Assembly: GCF_001975705.1 (NCBI RefSeq)
Contig: NZ_CP015093.1
Coordinates: forward strand, 3,100,001-3,164,000
DNA from: Salipiger abyssi
Lineage (GTDB): Bacteria > Pseudomonadota > Alphaproteobacteria > Rhodobacterales > Rhodobacteraceae
DNA: 64,000 nucleotides
Reading direction: 5' to 3'
This document shows positions 1 through 64,000 of this stretch, in pieces (the stretch's first letter is position 1; each line of letters begins with the position of its first letter). Both the position numbers and the translations under genes were made by a program. The notes beneath the pieces are model-generated. The model made no database searches. It saw only the letters and a list, made by a program, of their open reading frames with translations, and was not told the DNA's origin.

Positions 1-1
1 G

Positions 2-718
2 CCGATGCTCAACATGCGGCTCGCGACGCCCTCGGTGATCGTCGACACCTACCGGCTGAGCCGCGCGGCACAGATCCGCGAGGCGGGCGATGCCGTCGAG
101 ATCGAGGCGGGCGTGACGCAGGCGCGGCTGCTGGGCTGGGACGGTCTGGCCGGTGCGCTGCCGCTCTTTGCCAAAGCGCTGCCCTGGGTCGGGCACGCGC
201 AGACCCGCGCGCGCGGCACGGTCTGCGGCTCGGTCGCCCATGCCGATCCCTCCGCCGAGATCCCGCTTTGCGTCGCGGTGCTGGGGGGCGAGGTCGTGCT
301 GTCGAACCGGCGCAAGTCGCGCCGTGTGAAAAGCGCGGAGTTCCATATCGGCATGATGATGACCGACCGGCGCGACGACGAGATGCTGACCGCGCTGCGC
401 CTGCCGCGTGCCAAACCGGGCGAGGGTTATGGCTTTGCCGAGTACGGGCGGCGCCATGGCGATTTCGCCGTGGTGGCCTGCGCGGCGAAGGTCACCGCCG
501 ACAGCATCACCTTCGGTGTTGGCGGCGTGGGCGACACGCCCGTGGTCGCGCGTTGGGACGCGCTCGACGGCAGCGCGCTCGACGATGCGCTCAACGCCTG
601 TGCCTGGGGGCTCGGCGCCCGCGACGACGTGCACGCCGATGCGCGCATGCGCCGCGATCTGGTGCGCGGGCTGGGACGCCGGGCCATCGAGGCGGCACGC
701 AGGGAGATCACGGCATGA
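2..718 (+). CDS. Molybdenum hydroxylase FAD-binding subunit (CoxM/XdhB-like), 5' truncated
   Basis: This is the flavin subunit of a xanthine-dehydrogenase-family enzyme, which passes electrons from the [2Fe-2S] subunit to FAD. The reading frame is open from base 2, so the start lies outside the window; about 238 codons remain against a usual 280-290. The FAD-contact stretch ARGTVCGSVAHADPSAEIP (codons about 70-90) and the C-terminal flavoprotein domain beginning GYGFAEYGRRHGDF are visible. Its TGA overlaps the ATG of the iron-sulfur subunit (ATGA). No 4Fe-4S insertion typical of 4-hydroxybenzoyl-CoA reductase beta subunits is seen. The molybdopterin subunit is not in the window and is presumably upstream. 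The substrate is unknown. Confidence 0.9.
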   Translation, partial: PMLNMRLATPSVIVDTYRLSRAAQIREAGDAVEIEAGVTQARLLGWDGLAGALPLFAKALPWVGHAQTRARGTVCGSVAHADPSAEIPLCVAVLGGEVVLSNRRKSRRVKSAEFHIGMMMTDRRDDEMLTALRLPRAKPGEGYGFAEYGRRHGDFAVVACAAKVTADSITFGVGGVGDTPVVARWDALDGSALDDALNACAWGLGARDDVHADARMRRDLVRGLGRRAIEAARREITA

Positions 719-1221
719 CAACTTTGAGCAAGGACGACACCACGCTCATCCGCCTCACGCTGAACGGGCGCGAGGTCGAGGGCCGGGCCAGCCCGCGCCT
801 GCTGCTGAGCGATTTCCTGCGTCACGAGCTGGGCGCCACCGGCACCCATGTGGGCTGCGAACACGGTGTCTGCGGCGCATGCACCTTGCGGGTGGACGGC
901 GTCATGGCGCGCTCCTGCCTGATGCTGGCGATGCAGGCCGAGGGGGCGCAGGTCGACACGGTCGAGGGGCTCGCCCCGCAGCCCGACCGGCTCTCGGTGC
1001 TTCAGGCCGCGTTCCGCCGTCACCACGCGCTGCAATGCGGCTTCTGCACCGCCGGGATCCTGATGTCGCTCGACACGCTGCTGCGCGACGAGCCGGACGC
1101 GGACCGCACCCGTATCGAAGAGGTCGTGGGCGGGCATCTCTGCCGCTGCACCGGCTACGCCCCGATCATTGATGCCGCGCTCGACGCCGCGGCGGAACTC
1201 AGAGGAGGAGACCATGTTTGA
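715..1221 (+). CDS. Molybdenum hydroxylase [2Fe-2S] subunit (CoxS/XdhA-like)
   Basis: 168-residue small subunit carrying two [2Fe-2S] clusters that link the molybdenum centre to FAD. The N-terminal plant-ferredoxin-type site has Cys48, Cys53, Cys56 and Cys68 (GCEHGVCGAC). The helical second site has Cys108, Cys111, Cys143 and Cys145 (CGFC and CRC). Length and spacing are normal for the family. The ATG was chosen because it overlaps the stop of the FAD subunit by four bases; its own stop overlaps the start of the CoA ligase. The overlaps indicate one mRNA and coordinated synthesis with the ligase and, probably, the hydratase. Confidence 0.94.
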   Translation: MTTLSKDDTTLIRLTLNGREVEGRASPRLLLSDFLRHELGATGTHVGCEHGVCGACTLRVDGVMARSCLMLAMQAEGAQVDTVEGLAPQPDRLSVLQAAFRRHHALQCGFCTAGILMSLDTLLRDEPDADRTRIEEVVGGHLCRCTGYAPIIDAALDAAAELRGGDHV

Positions 1222-2737
1222 TCTCGCAACCAGCTTTCTTGCCAGCGTCGAGCGCGACCCCGCCCGCATCGCCATTGTCGATGGCGGCACGCGGCTGAGC
1301 TATGCCGATTGGGCGGGGCGCATCGGCGCGCTGACCGCCTGGCTGGCAGAGCAGGGCGTCGGCAAGGGCGACCATGTGGTGACTGCGCTGCAAAATTCCT
1401 GGGAGGCGGCGACGCTGCATTGGGCCTGCCAGTTCGCCGGCGCCATCGTGACGCCCATCAACTGGCGCGCCACCGCCGAAGAGCTGGGCTATGTGCTGGG
1501 CGACAGCGCGGCCAAGTTGCTGCTTTGCGAGCCGGTCTCGTCGGAGGTATCGCAGGAGGCGGCCAGCGCGGCGGGCATCGCCTGCTTCGATATCGAGGCG
1601 CTGGGGATCGCCGATCTGCCGACGGTCGCGCTGCCGAAACCGGTGATCGGGCCGGAAGACTATTCGCTGATGCTCTACACCTCGGGCACCACCGGCAAGC
1701 CCAAGGGCGTGCCGCGCCGGCACCGGGCCGAGCGCGCGGCAGCGGTGGCGCATGTGGCGCAGAACACCTATCGCCAGGGCGAGGTGACGCTGGGCGTGAT
1801 GCCGCTCTATCACACGATGGGCGTGCGCTCGCTGCTTGCCATGAGCCTCATCGGCGGCACCTTCATCTGCCTGCGCCGCTTTGACGTGGCCGAGGCGCTG
1901 CGGCTGATCGCGGCGGAAAAGGTGAGCTGCCTCTACCTCGTGCCGACGCTCTATCACGCCATGCTCGACGCGCCCGAGCTGGCGCAGACCGATATTTCCT
2001 CGGTGCGGCTGTTGGGTTTCGCCGGCGCTTCCATGTCGGACGGGCTGCTGAAGCGGTTGCAGGAGACCTTCCAGCCGGATCTTTTTGTCAACCATTACGG
2101 TTCGTCCGAGGTCTATACCTTCACCATCCACCAGAACGCGCCGTCCAAGCCCGGCTCGGCGGGGCGCGCGGCGCTCAACCAACGCATCCGCATCGTCGAT
2201 CCGGCGGCCAAGGATCCCGAGGCACTCTGCCCGCAGGGCGAGGAGGGCGAGATCATCGCGGATCTGGCTGGAGACGAGGCCTTTGAAGGCTACTGGAAAC
2301 GCCCCGATGGCGACGCGAAATCGCTGCATGGCGGCTGGTATTTCACCGGCGACATGGGCCGGTTCGACGAAGACGGCGATCTCTTCGTGACCGGGCGTAC
2401 CGACGACATGATCATCACCGGCGGCGAAAACGTCTCTCCGGTCGAGGTCGAGAGCTATATCTCGCTGCTCGACGGCATCGGCGATGTCGCCGTGGTCGGC
2501 CTGCCGGACGAACGCTGGGGCCAGGTCGTGGCGCTCTTCGTGGTGCCGACGCCCGGCATCACCGCCGAAAAGATCAAGGCCTATTGCCATGCCGGGCTGC
2601 CGGCGCATAAGCGCCCGCGCCGCATCACCTTTGTGACGGAATTGCCGAAATCGCCCGTCGGCAAGCTGCTGCGCCGTCTGCTGATCGCGGGCGAGTACAC
2701 CGAAACCACGCCGGACGCCGAAACCCAGGCGGTCTGA
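1214..2737 (+). CDS. Class I adenylate-forming acyl/aryl-CoA ligase
   Basis: 507 residues. Activates a carboxylic acid with ATP and then forms the CoA thioester. Visible signatures are the AMP-binding P-loop YTSGTTGKPKG (about residues 154-164), the adenylation motif FTGDMGRFDEDG (about 377), the hinge GGENVSPVEVE (about 403) and the C-terminal catalytic lysine in SPVGKLLRR. The ATG at 1214 was preferred over an upstream in-frame start because GAGGAGGAG lies directly before it (1202-1210); it overlaps the previous stop by eight bases. Linkage to a molybdenum hydroxylase and an enoyl-CoA hydratase suggests CoA-dependent breakdown of an aromatic or heteroaromatic acid. The exact substrate cannot be read from the sequence. 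Confidence 0.9.
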   Translation: MFDLATSFLASVERDPARIAIVDGGTRLSYADWAGRIGALTAWLAEQGVGKGDHVVTALQNSWEAATLHWACQFAGAIVTPINWRATAEELGYVLGDSAAKLLLCEPVSSEVSQEAASAAGIACFDIEALGIADLPTVALPKPVIGPEDYSLMLYTSGTTGKPKGVPRRHRAERAAAVAHVAQNTYRQGEVTLGVMPLYHTMGVRSLLAMSLIGGTFICLRRFDVAEALRLIAAEKVSCLYLVPTLYHAMLDAPELAQTDISSVRLLGFAGASMSDGLLKRLQETFQPDLFVNHYGSSEVYTFTIHQNAPSKPGSAGRAALNQRIRIVDPAAKDPEALCPQGEEGEIIADLAGDEAFEGYWKRPDGDAKSLHGGWYFTGDMGRFDEDGDLFVTGRTDDMIITGGENVSPVEVESYISLLDGIGDVAVVGLPDERWGQVVALFVVPTPGITAEKIKAYCHAGLPAHKRPRRITFVTELPKSPVGKLLRRLLIAGEYTETTPDAETQAV

Positions 2738-2762
2738 CCACATACACCAAGGAGCGACCACA

Positions 2763-3563
2763 ATGACCAAGCATTTCACCGATCTTTCCGGCCAGAGTTT
2801 CGACGGCTTCACCGTCGAGGTGGACGAGGCGCGCCAGCGTGGCGACATCATCCTCGATCGCGGCGATTACAACACGATCTCGATGGGCCAGCGCGACGAG
2901 CTGCGCGCCGCTTTCGAGGCGCTCGACGCCGATCCGCGCGTCCGCGTCATCGTGCTGCGCGCCATCGGCGAGCATTTCTCCTCGGGCGGCTATATCCGCG
3001 GCTTCCTCGAAGCCAGCCCCGAGCATGTCTCGAAACTGGCCGACAATATCGCAGCCCCCGCGCGTTGCGAAAAGCCGGTGATCGTGGCCAACCGCGGCTA
3101 CACGTTCGGCGTCGGTTTCGAGATCTCGCTGGCCTGCGATTTCCGCCTTGTGACGCCGACCACCCGCTACGCGCTGCCCGAGCAGAAGCTGGGCCAGATC
3201 CCTGGCTCCGGCGGTTCGGCGCGTCTGCAAAAGATCGTCGGCATCACCCGGACCAAGGATATCGTGATGCGCTCGCGCCGGATTTCCGGCCAGCAGGCCT
3301 ATGACTGGGGCATCGCCACCGAGATCCACGAGGACGACCAGCTCGAAGCGGCCACCGACAAGCTTGCCGAAGAGCTGCTGGCCTTCTCGCCGATGGCGCA
3401 GCGTACCGCCAAGAAGATGCTGAACCAGGCCGAGGAATGCCACCTTCAGACCGCCATCGAGGTCGAGGGCTACAACTACTCGCGCCTGCGCCAGTCCGAC
3501 GATTTCCGCGAGGGTGTGCTGGCCTTCCACGAAAAGCGCGCGCCGAAATTCCAGGGCAGCTGA
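2763..3563 (+). CDS. Enoyl-CoA hydratase/isomerase (crotonase) family protein
   Basis: 266 residues of crotonase fold. The oxyanion-hole regions are seen as HFSSGGYIRGF (about residues 75-85) and RGYTFGVGFEISLACDFR (about 112-129), followed by PEQKLGQIPGSGG. The glutamate pair of classical hydratases is not obvious at both positions, so hydrolase or hydratase activity on a cyclic CoA ester is possible. Starts 25 bases after the ligase stop with AAGGAG at 2749-2754. It is the last gene of the catabolic unit and is followed by a hairpin terminator. Crotonase assignment is secure; the reaction is inferred only from context. Confidence 0.88.
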   Translation: MTKHFTDLSGQSFDGFTVEVDEARQRGDIILDRGDYNTISMGQRDELRAAFEALDADPRVRVIVLRAIGEHFSSGGYIRGFLEASPEHVSKLADNIAAPARCEKPVIVANRGYTFGVGFEISLACDFRLVTPTTRYALPEQKLGQIPGSGGSARLQKIVGITRTKDIVMRSRRISGQQAYDWGIATEIHEDDQLEAATDKLAEELLAFSPMAQRTAKKMLNQAEECHLQTAIEVEGYNYSRLRQSDDFREGVLAFHEKRAPKFQGS

Positions 3564-3584
3564 GCGCTCGCAACCGTGCAAAAG

Positions 3585-3614
3585 GGACCGGGGGCGCTTT
3601 GGCGTCCCCGGTCC
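3585..3614 (+). terminator. Perfect 13-bp hairpin after the hydratase gene
   Basis: Bases 3585-3597 pair with 3602-3614 around a TTTG loop, with one G-T wobble. It begins 21 bases after the stop of the hydratase gene. There is no following T tract, so termination efficiency is uncertain. Confidence 0.6.
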
Positions 3615-3798
3615 GTGTTCGAGAGGGGCCGTCCGACCCGTCCGGCCACTTTGGCGGCAGCATCGTGCGCCGCGCGCGGCCGGAAATCTCGGATGCGGCG
3701 TTGGCGATGTGTCGATATCGGGTAACGCCTCTGCCGGTCATCATAATAAATCGCTGCCAAACCGGGCGTTCTCGGCTATTGTAGGTCAAAAGTGACAA

Positions 3799-3816
3799 GG
3801 CGGGTAATGACCCGCC
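3799..3816 (+). promoter_or_regulatory. Hairpin over a candidate gspD start codon
   Basis: GGCGGGT (3799-3805) pairs with ACCCGCC (3810-3816), leaving AATG in the loop. The ATG at 3807 would sit in the loop. This makes ATG 3837 a serious alternative start. It may control translation or be accidental in GC-rich DNA. Confidence 0.3.
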
Positions 3817-5797
3817 GAAGAGACGGGCGGGCAGCCATGGTGAGACTTTCTGGTATCCGGCGCGGTGCGGCGTCGCTCCTGCTGGGAGCGCGCATCGCGA
3901 TTGTTGCGCTGGCGGGGGCCACCGCGTTGCCGGCGGCGGCGCAGGTGACGCTGGATCTGCGGGATGCCGATCTGCGCAGCTTTGTGGAAATCGTGTCGGA
4001 AGCCACCGGGCGGCGGTTCCTGATCGACCCGGCCGTGCGTGGCACGGTCACGGTCCTGGCGCCGGGCGAGATGACCCCCGCCGAGCTCTACGAGGTGTTT
4101 CTGGCAGTGCTCGAGCTCAATCGTCTGACGCTGATAGAGGGCGAGGGGGCAGACCGGATCGTCGCCATGAACAACGCGCGCGAGCTGGCTTCGGGGCCTG
4201 CGGCGCGGGGCGGGGCCGGTGCCTACGAGACTCGGGTTATCGAGGTCCGGCATGTGCCGCTTCAGGATATCGTCGAGGTCGTGCGCCCGCTGCTTGCCGC
4301 CGAGGCGGTGCTGACGCCGCTGCCGGGCTCGCGGCTGCTGATCCTGTCGGATCGCGGCCAGAACTTCCGGCGCATCGAGGCGCTGATAGAGCGCCTGGAC
4401 CAGCCGCGCGAAGCGCCGATCCAGATGATCCGGCTGCGCAACGCCAATGCCTCCGAAGTCGCGCAGGTGATCGAGTCGATGGAGATCCTGCCCGAGGGCG
4501 CGGCGCTCTCGGTCGACCGCAGGTCCAACGCGCTGGTGGTGTCCGGTCCCGATGCGGTCTACGAACGGGTACGCCTGCTGGCGGCGCGGCTCGACACCCA
4601 GCAGAACAATGTCGTCAGCCGTGCGGTGCCGCTCAACTATGCCGATGCGGCGGCGCTGGCCGATGTCGTCCTGCGCGCCATCGACAACGGTGGCGAGAGC
4701 GCCCAGGCCCCGGTGCGGATCGTGCCCGAACCACAGACCAACACGCTGCTCATATCGGCGCCGCAGGAGCGCATCGCCGATATCGTGGCGATGATCGGTT
4801 ATCTCGACAAGCGGCCCCGGCAGGTTCTGGTCGAGGCGGTGATTTTCGAGATGTCCGTCGCGGCCTATTCGGATCTGTCGATGCAATGGGCCGCGATCCT
4901 CGACAACGCGGTGGTGGGCGGGGCGCAGTTCTCGCTCGGCGACCGCCCCAGCCTGACCAGCCTGGTGTCCTCGGTGCTCGATGGCGAGACCGCCGATCCG
5001 GGATCGGGGGCTTTGTCGCGGGCATGCCCGACAATACCGAGCGTGGTGTCGCGGGCTTTTTGTCGGCCATTGCCACACAGCGCTCGACGCGTCTGCTGAG
5101 CACGCCCTCGATCATGACCCTGAACAATCAGGAGGCGGAGATCGTCGTGGCGCAGAACGTGCCCTTCGTGACCGGTGCCTATTCCACCGTCGGAGAAAGC
5201 GCCGTCGAGAACCCGTTCCAGACCGTCGAACGTCAGGATGTCGGGCTGACGCTCACGGTCACGCCGCAGATCAATGCCGACCGCACGGTCAAGATGACCA
5301 TCGAACAGGAGGTTTCGAACCTGACGGAGTCGGAATCCGCCGCCGGCAGCGAAATCACCGCCAAGCGCGCGCTCAGCACCACGGTTCTGGTGCGCGACGG
5401 CAATGTGATTCTGCTGGGCGGTCTGCTCGAAAACGGCTCCGGCACGCAGGCGCAGAAGGTGCCCGGCCTGGCGGAGCTGCCGGTGGTCGGCGGGCTGTTC
5501 CGGGGGCGCAACGCCAATCGCGACCAGCGCGTGCTGCTGGTCCTGCTGCGGCCGCAGGTGGTCAATTCCGAGGAAGAGGGCAAACGCCTGTCGCGGGCGA
5601 TCGCGCGCAAGTCGCGCGAGGCCAGCCTGGCGATCCAGCCGATGGATGACGGGCGCTATCCCGCGGTGCCGCCCGCCGGTCTGCCGTTCGACGGGGCCGA
5701 TCTCAATCAGCCTTTCGATGCCGGATTCGTCGACGATGTCGCGCAGCGTCGGAATTATCCGCCGCTGCCGAGCCGCCTGCGCTTTGACGGCCAGTAA
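3807..5797 (+). pseudogene. gspD: Type II secretion outer-membrane secretin GspD, frameshifted
   Basis: Secretin that forms the outer-membrane channel of the type II secretion system. A signal peptide (ALAGATALPAAA region) is followed by N0 (LDLRDADLRSFVEIVSEATG), N1-N3 repeats and, after base 5010, the secretin core STPSIMTLNNQEAEIVVAQN and VPGLAELPVVGGLFRG. The frame is lost at the G run 5006-5010: upstream codons read to DPGSG, and GGFVAGMPDN continues one base earlier, as if a sixth G were missing. The upstream frame then stops at 5099. Both halves are well conserved, so this is a very recent mutation or a base-calling error. Start is uncertain: ATG 3807 (AAGG at 3797) or ATG 3837. First gene of gspDEF. 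Confidence 0.88.
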
Positions 5798-5821
5798 CGC
5801 GCCCGGGCAGGAGACAGGCTG

Positions 5822-7288
5822 ATGGCAGACGGTCCGCGGCTTCCCTTCGCCTTTGCCCGCGATCAGCAGGTTCTGCTGGAGGGCAGCCGCATGATCATCG
5901 GTCCGGCGGCCAGCGTGCTCGGCCTGCGCGAGGCGCAGCGGCGGCTCGGGGCGGAACGCCCGCCAGAGCTGCTGCGTCTGGATCAGGCCGGGTTCGAGGC
6001 GGCGCTTGCCCGGGTTTACGACTCCCGCGACGAGGAACTGACGGCGGGGGCGGCGGGCGAACTGCTGTTCGATCTGGAGGAGAGCGGCGCCGGCGCGCGC
6101 CAGCGCGATCTGCTCGACGATCCGGGCGATGCGCCGGTCATCCAGCTGGTGAACCGGCTTCTGCGCCGCGCGGTTCTGAGCGGGGCGTCCGATCTGCATG
6201 TAGAGCCGCATGAGGGCGGGCTGCGCGTGCGCATGCGCATCGACGGGTTTCTCCAGGAGGTGATGAACCGCGCCGACGTTCCGGTGCGGCGCATCGTGTC
6301 GCGGCTCAAGGTGATGGCCGGGCTCGACATTGCCGAGACGCGGCTGCCGCAGGATGGCCGTATCGCGCTGTCGCTGGGCGGTCGGATGATCGACACCCGG
6401 GTCTCGTCGCTGCCGGGCCATTACGGCGAGCGCATCGTGCTGCGGATCCTCGACCGCTCCGCCGGGCTGATGCCGCTGGCGGATCTGGGCTTCAGCACGG
6501 CCCAACAGACGCTGCTCGAACGGCTCTCGGCGCTGCCGAACGGGATCATTCTCGCCACCGGACCGACCGGGGCGGGCAAGACCACGACGCTGTATTCTCT
6601 GCTGCAACTGGCAGAGCGCAACGAGCGCAACATCGTCACTGTCGAGGACCCGATCGAATACGATCTGCCCGGCATCAGCCAGAGCCAGATCAATGCCGAG
6701 ATCGGCATGACCTTTGCGGTCGGGCTGCGCGCCACGCTGCGGCAGGATCCCGATGTGATCCTGGTGGGCGAGATCCGCGACCCCGAGACCGCAAGTGTCG
6801 CGGCGCAGGCGGCGCTGACCGGGCATCTGGTGTTTTCGTCGCTGCACGCCAACAGCGCCATCGGCGCGGTGGTGCGGCTGCGCGACCTGGGCATCGACAA
6901 TTTCCTGATCGCGGCAACGCTGCGGGGCATGATCGCGCAGCGGCTGCTGCGCAAGCTCTGCCCCGACTGCCGCCGCCCGCAGCCGGTGAGCGCCGAGCAG
7001 GCGGCGCTGTTCCAGAGGCACGATCTGCCGCCGCCCGACACGCTCTACGCGCCCGGCGGCTGCGAAAGCTGCGGCGGCAGCGGCCATGCCGGGCGGCTGG
7101 GGATCTTCGAGATGGTGGAGGTCGGCGAGCGGCTGCGGGCCGCCGTCGATGGCGGCGCCACCGAGACCGAACTGACGCAGATGGCGCTGGGCGCGGGGGA
7201 AACCCTGATCGGGCAGGGGCTGGCCGCCGCCGCCGCCGGACGCACCAGCCTCACCGAGACGCTGCGGGTCGTCGGGGACGTGGCGTGA
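5822..7288 (+). CDS. gspE: Type II secretion ATPase GspE
   Basis: 488-residue cytoplasmic ATPase that drives pseudopilus assembly. Seen in order: an N-terminal GspE domain, SDLHVEPHEGGLRVRMRIDG, Walker A GPTGAGKTT (about residues 246-254), Walker B region DPDVILVGEIRD, the histidine motif LTGHLVFSSLHAN, and the zinc motif CPDC (about 380) plus CESC (about 414) characteristic of GspE. ATG 5822 is preceded by AGGAG (5809-5813), 24 bases after the gspD stop. Its TGA overlaps the GTG of gspF. Confidence 0.97.
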   Translation: MADGPRLPFAFARDQQVLLEGSRMIIGPAASVLGLREAQRRLGAERPPELLRLDQAGFEAALARVYDSRDEELTAGAAGELLFDLEESGAGARQRDLLDDPGDAPVIQLVNRLLRRAVLSGASDLHVEPHEGGLRVRMRIDGFLQEVMNRADVPVRRIVSRLKVMAGLDIAETRLPQDGRIALSLGGRMIDTRVSSLPGHYGERIVLRILDRSAGLMPLADLGFSTAQQTLLERLSALPNGIILATGPTGAGKTTTLYSLLQLAERNERNIVTVEDPIEYDLPGISQSQINAEIGMTFAVGLRATLRQDPDVILVGEIRDPETASVAAQAALTGHLVFSSLHANSAIGAVVRLRDLGIDNFLIAATLRGMIAQRLLRKLCPDCRRPQPVSAEQAALFQRHDLPPPDTLYAPGGCESCGGSGHAGRLGIFEMVEVGERLRAAVDGGATETELTQMALGAGETLIGQGLAAAAAGRTSLTETLRVVGDVA

Positions 7289-8499
7289 GGGCGTATCGGT
7301 ATGTCGCCTATACCAAGCGCGGCCAGCGCCGCAGCGGCACCGTCGTGGCCGAGACCGAGGCGGATGCGGCGGCGCAGCTCTCGCGGCAGGAGCTTTTCGC
7401 CTCCGAGATCGTCCCGGCCCGTGAAGAGGGCGACGGGCGCTGGCGCCGGAGCGGCTGGCGCAACCGTCTGAGCGCCGATCTACAGGCGGTGTTCACCCGG
7501 CAGATGGCGGTGATGCTGACTGCGGATCTGCCGGTCGAGACGGCGCTCGAAGCGGTCGGTCGCGGCGGGCATCCGGCGCTCGATGCGGTCGCGGCACGCA
7601 GCCGCGCGGCGCTGCTCGACGGCGACAGTTTGACCGAGGCGCTCGAACGTGCCGGCGCCGGCTTTCCTCCTTACTACTTCGCGGCGCTGAGGGCGGGCGA
7701 GGCGGCGGGCGAGCTGGCGGCGGTGTTCTCCGAGCTGGCCGACCATCTCGACCGGGCGGGAACCGACCGGGCGCAGATCGCCACGGCGCTGATCTACCCG
7801 GCCTTCGTCGCCGCCGTCTCGGTGCTCGTCTGCGCCATTCTCATGGTCAGCGTCGCGCCCGAGATCGTGTCGATCTTCGAGATCTCCGACCGTCCGCTGC
7901 CGGTGCTGACGCAATACGTGCTGGCAGTGTCGGACTGGTGCCAGGCCCACCTGCCGCTGCTGGGCGGGAGCCTTGCCGCGCTCATTGTGCTGCTGGTCCT
8001 GTCCTCGCGTATCGGCTGGCTGCGCGACCGGCGCGACCGTCTGGTTCTGCGGCTGCCGCTTGCGGGCCGGCTCAAGCGCCTGTCGGCCTCGGTGCAGTAC
8101 ATGCGCACGCTGGCGCTCGTGCTGGGAAGCCGGCATGCGGTGCTGAGCGCGGTCGACAGCGCGGTCGAGGTGCTGACCGTTGCCGATTTCCGCGACGAAG
8201 GCCACGCGGTATCGCGCGCGGTGCGGCAGGGCGAGGCGCTGTCCATGGCGCTCGAACAGCTCTCCTTCCTGCCGCCGGTGGCGCGGCAGCTGATCCTCGC
8301 GGGGGAAACCTCGGTGCGGCTGGCGCGGATGACCGAGCGCGCGGCGACGCTTGTCGAACACCGGCTGTCGACCGAGCGAAAGCGCATCGCGACGCTGCTG
8401 GAGCCGCTGCTGATGATGCTGGTTGGCGTGCTGGTGCTGGTGATCGTGCTGGCGGTGCTGCTGCCGATCTTCGACCTTCAGGCGGTGGTGGCCGGCTGA
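7285..8499 (+). CDS. gspF: Type II secretion inner-membrane platform protein GspF
   Basis: 404-residue polytopic inner-membrane protein anchoring GspE and the pseudopilus. It has the duplicated T2SF domain: FTRQMAVMLTADLPVETAL near residue 72, and YMRTLALVLGSRHAVLSAV near 272. Hydrophobic segments lie at about 165-190, 225-242 and 372-395. Starts with GTG overlapping the gspE stop (GTGA), indicating translational coupling. Last gene of the rightward gspDEF unit; gspC follows on the opposite strand. Confidence 0.96.
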   Translation: MRAYRYVAYTKRGQRRSGTVVAETEADAAAQLSRQELFASEIVPAREEGDGRWRRSGWRNRLSADLQAVFTRQMAVMLTADLPVETALEAVGRGGHPALDAVAARSRAALLDGDSLTEALERAGAGFPPYYFAALRAGEAAGELAAVFSELADHLDRAGTDRAQIATALIYPAFVAAVSVLVCAILMVSVAPEIVSIFEISDRPLPVLTQYVLAVSDWCQAHLPLLGGSLAALIVLLVLSSRIGWLRDRRDRLVLRLPLAGRLKRLSASVQYMRTLALVLGSRHAVLSAVDSAVEVLTVADFRDEGHAVSRAVRQGEALSMALEQLSFLPPVARQLILAGETSVRLARMTERAATLVEHRLSTERKRIATLLEPLLMMLVGVLVLVIVLAVLLPIFDLQAVVAG

Positions 8500-8529
8500 G
8501 CGCGCGGGCCGCCGTGCGGAGCGCCGGGT

Positions 8530-8988
8530 CTATTCCGGGAACGCCAGCAGCTCAGGTGTGTCGCCGTCGCGCGAAATCCACATGCCTTCCGTGTCGATGC
8601 GGTCGATCAGGATGCCTTCGCCGAGCCGGTCGCCGCCACGCACGAGTTGTTCGCCCGCCGGGTGTGAAACAATGGCCCAGACCTTGTTGCCGCTGCGCAC
8701 GACCCCGTTCAGGCGATAGCCGAGGCTCTCCAGCGGCGGCTTTGCCGCGGCGGGTGGCGTCGGCTCGGCGGGGGCGGGTGGCGCGGGCGGCTGCGGCTCG
8801 CCAAAGAGCGCGGGCCAGCGGCGGGGCGGGGCGGGCGGCGCCGTGGCAGCGGCTTCGGTCAGAATGACGCCGGCCGGAACAGGCTGGGCCGCGGCTGTGC
8901 GCGTGTCCAGCTCCTGCCAGAGCACGACGCCCGACCACCCGGCGGCGGCCAGGGCGGCCAGGGTGCAAAGCGTGGCCAAAATGCGCAT
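8530..8988 (-). CDS. gspC: Type II secretion inner-membrane protein GspC (short form, no PDZ)
   Basis: 152 residues. One N-terminal transmembrane helix (about 2-22), a proline/alanine-rich linker (about 45-85) and a homology-region domain beginning GYRLNGVVRSGNKVWAIVSH and ending at GMWISRDGDTPELLAFPE. GspC connects the inner-membrane platform with the secretin. The usual C-terminal PDZ or coiled-coil domain is absent, as in short GspC forms. ATG 8988 is preferred to longer options because it directly precedes the membrane helix and has a GAAAGG ribosome-binding site. It is transcribed towards gspF and divergently from the lipoprotein gene at 9087. Confidence 0.82.
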   Translation of the reverse strand: MRILATLCTLAALAAAGWSGVVLWQELDTRTAAAQPVPAGVILTEAAATAPPAPPRRWPALFGEPQPPAPPAPAEPTPPAAAKPPLESLGYRLNGVVRSGNKVWAIVSHPAGEQLVRGGDRLGEGILIDRIDTEGMWISRDGDTPELLAFPE

Positions 8989-9086
8989 GACGGGCCTTTC
9001 CGTTCCGGGCTTCGGAGCGCGAAGATAGACGGAATCCCATGCGAATGCTAACCTGCCGTTCAATGATAATGAAAATCGGGCAGGTT

Positions 9087-9599
9087 ATGCAGAGAGCAGC
9101 GTATCGGAGCGCGGTCCTACTGGCTGCGGCAGCGGTCGTCCTGGGCAGTTGCGATGTCCAGATGGGCGGAAAGCAGGGCTTCCGCGCACAGTATTTCACG
9201 GCGCGCAACGCGCTTGAAGCCGGAAATTACGATGTCGCGCGGCGCAGCTATTCCCGGCTGATCGCCGATGCCGGGCCTCTGGCCGAGCGTCTGGAGCTGG
9301 AATATGCCCATAGCGAGCTGCGCGCCGGCAATTTCCCCGAGGCGGCGCGCATCGCTGCCAGCCTTGCGGCACGCCAGAGCGGTGCCGCCCGGGGCGCGGC
9401 GCTGGCGGTGCAGGGCACGGCTCAGCACGAGCTGGGGCTGGCGCAGCTTGCCGAGGGCAAGACCGAGGCGGGCAAAGCCTCGCTGGTGGCGGCGCAGGCG
9501 GCGCTGGGTACGGTGATCGAGGGACATCCCGAGCTCGATCCGCTGGGCTCGATGGCGGGGCGTCACGCCAGCATCGCCGCGCGGCTGGCCCGGCTCTAG
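9087..9599 (+). CDS. TPR-like lipoprotein inside the T2SS locus (pilotin candidate)
   Basis: 170 residues. The signal peptide ends in the lipobox LGSC (acylated Cys22). The mature part is helical with tetratricopeptide-like units such as ARNALEAGNYDVARRSYSRLI and YAHSELRAGNFPEAARIAASL. Placement between gspC and gspM, and its lipoprotein nature, suggest a secretin pilotin of the PilF/TPR type that helps GspD reach the outer membrane. That role is inference; sequence alone shows only a TPR-like lipoprotein. In-frame starts at 9039, 9063 and 9069 exist; 9087 gives a normal signal peptide and has GGGCAGG upstream. It converges with gspM, nine bases away. Confidence 0.75.
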   Translation: MQRAAYRSAVLLAAAAVVLGSCDVQMGGKQGFRAQYFTARNALEAGNYDVARRSYSRLIADAGPLAERLELEYAHSELRAGNFPEAARIAASLAARQSGAARGAALAVQGTAQHELGLAQLAEGKTEAGKASLVAAQAALGTVIEGHPELDPLGSMAGRHASIAARLARL

Positions 9600-9608
9600 C
9601 GTCAGCGC

Positions 9609-10094
9609 TCAGGGCACCAGCGTCAGCCAGGCGGCGACGTCGCCGGGCTGGTCCGAGGCCTCGACGCGGAAGCTCTCGATATCGTACCCCCAGCGCGGAT
9701 GCACCGCCGAGAGCCAGTTGGCCAGGCGCACGAACCCCACCGTCTCGAAATGCAGCTCGACGCGCCCGTCGGCGCGCGCGCCCAGATCGCTGACTGCATC
9801 GCGCAGCCCGCCCTGGATCAGGCGCTGCTCTATGCCGCTGGAGCCGATGGGCGCGCGTGCGGTGATCTCCGGCGCGGCGAGCAGCGGCGCCTGTTCCGCG
9901 GCACGAGCCCGCACCCAGGCGTCCACGGCCAGCGCCTCGGCTTCGGCCTGTTCCGCGGCCCGCCGAGCCTCGGCCAGTGGCAGTACGACCGCAAAGGCGA
10001 TGGCAAGCGGGGCCGCCAGAAGGACGGCAATCGCCAGTGCCAGCCGCTCGCGCGGGGTGAGGCCCAGCAGGATGTCGAGCAGCCGGTTGCTCAT
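9609..10094 (-). CDS. gspM: Type II secretion protein GspM
   Basis: 161-residue bitopic inner-membrane protein that stabilises GspL. A short cytoplasmic head (LLDILLGLTPRERLALA) leads into a transmembrane helix (about 19-40), then a heptad-rich segment EARRAAEQAEAEALAVDAW and a ferredoxin-like periplasmic domain. ATG overlaps the gspL stop (ATGA), giving translational coupling. It is the last gene of the leftward gspGHIJKLM operon. Confidence 0.9.
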   Translation of the reverse strand: MSNRLLDILLGLTPRERLALAIAVLLAAPLAIAFAVVLPLAEARRAAEQAEAEALAVDAWVRARAAEQAPLLAAPEITARAPIGSSGIEQRLIQGGLRDAVSDLGARADGRVELHFETVGFVRLANWLSAVHPRWGYDIESFRVEASDQPGDVAAWLTLVP

Positions 10095-11347
10095 GGCCGT
10101 GCCCCCGCATCGCCGATTTGAAACGTGCTGCGGACCCCGGCCGCGTTCTCCCGCGCCCGCGATTCCGCGACCGTGGCGGCGATGCCGGCCTCGTCCAGCA
10201 GCGTCGCGATGCGTTCCGCCGCGGCGAAATCGGGGAGGCGCAGCACAAGCGTCAGGCCCCCGGCGCGGGTATAGGAAATCTCTTCCGGCTGTGCCTCTGA
10301 CCGGGCGATGACCTCGGCGACCCGCCCGGCGAGGGCAATCGGGTCGTCGCCGGTCTCGTCGCCCGTTGCGGCGCTGCGGCGTTCGGCCAGGGCGCGGCTG
10401 ACCTGCACGCGGATATCGAGGATCGGGCCGGTGGGCACGAAATGCTCGCGCACGAGATCTCGGGTGGCGGTCGCAACGGCCTCGCGCCGTGTGTCGAGCC
10501 GGTCGATCGCGATGAGCTGCGCCGCGCTCCAGAGCAGCACCGTCAGCCCCGCCAGCAGCAGCGGCCAGCGCCAGGGCAGCACCTGCCGCGCGAGCCGCGC
10601 GCGTGCCGCCAGCGGATCGTTCCGCAGATCGCAGAGCAGTTCGCCATGCGCCAGCGTCTGCGGCTCGGGCAGGCCGAGCGCGGCAATCTCTTCGCCGCTC
10701 TGGGTGACCGGTATCGCCGTATCGCGGAGCCAGGCATCGAGCGCCTCGCTGGGGGCGCCGAGGCGAAGAATACCGGCGGGCGGCGGGGTTTCGGCCAGCG
10801 CGCGCTCCAGCAGCGCCAGCGTTACCGCCGGTGCGGCGCTGAACCCGTCGCCGGGGCCGAGCCGGACCTGCACGCTCGCGGTCTCCGGATCATGGGCGAC
10901 GGTCCAGACATCCTCGGCGGTGGGCAGCGCCAGGTAATCCGGCAGGACGGCCCGCCCAGCGAGGCCGCGCCACGCGTCGAGACGCTCTCGTGCCATGAGG
11001 AAAACACCGGTCCAGCGGTCCGCCTCGCCCGGGCGGGCGAAGGGGCGCATCGCGGTGTCCTCCTCGCTCAGCCCCATCCGGTCGGCGAGCTGGCGCCGCG
11101 CAACCTGTTCGCGGGCCTGGCCGCGCAGCCGGCCGGGCAGATCGAGGGACAGCAGCGCGACCTCGATGCCCGGCACCAGTGTGACCTGATCGGCGCTGGC
11201 CTGGCCTTGCCCCGCGCGCACGAACCCCGCGCCTGCGTCTGCCGTCTGGATGGGTTCGCGCACCGTGTCCCCGCTGCCTGTCTTGCCGTTGTGGCACAGG
11301 ATGCCCAAGCTTGCGCCGGGCCGCAATGGGCGGCTGCTCAGGGCCAT
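10091..11347 (-). CDS. gspL: Type II secretion protein GspL
   Basis: 418 residues. Actin-like cytoplasmic domain (about 1-250, including VTLVPGIEVALLSLDLPGR) that recruits GspE, one transmembrane helix (PWRWPLLLAGLTVLLWSAAQL, about 268-288) and a periplasmic domain ending SRARENAAGVRSTFQIGDAG. Length and order of domains match the family. ATG 11347 overlaps the end of gspK by ten bases, and its stop overlaps the gspM start. Confidence 0.93.
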   Translation of the reverse strand: MALSSRPLRPGASLGILCHNGKTGSGDTVREPIQTADAGAGFVRAGQGQASADQVTLVPGIEVALLSLDLPGRLRGQAREQVARRQLADRMGLSEEDTAMRPFARPGEADRWTGVFLMARERLDAWRGLAGRAVLPDYLALPTAEDVWTVAHDPETASVQVRLGPGDGFSAAPAVTLALLERALAETPPPAGILRLGAPSEALDAWLRDTAIPVTQSGEEIAALGLPEPQTLAHGELLCDLRNDPLAARARLARQVLPWRWPLLLAGLTVLLWSAAQLIAIDRLDTRREAVATATRDLVREHFVPTGPILDIRVQVSRALAERRSAATGDETGDDPIALAGRVAEVIARSEAQPEEISYTRAGGLTLVLRLPDFAAAERIATLLDEAGIAATVAESRARENAAGVRSTFQIGDAGARP

Positions 11348-12276
11348 GTCGTGATGCGCCAGGCGATGACCGGCAGCTCTGCCGCCCCGCGCCGTTCGAG
11401 CAGGGCGGTGCGGCTGGCCGATTGTGTGCCGAGCGTCGCGGTGCTTTCGATCCCGAAATAGCGCGAGGCGACGGTGATCGCGTCCTCGATCAGACTGTCC
11501 TCTGCTCCGGCGGGGGCGGGGGTGCCTTCGGGCCGGGCATCGGCAGGGGTGCGCCCGGCAGCGCTCAGGAACGCATCCGTCGAGCGGAAGGGCTCGGTCT
11601 CGCGGCGCGACAAAACCGCCCCGAGCGCGGTTCGGGAGAGATCCGGAAGGAACGCGGCCAGCACTTCGGGCGGAGCCGTGTTCACATTCAACCGACTGCC
11701 GGCAGGCAGCACCGCAATATAGGGGCGCAGCCGCGCAAACGCGGCCTCGGGGAAGCCCGGTAAGTCCCGGAGCTGCGAGAGCATCATCACGGCACCGCCC
11801 AGCGGAACCTCCTGCGGGTCGCGGAGGAGATAGGGCGCCCGATCCTCGGGGCCGCCGGGCTGCAAGACCGCCCGCAGCGCCTCGCCGACGGAGGCGGTGA
11901 CGCCGAGCCTGTCCAGAAGCCGGTCAAAGGCGGCCTGCGCGAGTGCATTGTCGGGATTTGCCAGCCAGTTCAGGTTGAAGCGCCCCTGAAGATCCGACAG
12001 CCGCCCGGCCACCTGGCCGCGTGCGAGCGGGACGTTATATTCGGTTTCGGCCCAGGCCTCGCCGAAGTGATCGACGAGCGGAGCGTCGCGCGCGATAACC
12101 TGCTGCGCCAGGGCTTCGAACGCGTCGAGATCGAGCTCGATCTGCTCGGCATCGAGGCCGGTTTGCAGACGTGCGCGCGCGCCTTCCGCGCGGGCGAGCA
12201 GGAACACCGCCATCGCCGAAAGCGCGGCGACGATCAGCAGGGCGTTGACCAGAACGAAGCCGCGTTCCCCGCGCAT
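11338..12276 (-). CDS. gspK: Type II secretion minor pseudopilin GspK
   Basis: 312 residues, the largest minor pseudopilin, at the tip complex with GspI and GspJ. A short leader RGERG is followed by FVLVNALLIVAALSAMAVFLL; position +5 is not Glu, as is typical for GspK. The helix-hairpin-helix SAM-like region shows LNVNTAPPEVLAAFLPDLS. ATG 12276 was chosen because the leader is then correctly short and the codon touches the gspJ stop; longer readings add unrelated residues. Confidence 0.94.
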   Translation of the reverse strand: MRGERGFVLVNALLIVAALSAMAVFLLARAEGARARLQTGLDAEQIELDLDAFEALAQQVIARDAPLVDHFGEAWAETEYNVPLARGQVAGRLSDLQGRFNLNWLANPDNALAQAAFDRLLDRLGVTASVGEALRAVLQPGGPEDRAPYLLRDPQEVPLGGAVMMLSQLRDLPGFPEAAFARLRPYIAVLPAGSRLNVNTAPPEVLAAFLPDLSRTALGAVLSRRETEPFRSTDAFLSAAGRTPADARPEGTPAPAGAEDSLIEDAITVASRYFGIESTATLGTQSASRTALLERRGAAELPVIAWRITTWP

Positions 12277-12959
12277 CACAGATGCTCCAGCAGGGTGATA
12301 TCGCCGATCCCGTCGATCGCCAGCGTAAGCTCCACCGCGAGCGGCAGCGTGCCCGAATAGAACTCGAGCGACGCCATGCCGCCATCGCGGTCGGCTGGGG
12401 CCCGGCGCTGAGGGGGAAGGCTGCCGGCGGGGGGCACGGTGCCGTCGATCCAGCCGATCTGGGGCCAGTAGCTGCGAATGCGCAGGCGCTGCACGCCGCC
12501 GATCACCGCCGTTTCCGGGCTGCGCTGGGAGGCGCTCTCGGGAAGCAGGCTGTTCCAGCTGGCGCGGTAGAGCGTGCTCTGCACGCGGTCCAGCCGCCAT
12601 TCGACGCGCTGCGGAACAGTGCGTTGTGTCAGCCGCCGGGTTTGCAGGTCCCGGGCGAGATAGGGCTGTCCGCCGGTGCTCAGCGCCAGACGCAGATCGT
12701 CCGACTGGAGCGCGGCGCGGGGCTGGCCACCGCCGGGCGGATAGAACAGCCGGGGCAGGGCGGCGGAGAGATCCGCGCGCAGCAGCCCGCTGGCCATGGC
12801 CAGCTCGGCACTGCTCCGGGAGCGCGCGTCGAGCCCGTCGCGCAACCGCATCATGCCGGTGAGACTCTGGAGGCCCATGACGGCGACGAGGGCAAAAAGC
12901 GCCATGGCAATGACCAGCTCGATCAGTGTCAGGCCGCGTGTCCGCCGCGCGCGTGTCAT
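12276..12959 (-). CDS. gspJ: Type II secretion minor pseudopilin GspJ
   Basis: 227 residues. The prepilin cleavage site is RRTRG|LTLIELVIAMALFALVAV with Glu at +5, followed by a globular domain containing QRVEWRLDRVQSTLYRASW. ATG 12959 overlaps the gspI stop (ATGA), and its TGA shares one base with the gspK start. Length is normal for GspJ. Confidence 0.94.
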   Translation of the reverse strand: MTRARRTRGLTLIELVIAMALFALVAVMGLQSLTGMMRLRDGLDARSRSSAELAMASGLLRADLSAALPRLFYPPGGGQPRAALQSDDLRLALSTGGQPYLARDLQTRRLTQRTVPQRVEWRLDRVQSTLYRASWNSLLPESASQRSPETAVIGGVQRLRIRSYWPQIGWIDGTVPPAGSLPPQRRAPADRDGGMASLEFYSGTLPLAVELTLAIDGIGDITLLEHL

Positions 12960-13327
12960 GGCCTGCGTCCGGGCGCGAGATAGACGGTCAGCTGCGCACC
13001 TTCGCCGCTTTGCGCGCGGGCGGTCACCGTCGCGCGCACCAGCCCGCTCTGGGTGGTCTCGGTCCGGGTGTCGAGGGCCACGTTCCGGCCGCCGAGGGTG
13101 ACGCGGTCGGGCAGCGCGCCGCCCTGCGGGCCGTAGAGCCGGAGCTCTTCGGCGCGGTTGCGGGCGGCGATCCGGGCGAGCAGGCGCGGTGTCTCGCCGC
13201 CGATGGCCACGCGGGACTGGTCGGTGGCGCGCAGCGCTGCGATGCTGCCGATCGCCAGCACAAGGATGGCGATGGCCAGTTCGAGCAGCGTCAGGCCGCG
13301 CGCGCCGGATGTCAGTCGGTCTCGCAT
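12956..13327 (-). CDS. gspI: Type II secretion minor pseudopilin GspI
   Basis: 123 residues. Leader TSGARG is followed by LTLLELAIAILVLAIGSIA, and the short GspI domain has the typical AARNRAEELRL helix. ATG 13327 lies inside the end of gspH (16-base overlap). It is processed by GspO and nucleates the tip complex. Confidence 0.94.
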   Translation of the reverse strand: MRDRLTSGARGLTLLELAIAILVLAIGSIAALRATDQSRVAIGGETPRLLARIAARNRAEELRLYGPQGGALPDRVTLGGRNVALDTRTETTQSGLVRATVTARAQSGEGAQLTVYLAPGRRP

Positions 13328-13794
13328 GCAAGCTCCGTCCAGCCGTCCGTGGTGCAGCGGGTGCGGGGACCGGTGCCGGAAAAGACGATCTCGTAGGCCG
13401 AGCCGGTGCCGGTCGCCAGAAAGACGATCTGCGGGGGCTCCGTTTCTGCCGGCCCCCCCGAGAGGGCTGTTGCCGCCAGCCGGACCTCGCCGCGCCAAGC
13501 CTGTGCTGTGCCGGTCTTTTCCCAGCCGTCCGCTCGCCGGCGCCCGGCGGTCAGCCCGCTTGTATCGACCCAGAGCCCCTGCGATTGCCGGCTGGTGATC
13601 GCCAGCGACCGGGCGCGCTCGGCCATGGTCTGAAACCGCGAGAGATCGCTCGGCGCGCCGGTGCCCGTCCGTGTGACGCCGAGACCGACCCCGATAGCAA
13701 GAACCGACAGGATCGCCACCACGACCAGCAGCTCGATCAGGGTAAAGCCGCGCGCGTCGTGCCGCGGGAGCGTGTCGGTCACTGGATGTTCCAT
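13312..13794 (-). CDS. gspH: Type II secretion minor pseudopilin GspH
   Basis: 160 residues. The prepilin motif is RHDARG|FTLIELLVVVAILSVLAIG with Glu at +5, then the GspH beta domain (SLAITSRQSQGLWVDTSG). ATG 13794 overlaps the end of gspG by 16 bases; other in-frame starts would lengthen the leader implausibly. It joins the pseudopilus tip to the major pseudopilin filament. Confidence 0.93.
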   Translation of the reverse strand: MEHPVTDTLPRHDARGFTLIELLVVVAILSVLAIGVGLGVTRTGTGAPSDLSRFQTMAERARSLAITSRQSQGLWVDTSGLTAGRRRADGWEKTGTAQAWRGEVRLAATALSGGPAETEPPQIVFLATGTGSAYEIVFSGTGPRTRCTTDGWTELACETD

Positions 13795-14240
13795 GATCCC
13801 AGATCGGCGTCGGTGCCGCTGCCGCCGGCCGCGCCGTCGGCGCCATAGGAGAATACATCGAACTCCCCATGCACGCCGGGTGCGAGATACTGGTAGGGCT
13901 GGCCCCAGGGATCGACGGGCATGCGGTCCATATAGCCGTTTTCCGCCCAGTTGGTCGGCTGCGGGTCGGTCGTGGGGCGGCTGACCAGTGCCGAGAGCCC
14001 CTGTTCGGTGGTCGGATAGCGGAAATTGTCGAGCCGGTAGAGATTCACCGCGCTGACGATGGAAGAGATATCGGCGCGCGCACGGGCCACCCGGGCCTGA
14101 TCGGGCCGGTCGATCACACGCGGCACGATCACCACCGCCAGCAGCGACAGGATCACGACGACGACCATGAGTTCGAGAAGCGAAAAGCCGGCGTCGCGCG
14201 GGGGCGCCTCCGGACTGGGGGCGGCAATGGGAGTGGTCAT
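13779..14240 (-). CDS. gspG: Type II secretion major pseudopilin GspG
   Basis: 153 residues. Leader ends PPRDAG, then FSLLELMVVVVILSLLAVV with Glu at +5. The calcium-binding C-terminal domain is visible as DNFRYPTTEQGLSALV, VDPWGQPYQYLAPGVHGEFD and SYGADGAAGGSGTDADLGSW. The 21-residue leader is longer than the typical 6-10, so an internal start is possible but no good one is seen. First gene of the leftward operon, 108 bases from gspO. Confidence 0.95.
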   Translation of the reverse strand: MTTPIAAPSPEAPPRDAGFSLLELMVVVVILSLLAVVIVPRVIDRPDQARVARARADISSIVSAVNLYRLDNFRYPTTEQGLSALVSRPTTDPQPTNWAENGYMDRMPVDPWGQPYQYLAPGVHGEFDVFSYGADGAAGGSGTDADLGSWNIQ

Positions 14241-14348
14241 GGAAAACTGGTCCTTCTGCTTGCCGCCATGATAGGGAGAGGGCCAGATGCTTGTCCATCG
14301 CTAGCATGCGCGAGACCGCCCTTGACCGACCTGACCCTTGCCGGCGCA

Positions 14349-15083
14349 ATGCCGGTTCTGCTGGGCCCCTTCATCGGGTCGTTTCTCGGGGTGTTGGCAG
14401 AGCGTCTGCCGCGCGGCGAAGATGTCGTGCGCCGGCCCTCCGCCTGTCGTTGCTGCGGGGCGCGACTCGGGCCTGCCGACCTCGTGCCGATTCTGTCTTT
14501 CGCACTGCGGCGCGGACGCTGCCGCCATTGCGCGGCGCCGATTCCGCCGTGGCTGCTCTATACCGAGATCCTGGCGACCGGGGCCGCCTGCTTGGCCGTC
14601 CTCGCGGGAGGTACGCCCGCCGGGATCTGGTACGCGGCGCTGTTTCTGTGGCTGCTGATCGTGCTGGGCATGTGCGATCTGATGTTCTTCCGGCTGCCCG
14701 ACATTCTTACCGGCGCGCTTCTGGTGCTTACGCTTGTCGGTGCCGCGATCTGGGAGCCGGGCGGTCTCGGCCCGGCGCTGATTGCGGCGGCGGCGGGAGC
14801 GGGCAGCTTTCTGGCGCTGCGCATCGGCTACCGGCTGTTGCGGCGGCGCGAGGGGCTTGGGCTTGGCGATGTGAAACTGATGGCCGGGCTGGGCGCCTTT
14901 GCGGGCCTGCGGGATCTGCCGCTGCTGGTGCTGCTGGCTGCTCTGGCGGCGCTCGGCGCGGCGCTGGCGGGGCGTCTGGGCCGCGGGCGGCTGCCGCGCG
15001 GCGATCTCGCGCTGCCTTTCGGCGCGTCGCTCTGCGCGGCGGCGGCGGGCCTGTGGCTGCTGCGCGCGGCGGATGCGATCTGA
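14349..15083 (+). CDS. gspO: Prepilin peptidase / N-methyltransferase GspO
   Basis: 244-residue polytopic aspartyl protease that cleaves and methylates GspG-K. It has the tetracysteine cytoplasmic domain (CRCC and CRHC, about residues 32-60) and both catalytic aspartates: DLMFFRLPD (about 118) and GLGLGDVKLMAGLGA (about 177). Multiple hydrophobic helices follow. ATG 14349 is used; an in-frame TTG at 14322 would add nine residues. It is transcribed divergently from gspG. Confidence 0.93.
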   Translation: MPVLLGPFIGSFLGVLAERLPRGEDVVRRPSACRCCGARLGPADLVPILSFALRRGRCRHCAAPIPPWLLYTEILATGAACLAVLAGGTPAGIWYAALFLWLLIVLGMCDLMFFRLPDILTGALLVLTLVGAAIWEPGGLGPALIAAAAGAGSFLALRIGYRLLRRREGLGLGDVKLMAGLGAFAGLRDLPLLVLLAALAALGAALAGRLGRGRLPRGDLALPFGASLCAAAAGLWLLRAADAI

Positions 15084-15190
15084 GCGCTGCCCTGTCGCCG
15101 CGATTGAAATCCGGCTGGGTTGCCAATAGTCTGCGCGACACGTTTCCGGCGCGCTGACGCGCCCTCAATCGCCTTTAGGTCCTTGCCGAT

Positions 15191-16789
15191 ATGTCCCTTT
15201 CCCTGCCTCGTCTGTTTCCGCTTCTGCTTTTTGTCATGGCCTCGCCGGGCCTGAGCCAGCAGGCCGGGGACGCCCCCACCGATTCAGCGGCTCCCGTGCC
15301 GGAGGTTCAGGCCGAAGGAGAGGCGGAGGCGCCCGACATGGCTGAGATTGAAGAGGCTTGGCGGCGTGGCGATTATGTCTTTGTCCGCAGGGGCCTGAAA
15401 CGCCTCGCGGAAGAGGCCGGTACCGGGCAGGCGCAGTATCGCTATGGCCGGGTGCTGGTCGAGGGGCGCGGCGGGCCGCGTGACATTCACGGGGCGGTCG
15501 ACTGGCTGACAAAGGCGTCTGAGCAGAACGTGGTCGAGGCCGCGACCCTGCTCGCGCGGATCTATCTGAGCGGACCCCCAGATGGTCCGGAGCGCGATCC
15601 GGTGCAGGCGGCGCGGCTGCTGTCGCGCTCTGCTGCCCGGGGGGATGCCGAGGCGCAGTACTATCTCGGACTTCTCTATCGGGCGGGGACCGGCGTCGAT
15701 CAGGATCCCGCGTCCTCCTACAACTGGTTTCTGGCAGCCGCCGAGAACGGCCATGTCGCGGCGCAATACGAGCTGAGCCGCGCGCTGTCGCGGGGCGAGG
15801 GCACGGCGCTCGACACCGACGAGGCGCTGCGCTGGTTGCGCCGGGCTGCCGAGGGCGGGCATGTGCAGGCGCAGTATTTTCTGGCGCTGGCCCTCGATTC
15901 CGGCCGTGGCGCGCCGCAGGACCGCGACGCCGCGCTGGATTGGGTCCGCCGCGCGGCGGAAGCCGGATTCCTGCCGGCGCAGCGGGTGCTGGGCGAGAAA
16001 TATCTGGTCGGCGACGGTGTCGAGCCGCAGCCGGCGGAAACCCTGCGCTGGCTCGAAACGGCGGCGGATACCGGCGACAGCCGGTCGCAATATCTGCTTG
16101 CCCGCGCCTATCTGGGCGAAGGCGGCGTGCCACCGAACGGGGGCGAAGCGCTTCAGCTGCTGAAAGCGGCGTCGGATGCCGGATACGGCCCGGCGACCAC
16201 GCGGCTGGCACAGCTTCAGGAAACCGGGGAGGCGGGGCTGGCGCCGGATCTCGAGGGGGCGGTGGCGCTCTATCGCAAGGCCGAGGCACAGGGCGACGCA
16301 GCGGCGGCGGTCCGGCTGGGCGTGCTGGCGGGCGAGGGCAGTCTCGACGGTCTCGCGGCCCCGCATGCGGCCGTGCCCTGGGCGATCGCCGCGGCGGAGC
16401 AGGGCGACGCGGGGGCGCTCGACTGGGTGCGCGGGCAGGCCGAGGAAGGGCTGCGCCCGGCACGCACCGCGTATGGCATCTGGCTGCTCGCGCACGAGGG
16501 CGATCCCGAGGAGGCCGCCGGCCTGCTGCTGAAGGCTGCCGAAGCCGGTGACGTCAGGGCGCAGTTCCGCTACGGCGAGCTTCTGTCCACCGGAACGGGC
16601 GTCGCGCAGGATTATGCAGCGGCGCATATGTGGATGAACATTGCCGCCGCGTCCGGTTCTTCGCAGGCGGCGCAGCGGCGCGATGTGCTTTCCGATCTGA
16701 TGACGCCCGAACAGGTGGCCGACGCGCAGCGCGCGGCACGGGTCCATTTCGACCGGATGGCCGCCGAGCCGCCGGTGACCTCGCAATGA
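15191..16789 (+). CDS. Exported SEL1-repeat protein
   Basis: 532 residues with a signal peptide (SLPRLFPLLLFVMASPGLSQ). From about residue 55 to 525 it is a continuous solenoid of about a dozen SEL1/TPR-like repeats, for example AQYYLGLLYRAGTGVDQD and AQYFLALALDSGRGAPQD. SEL1 proteins are scaffolds for protein complexes; no enzyme domain is present. It begins 107 bases after gspO and its stop overlaps the ATG of a second SEL1 gene, so the two form a unit. A role in organising secretion-system or envelope components is only inferred from position. Confidence 0.88.
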   Translation: MSLSLPRLFPLLLFVMASPGLSQQAGDAPTDSAAPVPEVQAEGEAEAPDMAEIEEAWRRGDYVFVRRGLKRLAEEAGTGQAQYRYGRVLVEGRGGPRDIHGAVDWLTKASEQNVVEAATLLARIYLSGPPDGPERDPVQAARLLSRSAARGDAEAQYYLGLLYRAGTGVDQDPASSYNWFLAAAENGHVAAQYELSRALSRGEGTALDTDEALRWLRRAAEGGHVQAQYFLALALDSGRGAPQDRDAALDWVRRAAEAGFLPAQRVLGEKYLVGDGVEPQPAETLRWLETAADTGDSRSQYLLARAYLGEGGVPPNGGEALQLLKAASDAGYGPATTRLAQLQETGEAGLAPDLEGAVALYRKAEAQGDAAAAVRLGVLAGEGSLDGLAAPHAAVPWAIAAAEQGDAGALDWVRGQAEEGLRPARTAYGIWLLAHEGDPEEAAGLLLKAAEAGDVRAQFRYGELLSTGTGVAQDYAAAHMWMNIAAASGSSQAAQRRDVLSDLMTPEQVADAQRAARVHFDRMAAEPPVTSQ

Positions 16790-17985
16790 CAGCGCGCCTC
16801 TCCGGCGCCCGCGGGCTCGTCGCCGCGCTGTCGCTGCTCTGCGGTGCGGCGGCCTGGGCCGAAACCGGGTTTGAGACGCGCGATATCGACACGGTGCGCC
16901 GCGCCGCCGAGCAGGGGGTGGCCGCCGCCGAGAGCGAGCTCGGCCTGCGCTATCAGAACGGCGACGGCGTGTTGCAGAACTTTCTTCTGGCGGCGGACTG
17001 GTACGCCCGCGCCGCGCAGCAAGGCGATGCCGATGCGCAGAACCGGCTGGGCAAGTTCTATTTCGAAGGGTTGGGCGTGGAGCGCGATCATACGGTCGCG
17101 CTGCGCTGGCTTGAGGCCGCCGCAGAGGGCGGCGATCCCCGGTATCTCTATGATCTCGCGCGTGCGCTCGAAAACGGCGAGATGCCCGATCTGGCGCGTG
17201 CGGCCGAGATTTACGGGCGCGCCGCAGAGCTTGGCGATGCCGATGCGGCGGTGAGTCTCGGTGCGCTCTATCAGGAGGGCCGGGGCGTCGAGAAGGATCT
17301 GGCACGGGCCCGGGAGCTCTATGAAGGGCCGGCGGCGGCGGGCCATGCCCGGGCCCAGAACAACCTCGGGCTGCTCTATGCCCGTGGCGACGGGGTGGAG
17401 CAGGATTATGAACGTGCCGCCGACCTGTTTGAGGCGGCGGCAGAGCGCGGTCTCTCGCAGGCCAAGGCGAATCTCGGAGTGATGTATGAAAATGCGCTCG
17501 GGGTTCCTCTCGACGAAGAGCTTGCCGCAAGCCTCTATCGCGAAGGCGGCCGTGGCGTCGAGGAGGGGCAGCAGCAGGGGCCGGTCTACGATGCGCGGCT
17601 GACAGCTCCCGATACTTCGGCGGAAGGCCTTCGGCGTTTGCGGCAGGGGGTTGCCTCGGGAGACCCGGTCGCCGAGTTCCAGTTCGCCTGGATCTGGCTG
17701 AGCGCTGAATCTCCCACGGCGGAGGAGCTTTCGCAGGCGGTCGCGGCGCTGAAGCGCGCCGCGTCGAAGGGGCTGGCGCCGGCGATGGCCAATCTCGGTA
17801 TCCTCTATTTTCAGGGGCGCGGTGTCCCGGAAGATTACGCGCTGGGGCATATGTGGCTTGCGCTCGCGGGAACCTCCGGAATGGCCGCGGCCAACGATAT
17901 AAATGCGCGCCTTTCGGCGAAGATGCCGGCCAGCCAGATCAACGAAGCGCAGGAGATGGCGCTTGAGCGCAGCGCTCGGCGATAG
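16786..17985 (+). CDS. Second exported SEL1-repeat protein
   Basis: 399 residues. Signal peptide GLVAALSLLCGAAAWAE is followed by about nine SEL1 repeats (AESELGLRYQNGDGVLQNF, AQNRLGKFYFEGLGVERD and similar). ATG 16786 overlaps the preceding TGA (ATGA), which decided the start over a longer reading. The last repeats are degenerate. Probably arose from, or functions together with, its neighbour; the precise role is unknown. Confidence 0.88.
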   Translation: MTARLSGARGLVAALSLLCGAAAWAETGFETRDIDTVRRAAEQGVAAAESELGLRYQNGDGVLQNFLLAADWYARAAQQGDADAQNRLGKFYFEGLGVERDHTVALRWLEAAAEGGDPRYLYDLARALENGEMPDLARAAEIYGRAAELGDADAAVSLGALYQEGRGVEKDLARARELYEGPAAAGHARAQNNLGLLYARGDGVEQDYERAADLFEAAAERGLSQAKANLGVMYENALGVPLDEELAASLYREGGRGVEEGQQQGPVYDARLTAPDTSAEGLRRLRQGVASGDPVAEFQFAWIWLSAESPTAEELSQAVAALKRAASKGLAPAMANLGILYFQGRGVPEDYALGHMWLALAGTSGMAAANDINARLSAKMPASQINEAQEMALERSARR

Positions 17986-18134
17986 CGCCGGACATCGGAA
18001 GAGCGTGACGATTCGGCGATGCATCGCGATAGTAGAATTTGTTCGCGGGCGCTCGCGCAATCGTGTATCGTGACGTCACGACAGCCGGCGTTTCGCGCCG
18101 GCGCCTGGGTGCGGTTGACTTAGGGGAGGGTTCG

Positions 18135-18560
18135 ATGGTCCGAAAGTCATCTTTGCGTATTGGTCTGAGCCTCATTTGCGGGGTCTGTGCGACGGTTGTC
18201 CTTGCGGCTGAGCCCGAGCCCGTAGAACAGCACAATTCCAACGCGCTGTGGTTCGAGAACTGGACCGGTCTCAGCAATGCGAAGCTAACAATCTCCGCGC
18301 CTGACGGCGAGATCATCGCGATTGAGGCCGATGGCGGCACGCCGGTCTACCGGCTCAGCGGCGAGGTGTCGGATGGCGTCTATCGTTACGAGCTTTCCGC
18401 CGCGACGGATGAACAGGTCAAAATTGTCAATCCGATCAACAACGGTCGTGGTGCGGATCAGCGCGATACGGTGGCCAAGCCGTTTTACATGGAAGGGTCC
18501 TTCACCGTGGCGCGCGGCGTAATCATTACTCCGGAACTCGTTCTGGAAGACGAAGGCTGA
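18135..18560 (+). CDS. Small exported protein of unknown function
   Basis: 141 residues. Signal peptide RIGLSLICGVCATVVLAA with cleavage near AEPEP. The mature 115 residues are rich in beta-forming stretches (AKLTISAPDGEIIAIEADG, VYRLSGEVSDGVYRYELSA, MEGSFTVARGVIITPELVL) and contain no cysteines. ATG 18135 has GGGGAGGG (18123-18130) five bases upstream. It lies 46 bases ahead of the fibre-like protein gene; the pair may form an exported complex. I do not recognise a family. Confidence 0.78.
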   Translation: MVRKSSLRIGLSLICGVCATVVLAAEPEPVEQHNSNALWFENWTGLSNAKLTISAPDGEIIAIEADGGTPVYRLSGEVSDGVYRYELSAATDEQVKIVNPINNGRGADQRDTVAKPFYMEGSFTVARGVIITPELVLEDEG

Positions 18561-18606
18561 CGGTGCGGTTCCGGTCGGCAAGGGTATTTCGAAAGGCAAA
18601 AGAACA

Positions 18607-19734
18607 ATGAAAATGACTGATTACATGACCAGCTTTGCATTCGCCGGATCGGTGAGTGTGCTCTCGCTGATGGCTGTTCCCGCTGTGGCCGACATCATCC
18701 ATGCGGACGATGTGATCGCGCAGTTCAGCCTCTGCGTCGGCAACGACTGCGTGAACGGGGAAAACTTCGGTTCCGACACGATTCGTCTGAAGGAAAACAA
18801 TCTGCGCATCCATTTCGACGACACGTCGAGCTCGGGCAGTTTCCCGAATGTCGACTGGCGCATTACGGCCAACGACCAGGCGAATGGCGGCGACAATTAC
18901 TTTTCGGTCTCCGATGCGACCAACAACCGGACGATCTTCAAGCTGGAGAGCAACGCCCCCTCCAACAGCCTTTACGTTTCCAGCGAAGGTCGTGTCGCAA
19001 CCGGCACCTCGTCGCCGGTTCTGGATTTCCACGCGGTCAACGGCAATACGCCGGGTCTGCGTCTGGAACAGGATGGCTCCTCGGGCTTTGCAAGCCGGAT
19101 CTGGGATATCGCCGCGAACGAGACCAACTTCTTTGTTCGTGACGTCAACGACGGCAGCAACCTGCCGTTCCGTATCCGCGCCGGCGCGGGCAACAACGCG
19201 ATGTACATCGGCGACGACGGCAGCGTCGGCATAGGTACGCAGAGCCCGGACGAAAAGCTGCATGTCGAAAGCGGCAATATCTTTGCCAGGAATTCGGACA
19301 AGGTGAATATCACCCTCGACAACACATCCGACACTTCGCCCGACTTCCGCATTCAGCTGAAGGATAGCGTCCGCTTTTCCTATGTCGGAAGCGGGGCCAT
19401 CGAGATGGAGCTTGATACAAGCGGCAACCTGAAACTGGCGGGCGGTCTCGTCACCACCGGCGGCGGTGGGGCCTGTACCGATGCCGACCCCTGTGACGCG
19501 GTGTTCGACCCGGCCGTCTATGAGGTGCCGTCGATCGAGTCGCATGCTCAGGCAATGTGGGAAGGCGGCTATCTGCCGGCGGTCGGGCCGACGCGGCGCG
19601 ACGAGCCGATCAATATGACGGTCAAGATGCTGCGGATGCTGAACGAGCTCGAGCATGCCCATATCTATATCGAGCAGCTGCATCACCGTGTGGCGAGCCT
19701 CGAGAGCCGCGTCGATGGCGTGGTGAAGCAGTAA
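18607..19734 (+). CDS. Exported tail-fibre-like beta-structured protein with C-terminal coiled coil
   Basis: 375 residues with a signal peptide ending VPAVA (about residue 28). The body is built of beta-rich units like those of phage tail fibres and S74-associated adhesins: FHAVNGNTPGLRLEQDG, MYIGDDGSVGIGTQSPDEKL HVESG, and FSYVGSGAIEMELDTSGNL. The C-terminal 50 residues (MTVKMLRMLNELEHAHIYIEQ and on) are a probable trimeric coiled coil, but no S74 autoprotease domain follows. A cysteine pair (GGGACTDADPCDAVFD) precedes it. Composition is less GC-extreme than neighbouring genes. Could be a surface fibre exported by the adjacent T2SS; that is inference. Confidence 0.8.
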   Translation: MKMTDYMTSFAFAGSVSVLSLMAVPAVADIIHADDVIAQFSLCVGNDCVNGENFGSDTIRLKENNLRIHFDDTSSSGSFPNVDWRITANDQANGGDNYFSVSDATNNRTIFKLESNAPSNSLYVSSEGRVATGTSSPVLDFHAVNGNTPGLRLEQDGSSGFASRIWDIAANETNFFVRDVNDGSNLPFRIRAGAGNNAMYIGDDGSVGIGTQSPDEKLHVESGNIFARNSDKVNITLDNTSDTSPDFRIQLKDSVRFSYVGSGAIEMELDTSGNLKLAGGLVTTGGGGACTDADPCDAVFDPAVYEVPSIESHAQAMWEGGYLPAVGPTRRDEPINMTVKMLRMLNELEHAHIYIEQLHHRVASLESRVDGVVKQ

Positions 19735-19746
19735 GCGCAAATGAGA

Positions 19747-19781
19747 CGCCGCATCGCCTTTTCGGAAAGGGCGGTGCGGCG
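19747..19781 (+). terminator. Hairpin between fibre-like gene and sulfotransferase gene
   Basis: Bases 19747-19758 pair with 19770-19781 (12 bp, one wobble) around a loop containing TTTTC. It starts 13 bases after the fibre gene stop. There is no good T tract, so it may be a partial terminator or an mRNA 3' stabiliser. Confidence 0.5.
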
Positions 19782-19804
19782 CGACAAAGGTCTGTCGTGC
19801 AGCT

Positions 19805-20461
19805 ATGATATCGTCTCGATATTCCTTTGTTTTTCTCCACGTTCCGAAGACGGGCGGAAATTCCGTTCAGCACGCGTTGTTGCCGCATAGCGATGACCGG
19901 CAGACCACGAAAGCGGGCCAGGACGGGCGCGACCGCTTTGGCGTATCGGGACCGGTGACACCGTTCAAGCATGCGCGGCTGAGCGACTACGAAGCCCGTT
20001 TGCCCGGTGTCTCCCGCACCCACACGATCATGATCTCGGTTCGACACCCGTTCGACCGGGCGCTGTCGTATTTTTTCTCACCGCACCGCTGGATGAAAGA
20101 GGATCGCGACGGCGAGCTGCGGCATACGCAGCCCATATGGAACGAGGCTGATTTCTTCCAGATGCTCGACGATCGCGCGGTATTGCCAATGGCGGATTTT
20201 CTGCGCCTCGGCGACCGGCTGGTCGAGGCCGATATCCTGCTGCGTTTCGAAACGCTGGAGCAGGATTTCAGGCGCGCGGTGAAACGTCTGGGGCTTCCTG
20301 CCGAAGCCGCCCGGGCGCTGCCGCATGTCAATCGGTCCGTCGATGCGACCGGAATACGCTCTGCCGTGCGCAACGATCCGGGGCTACGCGACGCGGTCGA
20401 GCGGCGGTTCCGCGACGATATGGAACTTTTCCACTATCTTGATGTCAACTCATGCAACTGA
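19805..20461 (+). CDS. Sulfotransferase family 2-like protein (first of pair)
   Basis: 218 residues without signal peptide. The PAPS 5'-phosphosulfate loop FLHVPKTGGNSVQHAL is at the N-terminus (about 9-24), and the 3'-phosphate-binding SVRHPFDRALSYFFSPH is at about 78-94; both are hallmarks of membrane-associated/Sulfotransfer_2 enzymes. These transfer sulfate from PAPS to glycans or other hydroxyls. The acceptor is unknown. Twelve bases separate it from a second sulfotransferase, suggesting sequential modification of one product, possibly an exported glycan or glycoprotein encoded nearby. Confidence 0.84.
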   Translation: MISSRYSFVFLHVPKTGGNSVQHALLPHSDDRQTTKAGQDGRDRFGVSGPVTPFKHARLSDYEARLPGVSRTHTIMISVRHPFDRALSYFFSPHRWMKEDRDGELRHTQPIWNEADFFQMLDDRAVLPMADFLRLGDRLVEADILLRFETLEQDFRRAVKRLGLPAEAARALPHVNRSVDATGIRSAVRNDPGLRDAVERRFRDDMELFHYLDVNSCN

Positions 20462-20473
20462 CTTACCTCTGAA

Positions 20474-21142
20474 ATGGCCATAATCTCCTTCAAGCATAAC
20501 TTCGTATTCGTGAAGACCCGCAAGACGGCGGGCACCAGCATAGAGGTCGACCTCAGTCAGCGCGTGGAGGAGGAGGCGATCGTTACGCCGATCCTGCCCG
20601 AGGTGGCCGGACATCGCGCCAGGAATTATCAGGATCCGGAGGCAGAGCAGGGGTTCAGGAACCACATGCCGGCCTCCGAGATCCGCAGCAGGATCGGTGC
20701 CGAGCGGTTCGACGGGATGTTTTGCTTTTGCGTCGAGCGCGAGCCGATCGAGAAATGCATCAGTCATTTCCATATGTTGCGAAACTCGCCGCTGCATAAT
20801 CAGGACGGCAACTATCGCAAGAGCTGGGAGGAATACCTCGCCACCGGCAGCTTTCCCAACGATGTCTCCAGGCTCTCCGAGGAGCGTGACGGAAAACGGG
20901 TGCTGATCGTCGACCGGGTGTTGCGCTATGATCGGCTCCATGTGGAGCTTCCGGAGCTGATGGCCGAGCTCGGTGTGCCGGATTTCCAGTTAAAGGCGCG
21001 GGCGAAATCCGAATATTCGCAAAACCGGCTTCTGTCGCGTGAGGATGTCACGCCCGAGCAGCGTGCGCTGATATACGAGGTGTTTCGCCCGACGCTCGAG
21101 TTGACGGGGATTGACTGGGATCGTGTCCCGGAACGGACTTAG
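20474..21142 (+). CDS. Sulfotransferase family 2-like protein (second of pair)
   Basis: 222 residues. The 5'-phosphosulfate loop is FVFVKTRKTAGTSIEVDLS (about 10-28). The 3'-phosphate motif is changed to FCFCVEREPIEKCISHFHML (about 82-101), with Arg and Ser retained. It is only distantly related to its neighbour, so a recent duplication is unlikely. Start is the ATG 12 bases after the previous stop. The predicted protein is cytoplasmic and its acceptor is unknown. Family assignment is good; the reaction is inferred. Confidence 0.8.
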   Translation: MAIISFKHNFVFVKTRKTAGTSIEVDLSQRVEEEAIVTPILPEVAGHRARNYQDPEAEQGFRNHMPASEIRSRIGAERFDGMFCFCVEREPIEKCISHFHMLRNSPLHNQDGNYRKSWEEYLATGSFPNDVSRLSEERDGKRVLIVDRVLRYDRLHVELPELMAELGVPDFQLKARAKSEYSQNRLLSREDVTPEQRALIYEVFRPTLELTGIDWDRVPERT

Positions 21143-21257
21143 GGGAGCGGCGGCAGAGACCGACGGTCGCCGGGATCACATAAGCCGCCCGGTCCTGTGT
21201 TCGGGAAGGCCGCTCGGCCGGGGAGTGCCACATTGGTGGTGTATCAGAGGATTTGTC

Positions 21258-24200
21258 ATGAATAATTTCATTCACCGCCCATACGAAAAGCGCTTTCTGC
21301 TTGCGATGCTGATCGTCGCGGTTCTCGCCTACCTGTTCTGGACGGGCTCGCGCTACCCGGCGCTGAACGAAAAGGCGGTTATGTCCGGGGCAATCCAGCT
21401 CGAGGACGTGCTAAGCTTTGAAGCGAAGTTCCCGATCACCGACGACATGACGCTGCTGGAGCGGATCTTCTGGTCGACGCTGAACTGGATCAACACAAAC
21501 AAGAAGGGCATGACCTTCGGCGTGCTGTTCGCCGCAGCCTTCCTGACGGCCGGGTCCTATCTCAAGCGCAAGAGCTTTCGCGGCAGCTATTCCAACTCGC
21601 TGCTGGGCATGGCCATCGGTACGCCGCTCGGCGTCTGCGTCAATTGCGCGGCGCCGATCGCCCGGGGGATGTATACCAGCGGCCTGCGGGCGGAAACCAC
21701 GCTCAGCGCGATGATCGCCTCGCCGACGCTGAACATCGTGGTGCTGACCATGCTGTTCAGCCTGATGCCCGTCTACATGGCCTTTACCAAGATCGCCTTC
21801 AGCCTGCTGATCATCCTGCTTGCGGTGCCGGTCATCTGCCGTTTTCTGCCGCGCACCGAGATCGCGCCGGAAGAGCAGGTCGCCATGCCCTGGAGCCTGA
21901 AGGAGCGCGCACCCGACGCGCCCGAGACCGAAAGCCTGTTCGCCGCGGTACTCGGGGTGATCGTCGCCTATTTCCGCAACCTCTGGTACATCTTCAAGAT
22001 GACCGTGCCCCTGATGCTGCTGGCGGGGTTCCTCGGCACGGTCGTGGCGATCTTCCTGCCGGGAGACGCGCTCATGGCGCTCAGCTTTTCGGCCGCCGTG
22101 CTGGTGCTGGTCGTGCTGGCAGGGGTGTTCCTGCCGGTGCCCATCGGCTTTGACGTGGTCATGGCCGGGGTGCTGCTGACCGCCGGGCTCGACCAGGGCT
22201 ATGTCATGGCGCTGCTGTTCACGCTGGGCAGTTTCTCGGTCTACTCCTATTTCATCGTGGTGCAGTCGCTCGGGCAGCGCGCCGGGCTGCTGCTGGCGGG
22301 GACGGTCGCGCTGTGCGGCTTTGTCGCCGGCTGGGGCGCGCAGGCCTATCACGAGTGGCGCACCGACCGGGCGCTGGAAATCCTGCTGCAAAGCGAAAAC
22401 CGCCACCTGCCGGAACCGGCGCCCTGGGGGGCCGCAGAGGCCGCGGGGGCCGATCCCTGGACCGTGTCGAGCGCGGATGCCGACAGGATCGCAGTGACAG
22501 CCACGCCCTTCGCCGAAGCGTCTCCCGCTGCGGAGACCGGTTTCACCCGGGTCGAGGCATGGCAGAACGGCATCGACAAACCGCTGGAATTCTCCTTTCG
22601 CGACATGTGGCCCCCCTTCTGGGAGGGCAGGAGCGTCGCCAGCGGCGATATCGACCGCGACGGCGATCTGGATCTGGTGATCGCCTCGACCGAGGCCGGG
22701 CTTTACGTCTACGAGAACGACGGCAGCGGGCAGTTCACCCCGGTCGCGCTCGATCTCGGTCCGCTCGCAGAGGTGCCGGTCTTCAACGCGGCGCTTGCGG
22801 ATGTCGACAATGACGGTTGGCCGGATCTCTTCGTCGCCACCTATGGCGAGGGCAATTATCTCTGGCGCAACAATGGCGGCGGTTTCGGGCCGGCGCCGGC
22901 GCACCGTGTGCCCAACCGCGAGGCGGCGATGCTGAGCATGGCGCTCAGCTTTTCCGATGCCGACCGCGACGGCGATCTCGACGTGGCGCTGGGGAACTGG
23001 GCGGCGGGCTGGTATCGCAGGGTGCCCGGAGAGGAATCGCGCAACCGCATCATCTGGAACGATGCCGGGGCCTTCAGCGGCGAGCATTTCACCGACTTGC
23101 CGGGCATTCCCGGGGAAACTCTCTCGATCCTGTTTTCCGATCTCAACGACGACGGCGCGCCGGATCTGATCGTCGGGAACGATTTCGAGGTGCCCGACTA
23201 CGTCTATTACGGCGACGGGCAGGGCGGCCTGCGGATGATCACCCAGAGCGAGGGGCTGATCCCGCACACGACGACCACCACCATGGCGGTGAAAACCGGC
23301 GATCTGACGCCCGACGACCGCCCCGAGATCTATCTGGCGCAGATCTCGGGGCGGTCGTCGGGCGTGTCGAAAAAGCTGAAGATGCAGCCGCTCGAACGCT
23401 ATTGCGACGGCATCCAGCGCGAGGCGGACCGCGCGGTCTGCCAGAAGAACATGGCGATCAAGCGCTGGTACCGGTCAGGCAACAGTTTCGATCCTTCTTA
23501 TGCCGGAAAATGTCAGGCGATGACCGGGCGGTATCAGGCGGAATGCAAGGCGATGCTGGTCAAGGATCTCGCGATCCAGCGCAACGATCCCTCCGTTTGC
23601 GGTCTGATCCCGGCAGGCCAGACCATCCCGCGCCAGTTCTGCGACACCCATTTCCTGCCGACGCGCACGCCGACCGCCGAAGAGGCGGACGCCGCGCATC
23701 AGCAGATCCTGCGCTCGAATGTGCTGCTGCACTGGACCGGAAGCGCCTATGAGGACACCGCCGGGCCGCAGGGGCTCGAGATCGGCGGCTGGAGCTGGGA
23801 CACCAAGCTTGCGGATTTCGACAATGACGGCGATCTCGACATGTATGTGGTCAACGGCACCTGGGTGCCGAACGAGGTGTCTCCCTCGAACCTGTTCTTC
23901 GAGAATGACGGCAGCGGCGTCTTTAGCGAGGCATCGGCCGCCTTCGGTCTCGAGGACTATCTGATGACGGCCTCCGCGACGCAGTTCGACATGGACAATG
24001 ACGGCGATCTCGACGTGCTGACCCATCCGGTCAACGGGCCGTTGGCGCTGTTCCGGAACAATACGCAGGGCATGGCCATCGTCTTCACGCTTGAGGATCA
24101 CGCCGGCAATTACGACGGGATCGGCGCCAAGATCACCATCGAAGACGCGCAGGGCCGGGTTCAGACGCGCGAGCTGCAACTGGGCGGCGGGTTCATGTCC

Positions 24201-24341
24201 TTTGATGCGCCGGAGGCGCATTTCGGACTGGGCGAAGCGCGCAACGTGGTGCGGGCGACGGTGCGCTGGGTCGATGGCAGCGAAACCGTGATCGACGGCC
24301 CTTTGCAGGCCGGGCACCGGTACAGGATCACCCGCGGCTGA
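21258..24341 (+). CDS. Permease fused to VCBS/FG-GAP beta-propeller and ASPIC/UnbV domain
   Basis: 1027 residues. Residues about 15-365 form a polytopic permease resembling the DUF318/ArsP group: GVCVNCAAPIARGMYTSGLR and SPTLNIVVLTMLFSL in the first half, FLPVPIGFDVVMAGVLLTAGL in the second. From about 445 on come six calcium-type propeller motifs (DIDRDGDLDLV, DVDNDGWPDLF, DADRDGDLDVA, DLNDDGAPDLI, DFDNDGDLDMY, DMDNDGDLDVL) and a C-terminal UnbV-like domain (about 940-1025). Residues 716-795 are an insertion with six cysteines, consistent with periplasmic disulfides. ATG 21258 has AGAGG before it. The substrate is unknown. The fusion of a transporter to a large extracytoplasmic propeller is unusual. 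Confidence 0.85.
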   Translation: MNNFIHRPYEKRFLLAMLIVAVLAYLFWTGSRYPALNEKAVMSGAIQLEDVLSFEAKFPITDDMTLLERIFWSTLNWINTNKKGMTFGVLFAAAFLTAGSYLKRKSFRGSYSNSLLGMAIGTPLGVCVNCAAPIARGMYTSGLRAETTLSAMIASPTLNIVVLTMLFSLMPVYMAFTKIAFSLLIILLAVPVICRFLPRTEIAPEEQVAMPWSLKERAPDAPETESLFAAVLGVIVAYFRNLWYIFKMTVPLMLLAGFLGTVVAIFLPGDALMALSFSAAVLVLVVLAGVFLPVPIGFDVVMAGVLLTAGLDQGYVMALLFTLGSFSVYSYFIVVQSLGQRAGLLLAGTVALCGFVAGWGAQAYHEWRTDRALEILLQSENRHLPEPAPWGAAEAAGADPWTVSSADADRIAVTATPFAEASPAAETGFTRVEAWQNGIDKPLEFSFRDMWPPFWEGRSVASGDIDRDGDLDLVIASTEAGLYVYENDGSGQFTPVALDLGPLAEVPVFNAALADVDNDGWPDLFVATYGEGNYLWRNNGGGFGPAPAHRVPNREAAMLSMALSFSDADRDGDLDVALGNWAAGWYRRVPGEESRNRIIWNDAGAFSGEHFTDLPGIPGETLSILFSDLNDDGAPDLIVGNDFEVPDYVYYGDGQGGLRMITQSEGLIPHTTTTTMAVKTGDLTPDDRPEIYLAQISGRSSGVSKKLKMQPLERYCDGIQREADRAVCQKNMAIKRWYRSGNSFDPSYAGKCQAMTGRYQAECKAMLVKDLAIQRNDPSVCGLIPAGQTIPRQFCDTHFLPTRTPTAEEADAAHQQILRSNVLLHWTGSAYEDTAGPQGLEIGGWSWDTKLADFDNDGDLDMYVVNGTWVPNEVSPSNLFFENDGSGVFSEASAAFGLEDYLMTASATQFDMDNDGDLDVLTHPVNGPLALFRNNTQGMAIVFTLEDHAGNYDGIGAKITIEDAQGRVQTRELQLGGGFMSFDAPEAHFGLGEARNVVRATVRWVDGSETVIDGPLQAGHRYRITRG

Positions 24342-24371
24342 GCGGCGCTCTGCCGCCAAACAGACAGTCTG

Positions 24372-24413
24372 AAAACGAATACTGCGGCGGGGATGTCCCC
24401 GCCGCATTCGTTT
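24372..24413. terminator. Bidirectional terminator between permease fusion and metH
   Basis: TGCGGCGGGG (24383-24392) and CCCCGCCGCA (24397-24406) form a perfect 10-bp stem with an ATGT loop. Flanking AAACGAAT/ATTCGTTT extends the stem and supplies T runs on both strands. It sits between two convergent genes. Confidence 0.85.
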
Positions 24414-24416
24414 GTC

Positions 24417-28187
<3,771 letters not shown>

Positions 28188-28250
28188 GCGGATGACTTCC
28201 TTTTGGTCCTTAAAGGCCCTCCGCTTACCGGCATTCCCCCCTCAAAGCCA

Positions 28251-28278
28251 TTTCATAATTATCATTGTTATCATGAAA
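28251..28278 (-). promoter_or_regulatory. AT-rich near-palindrome upstream of metH
   Basis: TTTCAT (28251-28256) and ATGAAA (28273-28278) flank an AT-rich, partly symmetrical core 64-91 bases upstream of the metH start. This is strikingly AT-rich for the region, so it probably contains the metH promoter and an operator. The regulator is unknown. Confidence 0.45.
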
Positions 28279-28389
28279 AACTTTCAAGCCGCGCTTCGCC
28301 CGCCTGTTTGGGGCTGAAAATGCAGGCACAGAAGGCGCGATCGGGCCTTGCCGGACGTGGCGGCATGACGTGAGATGGGCCGCTATATA

Positions 28390-28419
28390 TTGACGGCGCC
28401 ACATCCCTGTGATCAATAT
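28390..28419 (+). promoter_or_regulatory. Candidate sigma-70 promoter for the nrd transcript
   Basis: TTGACG at 28390-28395 and CAATAT at 28414-28419, spaced by 18 bases, immediately precede the riboswitch. The -35 element is good; the -10 is weak. Confidence 0.4.
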
Positions 28420-28426
28420 CCTGTAG

Positions 28427-28590
28427 TCTTGGTGCCCGCGTTTCGGTGCGGGTGAAAAGGGAAGTCCGGTGAAACACCGACGCTGCCCCCGCAACTGTAA
28501 GCGGTAAGTCAAAGCCCATCCCCACTGGCGTTTCGGCGTTGGGAAGGCGGGCCGAGGCGCTTGAGCCGTGAGCCAGGAGACCTGCCAGGA
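28427..28590 (+). ncRNA. Cobalamin (AdoCbl) riboswitch
   Basis: The conserved B12-riboswitch elements occur in order: GGTGAAAAGGGAA near 28450, GCTGCCCCCGCAACTGTAAG near 28482-28501, and the B12 box AGCCAGGAGACCTGCC at 28571-28586. TCTTGG (28427-28432) pairs with CCAGGA (28585-28590) as closing helix P1. It lies on the plus strand 118 bases upstream of nrdH. A GC hairpin at 28632-28649 (7 bp, GTTT loop) may be part of the expression platform. By family precedent, bound adenosylcobalamin lowers expression of the downstream genes. Confidence 0.93.
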
Positions 28591-28708
28591 CGACGACACG
28601 ACACTGGGCGGTGGGTCCGGGAGCAGTGATTGGCGCGGGTTTCCGCGCCTGTCCGCGTCTCCCTTGCCGGCGCCCGCCAACAGGCAGACGACAGACAAGG
28701 GACACCCG

Positions 28709-28930
28709 ATGAGCATCACCGTTTACTCCAAACCCGCCTGCGTGCAATGCACCGCCACCACCCGTGCGCTGGCCGCCAAGGGCATCGCCTTCGACCTGAT
28801 CGACCTCACCGAAGATGCCGATGCGATGGCGCGGGTGACCGAGCTCGGCTATCGTCAGGCGCCGGTGGTGATGGCGGGTGACGATCACTGGGCCGGCTTC
28901 CGCCCCGACAAGATCAGCGCGCTGAGCTGA
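28709..28930 (+). CDS. nrdH: Glutaredoxin-like electron donor NrdH
   Basis: 73 residues, typical for NrdH. The redox motif CVQC is at residues 11-14 (SKPACVQCTATTRAL), followed by GYRQAPVVMAG with the cis-proline and WAGFRPDKIS, the NrdH C-terminal signature. It reduces the class Ib ribonucleotide reductase. ATG 28709 is the only start giving normal length; an upstream reading would run through the riboswitch. First gene of nrdHIEF. Confidence 0.95.
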   Translation: MSITVYSKPACVQCTATTRALAAKGIAFDLIDLTEDADAMARVTELGYRQAPVVMAGDDHWAGFRPDKISALS

Positions 28931-29337
28931 GCGCGACTCGGAGAGCACAGCATGGGCGGGCTGGTCTATTTCTCCTCGCGCTCGGGCAACACGCAGCGCT
29001 TCGTCTCCCGGCTCGGGCTGACGGCGCAGCGTATCCCCGTATCCTCCGAGGACGACATGCCCGCCCCGCGCGCGCCCTTTGTCCTGGTGACGCCCAGCTA
29101 TGCCGATGGGCGGGGCCGGGGGGCGGTTCATAAACAGGTGATCCGGTTCCTCAACGATCCGGACACGAGGCAGCATCTCCGCGGCGTGATCGCCGGCGGC
29201 AACCGCAATTTCGGGGCGTTGTTCGCCCTGGCGGGCGATGTGGTGGCGCAGAAATGCGGCGTCCCCGTTCTCTACCGGTTCGAGCTGGCCGGCACAGAGA
29301 CCGACATCGCCCGTGTCAGAGAAGGACTGGACAGGTT

Positions 29338-32668
<3,331 letters not shown>

Positions 32669-32679
32669 GCGGTACGGCG

Positions 32680-32701
32680 GCGGCTGAGCTGTCTCAGCCG
32701 C
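32680..32701. terminator. Hairpin between convergent nrdF and lysR
   Basis: GCGGCTGAG (32680-32688) and CTCAGCCGC (32693-32701) form a perfect 9-bp stem with a CTGT loop. It overlaps the last codons of the LysR gene on the other strand. There is no T tract. Confidence 0.55.
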
Positions 32702-33674
32702 TGCGCAGCGACGGCAGATAGGTGCGCTCCTCTATCGGGGCGGCCTCGATGGCGTCGCGGATCATCTCCAGCAGGATGGTCTCGGCGCGGTTCATCACCG
32801 CCTGCGGGTTCCAGACCAGATGCACATCGATGGCCGGCAGCCCGTCATAGGGCGGCGTCTGCCAGAGCAGCCCGTCCTGCACGTCGCGCCGCGCCACATG
32901 CATCGGCAGCGGCCCGACCCCCAGCCCGGCGATGATCATCCGGCGCACCTCTTCGAGATTGCTGGAGGTGCCGGTGATGCGCATGCCCAGCCGCGACTGC
33001 GCCCGCATCAGCGCCACCGGTTTCAGCACATCCTCCAGCCGGTCGGTGTCGAAACTGACCGAGGGCAGCCCGTCGAGATCGTCCGGTGTCAGCCCCTCGC
33101 GCCCGAAAAGCGGGTGATAGGGGCCGCAGAACAGCCCGAAGAATTCCCGGTAGAGCCGGCGGTATTCCAGCCGCGAATTGCGCGCCCTGACGAGGCAGAC
33201 CGCGAAGGAGGCGCGCTTGGCCGAGACCTCGGCCAGCGCCTGGGCGCTGGAATGCACGTCGATCGACAGGCTGGCGCCGGGGTTCTGCGCGTGGAACGCC
33301 GCCAGCACCTGATCAAAAAACGGGCAGACCACATGGCTGGCCATGGCGAGTTTGACATGGCCGCGCACCTCGTCGGTCATTTCGCGCAGCAGTGTCGAGA
33401 GCCGCAGGATGGAGCCGTTGATCTCCACCGCCTCGCGATAGAGCAGCCGCCCGGCATCGGTCAGATCGTAGCGCCCGGGCTGCCGGTTGATGAGCTGCCG
33501 GCCGACGCGATCCTCCAGTCTTTTCAAGGCGGAAGAGACCGAGGGCTGCTTCAGCCGCAGCCGCGCCGCGCCCTCGGTGATGGAGCGCGATTCCGCCAGC
33601 ACGACGAAGGTGCGCAACAGGTTCCAGTCGAGCTCGCGGGCGATGCGTTCCGGGTCATAGGGATCGGGAGGCAT
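32694..33674 (-). CDS. LysR-family transcriptional regulator of the adjacent ABC/catabolic operon
   Basis: 326 residues. Helix-turn-helix LRTFVVLAESRSITEGAARLRLKQPSVSSALKRLEDRVG (about residues 20-57), then the two-lobed effector domain (VKLAMASHVVCPFFDQVLAAF and on). ATG 33674 is preferred to an in-frame TTG at 33686 and has GAGAGGG just upstream. It is divergent from the ABC transporter operon with only 94 bases between, the standard arrangement for a LysR regulator of its neighbour. The effector is unknown; a pathway substrate is likely. Confidence 0.92.
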   Translation of the reverse strand: MPPDPYDPERIARELDWNLLRTFVVLAESRSITEGAARLRLKQPSVSSALKRLEDRVGRQLINRQPGRYDLTDAGRLLYREAVEINGSILRLSTLLREMTDEVRGHVKLAMASHVVCPFFDQVLAAFHAQNPGASLSIDVHSSAQALAEVSAKRASFAVCLVRARNSRLEYRRLYREFFGLFCGPYHPLFGREGLTPDDLDGLPSVSFDTDRLEDVLKPVALMRAQSRLGMRITGTSSNLEEVRRMIIAGLGVGPLPMHVARRDVQDGLLWQTPPYDGLPAIDVHLVWNPQAVMNRAETILLEMIRDAIEAAPIEERTYLPSLRSG

Positions 33675-33685
33675 AGACCCTCTCA

Positions 33686-33705
33686 ATAATGAAAATTCCG
33701 ATTAT
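33686..33705. promoter_or_regulatory. Candidate LysR operator
   Basis: ATAAT (33686-33690) and ATTAT (33701-33705) form an inverted repeat with a 10-base spacer, containing a T-N11-A pattern, in the divergent lysR/permease gap. Further AT-rich bases to 33717 probably hold the promoters. Confidence 0.5.
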
Positions 33706-33768
33706 CTATTTGATCAATGTGACGCGCTTCCGAAGCATCGGCAACAGGAAAGCCATGAGGAATCGCAG

Positions 33769-34635
33769 ATGTCGGTCGAAGCCCGCGAGGCGCGCCAGCC
33801 CTGGATACTGCTCTCGCCCGCGCTGACGGCGGTGGCGCTGTTGTTGCTGGTGCCGCTCTGTTTCATCGTGGTCTACAGCTTCTGGCTGCGCACCGCGACC
33901 GGCGCGGACCAGCCGGGCTTTTACCTCGACAACTGGGCCGAGGCGCTGACCGACCCGTTCTATCGCGACATCCTGCTCAACACGCTGAAGATCGCCGCGA
34001 TCACCACGCTGGTCTGCGCGGTGATGGGCTATCCTTCGGCCTATTTCATCGCCCGGTCGCGCGGCAACAAGGCGATCCTGCTGCTGCTGCTCATGCTGCC
34101 CTTCTGGATCAGCTACATCATCCGCACGATGAGCTGGATCAATATCCTCGGCGTCTCCGGTGCGCTGAACAGCTTTCTGCTCTGGACAGGGATCGTGGGA
34201 GAGCCGATCCAGATGCTCTATAACGAGGCGACGGTGATCCTCGGGCTGGTGCATTTCCTGCTGCCCTTCATGATCCTCAATATCTTTGTGAGCCTCGACG
34301 GCATCGACGTGACGCTGGAGGACGCGGCCAACTCGCTGGGCGCGACGCGCTGGGAGGCGTTTCTGCAAGTGACCCTGCCGCTGTCGCTGCCGGGGCTGGC
34401 CGCCGGCGGGCTGCTCTGCTTCGTGCTGGGGGCGGGGACTTATATCACGCCGCTGGTGCTGGGCGGGCCGACCGATGCGATGTTCGCCAATCTCGTCTTC
34501 GAGGCGATCATCACCCAGCTCAACTGGCCGCTGGGCTCGGCGCTGTCGCTGATGCTGCTGGTGGTGCTGGGCATCCTCGTGGCGATCTACAACCGCTATC
34601 TCGGCATGGCGCAGCTGATGAAGGGGCTGGGCTGA
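33769..34635 (+). CDS. ABC transporter permease, polyamine type (PotB-like)
   Basis: 288 residues, six predicted membrane helices. The cytoplasmic coupling motif for the ATPase is LEDAANSLGATRWEAFLQVTLPLSLPGLAAG (about 183-213). PotB-type N-terminus with a long periplasmic loop after helix 1. It forms the heterodimeric channel with the next gene, whose start overlaps its stop by one base (TGATG). First gene of the operon. Confidence 0.93.
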   Translation: MSVEAREARQPWILLSPALTAVALLLLVPLCFIVVYSFWLRTATGADQPGFYLDNWAEALTDPFYRDILLNTLKIAAITTLVCAVMGYPSAYFIARSRGNKAILLLLLMLPFWISYIIRTMSWINILGVSGALNSFLLWTGIVGEPIQMLYNEATVILGLVHFLLPFMILNIFVSLDGIDVTLEDAANSLGATRWEAFLQVTLPLSLPGLAAGGLLCFVLGAGTYITPLVLGGPTDAMFANLVFEAIITQLNWPLGSALSLMLLVVLGILVAIYNRYLGMAQLMKGLG

Positions 34636-35417
34636 TGGGCTGGTTTGTCATCCGCGGATACGCGATCCTCGTCTATCTCTTCATGTTCCTGCCGGTCGCG
34701 GTGGTGGTGCTGCTGAGCTTCAACGCCTCGCAGTTCGGCAGCTTCCCGATGACCGGCTTTTCCTTCCGCTGGTTCGTGGAGCTGGCGCAGAACGAAGCGA
34801 TCCTGCGCGCCTTCCGCACGTCCATCGTGCTGGGGCTGCTGACGGCGCTGATCTCGACCACGCTTGGCGTGCTGGCGAGCCTCGCGCTGGTGCGCTACCG
34901 GGTGCCGGGGGCGAATGTGGTCTCGACGCTGCTGATCGCGCCGATCCTCGTGCCCGAGGTGGTGCTCGCCGTGGCGCTGCTGCTTTTTCTCAACGTGCTG
35001 GGCGTGAACAAGAGCTTTGCGCTGCTGCTCTTCGGCCATGTCATCTTTACGCTGCCCTTCGTGATCCTCGTGGTGCAGGCGCGGCTGGTGTCGATCCGGC
35101 GCGATGTGGAGGAGGCGGCGATGAGCCTCGGCGCGAGCCCGATGCAGACCTTCTTCCAGATCACCCTGCCGCTAATGCTGCCGGCGGTGCTGGCGGGCGG
35201 GCTCTTTGCCTTCACCATCAGTTTCGACGACATCACCGGCACGCTGTTCTGGAAACCCGGCGGGGTCGAGACCGTGCCAACCCAGATCTTTGCCATGCTG
35301 CGCAATTCCATCAGCCCCGAGATCAACGCGCTGGGCACGGTGATGATCGTCATGACCGTGGGCCTGCCGCTGCTCGGGGCGGCCATCGCAAGACAACTAT
35401 CCAAGAAGAGCGGCTGA
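34635..35417 (+). CDS. ABC transporter permease, polyamine type (PotC-like)
   Basis: 260 residues with six helices. Coupling motif VEEAAMSLGASPMQTFFQITLPLMLPAVLAG (about 157-187) is followed by FTISFDDITGTLFW, characteristic of PotC-type permeases. It shares one base with the preceding permease stop. The binding-protein gene follows after 33 bases. Confidence 0.93.
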   Translation: MGWFVIRGYAILVYLFMFLPVAVVVLLSFNASQFGSFPMTGFSFRWFVELAQNEAILRAFRTSIVLGLLTALISTTLGVLASLALVRYRVPGANVVSTLLIAPILVPEVVLAVALLLFLNVLGVNKSFALLLFGHVIFTLPFVILVVQARLVSIRRDVEEAAMSLGASPMQTFFQITLPLMLPAVLAGGLFAFTISFDDITGTLFWKPGGVETVPTQIFAMLRNSISPEINALGTVMIVMTVGLPLLGAAIARQLSKKSG

Positions 35418-35450
35418 CACCGCTCCGCCTGATCCGACAAGGAGTGAATC

Positions 35451-36602
35451 GTGAAAAAAATCGACAATACAACTCGTTATGAGCGACTGCGTGAGCGTTA
35501 CATGAACGGCGATCTGGACCGCCGCAGCTTTCTCGGCCTGATCGGCGCGGCGGGTCTGGCCTATGGCGTGCAGACGCCCTTTGCCCGCTACGCCAATGCC
35601 CAGACGGTCGGCCAGGTGCGCTTTGACGGCTGGGGCGGCGTGGTCTCCGAGGCGTTCCGCGAATACGCCTTCGACCCCTATACCGCCGATACCGGCATCG
35701 AGGTGGTCGACGGCACCTTTGGCGGCGGCGACGAATATCTCTCCCGCGTCAAGGCCAGCCAGCCGGGCGAATACAATATCGCCCACCTGTCCGGGGTCTT
35801 CGACTATGCGCGCTATCACAATCTCGGCCTCAGCTCCGAGCTGAACGAAGCCAATATCCCCAATCTCGAATTCGTCATCCCCAAGCTGGTGGAGGTGTTC
35901 CGCAAGGTCTCGGGCGGGGCGCTGTCCTGCGTGCCCTATGATTACGGCACCACGGGGCTGGCCTATAATCGCAAATACATCTCCGACGAGGAGATGCAGC
36001 AGAAAGGCGCCAAGATCCTCATCGACGAGGCCTACAAGGGCAAGATCGCCGGCTGGAGCGACTGGCGCACCCGCATCTGGTTCGCCTCGCTGCAGACCGG
36101 GCAGGATCCGAACGGCGCCACCGATATGGAGGCCGTCTGGGACGCGATCCGCGCCCATCGCGATCTGTCGCTGAAATACTGGACCTCGGGCGCCGAGCTG
36201 ATGTCGCTGCTGGCCGAGGAAGAGATCTATGTGACCGAAGGCTGGTCGGGCCGGATCTACGCGCTTCAGGAGCAGGGCCACGACATTGGCTATTACGATC
36301 CGCCCAACGGCTATGGATGGCAGGAATGCCTCTTCGTGCTCAAGGGCTCGCCGATGGAGGCCTGCGAGGAGCTGCTGAACTTCATGCTGGCGCCGGAAAC
36401 CTCCATCGCCGTGGCCGAGGGGCAGAACTACCCGCCGGCGCTCGATCCGAACAAGGTGGATCTGGGGTCCAAGATCCCGACGCTGCCGGCCTTCGATCCC
36501 AAGGGCACGCTGGAGGGGCTGACCTTTGCCGATCCGGAGTACTGGAACGGCAATGAGGCGGACTGGTCCAAGACCTTCGGTCGCGTGCAAAAGGGCTACT
36601 GA
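35451..36602 (+). CDS. ABC transporter substrate-binding protein, PotD/PotF family
   Basis: 383 residues starting with GTG, AAGGAG at 35439-35444. An N-terminal signal of Tat-like form, DLDRRSFLGLIGAAGLAYG, precedes the mature protein. The binding domain shows VRFDGWGGVVSEAFREYAF, SCVPYDYGTTGLAYN and VTEGWSGRIYALQEQG. PotD relatives bind polyamines by acidic and aromatic residues; this one could bind a diamine or a diamino acid. The Tat-type signal suggests export in the folded state. The ligand is inferred from downstream enzymes, not from binding residues. Confidence 0.9.
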   Translation: MKKIDNTTRYERLRERYMNGDLDRRSFLGLIGAAGLAYGVQTPFARYANAQTVGQVRFDGWGGVVSEAFREYAFDPYTADTGIEVVDGTFGGGDEYLSRVKASQPGEYNIAHLSGVFDYARYHNLGLSSELNEANIPNLEFVIPKLVEVFRKVSGGALSCVPYDYGTTGLAYNRKYISDEEMQQKGAKILIDEAYKGKIAGWSDWRTRIWFASLQTGQDPNGATDMEAVWDAIRAHRDLSLKYWTSGAELMSLLAEEEIYVTEGWSGRIYALQEQGHDIGYYDPPNGYGWQECLFVLKGSPMEACEELLNFMLAPETSIAVAEGQNYPPALDPNKVDLGSKIPTLPAFDPKGTLEGLTFADPEYWNGNEADWSKTFGRVQKGY

Positions 36603-36620
36603 CCCCAGACCGAGACATCC

Positions 36621-36681
36621 GCCCCGGGCTCGCCCCGGGGCCTCCCCCTCTAGGCCAGAGGCCCCGGGTCAAGCCCGGGGC
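36621..36681 (+). repeat. 61-base GC-rich inverted repeat within the ABC operon
   Basis: Arms 36621-36644 and 36658-36681 (24 bases each, about three mismatches) flank a 13-base loop. Each arm contains CCCCGGG blocks, giving nested smaller hairpins. It lies between the binding-protein gene and the ATPase gene; likely stabilises the upstream mRNA or attenuates transcription. Confidence 0.75.
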
Positions 36682-36729
36682 GGGTGATGCCTCCGACTTC
36701 CCCTTCCGATCCCACCGACAGGACCGCCC

Positions 36730-37815
36730 ATGAGCTCCGTCACTCTCCGCAACGTCGTGAAGCGCTTTCACAAGTTCACCGCGGTGCACAAGACCAACCT
36801 CGAGATCCCCGACGGCGCCTTCGTCACGCTGCTCGGCCCCTCGGGCTGCGGCAAGACCACCAATCTGCGCATGATCGCGGGGCTCCTCGATCCGACCGAG
36901 GGCGAGATCCTGATCGGCGGCAAGCGCGTGAACGATGTGCCGATCCACAAGCGCAATCTGGGCATCGTGTTCCAGAACTACGCGCTGTTTCCGCACAAGA
37001 CCGTGGCCGAGAACGTCGCCTTCGGGCTGAAATACCGCGACGTGCCAAAATCCGAGATCGCCGGGCGGGTGCAGAAGGCGCTCGATCTGGTGCAGCTGCC
37101 GCATGTGGGCGAGCGCTATCCAAAGGCGCTCTCGGGCGGCCAGCAGCAGCGCATCGCGCTGGCCCGCGCCATCGTCATCGAGCCGGACGTGCTGCTGCTC
37201 GACGAGCCGCTCTCGGCGCTCGACGCCAATCTGCGCGAGGATATGCGGGTGGAGCTGAAGCGCATTCAGGACCAGATCGGCGTCACCACCGTCTTTGTCA
37301 CCCACGACCAGTCCGAGGCGCTGGCCATGTCCGACAGCATCGTGGTGATGAGCGCCGGCCGGGTCGAGCAGATGGGCGCGCCGGAGGAGGTCTATAACAA
37401 CCCCGCCAGCGAATTCGTGGCGAATTTCCTCGGCGCTTCCAACATGTTGCCCGCCGCCTGCACCGCGACCGACGCTGAGGGCGCCACGCTCGACGTTGCG
37501 CCCTTTGGCAGTGTGGCGGTGCCGGCGGAAAAGGCGCAGCGGCTCTCCGGGCCGGGCCCCGCGCAGTTGGTGCTGCGCGCCGAAAAGCTCGCGGTGCTGC
37601 CCGAGGCCGAGGCACCGCCCGGCCTGCTCACCGCGCCCGCGCGGGTCGAGACCGTGGATTACCAGGGCCAGACCGTGCGCTATTTCCTGCGGCTCGGCGA
37701 CCGCCAGCTTCAGGCCATCAACATGATCGACGAACGACCTTTCGAACAGGGCGCCCCGGTGCGGATCGGCTTCCGCCCGAAAGACGCCTCGGCCCTTCCG
37801 GCGGAGACCAAATGA
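36730..37815 (+). CDS. ABC transporter ATPase, polyamine type (PotA-like)
   Basis: 361 residues. Walker A GPSGCGKTT (about 36-44), Q-loop FQNYALFPHKTVAENV, signature LSGGQQQRIALARA (about 135-148), Walker B VLLLDEPLSALD and switch histidine FVTHDQ. A C-terminal TOBE domain (about 270-355) is present. It energises the PotB/PotC-like pair. Its stop overlaps the aminotransferase start (ATGA), tying import to catabolism. Confidence 0.95.
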   Translation: MSSVTLRNVVKRFHKFTAVHKTNLEIPDGAFVTLLGPSGCGKTTNLRMIAGLLDPTEGEILIGGKRVNDVPIHKRNLGIVFQNYALFPHKTVAENVAFGLKYRDVPKSEIAGRVQKALDLVQLPHVGERYPKALSGGQQQRIALARAIVIEPDVLLLDEPLSALDANLREDMRVELKRIQDQIGVTTVFVTHDQSEALAMSDSIVVMSAGRVEQMGAPEEVYNNPASEFVANFLGASNMLPAACTATDAEGATLDVAPFGSVAVPAEKAQRLSGPGPAQLVLRAEKLAVLPEAEAPPGLLTAPARVETVDYQGQTVRYFLRLGDRQLQAINMIDERPFEQGAPVRIGFRPKDASALPAETK

Positions 37816-39149
37816 GCCACCTTTTCTACCAGGGCCACGGGCGCAAACCCGTGCTCGACCAGGCCCGCGGCGTCTATATGTGGGACACCGACGGCAAGCG
37901 CTATCTCGACGGCTCTTCCGGCGCCATGGTCTGCAATATCGGCCATTCCAACGCCAATGTGCTCGCCGCCATGCGCGAGCAGATGGAGTGCGCGACCTTC
38001 GGCTACCGGCTGCATTTCGAGACCGAGGCGAGCGAGCGCCTCGCCGCCAAGACCGTGGAAAAGATGCCGCCGGGGCTGAACAAGGTGTTCTTTGTCTCCG
38101 GCGGGTCGGAGGCCATCGAAAGCGCGATGAAGCTTGCGCGGCAATATGCCGTTTCCACCGGGCGCGGCAGCCGCTGGAAGGTGATCTCGCGCAGCCCGTC
38201 CTATCACGGCTGCACGCTGGGGGCGCTGGCGGTGACCGGCTATCGCTCGCTGACCGCGCCCTTTGCGCCGATGATGCGCGAGATGCCCAAGGTGCCGGCG
38301 CCGCGCGCCTATCTCGACGGGCGCGATCCGGAGGATCCGGCGACCGGGCGTCACTATGCCGATATGCTCGAAGATCTGATCCTGATGGAGGGCGAGGACA
38401 GCGTGCTCGCCTTCCTGCTGGAACCGGTGGGCGGCGCCTCCACCGGCGCGCTGGTGCCGCCGGCGGGCTATATGGAGCGCATCCGCGAGATCTGCGACCG
38501 CCATGGCGTGCTGCTGATCATGGATGAGGTGATGACCGGGGCGGGGCGCACGGGCGCCTTTCTCGGTTGCGAGCACTGGAACATACGGCCCGATATCGTG
38601 GTGCTGTCGAAGGGCTTTGCCGCCGGCTACGCGCCGCTGGGCGGCATCGTGGCGCCGGACTGGATGGTCGCCCCGGTGCTCGATCAGGGCGGGTTCGCCC
38701 ATGGCTTCACCTATGCCGGCAACCCGCTGGCCTGCGCCGCCGGTGCCGCCGTTCTCGACGAGATCGACGCGCAGGGGCTGGTGGAGAACGCCGCGCTCAT
38801 GGGCGCGCGGCTCAAGGCGCGGCTGCACGCGCTGGCGCAGAAACACGAGATCATCGGCGATGTGCGCGGCAAGGGGCTGCTGCTGGCCTTCGAGTTCATG
38901 GCCGATCCGGTGACGAAGAGGCCGCTGCCGAAGGAGCTGCGCGCCTTCGACCGTTTCGTGCAGATCGCCTATGACAACGGACTCATCGTCTATTCCCGCC
39001 GCACCCGCGACGGGGTCGAGGGCGATCACATCCTCGTCTGCCCGCCGCTTATCGTGGGCGATACCCATCTCGACGAGATCGTCGAGGGGCTCGACCTGTC
39101 GCTGAGCCAGTTCCGCGCCGAGCTGCCGGCGCTCGACCGGGTGAGCTGA
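37812..39149 (+). CDS. Class III PLP aminotransferase (candidate N6-acetyl-beta-lysine transaminase)
   Basis: 445 residues. PLP-binding features: SGGSEAIESAMKLARQ, SPSYHGCTLGALAVTGY, LLIMDEVMTGAGRTG and the Schiff-base Lys267 in VVLSKGFAAGYAPLGG. Class III enzymes use omega-amino or beta-amino groups. Followed after one base by a beta-keto acid cleavage enzyme, so the likely product is a 3-keto acid, which implies transamination of a 3-amino acid. This agrees with N6-acetyl-beta-lysine as substrate (inference). A polyamine or beta-alanine substrate is an alternative. Confidence 0.9.
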   Translation: MSHLFYQGHGRKPVLDQARGVYMWDTDGKRYLDGSSGAMVCNIGHSNANVLAAMREQMECATFGYRLHFETEASERLAAKTVEKMPPGLNKVFFVSGGSEAIESAMKLARQYAVSTGRGSRWKVISRSPSYHGCTLGALAVTGYRSLTAPFAPMMREMPKVPAPRAYLDGRDPEDPATGRHYADMLEDLILMEGEDSVLAFLLEPVGGASTGALVPPAGYMERIREICDRHGVLLIMDEVMTGAGRTGAFLGCEHWNIRPDIVVLSKGFAAGYAPLGGIVAPDWMVAPVLDQGGFAHGFTYAGNPLACAAGAAVLDEIDAQGLVENAALMGARLKARLHALAQKHEIIGDVRGKGLLLAFEFMADPVTKRPLPKELRAFDRFVQIAYDNGLIVYSRRTRDGVEGDHILVCPPLIVGDTHLDEIVEGLDLSLSQFRAELPALDRVS

Positions 39150-39150
39150 C

Positions 39151-40077
39151 ATGTCGAAGATCGTGATCACCTGCGCGCTGACCGGCTCGATACACACGCC
39201 CTCCATGTCGCCCTATCTGCCGGTGAGCGCCGACGAGATGGTCGCGCAAGGGGTCGCTGCGGCGGAGGCGGGGGCGGCGATCCTGCACCTGCACGCGCGC
39301 GACCCCGAGACCGGGCGCCCCTCGGCCAGCCCGGCGCATTACGCCGCCTTCCTGCCGCAGCTCAAACAGGCCACCGGCGCGGTGCTGAACCTCACCACCG
39401 GCGGCAGCGCCACCATGACGCTCGACGAGCGTCTGGCCGCGCCGATGGAAATGGCGCCCGAGATGTGTTCGCTCAACATGGGCAGCATGAATTTCGCGCT
39501 CTACCCGATGGCCGAGCGGATCTCGGAGTGGAAACACGACTGGGAGCAGCCGTTTCTGGAGGGCTCGGACGACCTCATCTTCAAGAACACCCCGCGCGAC
39601 ATCGCCCATGTGCTGACCGAGCTGGGCGCGAAACGCGGCGCGCGGTTCGAGTTCGAATGCTACGATGTCGGCCATCTCTACATGCTGCGGCATTTCGTGG
39701 ATCGCGGCATGGTGCAGGGGCCGCTGTTCCTGCAATTCGTCTTCGGGGTGCTGGGCGGGATCGGCGCCGATCCGGAAAATCTCAGCCATATGAAGCGGAT
39801 CGCCGACAAACTTTTCCCGGAAGGCTATGTGTTTTCCGTACTCGCGGCGGGGCGTCACCAGATGCCGCTGGCGGCGATGGCGGCGGCGATGGGCGGGCAT
39901 GTGCGCGTCGGGCTCGAAGACAGCCTCATGCTGTCGCGGGGTCGGCTGGCGCGCTCCAACGCCGAGCAGGTGGAAAAGATCCGCCGCATCGTCGAGGAGC
40001 TGGGCCGCGAGCCCGCCAGCCCCGACGAGGCGCGCGCGCTGCTGGGGCTCAAGGGCGCGGACCGGACGGCGATATGA
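39151..40077 (+). CDS. Beta-keto acid cleavage enzyme (BKACE/Kce family, DUF849)
   Basis: 308 residues. A zinc-dependent TIM barrel that condenses a beta-keto acid with acetyl-CoA to give acetoacetate and a CoA thioester two carbons shorter. The zinc-histidine motif ILHLHARDPETGRPS (about 45-59), LNLTTGG, FEFECYDVGHLYML and GGHVRVGLEDSLML are all present. The family includes 3-keto-5-aminohexanoate cleavage enzyme of lysine fermentation. Here the aminotransferase is immediately upstream and its ATGA overlap links it to the GNAT gene, favouring a 3-keto-6-(acet)amidohexanoate-type substrate. Confidence 0.92.
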   Translation: MSKIVITCALTGSIHTPSMSPYLPVSADEMVAQGVAAAEAGAAILHLHARDPETGRPSASPAHYAAFLPQLKQATGAVLNLTTGGSATMTLDERLAAPMEMAPEMCSLNMGSMNFALYPMAERISEWKHDWEQPFLEGSDDLIFKNTPRDIAHVLTELGAKRGARFEFECYDVGHLYMLRHFVDRGMVQGPLFLQFVFGVLGGIGADPENLSHMKRIADKLFPEGYVFSVLAAGRHQMPLAAMAAAMGGHVRVGLEDSLMLSRGRLARSNAEQVEKIRRIVEELGREPASPDEARALLGLKGADRTAI

Positions 40078-40553
40078 CGATCACGTTCCGACTGGCGGAG
40101 GAGGCCGACATGCCGCGTCTCAACGCCGCGCTGGCGGCGCTGTCCGAGACGCTGGGTGATACCCACCGGTCGAGCGAGGACGACCTGCGCCGCGCGGGCT
40201 TTGGCCGACACCCGGTGTTCCGGGCGATGCTGGCGGAGGCGGCGGGAGAGCTTGTCGGGCTGGCGCTCTATTCGCCGAGCCTCTCGACCTCGAAAGGGCT
40301 TGTGGTGAGCTATGTGTCCGATCTCTGGGTGTCGCCCGAGCGGCGCGGCCAGCGGCTGGGGCCGCGTCTGCTGGCTGCGGTGGCGCGCGACGCGGCGGCG
40401 GTCTGGGGCGCCGGGGCGCTGAAGCTCAACGTCTATCACGACAACCCGGCGGCGCGGCGGTTCTACGACCGGCTCGGATTTGTCCCCGCCGAGCACCATA
40501 CCGAGATGTTTCTGGACGAGGCCGGCATCGCGGCCCTTGGAGCGAGAGAATGA
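40074..40553 (+). CDS. GNAT-family N-acetyltransferase
   Basis: 159 residues. Acetyl-CoA-binding motif A appears as VSYVSDLWVSPERRGQRLGPRLLAAV (about 77-102), then LKLNVYHDNPAARRFYDRLGF near the C-terminus. ATG 40074 overlaps the BKACE stop and its own stop overlaps the deacetylase start (both ATGA). Next to an amidohydrolase and an aminotransferase, an amine acceptor is likely; 6-N-acetylation of beta-lysine is the specific hypothesis. Any other small-molecule amine is possible. Confidence 0.88.
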   Translation: MTITFRLAEEADMPRLNAALAALSETLGDTHRSSEDDLRRAGFGRHPVFRAMLAEAAGELVGLALYSPSLSTSKGLVVSYVSDLWVSPERRGQRLGPRLLAAVARDAAAVWGAGALKLNVYHDNPAARRFYDRLGFVPAEHHTEMFLDEAGIAALGARE

Positions 40554-41572
40554 AAGCGTTTTTCGACGACCGGCAATGGCGCCACGCGCCGCGTCACTTC
40601 ATGGCCAATGGCGCGCTGCTGCCCAACCCCGAAGAGCCGCGCCGCATCGAGATCCTGACCGGGGGCGCGCTTGCGGCGGGTTGCAGCTTTGCCGCGCCGG
40701 GGGATGCGGGGCTCGGCCCCATCGCGGCGCTGCACACCGCCGAATACATCAGCTTCCTGCGCAATATCTACACCCGCTGGCGGCGCATCGAGGGCGCGGG
40801 CGAGGAGGTGATCCCCAATATCCACCCCGCCAGCCGCAGCGACGGCTACCCGAAATCCGCCGTGGGGCAGGCGGGCTGGCATCAGGCCGACACGGCCTGC
40901 CCGATTGCCGAACATACCTGGGAGGCGGCCTACTGGTCGGCGCAGACCGCCATTGCCGGGGCCGATTATCTGCTTGAAGGCGGCACTATGGCATATGCAC
41001 TTTCCCGACCTCCGGGGCATCATGCCTTTGCGGATCTGGCGGGTGGGTTCTGCTTTTTCAACAATTCCGCCATCGCGGCGGAACGGCTGCGCGCCGCCGG
41101 TCTGCGCCCGGCCATCGTCGATGTGGACGTGCATCACGGCAATGGCACGCAGGGCATTTTCTATGGGTGCAGCGACGTGCTGACCGTTTCCATCCATGCC
41201 GATCCGGCGCGGTTCTACCCGTTCTTCTGGGGGCATGCGCAGGAACGCGGCGAGGGGCAGGGGCTGGGCTACAATCTCAACCTGCCGCTGCCGCGCGGCA
41301 CCGGGGATGCCGATTATCTCGCGACGCTGGCCACCGCGCTGGAGCGCTGCGACAGTTTCGGTGCCGATGTCATCGTCGTGGCGCTGGGGCTCGACGCCTC
41401 GGTGGACGATCCGTTCCAGGGGCTCGCCGTCACGCAGGAGGGTTTTGCCCGCATCGGCGCGGCCTTTGCCGCCACCGGGCGCAAGATCCTCTTTGTGCAG
41501 GAGGGCGGCTATGTCAGCGATACGCTGGGCGCCAACCTCACCCGCGTGCTGAGCGGCGCGCAGGGCGGCTAG
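40550..41572 (+). CDS. Histone-deacetylase-fold amidohydrolase (acetylpolyamine amidohydrolase type)
   Basis: 340 residues. Zinc amidohydrolase fold with LSRPPGHHAFADLAGGFCFFNN (catalytic His pair), the zinc site VDVDVHHGNGTQG, and the loop IHADPARFYPFFWGHAQERG that is characteristic of bacterial acetylpolyamine amidohydrolases; LGLDASVDDPF supplies the third ligand. It removes acetyl groups from N-acetylated amines. In this operon it could act on 4-acetamidobutyrate or on an imported acetylated diamine. Last gene of the unit; it converges with the fadB-like gene seven bases away. Confidence 0.9.
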   Translation: MKAFFDDRQWRHAPRHFMANGALLPNPEEPRRIEILTGGALAAGCSFAAPGDAGLGPIAALHTAEYISFLRNIYTRWRRIEGAGEEVIPNIHPASRSDGYPKSAVGQAGWHQADTACPIAEHTWEAAYWSAQTAIAGADYLLEGGTMAYALSRPPGHHAFADLAGGFCFFNNSAIAAERLRAAGLRPAIVDVDVHHGNGTQGIFYGCSDVLTVSIHADPARFYPFFWGHAQERGEGQGLGYNLNLPLPRGTGDADYLATLATALERCDSFGADVIVVALGLDASVDDPFQGLAVTQEGFARIGAAFAATGRKILFVQEGGYVSDTLGANLTRVLSGAQGG

Positions 41573-41579
41573 CGGGGCC

Positions 41580-43772
41580 TCAGGCGGCGCTCTGCGCGGT
41601 GCCGAACCGACCGTAGAAGCTCTCGCCCCGCGCCGCCATCTCGCACAGCAGCGCCGGACAGGCAAAGCGCGTGCCATGCATGTCGCTGAGCGCAGCGCAG
41701 CGTTCGGCGGCATAGGGCGTGCCCAGCATGTCGAGCCAGCTGAACGGCCCGCCCGACCAGGGCGCAAAGCCCCAGCCGAGAATGGCGCCCACATCGCCCT
41801 CGCGTATATCCTCCAGCACACCTGCCTCCAGCGCCCGCACCGCCTCCAGCGCCTGGATGAAGAGCAGCCGGTGCTGCACGTCGATGAGCTCCGGCTGCCC
41901 GGCCTCCGGCGGGTATTGTGCCGTCAGCCCCTCCCAGAGCCCCGCGCGCTTGCCCTTTTCGTCATAGGCATAGAACCCGGCGCCCGCCTTGCGGCCCAGC
42001 CGGCCTGCGTCGGCCATCTCGAAGAGCACCGCGTCGACCGCGCCGTCGGGATAGGCCTCGCCCATCGCCGCGCGGGTGGCGCGGGCGATCTTCACCCCCA
42101 GCTCGATCGAGGTCTCGTCGACCAGTTGCAGCGGCCCCAACGGCATGCCCACCAGCTTGGCGGCATTCTCGACCAGCGCGGGGGCGACGCCTTCGCCGAC
42201 CATGCGGATGCCCTCGTTGATATAGGGGATGATGCAGCGGTTGGCGTAGAAGAACCGCGCGTCGTTGACCACGATGGGCGTCTTGCGGATCTGGCGCACG
42301 AAATCCAGCGCCTTGGCCACGGCGCGCGGCCCGGTCTCGCGGCCCTTGATGATCTCGACCAGCGCCATTTTCTCGACCGGCGAAAAGAAATGGATGCCGA
42401 TATAGTCCTGCGGCCGGTCGAAGGCACGGGCGAGATCCGAGACGGGCAGGGTGGAGGTGTTGGTGGCAAAGACCGCCTCCTGCGCGATCCGCGCCCCGGC
42501 CTCGCGGGTGGCCGTGGCCTTGATCTCGGGGTCTTCGAACACCGCCTCGATCACCAGATCGCAGCCCTGAAGCTCGGCGTAATCGCCGCTGGCGGTGATG
42601 CGGCCCAGCAGCGCGGCCTTGTCCTCCGCCGTCGCCTTGCCGCGTGCGATGCCCTTGTCCATGTAGCTGGCGCTGTAGCTCTTGCCTTTCTCGGCGGCCT
42701 CGGGGCTGCGGTCGAGCAGAACCACCTCGATACCCGCCTGTGCCGCGACCAGCGCGATGCCCGCGCCCATCATGCCGGCGCCGAGAATGCCCAGCTTTTG
42801 CACCGCGCTGTCCGGCGCGTCGGGCCGGTTGGCGCCTTTCTCCAGCGCCTGCTTGCTCTGGAATAGCGTGCGGATCATCGTGCCGGAAGACGGGTTGAGC
42901 ATGACGCTGGTGAACCAGCGCGCCTCGATCTTCAGCGCCGTGTCGAAGGGCACCAGCGCGCCCTCGTAAACCGCCGAGAGCAATGCTTTTGCCGCCGGGT
43001 AGACGCCCTTTGTCTTGCCAATCACCATGGCATTGGCGCCGAGGAAGGTCATGAAGCCCTGCGCACTGTAGGGTGCGCCGCCCGGCAGTTTGTAGCCCCT
43101 GCGGTCCCAGGGTTTGACCAGATCGGCCTCGCTCGCCTCCAGCACCCAGGCGCGGGCGGCGGCGAGCGGGTCGGCGCAGACCTCGTCCACCAGCCCCGCC
43201 GCCTTGGCCTGTTTCGGTGCGCAGAGCTTGCCTTCGAGCAGGTAGGGCGCCGCGCCCATGGCGCCCAGCTTGCGGATCAGCCGGGTGGTGCCGCCGGCGC
43301 CGGGAAAGATGCCGACCTTGATCTCGGGCAGGCCGATCTTGGCCCTGGCATCGTCGGAGACAAAGATCCGGTGACAGGCCAGCGGCAGCTCCAGCCCGAT
43401 CCCCAGCGCGGTGCCGGGCAGGGCGGCGGCGATGGGCTTGCCGCCCTTGCCCTGCGCATCCATGCCGGCGCGCTCGATCTTGCGCAGCAATGTGTGGATG
43501 CGCATGACGCCATCGAAAAGCCCCTGCGCCGGGTCGTCGCCGGCGCTGCGCATCTCGGCCAGCACGTTGAGATCCATGCCCCCGGCAAAGCTGCCCGGCT
43601 TGCCGCTGGTGATCACGATGCCCCGGATATCCGCGTCCTCCAGCGCCGTGTCGATCAGCGCCCCAAGATCAAGAAGACCTTGCAGGCTCATGACATTCAT
43701 GGATTTTCCCGGGCTGTCCCAGGAGATCACCGCGACGCCGTCCGCGCCGGTTTGCAGGGTGAAATCGCTCAT
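41580..43772 (-). CDS. fadB: Fatty-acid oxidation multifunctional protein (enoyl-CoA hydratase / 3-hydroxyacyl-CoA dehydrogenase)
   Basis: 730 residues. N-terminal crotonase domain (about 1-190; oxyanion regions SFAGGMDL and PGTALGIGLELPLACH) fused to an NAD-binding 3-hydroxyacyl-CoA dehydrogenase (GILGAGMMGAGIALVAAQAG, about 330; catalytic HFFSPVEKM) and C-terminal dimerisation domains. It carries out the middle two steps of beta-oxidation. Located 91 bases downstream of the thiolase gene on the same strand, so probably cotranscribed with thiolase and GST. Confidence 0.94.
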   Translation of the reverse strand: MSDFTLQTGADGVAVISWDSPGKSMNVMSLQGLLDLGALIDTALEDADIRGIVITSGKPGSFAGGMDLNVLAEMRSAGDDPAQGLFDGVMRIHTLLRKIERAGMDAQGKGGKPIAAALPGTALGIGLELPLACHRIFVSDDARAKIGLPEIKVGIFPGAGGTTRLIRKLGAMGAAPYLLEGKLCAPKQAKAAGLVDEVCADPLAAARAWVLEASEADLVKPWDRRGYKLPGGAPYSAQGFMTFLGANAMVIGKTKGVYPAAKALLSAVYEGALVPFDTALKIEARWFTSVMLNPSSGTMIRTLFQSKQALEKGANRPDAPDSAVQKLGILGAGMMGAGIALVAAQAGIEVVLLDRSPEAAEKGKSYSASYMDKGIARGKATAEDKAALLGRITASGDYAELQGCDLVIEAVFEDPEIKATATREAGARIAQEAVFATNTSTLPVSDLARAFDRPQDYIGIHFFSPVEKMALVEIIKGRETGPRAVAKALDFVRQIRKTPIVVNDARFFYANRCIIPYINEGIRMVGEGVAPALVENAAKLVGMPLGPLQLVDETSIELGVKIARATRAAMGEAYPDGAVDAVLFEMADAGRLGRKAGAGFYAYDEKGKRAGLWEGLTAQYPPEAGQPELIDVQHRLLFIQALEAVRALEAGVLEDIREGDVGAILGWGFAPWSGGPFSWLDMLGTPYAAERCAALSDMHGTRFACPALLCEMAARGESFYGRFGTAQSAA

Positions 43773-43863
43773 GTCTCTCTCCTCCCGATGTCACGGTCGT
43801 CGCGGTGGCGACAGGCCCGCAGGGCGCGCTCCTCGGCCCGGGGGTGCGGCGGCAGTTTCGGCA

Positions 43864-45075
43864 TCACACCCTCTCGATGATCGTGGCCACGCCCATGCCC
43901 GAGGCGACGCAGAGCGTGGCGAGCCCGGTGGACTTGCCGCTGCGCTCCAGCTCGTCGAGCAGCGTGCCGAGCAGGATCGCGCCGGTGGCGCCCAGCGGGT
44001 GGCCCATGGCGATCGCGCCGCCATTGACGTTGACGCGGCTTTCCTCGACGCCAAAGGCCTGCATGAAGCGCAGCACCACCGCCGAGAATGCCTCGTTCAC
44101 CTCGAAAAGGTCGATATCGCCGATCTCCATGCCGCTCTCGCGCAGGATCCGCTCGGTCACCGGCACCGGGCCGGTGAGCATGATCGTGGGGTCGGTGCCG
44201 ATCCGGGCGCTGGCGCGGATGCGGGCGCGCGGGGTCAGGCCGTGCGCCTCGCCAAAGGTCTTGTCGCCGATCAGCAGCGCCGCCGCGCCATCGACAATGC
44301 CCGAGCTGTTGCCGGCATGGTGGATATGTGCGATCCGCTCCAGATGCGGGTATTTCATCAGCGCCACCTGATCGAAACCGGGCATCCCCTCGCCCATCTC
44401 GCGAAAGGCGGGGGTGAGCGCGCCGAGGCTCTGCATGTCGGTCTCGGGGCGCATATGCTCGTCGCGGTCGAGAATGGTCAGCCCGTTTATATCCGTCACC
44501 GGGATCACCGAGCGGGCGAAACGGCCCTCCTCCCAGGCGCGGGCGGCGCGGCGCTGGCTTTCCACCGCCAGCGCATCGGCGTCGTCGCGGGTGATGCCGT
44601 ATTCGGTGGCGATGATGTCGGCGGCGATGCCCTGCGGCACGAAATAGCTCTGCATGGCGAGGCTCGGATCGACGGCGATGGCGGCGCCGTCGCTGCCCAT
44701 GGCGACACGGCCCATCATCTCGACCCCGCCGGCAATATAGCCATGCCCGGCGCCGCCGCGGATCTGGCTGGCGGCAAGGTTCACCGCCTCCAGCCCCGAG
44801 GCGCAGAAACGGTTGATGCTGAGCCCGGGAATGCGCTCGTCGAGCTCCGAGGCCAGCACGGCGGAGCGCGCCAGACAGCCGCCCTGTTCGCCGACCTGCG
44901 TGGCGTTGCCCCAGATCACGTCCTCGACCGCATGGCCGTCGAGCCCGTTGCGCGCGGCGATGGCGTTGAGGGTCAGCGCCGAGAGCCGCAGCGCGGTCAC
45001 CTCGTGCAGCGCGCCGTCCTTGCGGCCCCGGCCACGCGGGGTGCGGAGCGCGTCGTAGATATAGACATCGCTCAT
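43864..45075 (-). CDS. fadA: Acetyl-CoA acyltransferase (thiolase, FadA-like)
   Basis: 403 residues. Active-site residues are all visible: nucleophile Cys in NRFCASGLEAVN (about 90), His in GGAIAMGHPLGATGA (about 355) and the second Cys in LCVASGMGVA (about 388). It completes beta-oxidation with the adjacent multifunctional protein. Start ATG 45075 lies four bases after the GST stop, indicating an operon. Confidence 0.94.
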   Translation of the reverse strand: MSDVYIYDALRTPRGRGRKDGALHEVTALRLSALTLNAIAARNGLDGHAVEDVIWGNATQVGEQGGCLARSAVLASELDERIPGLSINRFCASGLEAVNLAASQIRGGAGHGYIAGGVEMMGRVAMGSDGAAIAVDPSLAMQSYFVPQGIAADIIATEYGITRDDADALAVESQRRAARAWEEGRFARSVIPVTDINGLTILDRDEHMRPETDMQSLGALTPAFREMGEGMPGFDQVALMKYPHLERIAHIHHAGNSSGIVDGAAALLIGDKTFGEAHGLTPRARIRASARIGTDPTIMLTGPVPVTERILRESGMEIGDIDLFEVNEAFSAVVLRFMQAFGVEESRVNVNGGAIAMGHPLGATGAILLGTLLDELERSGKSTGLATLCVASGMGVATIIERV

Positions 45076-45078
45076 CGC

Positions 45079-45708
45079 TCAGCTCCGGGCGCGCGGCATC
45101 AGGTCATAGGGGTGTTTCCAGCCGGGCAGCGCCTGGATATGGCCCAGCCAGCGGTCGATCTCGGGCCAGTCCTCGCGGGCAAAGCCAAAGGGTTCGGGAT
45201 AGAAGAGATAGCCGCAGCAGCAGAAATCCGCGTTGGTCGGGCCGTCGCCCACGATCCAGTCGCGCCCTTCCAGATGCGCGTTCAGCACCTCGTAGGCGGC
45301 TTTCAGGCGACCCTGCGAGAAGGCGATGATCTCGGCGGAGCGTTTTTCCTCGGGCAGAAAGTTCATCAGAAAGCGCGTCATGCCGGCCTGGCTCGAAAGC
45401 TTGTGATTGTCCCAGAACATCCAGCGCATGACCTCGCGCGCCTCCTCTGGCGTGGCGCCGTCGAAAAGGCCGGTCTTTTCGCTGATATACATCTGGATCA
45501 CCCCGGACTGGGTGAGTTTCACCTCGCCATCCACCAGCACCGGGGCCTCGCCCATCTCGTTGATCTGGCCGCGGTAATCCGGGCTGCGGGTCTCGCCGTT
45601 GAAGAAATCCACCTTCACCGGCTGCCAGTCGAGCCCGGAAAGCTCCAGCGGCAGCGCGGCCTTGTAGGCATTGCCGGATTCTCCGAAGCAGTAGAGCTTG
45701 ATCGTCAT
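45079..45708 (-). CDS. Glutathione S-transferase family protein
   Basis: 209 residues. Thioredoxin-like N-terminus (IKLYCFGESGNAYKAALPLEL, then GEAPVLVDGEVKLTQSGVI with the cis-Pro and GSH-contact Ser) and an all-helical C-terminal domain (WMFWDNHKLSSQAGMTRFL). A CCC triplet (ADFCCCGYLF) is unusual. First gene of the GST-thiolase-fadB unit with a candidate MerR operator 84 bases upstream. Its role in fatty-acid oxidation is unclear. Confidence 0.9.
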   Translation of the reverse strand: MTIKLYCFGESGNAYKAALPLELSGLDWQPVKVDFFNGETRSPDYRGQINEMGEAPVLVDGEVKLTQSGVIQMYISEKTGLFDGATPEEAREVMRWMFWDNHKLSSQAGMTRFLMNFLPEEKRSAEIIAFSQGRLKAAYEVLNAHLEGRDWIVGDGPTNADFCCCGYLFYPEPFGFAREDWPEIDRWLGHIQALPGWKHPYDLMPRARS

Positions 45709-45751
45709 GTGTTAATCTCCCGGCGTTGCGTGGGTGGCACCGGAGCGGTGC

Positions 45752-45771
45752 GTATTTTGAAAGAGAAGAAG
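45752..45771 (+). repeat. Interspersed GTATTTTGAAAGAGAAGAAG-type repeat
   Basis: Member of the family seen at 31584, 45986, 50225 and 57732, followed here by GCGCAGGGCG. It lies 44 bases upstream of the GST gene. Most of 45709-46053 (345 bases) holds this repeat, the operator at 45792, an inverted copy at 45986 and nothing coding that I can support. Confidence 0.6.
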
Positions 45772-45791
45772 CGCAGGGCGCGGCGTCGATG

Positions 45792-45806
45792 GTAACGTTG
45801 CGTTAA
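45792..45806. promoter_or_regulatory. Candidate MerR-type operator upstream of GST-thiolase-fadB
   Basis: GTAACGTTGCGTTAA is an inverted repeat (TAACG-TTG-CGTTA). Its 12-base core ACGTTGCGTTAA (45795-45806) recurs exactly at 48533-48544 upstream of the MerR gene, suggesting common control. Confidence 0.55.
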
Positions 45807-45985
45807 TCCTCATCTGCTTGCATGGGAGCGCGGTACAGGCTGGCGAGCCGATGACCGCAAGAGGAGACGCGCCGCCGCCCCGCCTGCGGTCCGCCTGGCG
45901 GTCGGGCCGGGGGGCGGCGTGACATCGGGAAGAGCCGGCCGATTGCCGCCCGCGCTGCCGTTCAGGGCTCGATACGCGGCCAGCT

Positions 45986-46005
45986 CTTCTTCTCTTTGCA
46001 AATAC
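45986..46005 (-). repeat. Interspersed repeat, inverted copy
   Basis: Exact reverse complement, over 20 bases, of 57732-57751; opposite in orientation to the copy at 45752. Confidence 0.65.
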
Positions 46006-46053
46006 GCCCATTGCGGCCTCTCCTCCCGTGCGGCGGCTGTGGTCTGCACGCGC

Positions 46054-46266
46054 TCAGCGCTTGCGCGCCTCCAGCTCGGCATTGAACAGCCGCAGCCGGT
46101 GCGAGAGCAGCTCGCTGTCGGTGACGCTGTCGAAATGCTCGAAAAGAAAGGACAGCGCCTCGCCCTCGTCGAGCCCGGCCTCGGCGGAGAATTTTTTCAG
46201 CCCGCGATAGCCGTCCTCGGTCATCGCGACGGGAAAGCGGCGGGTCAGGCGGAAGCGTTTCGGCAT
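46054..46266 (-). CDS. Small conserved-looking protein of unknown function
   Basis: 70 residues, basic N-terminus (PKRFRLTRRFPVAMTEDGY) and an acidic helical middle (SAEAGLDEGEALSFLFEHFD). A strong GGAGGAGA lies upstream of its ATG, and codons show the local third-position GC bias. It lies 49 bases downstream of the acyl-CoA dehydrogenase on the same strand and may be cotranscribed. No recognised domain. Confidence 0.65.
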   Translation of the reverse strand: MPKRFRLTRRFPVAMTEDGYRGLKKFSAEAGLDEGEALSFLFEHFDSVTDSELLSHRLRLFNAELEARKR

Positions 46267-46282
46267 GTTTTACGTGTCTCCT

Positions 46283-46308
46283 CCGTAGGGTGGGCAATTC
46301 TGTCCACC
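46283..46308 (+). repeat. CCGTAGGGTGGGCA hairpin repeat, copy 2
   Basis: Same CCGTAGGGTGGGCA start as 31623; GGTGGGCA pairs with TGTCCACC (one wobble). It lies between the acyl-CoA dehydrogenase stop and the small gene start. Confidence 0.65.
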
Positions 46309-46315
46309 GTCCGCC

Positions 46316-48085
<1,770 letters not shown>

Positions 48086-48117
48086 GGGGCTCCTTCCTCG
48101 GTCCCGGCCGGCTGCGC

Positions 48118-48516
48118 TCAGCCGGCCTTTCTGTGTTGCAGCTGCTGAAGCATCTTTTCGCCCCAGACCATCTGCTCCTGCAACTCCGCGATGGCGGCGT
48201 TGAGATCGTCGCGCTGACGGATCATATCGGCCAGGCGCTGCTGTGCCACCTCATAGGTGCGCGCGATCTGCGTCTGCTGCTGGTCGCCCATGTCGTAGAG
48301 GTCGAGCAGCTGGCGGATCTCTTCGAGGCTGAAACCGAAGCGCTTGCCGCGCAGGATCAGCTTGAGGCGGGCGCGGTCGCGTCGGGTAAAGAGGCGTTTC
48401 TGGCCTTCGCGGATCGGGAACAGCAGCTCTTTCTGCTCGTAGAAGCGCAGGGTCCGAGGGGTCACCTCGAACTGGTCGCACATTTCCCGGATCGTCATTT
48501 TCTGGTCTTCGCTCAT
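48118..48516 (-). CDS. MerR-family regulator of the fatty-acid oxidation genes
   Basis: 132 residues. N-terminal winged helix [24 protein letters not shown] (about 8-31) and [20 protein letters not shown], then a dimerising coiled coil (about 80-120). It lacks metal-binding cysteines, so it is a small-ligand MerR of the LiuR-like kind, expected to sense acyl-CoAs (inference). ATG 48516 was chosen; an in-frame GTG at 48534 is possible but lies within the candidate operator. Same strand as, and upstream of, the acyl-CoA dehydrogenase. Confidence 0.88.
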
Positions 48517-48532
48517 CGGTGGTTCAGCCCTC

Positions 48533-48544
48533 ACGTTGCGTTAA
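48533..48544. promoter_or_regulatory. Candidate MerR operator, copy 2
   Basis: ACGTTGCGTTAA, identical to 45795-45806, 17 bases upstream of the ATG used for merR. Suggests autoregulation. Confidence 0.5.
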
Positions 48545-48613
48545 GATGGAGGGTGAGGTGCGCTTTCCGAAGGGCTCTGACAATGGGAAATGTCATTTAC
48601 CCGAGGTGGACGC

Positions 48614-48636
48614 TACGTCACCTTTGAATTGACGTA
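48614..48636. promoter_or_regulatory. TACGTCA-N9-TGACGTA inverted repeat upstream of merR
   Basis: TACGTCA (48614-48620) and TGACGTA (48630-48636) are perfect inverted arms with a nine-base spacer; further ACGTCACGTCG follows at 48647. This 234-base gap (48535-48768) therefore looks like a multi-site control region for merR and the dehydrogenase. Confidence 0.5.
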
Positions 48637-48768
48637 ACTTCCTTTCACGTCACGTCGAGGGAAAAGATATATTCTTTCTTGCGGATGTGAGTTTGCGCAA
48701 TGCTGAGCGGGCCGATTTCGACGATTTAGCCAAAGCGCTTCGGATTGTGGGGAGGAAGGCGAATCAAA

Positions 48769-49140
48769 TCAGTTTCCGAGCGCCTTTGCGGTTTCGTCCC
48801 GAAGCGCTTTGAGTTCGCTTATCGCCTCGTCGAGCTGGCTGCGCTGCTCGGCCAGCTCGGTGAGCTGGCGGTCGGCGATCTCAACCCAGGCGCGCATCTG
48901 TGCTTCGGTGCCGTCCTGGTCGCGGATCTCCAGCCACTGACGGATATCTTCGAGTTGCAGGCCGAATTTCCGGCCGCGCAGGATGAGCGTCATGCGGGCC
49001 ACTTCGCGCGGCCCGTAATAGCGCGCGCGGCCTTCGCGTGCCGGAGAGAGCAGCTCGATATACTCGTAATAGCGCAGGGTGCGCGGGGTGACGCCGAATT
49101 TCTCGCACATCGCCTTGAAGTTGAGGCGGGTCTCGCTCAT
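48769..49140 (-). CDS. Second MerR-family regulator
   Basis: 123 residues. DNA-binding domain FKAMCEKFGVTPRTLRYYEYIELL (about 8-31) and a coiled coil (ADRQLTELAEQRSQLDEAI). It is clearly related to the other MerR protein 250 bases away but not a recent copy. ATG 49140 has GGAGAGG before it. Divergent from two thioesterase genes across an inverted repeat, which it probably controls. Confidence 0.88.
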   Translation of the reverse strand: MSETRLNFKAMCEKFGVTPRTLRYYEYIELLSPAREGRARYYGPREVARMTLILRGRKFGLQLEDIRQWLEIRDQDGTEAQMRAWVEIADRQLTELAEQRSQLDEAISELKALRDETAKALGN

Positions 49141-49197
49141 GCGTTCCTCTCCTTGCTGTCGGGCGGAAGGTAGAGCGGCGCGCGGGGCGGAGCAATA

Positions 49198-49239
49198 CAC
49201 GCCACTGCAAGGGCGGTCCTGCTCTTGCAGTGAGGCGTG
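49198..49239. promoter_or_regulatory. Inverted repeat in the divergent merR/thioesterase promoter region
   Basis: CACGCCACTGCAAG (49198-49211) and CTTGCAGTGAGGCGTG (49224-49239) are inverted arms with one extra base. Each contains TTGCAG, a -35-like element facing outward; CATAAA at 49248-49253 is a possible -10 for the thioesterases. Candidate operator for the second MerR protein. Confidence 0.55.
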
Positions 49240-49279
49240 TGGCCACGCATAAAGGCGCGGTCACGCAGGGAGACGCGCA

Positions 49280-49705
49280 ATGAGCGCCGACAAGACCGGC
49301 ATCGCCCGGGAGTTCATGGACAGTATACCGCAGGCGCGGGCGCTGCGGCTGGAATTGCTCGAGGTGACCGACGGGGCGGCGGTCCTCCGCTTGCCATACG
49401 ATCCCGAGATCGTCGGCGACCCGGAGACCGGGGTGATCCATGGCGGCGCGGTGTCGACGCTGATGGACAGCTGCTGCGGCACCGCTGTGATCGCGCATCC
49501 GGGCAACCCGGGCGCCACCGCGACGATCAGCCTGCGTATCGATTACCTGCGCGCGGCAGCGCCGGGGCAGGCAGTCACCGCGCGGGCCGAGTGCTTCCAT
49601 GTGACGCGCTCGGTGGCTTTCGTGCGCGCCACCGCCCATGACGACGAAACCGGCTGCCCGGTGGCAATGGCCACCGGCACCTTCACGGTGGAGGCCAGGC
49701 AATGA
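49280..49705 (+). CDS. Hotdog-fold thioesterase, PaaI-like (first of pair)
   Basis: 141 residues. The PaaI-type core GVIHGGAVSTLMDSCCGTAV (about 51-70) carries the catalytic aspartate and helix; LRIDYLRAAAPGQAVTARAE forms the strand pair. It hydrolyses acyl-CoAs, probably short or aromatic. Its stop overlaps the next thioesterase start (ATGA). Divergent from a MerR regulator. Confidence 0.88.
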   Translation: MSADKTGIAREFMDSIPQARALRLELLEVTDGAAVLRLPYDPEIVGDPETGVIHGGAVSTLMDSCCGTAVIAHPGNPGATATISLRIDYLRAAAPGQAVTARAECFHVTRSVAFVRATAHDDETGCPVAMATGTFTVEARQ

Positions 49706-50211
49706 GCCGCGCGCGTCCCGAACCGATGCAGGTGGTCAAGCAGCGCCGCGACGCGGCGCTGCTCGCGCTGGCCGGCCGGGTGCCCTATATCCGGTTCCTC
49801 AATATCAGCTTCGACCGGCGCGGCGACGAGCTCACCGGCGTGCTGAATTTCGACGAAAAACTGATCGGCAACCCGCATCTGCCGGCGCTGCATGGCGGCG
49901 TGACGGCGGCGTTTCTCGAGGTGACCTCGATCATCACGCTGAGCTGGTCGGTGCTGTGGGAAGATGTCGAGACCGGCGCGCTGACGCTCGATGCGCTGGA
50001 GGCGGGCAAGCTGCCGCGCATGCCCAAGACCATCGACTTCACTGTGGATTACCTGCGCTCGGGCCTGCCGCGCGACGCCTATGCGCGCGCCCATGTGACC
50101 CGTTCGGGCCGGCGCTACGCCAGCGTGCGCGCCGAGACCTGGCAGGACAATCACGCCCGTCCCATCGCCCAGGCGCATGCGCATTTCATGATGCCGCGCA
50201 GCGAGGTCTGA
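49702..50211 (+). CDS. Hotdog-fold thioesterase, PaaI-like (second of pair)
   Basis: 169 residues. Hotdog motif LPALHGGVTAAFLEVTSIITL (about 56-76) and IDFTVDYLRSGLPRDAYARA. The acidic residue is Glu rather than the Asp of its partner. The two proteins are different enough to form a heteromeric enzyme or to have different substrates. Translationally coupled to the first by ATGA. Confidence 0.86.
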   Translation: MSRARPEPMQVVKQRRDAALLALAGRVPYIRFLNISFDRRGDELTGVLNFDEKLIGNPHLPALHGGVTAAFLEVTSIITLSWSVLWEDVETGALTLDALEAGKLPRMPKTIDFTVDYLRSGLPRDAYARAHVTRSGRRYASVRAETWQDNHARPIAQAHAHFMMPRSEV

Positions 50212-50224
50212 GCGGCGCCAGCCC

Positions 50225-50245
50225 CTTCATCTTTCGACAAATACT
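50225..50245 (-). repeat. Interspersed repeat, variant inverted copy
   Basis: CTTCATCTTTCGACAAATAC, related to the copies at 31584 and 57732, followed by a GGCCGGAGGCCGG palindrome. It lies between the thioesterase stop and the MATE gene. Confidence 0.5.
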
Positions 50246-50296
50246 CCCCGGCCGGAGGCCGGATCCCGCCGGTTCAGAAACAAAGCGCTCTCCGCC

Positions 50297-51630
50297 ATGT
50301 CCCAGACCGCATCGCAGATTTCGCATGGCCGCGTGCTGAAGATCGCGCTGCCGATCCTGCTCTCCAATGTCACCATCCCGATCCTCGGCGCGGTGGATAC
50401 CGGCGTCGTGGGCCAGATCCCGCAGCCCGAGCCCATCGCCGCCGTGGGGATCGGGGCCATCGTGCTGACGGCGATCTACTGGGTCTTCGGCTTCCTGCGC
50501 ATGGGCACCGTCGGGCTTGCCGCGCAGGCCGCCGGGATGGGCGATCGTGCCGAGGTCTCGGCGCTGCTCACCCGGGCGTTGGCCATCGGGCTGGCAGGCG
50601 GTCTGGCGCTCATCGCGCTGCAATGGGCGATCTTCGCGGTGGCCTTCGCGGTCTCGCCGGCCTCCGCCGAGGTCGAGGCGCTGGCACGCGGCTATATGCG
50701 GATCCGCATCTGGTCGGCGCCGGCGGCCATCGCGATCTATGGCGTCACCGGCTGGCTCATCGCGCAGGAGCGCACCCGCGGGGTCTTTGTGCTCCAGCTC
50801 TGGATGAACGCGATCAACGTGGCGCTCGATCTGCTTTTCGTGCTGGGGCTCGGCTGGGCGTCGAGGGCGTGGCGCTGGCCACCTTCCTCGCCGAGTGGTC
50901 GGGGTTCGCCATGGGGCTCTGGCTCTGCCGCGCGGCGCTGCGCGATCCGGCGGCGCGCGCCTGGGCGCGGGTCTTCGACCGGGCGCGGCTGCGGCGCATG
51001 GCGGTGGTCAATGGCGATATCCTGATCCGCTCGCTGCTGCTCGAGTCGATCTTCGTCTCCTTCATGCTGATCGGCGGTCGCTTTGGCGATGTGACGCTGG
51101 CGGCCAATCAGGTGCTGTTCCAGTTCCTGATGATCACCGGCTACGCGCTGGACGGCTTCGCCTTTGCCGCCGAGGCGCTGGTGGGGCGGGCCTTTGGCGC
51201 CGGCCAGCTGGCGGAGCTGCGGCGCGGCGCGCTGCTCACCAGCCTCTGGGCGGGGCTGGTGGCGGCGGTGATGGCGCTGGCCTTTTGGCTGGGCGGGCCC
51301 GCAATCGTCGATCTCATGGCGACCGATGAGGGCGTGCGGGCCGAGGCGCGGGTCTATCTGCCATGGATGGTGCTGACGCCGCTCACTCAGCTGGCGCTGG
51401 TGATGTTCGACGGCATCTTCATCGGTGCCACCCGCTCGCGCGACATGCGCAATATGATGATCCTGGCGGCGGCATTCTATTACGCGGTGCTGGCGCTGCT
51501 GATCGGTCCGCTGGGCAATCACGGGCTGTGGCTGGCAATGCAGGTATCGTTTCTGGCGCGCGGCCTTACCCTGGCGCTGCGCTACCCGGCGCTGGAGCGC
51601 GCGATCGGCACCGGCATGCCGAGCGCCTGA
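50297..51630 (+). pseudogene. MATE-family multidrug/Na+ exporter (DinF-like), frameshifted
   Basis: About 445 codons encoding a 12-helix MATE transporter. The first frame reads through LKIALPILLSNVTIPILGAVDT to FVLGLGW; the second continues VEGVALATFLAEWSGFAMGL to the C-terminus. The junction is the GGG at 50856-50858: restoring one G gives the expected GWGVEGVAL. Left as is, translation ends at 51025, losing the second half. Both halves are well conserved, so the change is recent or a sequence error. The start ATG follows an intergenic repeat. Confidence 0.88.
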
Positions 51631-51654
51631 CGCCTGCCGGCGCTCTGCTGCCGT

Positions 51655-52347
51655 TCAGCGGAACCTGTCGGCGAGCTTTTGCAGGGCCGAGCGCGTATCG
51701 GGCTCGGGCTCCGGTGCCGGCGCGTCAGCCGGGGCAGGGCGCGCGGATTTCTCCGGCGTCGCGGATGTCGACGAGCGCGCCGGCGCCACGCGCCGCGCCA
51801 CTGCGTTCTGAAAGCCGTTCTGATCGCCGCCCGCCAGCGCCGGGGCGCCGTCCGAGAGCCCGCGCAGCAGATCGTCGAGCCACTCCGCATCCGCCTTGGC
51901 GAAATCGTGCAGCACATAGGGCGCCACCAGATCCTTGCGCCCGGGATGCCCGATGCCCAGCCGCACCCGCCGATAGGCCTCGCCGATATGCTGGTGGATC
52001 GAGCGCAGCCCGTTATGGCCCGCGTGCCCGCCGCCCAGCTTCACCCGGCATTTGCCCGGCGCCAGATCCAGCTCGTCATGGAACACGGTCACATCGCCCG
52101 GCTCCAGCTTGAAAAAGCGCATCGCCTCGCCCACTGCCTGGCCGGAGAGATTCATGAAGGTGCCGGGCTTCAGCAGCAGCACCTTGTCGGAGCCCAGCCG
52201 CCCCTCGCTCACCTCGCCCTGAAAGCGCGCGCGCCAGGGGCCGAAACCGTGATCTTCCGCGATCCGGTCCACGGCCATGAAACCGATATTGTGGCGGTTG
52301 CCGGCATATTTGCCGCCGGGATTGCCCAGGCCCACGAAAATCTGCAC
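51655..52347 (-). CDS. pth: Peptidyl-tRNA hydrolase
   Basis: 230 residues. Recycles tRNA from drop-off peptidyl-tRNAs. The catalytic signature is near the start ([22 protein letters not shown], catalytic His), followed by [43 protein letters not shown]. The start is GTG 52347 with GGAG upstream; no closer ATG fits. A 45-residue Ala/Pro-rich C-terminal extension exceeds the E. coli enzyme. It lies downstream of the L25 gene on the same strand, the usual alphaproteobacterial pairing. Confidence 0.95.
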
Positions 52348-52442
52348 CGCGTTTCTCCGAGTTGCGCCGTCCTGTGCCCTAGATAGGGCGGGGAGGCGCG
52401 GTTTCACAACCCGTCCCGCGCCGCCTGCCGTCCTGCAAATGC

Positions 52443-52473
52443 AAAACGGCCCCGCCAGAGCTGGCAGGGCCGT
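52443..52473 (-). terminator. Intrinsic terminator after the L25 gene
   Basis: ACGGCCC/GGGCCGT and GCCAG/CTGGC form a stem with one mismatch; read on the minus strand it ends in TTTT. It lies 29 bases after the L25 stop, so pth probably depends on readthrough or its own promoter. Confidence 0.8.
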
Positions 52474-52501
52474 CCGTCTTTCGGTGAACAGGTGCGGAGG
52501 A

Positions 52502-53122
52502 TTATTCCTCGGCGGCCTCTTCTTCATCCTCTTCGGCGTCGCCGGCGCGCAGGCCGCGCGGGGCCGAGATATTGGCGATGACGAAATCGCGGTCGATGGT
52601 CGGCTTGGCGCCTTTCGGCAGTTCCACATCCGAGATGTGGATCACGTCGCCGATATCCTTGCCCGCAAGATCCACGGTGATGTGGTCGGGGATGTCGCCG
52701 GCCAGCACGTTCAGCTCGACTTCCTGACGCACGATGGTCAGCACGCCGCCCTTCTTGATGCCGGGCGCGGTGTCCGCGTTGAGGAAATCGACGTGGATGA
52801 AGAGGTTGATCCGGCTGGTGCGACGCAGGCGCATCAGGTCGAAATGCGTCGGCAGGTCCTTGACCACGTCGCGCTGCACGTCACGGCAGATCACCCGCAC
52901 GTCCTCGTGGCCATCGACCTTGAGGTTGAAGAGCGTCGACTTGAAGCGGCCTGCCTTCAGGCGCTTGAGCAGCTCGTTGAACGGAACCTGGATCGGCAGG
53001 GGCTCACCCTCGCCGCCAAAAACGATCCCCGGAACCATGCCGTCGCGGCGGGCCTGACGAGCGGCGCCCTTGCCTGTCCCCGTCCGTTCCAGGGCTACGA
53101 GATCAGGAATCTCACCAGCCAT
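52502..53122 (-). CDS. rplY: 50S ribosomal protein L25 / general stress protein CTC
   Basis: 206 residues, the long CTC form: N-terminal L25 beta-barrel binding 5S rRNA (about 5-95) and a TL5 C-terminal domain (about 100-190, [22 protein letters not shown]). It ends in an acidic tail ([10 protein letters not shown]). Start ATG has a normal context. It precedes pth. Confidence 0.95.
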
Positions 53123-53282
53123 CTTGATATCTCCATAAATAAGGGCAGGGTGCCTCCAAGGCTGTCACCCCGCGTAAGAGCCGCTCCGATAGACCGGATC
53201 GCGCAAAGTCTCAACCTTTTTTTGCCACCCGGCCGGATCAATCGCTCTGGACCCTCCCGCGCGGGCATGGCACCCGGGCGGC

Positions 53283-54431
53283 ATGGGTTTGAAACGCGAT
53301 CTCCTGGCCAGCCGCGCGCCGGCGGCGGCCTTTGCGGCGATGGGGCTGTACTGGGGCGGTTTCGCCGCGCTGGTGCCGGATCTGAAGCCGCAGGCGCGGA
53401 TGTCGGACGAGGCGTTCGGTCTCGCCATGCTGATCGCGGCGGTCGGCGCGGTGATGGCGATGTGGCTGGCGCCGCTGGCCGAGCGCCGGCTGGGCCGGCG
53501 CGCGCTGCCGGTGCTGATGCTGCTGATGATCGCGACCTTCCTGCTGCCGGGGGTCTCCTACGACTGGCTGGGCTTCACCGTCGCCATGACGCTTGCGGCA
53601 GGGGCGGTGGGCGTGCTCGATGTGGTGATGAACGCGCAGGTCTCGGCCATCGAGCAGAGCCACGGGCGCTCGCTGATGAATCTCAATCACGGGATTTATT
53701 CGCTGGTCTATGCGGCCTCGGCGGTGGGCACCGGTCTGGCGCGCGAGGCCGGTGCTGGCCCGCTCACGGTCTTCTCCTGCCTTGCGGCGATTGCCCTGGG
53801 GCTGACGGTCGTCTCCTTCCGCGCGCCGCTGCTGACGCCGGGCGACAGCCCCGATGCGGGTGGCCGCGCGCCACGCTGGGCGCTGATCCTGCCGGGCGGT
53901 GTCGTGATCCTCATCGGCTTTCTCGCCGAGCAGGCGACGGAGGGCTGGTCGGCGCTGTATCTGGAGCGCAATCTCGGCGCGGGCGCTGCCGCCGGCTCCA
54001 TCGGCCCGGCGCTGCTGGGGCTGACCATGGGGGCGGGGCGGCTCTTTGCGCAATCGCTGGCGCAGCGCTTTTCCGAACCCTCGGTGATCCGCGCCGGTGC
54101 CGCCATTGCCGCGCTCGGCGCCGCCCTTGCCGCCTTCGCACCGGCGCTCTGGCTGGCCTATGCGGGCTTTGCCATCCTGGGGCTCGGCGGTTCGGTGATC
54201 GTGCCCATGGCCTTCGCCTTCGTCGGTGCGCGCGTCGCCGCCGACCGGCGCGCCCAGGCGATCTCGCGGCTCTCGGTGATCGGCTATGCCGGCTTCTTCC
54301 TCGGCCCGCCGATGATGGGCGGGCTGTCCGGGCAGTTCGGCCTGAACGCCGCCTTCGCCGCGGTGGCGCTGATCCTCGCGCTGATCCCGCTGGCGCTGGT
54401 GCCGCTCATGCGCCGCACCCTGAGGCCCTGA
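53283..54431 (+). CDS. Major facilitator superfamily transporter
   Basis: 382 residues with about 12 predicted helices. The MFS motif between helices 2 and 3 is LAPLAERRLGRRALPVLM (about 60-77), and YWGGFAALVPDLKPQARMSD opens helix 1-2. No binding-site signature identifies the substrate. Unlinked to neighbours; divergent from the L25 gene with 160 bases between. Confidence 0.85.
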   Translation: MGLKRDLLASRAPAAAFAAMGLYWGGFAALVPDLKPQARMSDEAFGLAMLIAAVGAVMAMWLAPLAERRLGRRALPVLMLLMIATFLLPGVSYDWLGFTVAMTLAAGAVGVLDVVMNAQVSAIEQSHGRSLMNLNHGIYSLVYAASAVGTGLAREAGAGPLTVFSCLAAIALGLTVVSFRAPLLTPGDSPDAGGRAPRWALILPGGVVILIGFLAEQATEGWSALYLERNLGAGAAAGSIGPALLGLTMGAGRLFAQSLAQRFSEPSVIRAGAAIAALGAALAAFAPALWLAYAGFAILGLGGSVIVPMAFAFVGARVAADRRAQAISRLSVIGYAGFFLGPPMMGGLSGQFGLNAAFAAVALILALIPLALVPLMRRTLRP

Positions 54432-54456
54432 CCCGGCCTGCGTGTTTCCATTGGCC

Positions 54457-54507
54457 TGAAATATCCCGGGGGAGGCGCCGCGCAGGCGGCGGCGGGGCAG
54501 CGCCCCC
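54457..54507 (+). repeat. TGAAATATCCCGGGGG-type intergenic repeat
   Basis: AT core TGAAATATCCCGGGGG (54457-54472) followed by GC-rich palindromes (GGCGCCGC..., GGGGC-AGC-GCCCC at 54494-54506). Of the kind often seen between genes in this family. It lies between convergent MFS and lldD-like genes and may terminate both. Confidence 0.55.
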
Positions 54508-54524
54508 GTGCCCCTCTGGCGATA

Positions 54525-55691
54525 TCACTCTTCCCATTCGCCGGAGAATCCTTTCGGAATCATGAGGATGTCGCGATCGACCCCGGTGATATCCGTGCGC
54601 CCGCAAAGCGCCATGGAGGTGTCGAGCTCCTTGTGGATCACCCGCAGCGCCTCCGAGACGCCGGCCTCGCCCATGGCGCCCAGCCCGTAGATATAGGCGC
54701 GCCCGGCCCAGCAGCCCTTGGCGCCCATCGCCACCGCCTTGAGCACGTCCTGCCCGGAGCGGATGCCGCTGTCGAGATGCACCTCGATCCTGTCGCCCAC
54801 CGCGTCGAGGATCGGCGCCAGCGCCCGGATCGAGCTCAGCGCCCCGTCGAGCTGCCGCCCGCCATGGTTGCTGACCACGATGGCATCCGCACCCACGTTG
54901 CAGGCCTCCAGCGCGTCGCGCGGGTCCATGATGCCCTTGATGATCAGCGGGCCGTCCCACATCTTGCGGAACTGCCGGATCCGGTCCCAGTCGAGCGCCT
55001 GATCGAAGCTCTCGGCGGTCCAAGTGGTCAGGCTGGAGGCATCGGTCACGCCCTTTGCGTGACCCACGATATTGCCGAAGAAACGCCGCTTGGTTTGCAG
55101 CATCTCCAGCCCCCAGGGGATCTTGGTCATCATGTTTGCCACGGATTTCGGCGTCAGCTTGGGCGGCGCCGAGAGCCCGTTCCTGATGTCCTTGTGGCGC
55201 TGGCCGAGGAGCTGAAGATCCACCGTGATCACCGCCGCCGAGCATTTGGCATCCTTCGCGCGGTCGAAGAGCCGCTGCATGTAATCGTCGTCCTTGAGCG
55301 TATAGACCTGCATCCAGAACGGCTTGCTGGTGTGCTCCGCCACGTCCTCGATGGAACAGATCGACATGGTGGAGAGGCAGAAGGGCACGCCGAATTTTTC
55401 CGCCGCGCGGGCGGCGAGGATTTCGCCATCGGCATGCTGCATGCCGGTGAGCCCCACCGGCGCCAGCGCCAGCGGCATCGCCGCGTCCTGGCCGATCATC
55501 TGGGTTTTCGTACTGCGCTCGGTCATGTCGATGGCGACGCGCTGGCGCAGATAGATCTCGTCGAAATCCGAGACGTTCTCGCGGAAGGTCTGCTCGCTCC
55601 AGCTTCCGGATTCGCAATAATCGTAGAACATCTTCGGCACGCGCCGCCGGTAGAGGCGTTTGAGATCCTCGATTTCCGTGATCACGGGCAT
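54525..55691 (-). CDS. lldD: FMN-dependent alpha-hydroxy-acid dehydrogenase (L-lactate dehydrogenase LldD-like)
   Basis: 388 residues. FMN-binding TIM barrel: LALAPVGLTGMQHADGEILAARAAEKFGV, the substrate-binding ADAIVVSNHGGRQLDGALSS with catalytic His (about 272) and DSGIRSGQDVLKAVAMGAKG for FMN phosphate. It oxidises L-lactate or a related 2-hydroxy acid to the keto acid. ATG 55691 begins the typical PVITEIEDLKRLYRRRVPK. Flanked by unrelated genes; substrate within the family is not certain. Confidence 0.9.
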   Translation of the reverse strand: MPVITEIEDLKRLYRRRVPKMFYDYCESGSWSEQTFRENVSDFDEIYLRQRVAIDMTERSTKTQMIGQDAAMPLALAPVGLTGMQHADGEILAARAAEKFGVPFCLSTMSICSIEDVAEHTSKPFWMQVYTLKDDDYMQRLFDRAKDAKCSAAVITVDLQLLGQRHKDIRNGLSAPPKLTPKSVANMMTKIPWGLEMLQTKRRFFGNIVGHAKGVTDASSLTTWTAESFDQALDWDRIRQFRKMWDGPLIIKGIMDPRDALEACNVGADAIVVSNHGGRQLDGALSSIRALAPILDAVGDRIEVHLDSGIRSGQDVLKAVAMGAKGCWAGRAYIYGLGAMGEAGVSEALRVIHKELDTSMALCGRTDITGVDRDILMIPKGFSGEWEE

Positions 55692-55834
55692 GGCGCGGTC
55701 CTTTTCTGGATGAGCGGTCAGGTTTTGTTACCAATTGCGACGATCTCGCGCAATCGCCGTGGCTGGACATTCCCGGCCTTGCGGGCGCAACTGGCGCGGC
55801 GACACGGATTTTCAAAGCGGTTCGGAGGCAAGCG

Positions 55835-56602
55835 ATGATCCTGATGGGGTTTCTGGCCAGTCTCGGTGCGGGGCTGATGACGGCGGTGGGCGCGCTGGCG
55901 GTGCTGTTCGGACGCGAGATCTCGCGGCGCACCAATGACATGATGCTGGGGTTTGCGGCGGGGGTGATGATCTCGGCCTCGTTCTTCTCGCTGATCCTGC
56001 CGGGGATCGAGCGCGGCGAGGTCTATTACGGCTCGACCCTGGCGGCGGCGCTGGCGGCGGGGTTGGGCATCGCGCTCGGGGCGCTGGTGGTGTCGCAGAT
56101 CAACCGGTGGGTGCCGCATGAGCATTTTGTGACCGGCCCCGAGGGCGCCGATCCGGGCGCGCTGTCGAAGCTCTGGCTGTTCATCCTGGCGATTACCATC
56201 CACAATTTTCCCGAAGGCATGGCCGTGGGAATCGGCTTTGGTGGCGGCGATGTCACCAACGGCATGTCGCTGGCGACGGGGATTGGCTTGCAGAACGCGC
56301 CGGAGGGGCTGGCAGTGGCGGTGGCGCTGCGCGGGCAGGGCTACGGGCGGATTCGCAGCGTCTGGATCGCCACGCTGACCGGGCTCGTGGAGCCTGTGGG
56401 CGGGCTCATCGGCGTCGCGGGTGTGACCGTCTCGGTCTATGTGCTGCCGGTGGGGCTGAGCTTTGCCGCGGGCGCGATGCTCTATATCATCAGCCACGAG
56501 ATCATTCCCGAAACGCATCGCTACGGTCACCAGAACCGCGCCACCACCGGGCTGATTGCCGGGCTCATCCTGATGATGCTGCTCGACGTGACGCTGGGCT
56601 GA
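55835..56602 (+). CDS. ZIP-family metal transporter (ZupT/GufA-like)
   Basis: 255 residues, eight predicted helices. The binuclear metal site is clear: TIHNFPEGMAVGIGF in helix 4 (about 124) and TGIGLQNAPEGLAVAVAL in helix 5, plus ISHEIIPETHR. Imports zinc or related divalent cations. A good start ATG; divergent from the lldD-like gene and followed by a hairpin terminator. Confidence 0.92.
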   Translation: MILMGFLASLGAGLMTAVGALAVLFGREISRRTNDMMLGFAAGVMISASFFSLILPGIERGEVYYGSTLAAALAAGLGIALGALVVSQINRWVPHEHFVTGPEGADPGALSKLWLFILAITIHNFPEGMAVGIGFGGGDVTNGMSLATGIGLQNAPEGLAVAVALRGQGYGRIRSVWIATLTGLVEPVGGLIGVAGVTVSVYVLPVGLSFAAGAMLYIISHEIIPETHRYGHQNRATTGLIAGLILMMLLDVTLG

Positions 56603-56668
56603 GGCGAGGAGAGGCCGCAAGGGCTCGACGAGCTGCGGCGCTCCTCCGCCCTTGCGGGCGTCCTCGCC
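56603..56668 (+). terminator. Large hairpin after the ZIP gene
   Basis: Arms 56603-56624 and 56648-56668 (about 21 bases, minor bulge) around a 23-base loop, beginning directly at the ZIP stop; followed by GTTTCCTTT. Confidence 0.7.
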
Positions 56669-56725
56669 GTTTCCTTTGCGGCGGCGCTCTGTTATATGCC
56701 CGACCCGTAACAAAGGAGTCGGGCC

Positions 56726-57670
56726 ATGGCCTATAAGGTGTTCATCGACGGCGAAGCCGGAACCACGGGATTGCAGATCCGCGAGCGTCTCGACGCGCGC
56801 GCGGATATCGCGCTGGTAAAGGTCGCCCCGGAACGCCGAAAGGATCCGGGTGCGCGCTCCGAGGCGCTGGCCGAGGCCGATGTCGCCATTCTCTGCCTGC
56901 CCGACGACGCGGCGCGCGAGACGGTGGCGCTGGCCGAGCCGCATGGCACGCGGATCATCGATGCCTCCACCGCCCATCGCGTGGCCGAGGGCTGGGTTTT
57001 CGGCTTTGCCGAGATGGCCAAGGGTCAGCGCGAGGCGATTGCGTCGGCGCGGCATGTCTCGAACCCCGGCTGCTGGTCGACCTGCGCCATCGCGCTGATC
57101 CGGCCGCTGGTCGAGGCGGGGCTGATCGCCCCCGGCGCGGCGCCGGCGATTTCCGGCGTCTCGGGCTATACCGGCGGCGGCAAGTCGATGATCGCCGAGT
57201 TCGAGAGCGGCGAGATGCAGGGCGGCTTTCTCTACGGCGTGAGCCAGGCGCATAAGCACCTGCCCGAGATCGCCAAACACGGGCTGCTGGACGCGGCGCC
57301 GGTCTTTGTGCCGTCGGTCGGGGATTACGCCCAGGGCATGGCGGTGGCGGTGCAGTTGCCGGGGCTGGGCGCCGAGGGCTTTACGGCGGCGGAGGCGGCG
57401 CTGCGCGCGGCTTATGCCGGCGAGCGCTTCGTCTCGGTGGTGGACCCGTCGGTGCACGAGCCGCGGGTGATGCCGCAGCGGCTCAACGGCACCAACCGGC
57501 TGGAGCTGTCGGTTCATGGCAATGCGCAGACCGGCGCGGTGGTGCTGGTGGCGGTGCTCGACAATCTCGGCAAGGGCGCCTCGGGCGCGGCGGTGCAAAA
57601 CCTCAATATCATGCTGGGCGTCGATGAGGGCGCCGGGCTCGAGGGCGGTGCCGCGGCGGCGGCCGAATAG
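56726..57670 (+). CDS. argC: N-acetyl-gamma-glutamyl-phosphate reductase (type 2)
   Basis: 314 residues. Third step of arginine biosynthesis: NADPH reduction of N-acetylglutamyl phosphate. NADP-binding start [18 protein letters not shown] (about 5-22), catalytic Cys in [14 protein letters not shown] (about 116), and the substrate-binding [12 protein letters not shown]. Length fits the short type-2 enzymes of alphaproteobacteria. A GGAGT Shine-Dalgarno precedes the ATG. Convergent with trpA across a strong terminator. Confidence 0.95.
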
Positions 57671-57694
57671 GCACGCAGACGTCGCGAGACAAAC

Positions 57695-57729
57695 AAACGG
57701 CGCGCCCGGTCGGACCGGCGCGCCGTTTT
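57695..57729. terminator. Strong bidirectional terminator between argC and trpA
   Basis: AAACGGCGCGCC (57695-57706) and GGCGCGCCGTTT (57717-57728) pair perfectly, with T runs on the plus strand. A second perfect palindrome (57753-57771) follows. Confidence 0.88.
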
Positions 57730-57731
57730 GC

Positions 57732-57751
57732 GTATTTGCAAAGAGAAGAAG
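57732..57751 (+). repeat. Interspersed repeat GTATTTGCAAAGAGAAGAAG
   Basis: Reference copy of the family; exact inverted match at 45986-46005. It lies between two hairpins. Confidence 0.65.
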
Positions 57752-57778
57752 ACAGGGGCGCGGCGCCCCTGCCGGATG

Positions 57779-58570
57779 TCAGGCGCGATGGGCGCCGTCG
57801 GCCAGGGATTTCACGAAGGCCAGCACCTCGGAGGCGGGTTTGCCCTCGGCCTGCGCCGCGACGATGGCCGAGCCCACGACGCAGCCATCGGCGACGCTTG
57901 CGATGCTCTCGGCGCTTTCCGGCGTGCGGATGCCGAAGCCCACAATCACCGGCAGATCGGTCTTCTCCTTGATCCGCGCGACCTCGGGGCCGACATCGGC
58001 GGCCTCGGCGGCGGCGGCGCCGGTGATGCCGGTGATCGAGACGTAATAGACGAAGCCGGAGGTGTTTTGCAGCACCTTGGGCAGGCGCTTGTCGTCGGTG
58101 GTGGGGGTGGCGAGGCGGATGAAATTCATCCCCGCCGCCTGCGCCGGGATGCAGAGCTCGTCATCCTCCTCGGGCGGCAGGTCGACCACGATCAGCCCGT
58201 CGATGCCGGCGGCTTTCGCATCGGCGAGGAAGGTCTCGACGCCGCGATTGTAGATCGGGTTGTAATAGCCCATCAGCACGATCGGCGTCGTGTCATCACC
58301 CTCGCGGAAGGCGCGCACCATCTCCAGCGTGCGGTCCAGCGTCTGGCCCGCCTCGAGCGCGCGCTGCCCGGCGAGCTGGATCGTCGGGCCGTCGGCCATC
58401 GGATCGGTGAAGGGCTGGCCGAGCTCGATCACATCGACCCCGGCGGCGGGCAGACCTTTGACCAGCTCCAGCGAGTTGTCGTAGTCGGGATCGCCCGCCA
58501 TGACATAGGCGACAAAGGCCTTCTTCCCTTCGGCTTTCAGCGTGGCGAATTTGGCGTCGATGCGAGTCAT
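57779..58570 (-). CDS. trpA: Tryptophan synthase alpha subunit
   Basis: 263 residues. Cleaves indole-3-glycerol phosphate to indole. Catalytic Glu and Asp are visible in [19 protein letters not shown] (Glu about 50, Asp about 61), with the loop [16 protein letters not shown] 58570 is the only start giving normal length; upstream extension is low-complexity. trpB and trpF are not adjacent within the window, so trpA stands alone here. Confidence 0.96.
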
Positions 58571-58785
58571 CTCTGTCCTTCCCTGACAATCGCAGCCGGT
58601 CTGCCGGAACGGAGGGGGAAAATCAATGCTTCGCGCGCGTCGCGCGGCCCGGAGCGCGCAGGCGGTGGCGCGGAAGCGGTCACCGGGCCGCAACGCGGCG
58701 GCGCTGAGGCGCGATTTCTTGACACCCGTCAAGGCGCTGCGGTCTGCTCTTTGATAGGCTGGTTCAGGATCAGCCAGGAAAGGAC

Positions 58786-59745
58786 GTGCATGACCGAAAC
58801 GCCGACGCCCCCCGCAGAGACCGAGACCGCCGCCAACGTTTCCACGCCCAACGGGCCGCCGGCGCGCCGCGCGCGCGCCGGCATGCGCCGACGCCCGACG
58901 AGATCCGCCGCGCCTTCGAGACCGGGGAGTACCCCTACGACACCAAGCTGTCGCGCCGCAGCTACGAGCGGCAGAAGGCGCAGCTTCAGGCGGAGCTGCT
59001 GAAGGCGCAGCTCTGGATTCAGGAGACCGGGCAGAAATTCGTGCTGCTCTTCGAGGGGCGCGACGCCGCCGGCAAGGGCGGCACCATCAAGCGTTTTACC
59101 GAGCATCTCAACCCGCGCCATGCCCGCGTGGTGGCCCTGAACAAGCCCAGCGACGTGGAAAAGGGGCAGTGGTATTTCCAGCGCTATATCGAGCATCTGC
59201 CGACGGCGGGGGAGATCGTGCTCTATGACCGGTCGTGGTACAATCGCGCCGGGGTCGAGCGGGTCATGGGGTTTTGCGAGCCCAACGATTACCTGGAATT
59301 CATGCGCCAGACGCCCGATCTCGAACGGATGTTCGTGCGCTCGGGGGTTCGGCTCTACAAATACTGGTTCTCGGTTACCCAGGACGAGCAGAAGCGCCGC
59401 TTCAAGAGTCGCGAGACCGATCCGCTGAAACAGTGGAAGCTGTCGCCCATCGACAAGGCCAGCCTTGACCGCTGGGACGATTACACCGAGGCCAAGGAGG
59501 CGATGTTCTTTTATACCGACACCGCCGATGCGCCCTGGGTGGTGGTGAAATCCAACGACAAGAAGCGCGCGCGGCTCGATTGCATGCGGCATTTCCTGTC
59601 GACGCTGGACTACCCCGGCAAGGACCGCAAGATCGCCACGCCGCCCGATCCGCTGATCGTCGGCGGGGCCGGCCATGTGATCCACCGCTCCGACCATATC
59701 CTCGGCACCGCGCTGCATCCGAGCGCGCGGCACGTCTCGGGCTGA
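58786..59745 (+). CDS. ppk2: Polyphosphate kinase 2 (PPK2), N-terminus uncertain
   Basis: 319 residues from GTG 58786. Transfers phosphate between polyphosphate and nucleoside diphosphate/monophosphate. Walker [21 protein letters not shown], Walker [19 protein letters not shown] and lid residues [16 protein letters not shown] mark class I PPK2. The frame is intact from [20 protein letters not shown] on. However, ATG 58790 in another frame has the better spacing to AGGAAAGGA (58776) and reads [17 protein letters not shown] before merging if one base is restored near 58880. So the first 30 residues may be frameshifted. Confidence 0.9.
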
Positions 59746-59766
59746 TCGCGCGGCCCGGCGGGCGGC

Positions 59767-60408
59767 TCAGAGATGCTCGCTCAGCCAGTCCTGGAGCGGT
59801 GCAAGCCGCCCGAAGGCGTCAACAAGCCCGGTGGCGGGATCCGGGGCCAGCGTGTCGAAGAGATCGTCGAGCCAGATCACGCAGCCCGTCCGGCGCAGCA
59901 ACGCGGCTTGCGGGTGATCCTCCGGGAAGGGAGGCGGCACCTGCTCGCGCTCCGGCGGGTCGAGCCGCCCGTCGATGCGCTCCAGACGCGCGGCGAGCTC
60001 GGCGCCGGCGGGGCCGGTCACGGCGGCGCGCCAGCGCGCGGTCTGTTCGGCATCAAAGCCCATTATCCCGGCGCCGGCAGTGGCGTAGTCCGGCGACAGG
60101 CCGAAATACCAGCCGCGCCCGTCCGGCGCCGACCAGGCGGCGTGAAGATGGGGATGAAACGGCGTCTTGTCCTCGGAGAAGCGGACGTCGCGGTGTGGCC
60201 GGAACAGTTTGCTGCGCACCGGCATGCCGGCGGTCTGCTCCAGGGCGGGGGTGACGGCGTTCAGCAGGCGTTCCGCCGGGCGCCTCACCTCTGCATCGTA
60301 GCGTGCCTTTTGGGTGCGGAACCAGCCACGGTCATTGTTTTGCGCCAGATCGTGCAGGAAATCCCGGGCACGGTGCGCGAAATCGCTCAGGTCACTCCGC
60401 GCGCTCAT
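59767..60408 (-). CDS. DUF2461/TIGR02453 family protein
   Basis: 213 residues. Family signatures are FLHDLAQNNDRGWFRTQKARYD, LFRPHRDVRFSEDKTPFHPHL and GRGWYFGLSPDYATAGAGIM. Members occur widely; the biochemical function is unknown. Predicted cytoplasmic. Convergent with ppk2 and divergent from the DUF1007 gene. Confidence 0.88.
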   Translation of the reverse strand: MSARSDLSDFAHRARDFLHDLAQNNDRGWFRTQKARYDAEVRRPAERLLNAVTPALEQTAGMPVRSKLFRPHRDVRFSEDKTPFHPHLHAAWSAPDGRGWYFGLSPDYATAGAGIMGFDAEQTARWRAAVTGPAGAELAARLERIDGRLDPPEREQVPPPFPEDHPQAALLRRTGCVIWLDDLFDTLAPDPATGLVDAFGRLAPLQDWLSEHL

Positions 60409-60519
60409 CGCACCTCTCCACTACGACTCGTATAAACACCCGATGACGGTAGCACGATCCCGCCAAGCTTGTCCGGGCGCATTCTTGTAAAGCGCTGCGC
60501 GGGCGGCTAGGTCCGTCCT

Positions 60520-61155
60520 ATGATCCGCTGGCTTGCCTGCTTTCTTATCCTCTTGCCCGCCGCGCAAGCGCAGGCGCATCCGCATGTTTTTGTCGATACC
60601 GCCCTGCGGGTCGAGATCGACGAGGCGGGCCGGGCGACGGGGATCGAGGTGAGCTGGTCCTATGACGATTTCTTCACGCTGCTGATCTTCGAGGATATGG
60701 GGCTCGACCCCGATGGCGACGCGGAGCTGACCGAGGCGGAGCTGGCGGCGCTTCAGGGCTTCGATCTGGACAATTGGCCCGAGGATTTCGAAGGCGATCT
60801 CTATGTCTATGCGGGCGAGGAAAAGCTGGCGCTGGGCACGCCGGAGCCGCGCGGCGTGCGGGTCGAGAACGGGCGGATCGTCTCGGCGCATTACCGCCCG
60901 CTGCCCGAGCCGCCCGCCGCCGACGGGCTGCGGATCCTGCAATACGATCCCACTTACTACGTGGCCTATGAGGTGACGCGCGGCGTGGAGCTGCCCGCGC
61001 CCTGCCGGGCCGAGGTGACAAAGCCCGATCTCGATGCCGCCGCCGAGGCGATGAAACAGGAGCTTGCGACAGTGCCCGAGGATGCGTTCGAGGTGATGGA
61101 GGTGGGCGATCTCTATGCCGACCGGGTGACGATCTCATGCGATCCCTCCTCCTGA
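60520..61155 (+). CDS. DUF1007 exported protein, partner of RcnA-like exporter
   Basis: 211 residues. Signal peptide [13 protein letters not shown], mature start [15 protein letters not shown] with a His-rich N-terminus that could bind metal. DUF1007 proteins are regularly encoded with nickel/cobalt exporters; here the next gene overlaps by 19 bases. Probably a periplasmic metal-handling accessory. An EF-hand-like stretch [17 protein letters not shown] is visible. Confidence 0.88.
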
Positions 61156-62039
61156 TCGCGGCGGCGGTGGTCGTCGCGCTGGCGGTCTGGCTCTGGGGCT
61201 TCGGCGGGGCCGGCTGGCTCGCGCGGGTCGCGGCGGAGGGCCAGCGCGAGGCGCAGGTCGCCATGGCGGGCGGGCTGAGGGCGCTGCGCGCCGGCGAGGG
61301 CGGGGCGCTCTGGGGGCTGCTGGGCCTCTGCTTTGCCTACGGGTTCTTTCACGCGGCGGGGCCGGGACATGGCAAGCTGCTGATCGGCGGCTATGGCGTC
61401 GGGCGCCGCGTGCCGCTCCTGCGCCTCTCGGCACTGGCGCTGGTGTCGAGCCTGGCGCAGGCCGCGGCGGCGGTGGCGCTGGTCTATGCCGGGGTCTGGG
61501 CGCTGGGCTGGGGCCGCGCGCAGATGACCGATGCCGCCGAGGACTGGTTCGCGCCGGCGAGCTATGCGGCCATCGGGCTCATTGGTCTGTGGCTGCTGCT
61601 GCGCGGGCTGCGGCGGCTCTGGGCCGGCGCGGGGCAGGCTCACCATGAGCATACTCACGCGCATGGCGAGGTCTGCGCGAGCTGCGGCCATGCGCATGGG
61701 CCGAGTCTGGAGCAGGCGGAACAGGTGCACTCGCTGCGCGATGCGCTGCTGCTGATCGGGGCGATTGCCATCCGGCCCTGCACCGGCGCGCTGTTCCTGC
61801 TGATCCTGACCTGGCGCATGGGGATCGACTATGCGGGCATTCTGGGTGCCTTTGCCATGGGGCTGGGGACGGCCTCGGTCACCGTGGCGGTGGCGCTGGC
61901 CTCGGTCACCCTGCGCGAAGGCGCGCTGTCGCGGCTTGCGGCGGGGGCCGGTGCGCCGCGCGTGATGGGGGGGATCGAGGCGCTGGCCGGCGCGGTGATC
62001 GCGGTTCTGGCGATGCAGTTCGTGTTGCGGGCGATCTGA
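61137..62039 (+). CDS. Nickel/cobalt exporter, RcnA/NicO family
   Basis: 300 residues, six or so helices. Family motifs: [21 protein letters not shown] (about 64-84) and [14 protein letters not shown] (about 211-224). The central loop is His- and Cys-rich ([20 protein letters not shown]) and is a likely metal sensor or trap. It overlaps the DUF1007 gene by 19 bases, indicating coupled expression. Confidence 0.9.
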
Positions 62040-62371
62040 AAGACCTGCGTTTTTCCGCGCGTTTAAGTGTCCGCGCCTTTCACACACTGCAAAACGATGT
62101 GTTGCCGGCACGCCTTTGGCGTGACGGGCTGCCGCTTTGGTGACGCAGGCGCAGAGCTGCGAAGCCCTTCGGATTTGGCAGCGACAAAAGAAGGGAGCCA
62201 GAGGGGGCGATGGCAGCCCACGGGCCGCCGCCGGGTCCGGCTTGCGTCGCGCTGGAGACAAAGTCCGCTCTCGGCAGGACACCGCCGCCCAAAGCCCACA
62301 TTCAGGGACGCAACGGCACCCTGCGCGCCCGCCCCTTGCCGCAGCCTGTTGCGATCTCTAAAGCCGCTAAC
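62040..62371. other. 332-base gap without a supported gene
   Basis: Both strands have open frames here (for example 62063-62401 minus) but no ribosome-binding site, family signature or natural protein character. The segment probably holds the promoter of the MATE gene downstream. No hairpin stands out. Confidence 0.5.
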
Positions 62372-63748
62372 ATGACCCGTCAGCAACCTTATACCGCCCA
62401 TGCCAGGGCCATTCTGCTGCTCGGCCTGCCGCTGATCGGCGGGCAGATCGCGCAGATGCTCATCAGCCTCACCGATACGGTGATGATGGGCTGGTACGGT
62501 GTGCCCGAACTGGCGGCGCTGACGCTGGCCAACACGCTCTTCATGACGCTGTTTCTGGTGGGCTCCTGCTTTGCCTGGGCGGTGATGCCCATGGTCGCCT
62601 CCTTCGCCGCCTCCGGCGACGAGCGCCAGATCCGCCGCGTCACCCGCATGGGGCTGTGGCTGTCGCTGGCGGTCTTCGCGATCTGCCTGCCGGCGCTGTG
62701 GTTCTCGGCGCCGCTGCTACGGATGCTGGGGCAGGAGGCGCAGGTTGCGCAGGACGCGCAGGGCTATCTGCGCATCGCCGGCTGGGGGCTGGCCTTCGCG
62801 CTCGGCGTCATGGTGCTCAAGAGCTATCTCGCCGCGCTCGAACATACCCGCGTGGTGTTCTGGATCACCGTCATCGCGGCGGTGGCCAATGCCATCGCCA
62901 ATTACGCGCTGATCTTCGGCAACTGGGGCGCGCCCGAGCTGGGGATTCGCGGCGGTGCCATCGCCTCGCTGGTCTCGCACGGTATCTCTCTGGTGGGGGT
63001 GGTGATCTATGCGCGGGTGAAGCTGCCGCAATACCCGCTCTGGCAGCGCTTCTGGCGCTCCGATACCGAGATGCTGCGTGAGGTTTTCGCGCTCGGCTGG
63101 CCCATCGGGCTCACGACGCTGGCCGAGGTCGGGCTGTTTGCCGCCTCGGCGCTGCTGATCGGGCTGCTCGGCACCGCGCCGCTGGCGGCGCATGGCATCG
63201 CGCTGCAAATCTCGGCGATCACTTTCATGGTGCATCTCGGCCTCGCCAATGTCGCCACCGTGCGCGCCGGGCAGGCGCGCGGACGCGGCGACAGCGCCTT
63301 TCTGGAGCGCGATGCCCATACGGTCTTTGCGCTCTCGGTGGTGGCGGTGGTGGTGACTGTGGTGGTCTTTCTGACATTGCCCGAGCTGCTGGTCGGCGTC
63401 TTCCTCTCGCCCAGCGATCCCGACCGCGACACCATCCTCGCCATCGGCGTGGCGCTCTTGATGGTGGCGGCGCTGTTCCAGCTTGTGGATGCGTTGCAGG
63501 TGGTGACGCTGGGCCTGCTGCGCGGGTTGCAGGACACCCGCGTGCCCATGGTCTTTGCCGGCTTTGCCTATTGGGGGCTCGGCCTGCCCGCCGCCTGGGG
63601 GCTGGGCATCGTGGCCGGGCTCGGCGCGGTCGGCGTGTGGTTCGGGCTGGTCACCGGGCTCGGTGCTGCCGCCGTGCTGCTGCTCTATCGGTTCTGGGGC
63701 CGCGCGGTGCCCGCGCTTAGGCTTGCACGCGGCGCGGCGCGCGACTAG
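62372..63748 (+). CDS. MATE-family efflux transporter (NorM-like)
   Basis: 458 residues, 12 predicted helices. MATE N-terminal repeat LGLPLIGGQIAQMLISLTDTVMMG and C-terminal repeat FALGWPIGLTTLAEVGLFAASALLIG are both present, with QVVTLGLLRGLQDTRVPMV near helix 11. It exports cationic drugs or metabolites by Na+ or H+ antiport. ATG 62372 was chosen because it starts the normal N-terminus. It is not a duplicate of the frameshifted MATE gene at 50.3 kb, which is DinF-like. Confidence 0.93.
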   Translation: MTRQQPYTAHARAILLLGLPLIGGQIAQMLISLTDTVMMGWYGVPELAALTLANTLFMTLFLVGSCFAWAVMPMVASFAASGDERQIRRVTRMGLWLSLAVFAICLPALWFSAPLLRMLGQEAQVAQDAQGYLRIAGWGLAFALGVMVLKSYLAALEHTRVVFWITVIAAVANAIANYALIFGNWGAPELGIRGGAIASLVSHGISLVGVVIYARVKLPQYPLWQRFWRSDTEMLREVFALGWPIGLTTLAEVGLFAASALLIGLLGTAPLAAHGIALQISAITFMVHLGLANVATVRAGQARGRGDSAFLERDAHTVFALSVVAVVVTVVVFLTLPELLVGVFLSPSDPDRDTILAIGVALLMVAALFQLVDALQVVTLGLLRGLQDTRVPMVFAGFAYWGLGLPAAWGLGIVAGLGAVGVWFGLVTGLGAAAVLLLYRFWGRAVPALRLARGAARD

Positions 63749-63787
63749 ACACGCCGCGTCCGTCCGCCGCTTACAGGGAGCATTAGC

Positions 63788-64000
63788 ATGGGATTTCGCA
63801 TGGGGATCGTGGGTCTGCCCAACGTGGGCAAGTCGACCCTGTTCAACGCGCTGACCAAGACCGCCGCGGCGCAGGCGGCGAACTTCCCGTTCTGCACCAT
63901 CGAGCCCAATGTGGGCGAGGTGGCGGTGCCCGACGCGCGGCTCGACAAGCTGGCCGAGATCGCCAAGTCGCAGAGCATCATCCCCACGCGCATGACCTTT
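63788..64000 (+). CDS. ychF: Redox-regulated ATPase YchF, 3' truncated
   Basis: First 71 codons of the Obg-family ATPase. P-loop [14 protein letters not shown] (about 8-21) and the switch region [24 protein letters not shown] are diagnostic. AGGGAG (63775-63780) precedes the ATG. The gene continues beyond the window. Confidence 0.95.

What the first reader, a model, noticed from the sequence alone, without database searches (positions are those of the whole stretch)
33769..41572. Operon encoding a candidate complete acetylated beta-lysine catabolic pathway
An eight-gene unit combines a polyamine-type ABC importer with an aminotransferase, a beta-keto acid cleavage enzyme, a GNAT acetyltransferase and an acetylpolyamine-amidohydrolase-like enzyme; the last five genes are joined by ATGA overlaps or a one-base gap. 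These four activities equal the steps described biochemically for a Pseudomonas: beta-lysine 6-N-acetylation, N6-acetyl-beta-lysine transamination (EC 2.6.1.65), cleavage of 3-keto-6-acetamidohexanoate with acetyl-CoA to acetoacetate and 4-acetamidobutyryl-CoA, and 4-acetamidobutyrate deacetylation (EC 3.5.1.63). To my knowledge genes for this route are not generally assigned. The mapping is inference from enzyme classes.
Basis: partly seen in the sequence, partly recalled or inferred. Interest (0 to 1): 0.85.

Follow-up and report, generated by a model that had tools for sequence, protein, structure and literature searches.

The report
Conserved acetylated beta-lysine degradation operon
A bacterium carries an import-and-breakdown operon that most likely eats beta-lysine, or its acetylated form used by archaea against salt stress; the same core recurs in many bacteria with its parts swapped, which gives gene candidates for enzymes known only from old biochemistry.

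Summary
In detail: a divergent LysR gene and an eight-gene operon (Pot-like importer, class III aminotransferase, BKACE/DUF849, GNAT, HDAC-type amidohydrolase) with the stated overlaps. In 127 non-duplicate loci chosen by the aminotransferase alone, 69 have BKACE nearby, 49 have a 3-oxoacid CoA-transferase instead, 0 have both, 9 neither. A thiolase is in the gene chain of 36 of 49 CoA-transferase loci and 0 of 69 BKACE loci. The aminotransferase tree needs at least 6 exchanges. Two unrelated beta-keto acid chemistries replacing each other imply that the aminotransferase makes a beta-keto acid from a beta-amino acid. The GNAT falls nearest thialysine/diamine/ornithine omega-N-acetyltransferases, fitting acetylation of a distal amine that HDAC or M20 later removes. 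gabT/gabD lie elsewhere in the genome. The window genome has no lysine 2,3-aminomutase match, so the substrate is probably imported. Beta-lysine or N6-acetyl-beta-lysine fits best, but no assay shows it.

The parts
32694..33686 (-). LysR-type regulator, divergent from the operon
   Evidence: Pfam HTH_1 and LysR_substrate; divergent LysR also in many related clusters
33695..33722 (.). candidate operator in the LysR-operon gap (window ATTCCGATTATCTATTTGATCAATGTGA)
   Evidence: inner 13-mer with at most 3 mismatches in 30 of 33 Pot-type gaps, the window's own included; in 13 of 660 letter-shuffled gaps
33769..34635 (+). ABC permease, PotB/PotH-like
   Evidence: below the equivalog cut-offs
34635..35417 (+). 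ABC permease, PotC/PotI-like
   Evidence: below the equivalog cut-offs
35451..36602 (+). periplasmic binding protein, distantly PotD/PotF-like
   Evidence: SBP_bac_8; best solved relative is a putrescine-binding protein, 47.3 bits
36730..37815 (+). ABC transporter ATPase, PotA/PhnT2-like
   Evidence: TIGR03265 369.6 bits, cut-off 457.7; TIGR01187 potA 352.9 bits, cut-off 355.6
37812..39149 (+). class III aminotransferase; proposed N6-acetyl-beta-lysine aminotransferase (EC 2.6.1.65 candidate)
   Evidence: Aminotran_3; BKACE or CoA-transferase within 9.5 kb in 118 of 127 loci
39151..40077 (+). BKACE (DUF849); proposed 6-acetamido-3-oxohexanoate:acetyl-CoA cleavage enzyme
   Evidence: PF05853 368.1 bits; H46, H48, R252, E256, D257 invariant in 35 of 35 aligned sequences
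40074..40553 (+). GNAT; proposed beta-lysine N6-acetyltransferase
   Evidence: profile of 12 operon GNATs best matches thialysine acetyltransferase 12jc, 105.3 bits
40550..41572 (+). HDAC/APAH-type Zn amidohydrolase; proposed 4-acetamidobutyrate or 4-acetamidobutyryl-CoA deacetylase
   Evidence: Hist_deacetyl; best solved relative 3men, 297 bits; H157, H158, D193, H195, D282, Y321 invariant in 31 of 31

Best explanation
The operon imports beta-lysine and/or N6-acetyl-beta-lysine and degrades it to GABA plus acetoacetate. Proposed steps: (1) Pot-like ABC import; (2) the GNAT acetylates the N6 amine, which keeps the later 3-keto acid from cyclising; (3) the aminotransferase removes the C3 amine, giving 6-acetamido-3-oxohexanoate; (4) BKACE with acetyl-CoA gives acetoacetate and 4-acetamidobutyryl-CoA; (5) the HDAC-type enzyme removes the acetyl group; (6) GABA goes to succinate by gabT/gabD elsewhere in the genome. 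In relatives step 4 is done instead by 3-oxoacid CoA-transferase plus thiolase, and step 5 mostly by an M20 deacylase. Shown by sequence: the families, the operon, the conservation and the exchange of modules. Inferred from the exchange and families: beta-amino acid substrate, beta-keto intermediate, omega-N-acetyl group. Inferred only by best fit: the six-carbon beta-lysine skeleton.
For: Families and overlaps. Over 127 loci picked by the aminotransferase alone: BKACE 69, CoA-transferase 49, both 0, neither 9; thiolase in the chain of 36 of 49 CoA-transferase loci and 0 of 69 BKACE loci; HDAC in the chain of 61 of 69 BKACE loci, M20 in 40 of 49 CoA-transferase loci. At least 6 exchanges on the aminotransferase tree, 5 forced by starred branches; 0 of 500 shuffles as low, mean 37.8. 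The CoA-transferase subunits tested (L027) pass TIGR02429 and TIGR02428, 3-oxoacid CoA-transferase. GNAT relatives: thialysine acetyltransferase, diamine acetyltransferases, L-ornithine N5-acetyltransferase NATA1. gabT 574.4 bits (cut-off 506.65) beside gabD 723.4 bits (cut-off 646.35) on another contig. Five paralogue loci at 42-45% identity show none of BKACE, CoA-transferase, GNAT, HDAC or M20 (L040-L044). [quoted passage not shown]
Against: No enzyme was assayed. The GNAT is not of the AblB family (no TIGR03827 match at E 0.001). The BKACE passes NF053538, named 3,5-dioxohexanoate:acetyl-CoA acetone transferase (503.7 bits, cut-off 430). No lysine 2,3-aminomutase was found near a cluster. 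HDAC and M20 occur together in 6 of 127 chains, so they are not always simple substitutes. In 9 of 127 loci neither BKACE nor CoA-transferase is near. Some distant aminotransferase paralogues also have a BKACE nearby (L105-L107). Recurrent extra genes (FAD oxidase plus RidA, alanine-racemase-like plus a second M20, creatininase, DMFA2, MR_MLE plus DgcN) are not explained by plain beta-lysine. The binding protein resembles polyamine binders only weakly. The loci are related, and sign tests on 5 independent pairs did not reach 0.05.
Confidence: 0.6

Rival explanations
1. The same logic (omega-acetylation, transamination, beta-keto cleavage, deacetylation) but for another beta-amino acid with a distal amine, such as 3,5-diaminohexanoate or 3,5-diaminopentanoate, or for an amide or lactam of a beta-amino acid.
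For: The comparative evidence fixes the chemistry, not the chain. Recurrent amide hydrolases (creatininase family; DMFA2) and racemase plus M20 suggest a more complex imported substrate in some lineages.
Against: Beta-lysine is the only such compound for which I recall this sequence of steps being described; the GNAT's nearest solved relatives act on lysine- or ornithine-like amines and diamines.
Confidence: 0.25
2. Acetylpolyamine catabolism: import of acetylputrescine, acetylcadaverine or acetylspermidine, deacetylation by the HDAC-type enzyme and transamination of the terminal amine.
For: Pot-like importer; HDAC-type enzyme closest to acetylpolyamine amidohydrolases; GNAT relatives include diamine acetyltransferases.
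Against: Known polyamine breakdown has no beta-keto acid (recalled), yet 118 of 127 loci carry BKACE or CoA-transferase. The importer is His-type in 53, Pot-type in 37, Liv-type in 4 and not detected in 33 of 127 loci.
Confidence: 0.08
3. The BKACE acts on 3,5-dioxohexanoate as its NCBIfam name says, and the operon serves a triacetate-type compound.
For: NF053538 passed at 503.7 bits, cut-off 430.
Against: The operon has no ring-opening or dehydrogenase gene; an aminotransferase, GNAT and deacylase would have no role. BKACE groups are promiscuous (PMC4922564, section 22).
Confidence: 0.04

Closest known systems
Acetylated L-beta-lysine pathway of a Pseudomonas (biochemistry of Barker and co-workers; recalled, not read)
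   Same: all four enzyme classes needed, plus gabT/gabD in trans
   Different: I found no gene assignment in the library searched; activity not tested here; a second route with CoA-transferase and thiolase exists in relatives
Bacillus subtilis kamA-yodPQRST operon (gene content recalled; PMC6522883 passages, name KamA BSU19690 and YodT BSU19740, both SigE, roles undetermined)
   Same: as recalled, class III aminotransferase, CoA-transferase pair, M20 hydrolase and N6-acetyltransferase as in the CoA-transferase variant; 3i4j is listed as the structure for YodT (PMC6522883) and is the best solved match of the window enzyme
   Different: the window has BKACE and HDAC in place of CoA-transferase and M20, an importer, no KamA and no AblB-type GNAT; I could not fetch the Bacillus DNA
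Clostridial lysine fermentation (kamA, kamDE, kdd, kce, kal; gene set recalled)
   Same: a BKACE-family enzyme cleaves a beta-keto acid with acetyl-CoA
   Different: NF052387 (Kce) only 242.4 bits, cut-off 382; no aminomutase genes in the operon; acetylated rather than free amine proposed
Acetylpolyamine amidohydrolases (3men, 9gkz, 6phr, 3q9b)
   Same: family and catalytic residues of the last gene
   Different: operon context points to beta-amino acid breakdown

Membership tests
BKACE (DUF849, PF05853) | profile score over the curated cut-off | tested here: met
   368.1 bits, cut-off 24.8
BKACE (DUF849, PF05853) | metal ligands and catalytic residues (His46, His48, Glu, Arg, Asp; assignment recalled from Kce) | tested here: met
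   invariant in 35 of 35 aligned sequences, window included (loci fetched before only)
BKACE (DUF849, PF05853) | acetyl-CoA dependent cleavage of the proposed beta-keto acid | not testable with these tools
   needs enzyme assay
Acetylated beta-lysine catabolic pathway | omega-amine acetyltransferase of a fitting clade | tested here: met
   profile of 12 GNATs best matches thialysine acetyltransferase, 105.3 bits; clade level only, and diamine acetyltransferases are near too
Acetylated beta-lysine catabolic pathway | aminotransferase yields a beta-keto acid | tested here: inconclusive
   strong but indirect: BKACE or 3-oxoacid CoA-transferase in 118 of 127 loci, never both
Acetylated beta-lysine catabolic pathway | deacetylase in the unit | tested here: met
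   HDAC-type with conserved active site
Acetylated beta-lysine catabolic pathway | GABA to succinate enzymes in the same genome | tested here: met
Acetylated beta-lysine catabolic pathway | activity on beta-lysine intermediates | not testable with these tools
   needs assays
Bacillus kamA-yod type operon | lysine 2,3-aminomutase and AblB in the unit | tested here: not met
   no TIGR03820 match in the window genome; 0 of 47 genomes with the aminotransferase (15 weaker matches) and 0 of 12 named genomes (6 weaker, best 407.8 bits in Desulfopila) reach the 525.4 cut-off; the window GNAT gives no TIGR03827 match
Clostridial Kce lysine fermentation | Kce equivalog score and kam genes | tested here: not met
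   242.4 bits, cut-off 382; no match to a recalled KamA-type motif in 133 loci
Acetylpolyamine catabolism | no beta-keto acid step in the unit | tested here: not met
   BKACE in the operon; BKACE or CoA-transferase in 118 of 127 loci

The most novel reading that the evidence does not exclude
A widespread modular system (Alpha-, Gamma- and Betaproteobacteria, Desulfobacterota) scavenges the archaeal salt-stress solute N6-acetyl-beta-lysine and free beta-lysine. The aminotransferase is the fixed hub. Two unrelated C-C cleavage chemistries, two deacylase folds and three importer types have replaced one another repeatedly, and absence of the GNAT marks lineages that take up the already acetylated osmolyte.
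Probability: 0.35. Interest if true: 0.75.

Novelty: new variant of a known kind. Interest (0 to 1): 0.62.

Why it matters
It gives gene candidates for steps known as activities (N6-acetyl-beta-lysine aminotransferase EC 2.6.1.65 and the acetamidobutyryl deacetylase; that these lack genes is recalled). [quoted passage not shown] mostly listings). The 127-locus map gives a ready test set: two chemistries that should yield the same acyl-CoA. It may also explain the uncharacterised Bacillus yodT-kamA genes.

Tried and rejected
Lysine 2,3-aminomutase or AblB nearby as direct proof of beta-lysine: not found. AblB: 0 of 398 phylum genomes over its cut-off, 63 weaker and mostly partial matches. AblA. 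Motif. NCBIfam control runs for PRK06917 and PRK06915 each passed in 1 of 14 control genomes without saying which, so they were not used. A Bacillus kamA operon for comparison was not reached (one search listed no Bacillus; one search failed). Papers: one search found 0; one search found 1 (a Methanothrix paper, listing only); one search found 1 (a clinical metabolomics paper, listing only); one search found 10, of which I saw passages in three (PMC11201294, PMC13422317, PMC1224877, all on synthesis or accumulation of the solute) and the rest as listing; one search found 10 (listing, two of them among those three); two searches found 0. Barker's papers were not looked up and the 2014 BKACE paper is not held, so what I say of them is recalled. 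Structure prediction was not run: a model would not settle the substrate. BKACE pocket: the position of Kce Glu14, which PMC10470551 says interacts with the 5-amino group (passages), reads Ile14 in the window by my own reading of the N-terminus against recalled Kce numbering; the solved relatives printed (3e02, 3e49, 8rio) carry the same Ile, so it does not discriminate.

Rows left out of the tally of 127: 6 duplicates (L119, L133, L156, L167, L171, L180). Paralogue loci L040-L044 (42-45%) and plasmid loci L104-L107 (42-51%) were not entered. Of these, L106 has a BKACE gene that overlaps its aminotransferase gene by 4 bases, L107 has a BKACE about 3 kb away on the other strand, and L105 has one about 5 kb away in an aromatic-degradation unit, so aminotransferase-BKACE neighbourhood is not exclusive to the orthologue group. 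One phylum hit (G267) was not fetched. 'Chain' means same-strand matches with gaps under 1800 bases, and 'near' within 9.5 kb, so counts depend on these limits. The nine loci with neither module are L024, L039, L096, L097, L128, L141, L151, L159, L183. The GNAT profile used 12 of the 58 loci with a GNAT in the chain.
Full report
WHAT IS THERE. The junctions are TGATG (one shared base), ATGA overlaps at 37812, 40074 and 40550, and a one-base gap before 39151. Pfam and NCBIfam place the genes as a Pot-like ABC importer, a class III aminotransferase, a BKACE, a GNAT and an HDAC-type amidohydrolase. The catalytic residues of BKACE and HDAC (assignments recalled from the families) are invariant in 35 of 35 and 31 of 31 aligned sequences, the window's included (loci fetched).

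CONSERVATION. Among 100 genomes of the same family (99 genera), 27 including the window's own carry the aminotransferase at 61% identity or more, one at 53%, and the other matches listed lie at 47% or less. In 398 genomes of the phylum 23, the window's own included, match at E 1e-120 or better. A scan of named species, capped at the best 80 of 417 relatives, gave loci in Rhodobacterales, rhizobia, Halomonas, Marinobacter, Saccharospirillum, Pseudomonas sp. BN417, Burkholderia, Paraburkholderia and Desulfobacterota. Annotated plasmid records of Parasedimentitalea, Phyllobacterium, Shinella, a Rhodobacteraceae isolate and Pararhizobium show such units.

THE KEY RESULT. I tallied 127 non-duplicate loci chosen only by the aminotransferase (133 before 6 duplicates were dropped). 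BKACE is near it in 69, CoA-transferase subunits A and B in 49, both in 0, neither in 9. The CoA-transferase subunits of L027 pass the 3-oxoacid CoA-transferase models. A thiolase is in the chain of 36 of 49 CoA-transferase loci and of 0 of 69 BKACE loci; the window has a thiolase-like gene nearby, but on the other strand and outside the chain. On a FastTree of the aminotransferase the two states need at least 6 changes, 5 forced by starred branches; none of 500 shuffles was as low (mean 37.8). For example, three BKACE+HDAC+GNAT loci (L148, L158, L174) sit inside a CoA-transferase+M20 clade. BKACE, and CoA-transferase with thiolase, are two unrelated ways to cleave a beta-keto acid. Their mutual exclusion is what one expects if the aminotransferase makes a beta-keto acid from a beta-amino acid. 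The loci are related, however: sign tests on 5 independent pairs did not reach 0.05.

THE ACETYL CYCLE. HDAC is in the chain of 61 of 69 BKACE loci and 5 of 49 CoA-transferase loci; M20 in 4 of 69 and 40 of 49; both together in 6 of 127. A profile of 12 of the operon GNATs (of 58 loci with one in the chain) best matches thialysine acetyltransferase (105.3 bits), then an unnamed probable acetyltransferase (103.9), diamine acetyltransferase 2 (89.7), GNAT8 and, further down, diamine acetyltransferase 1 and L-ornithine N5-acetyltransferase NATA1. The named ones acetylate a terminal amine (from the names and recall). 55 of 127 loci have a deacylase but no GNAT in the chain; 5 have a GNAT without a deacylase. 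This asymmetry fits uptake of an already acetylated compound in the first group; that is inference, and a GNAT could lie elsewhere in those genomes.

SUBSTRATE. Beta-lysine fits because acetylation, transamination, acetyl-CoA dependent cleavage and deacetylation are the steps described for it in a Pseudomonas (recalled). Acetylation would also stop 6-amino-3-oxohexanoate from closing to a pyrroline (my inference). [quoted passage not shown] The window genome has no lysine 2,3-aminomutase match; of 47 genomes with the aminotransferase 15 have weaker matches and 0 pass AblA's cut-off; of 12 named genomes 6 have weaker matches (best 407.8 bits, Desulfopila) and 0 pass. The substrate would thus be imported in the window's organism. 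gabT and gabD lie side by side on another contig, both over their cut-offs.

AGAINST. No activity is shown. The BKACE passes a model named for 3,5-dioxohexanoate. The GNAT is not AblB. Several accessory genes recur without explanation: FAD oxidase with RidA, racemase with a second M20, creatininase, DMFA2, MR_MLE with DgcN. They hint that some lineages import amides, lactams or other stereoisomers. Distant paralogous aminotransferases can also have a BKACE nearby (L105-L107).

REGULATION. A motif in the LysR-operon gap (window 33695-33722) is found in 30 of 33 Pot-type gaps, the window's included (37 of 127 loci are Pot-type), against 13 of 660 shuffled ones. The species are related, so this is suggestive only.

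VERDICT. The operon is real and its chemistry class is well supported (about 0.9 for an omega-N-acetylated beta-amino acid). Beta-lysine as the true substrate is the best but unproven choice (about 0.6). I saw no paper in the held library that names genes for it (mostly listings), with the limit that most subscription papers are not held.

Noticed in passing
window 36603-36729: GC-rich inverted repeat in the gap between the binding-protein gene and the ATPase gene (seen by eye), like the stem-loops that often follow binding-protein genes.
   Followed up: no
window 41580-45075 (-): Convergent 730-aa fatty-acid-oxidation-like gene and a thiolase-like gene just downstream (by eye; the thiolase also); on the other strand and not counted as part of the operon.
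   Followed up: partly
L018:6689-7537, L022:12767-13558, L027:6293-7084: Creatininase-family gene inside the His-type importer genes (9 of 127 loci); possibly a hydrolase for a cyclic or amide form of the substrate, or for 2-pyrrolidone.
   Followed up: partly
   Followed up: partly
L102:13168-15443, L099:11358-13644: A second M20 amidohydrolase plus an alanine-racemase-like gene at the end of some clusters.
   Followed up: partly
L122:3799-8441, L087 and L088, L013, L152: FAD amine oxidase (DAO) and RidA genes recur together in many clusters, suggesting an imine-forming side step.
   Followed up: partly
L014:13741-15799, L021:866-2945: MR_MLE enolase and DgcN/DUF1611 genes at the end of Liv-type clusters and one Pot-type cluster.
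   Followed up: no
L096 (gap of about 206 bp between aminotransferase and GNAT): Locus that keeps aminotransferase, GNAT and HDAC but lacks BKACE and CoA-transferase.
   Followed up: no
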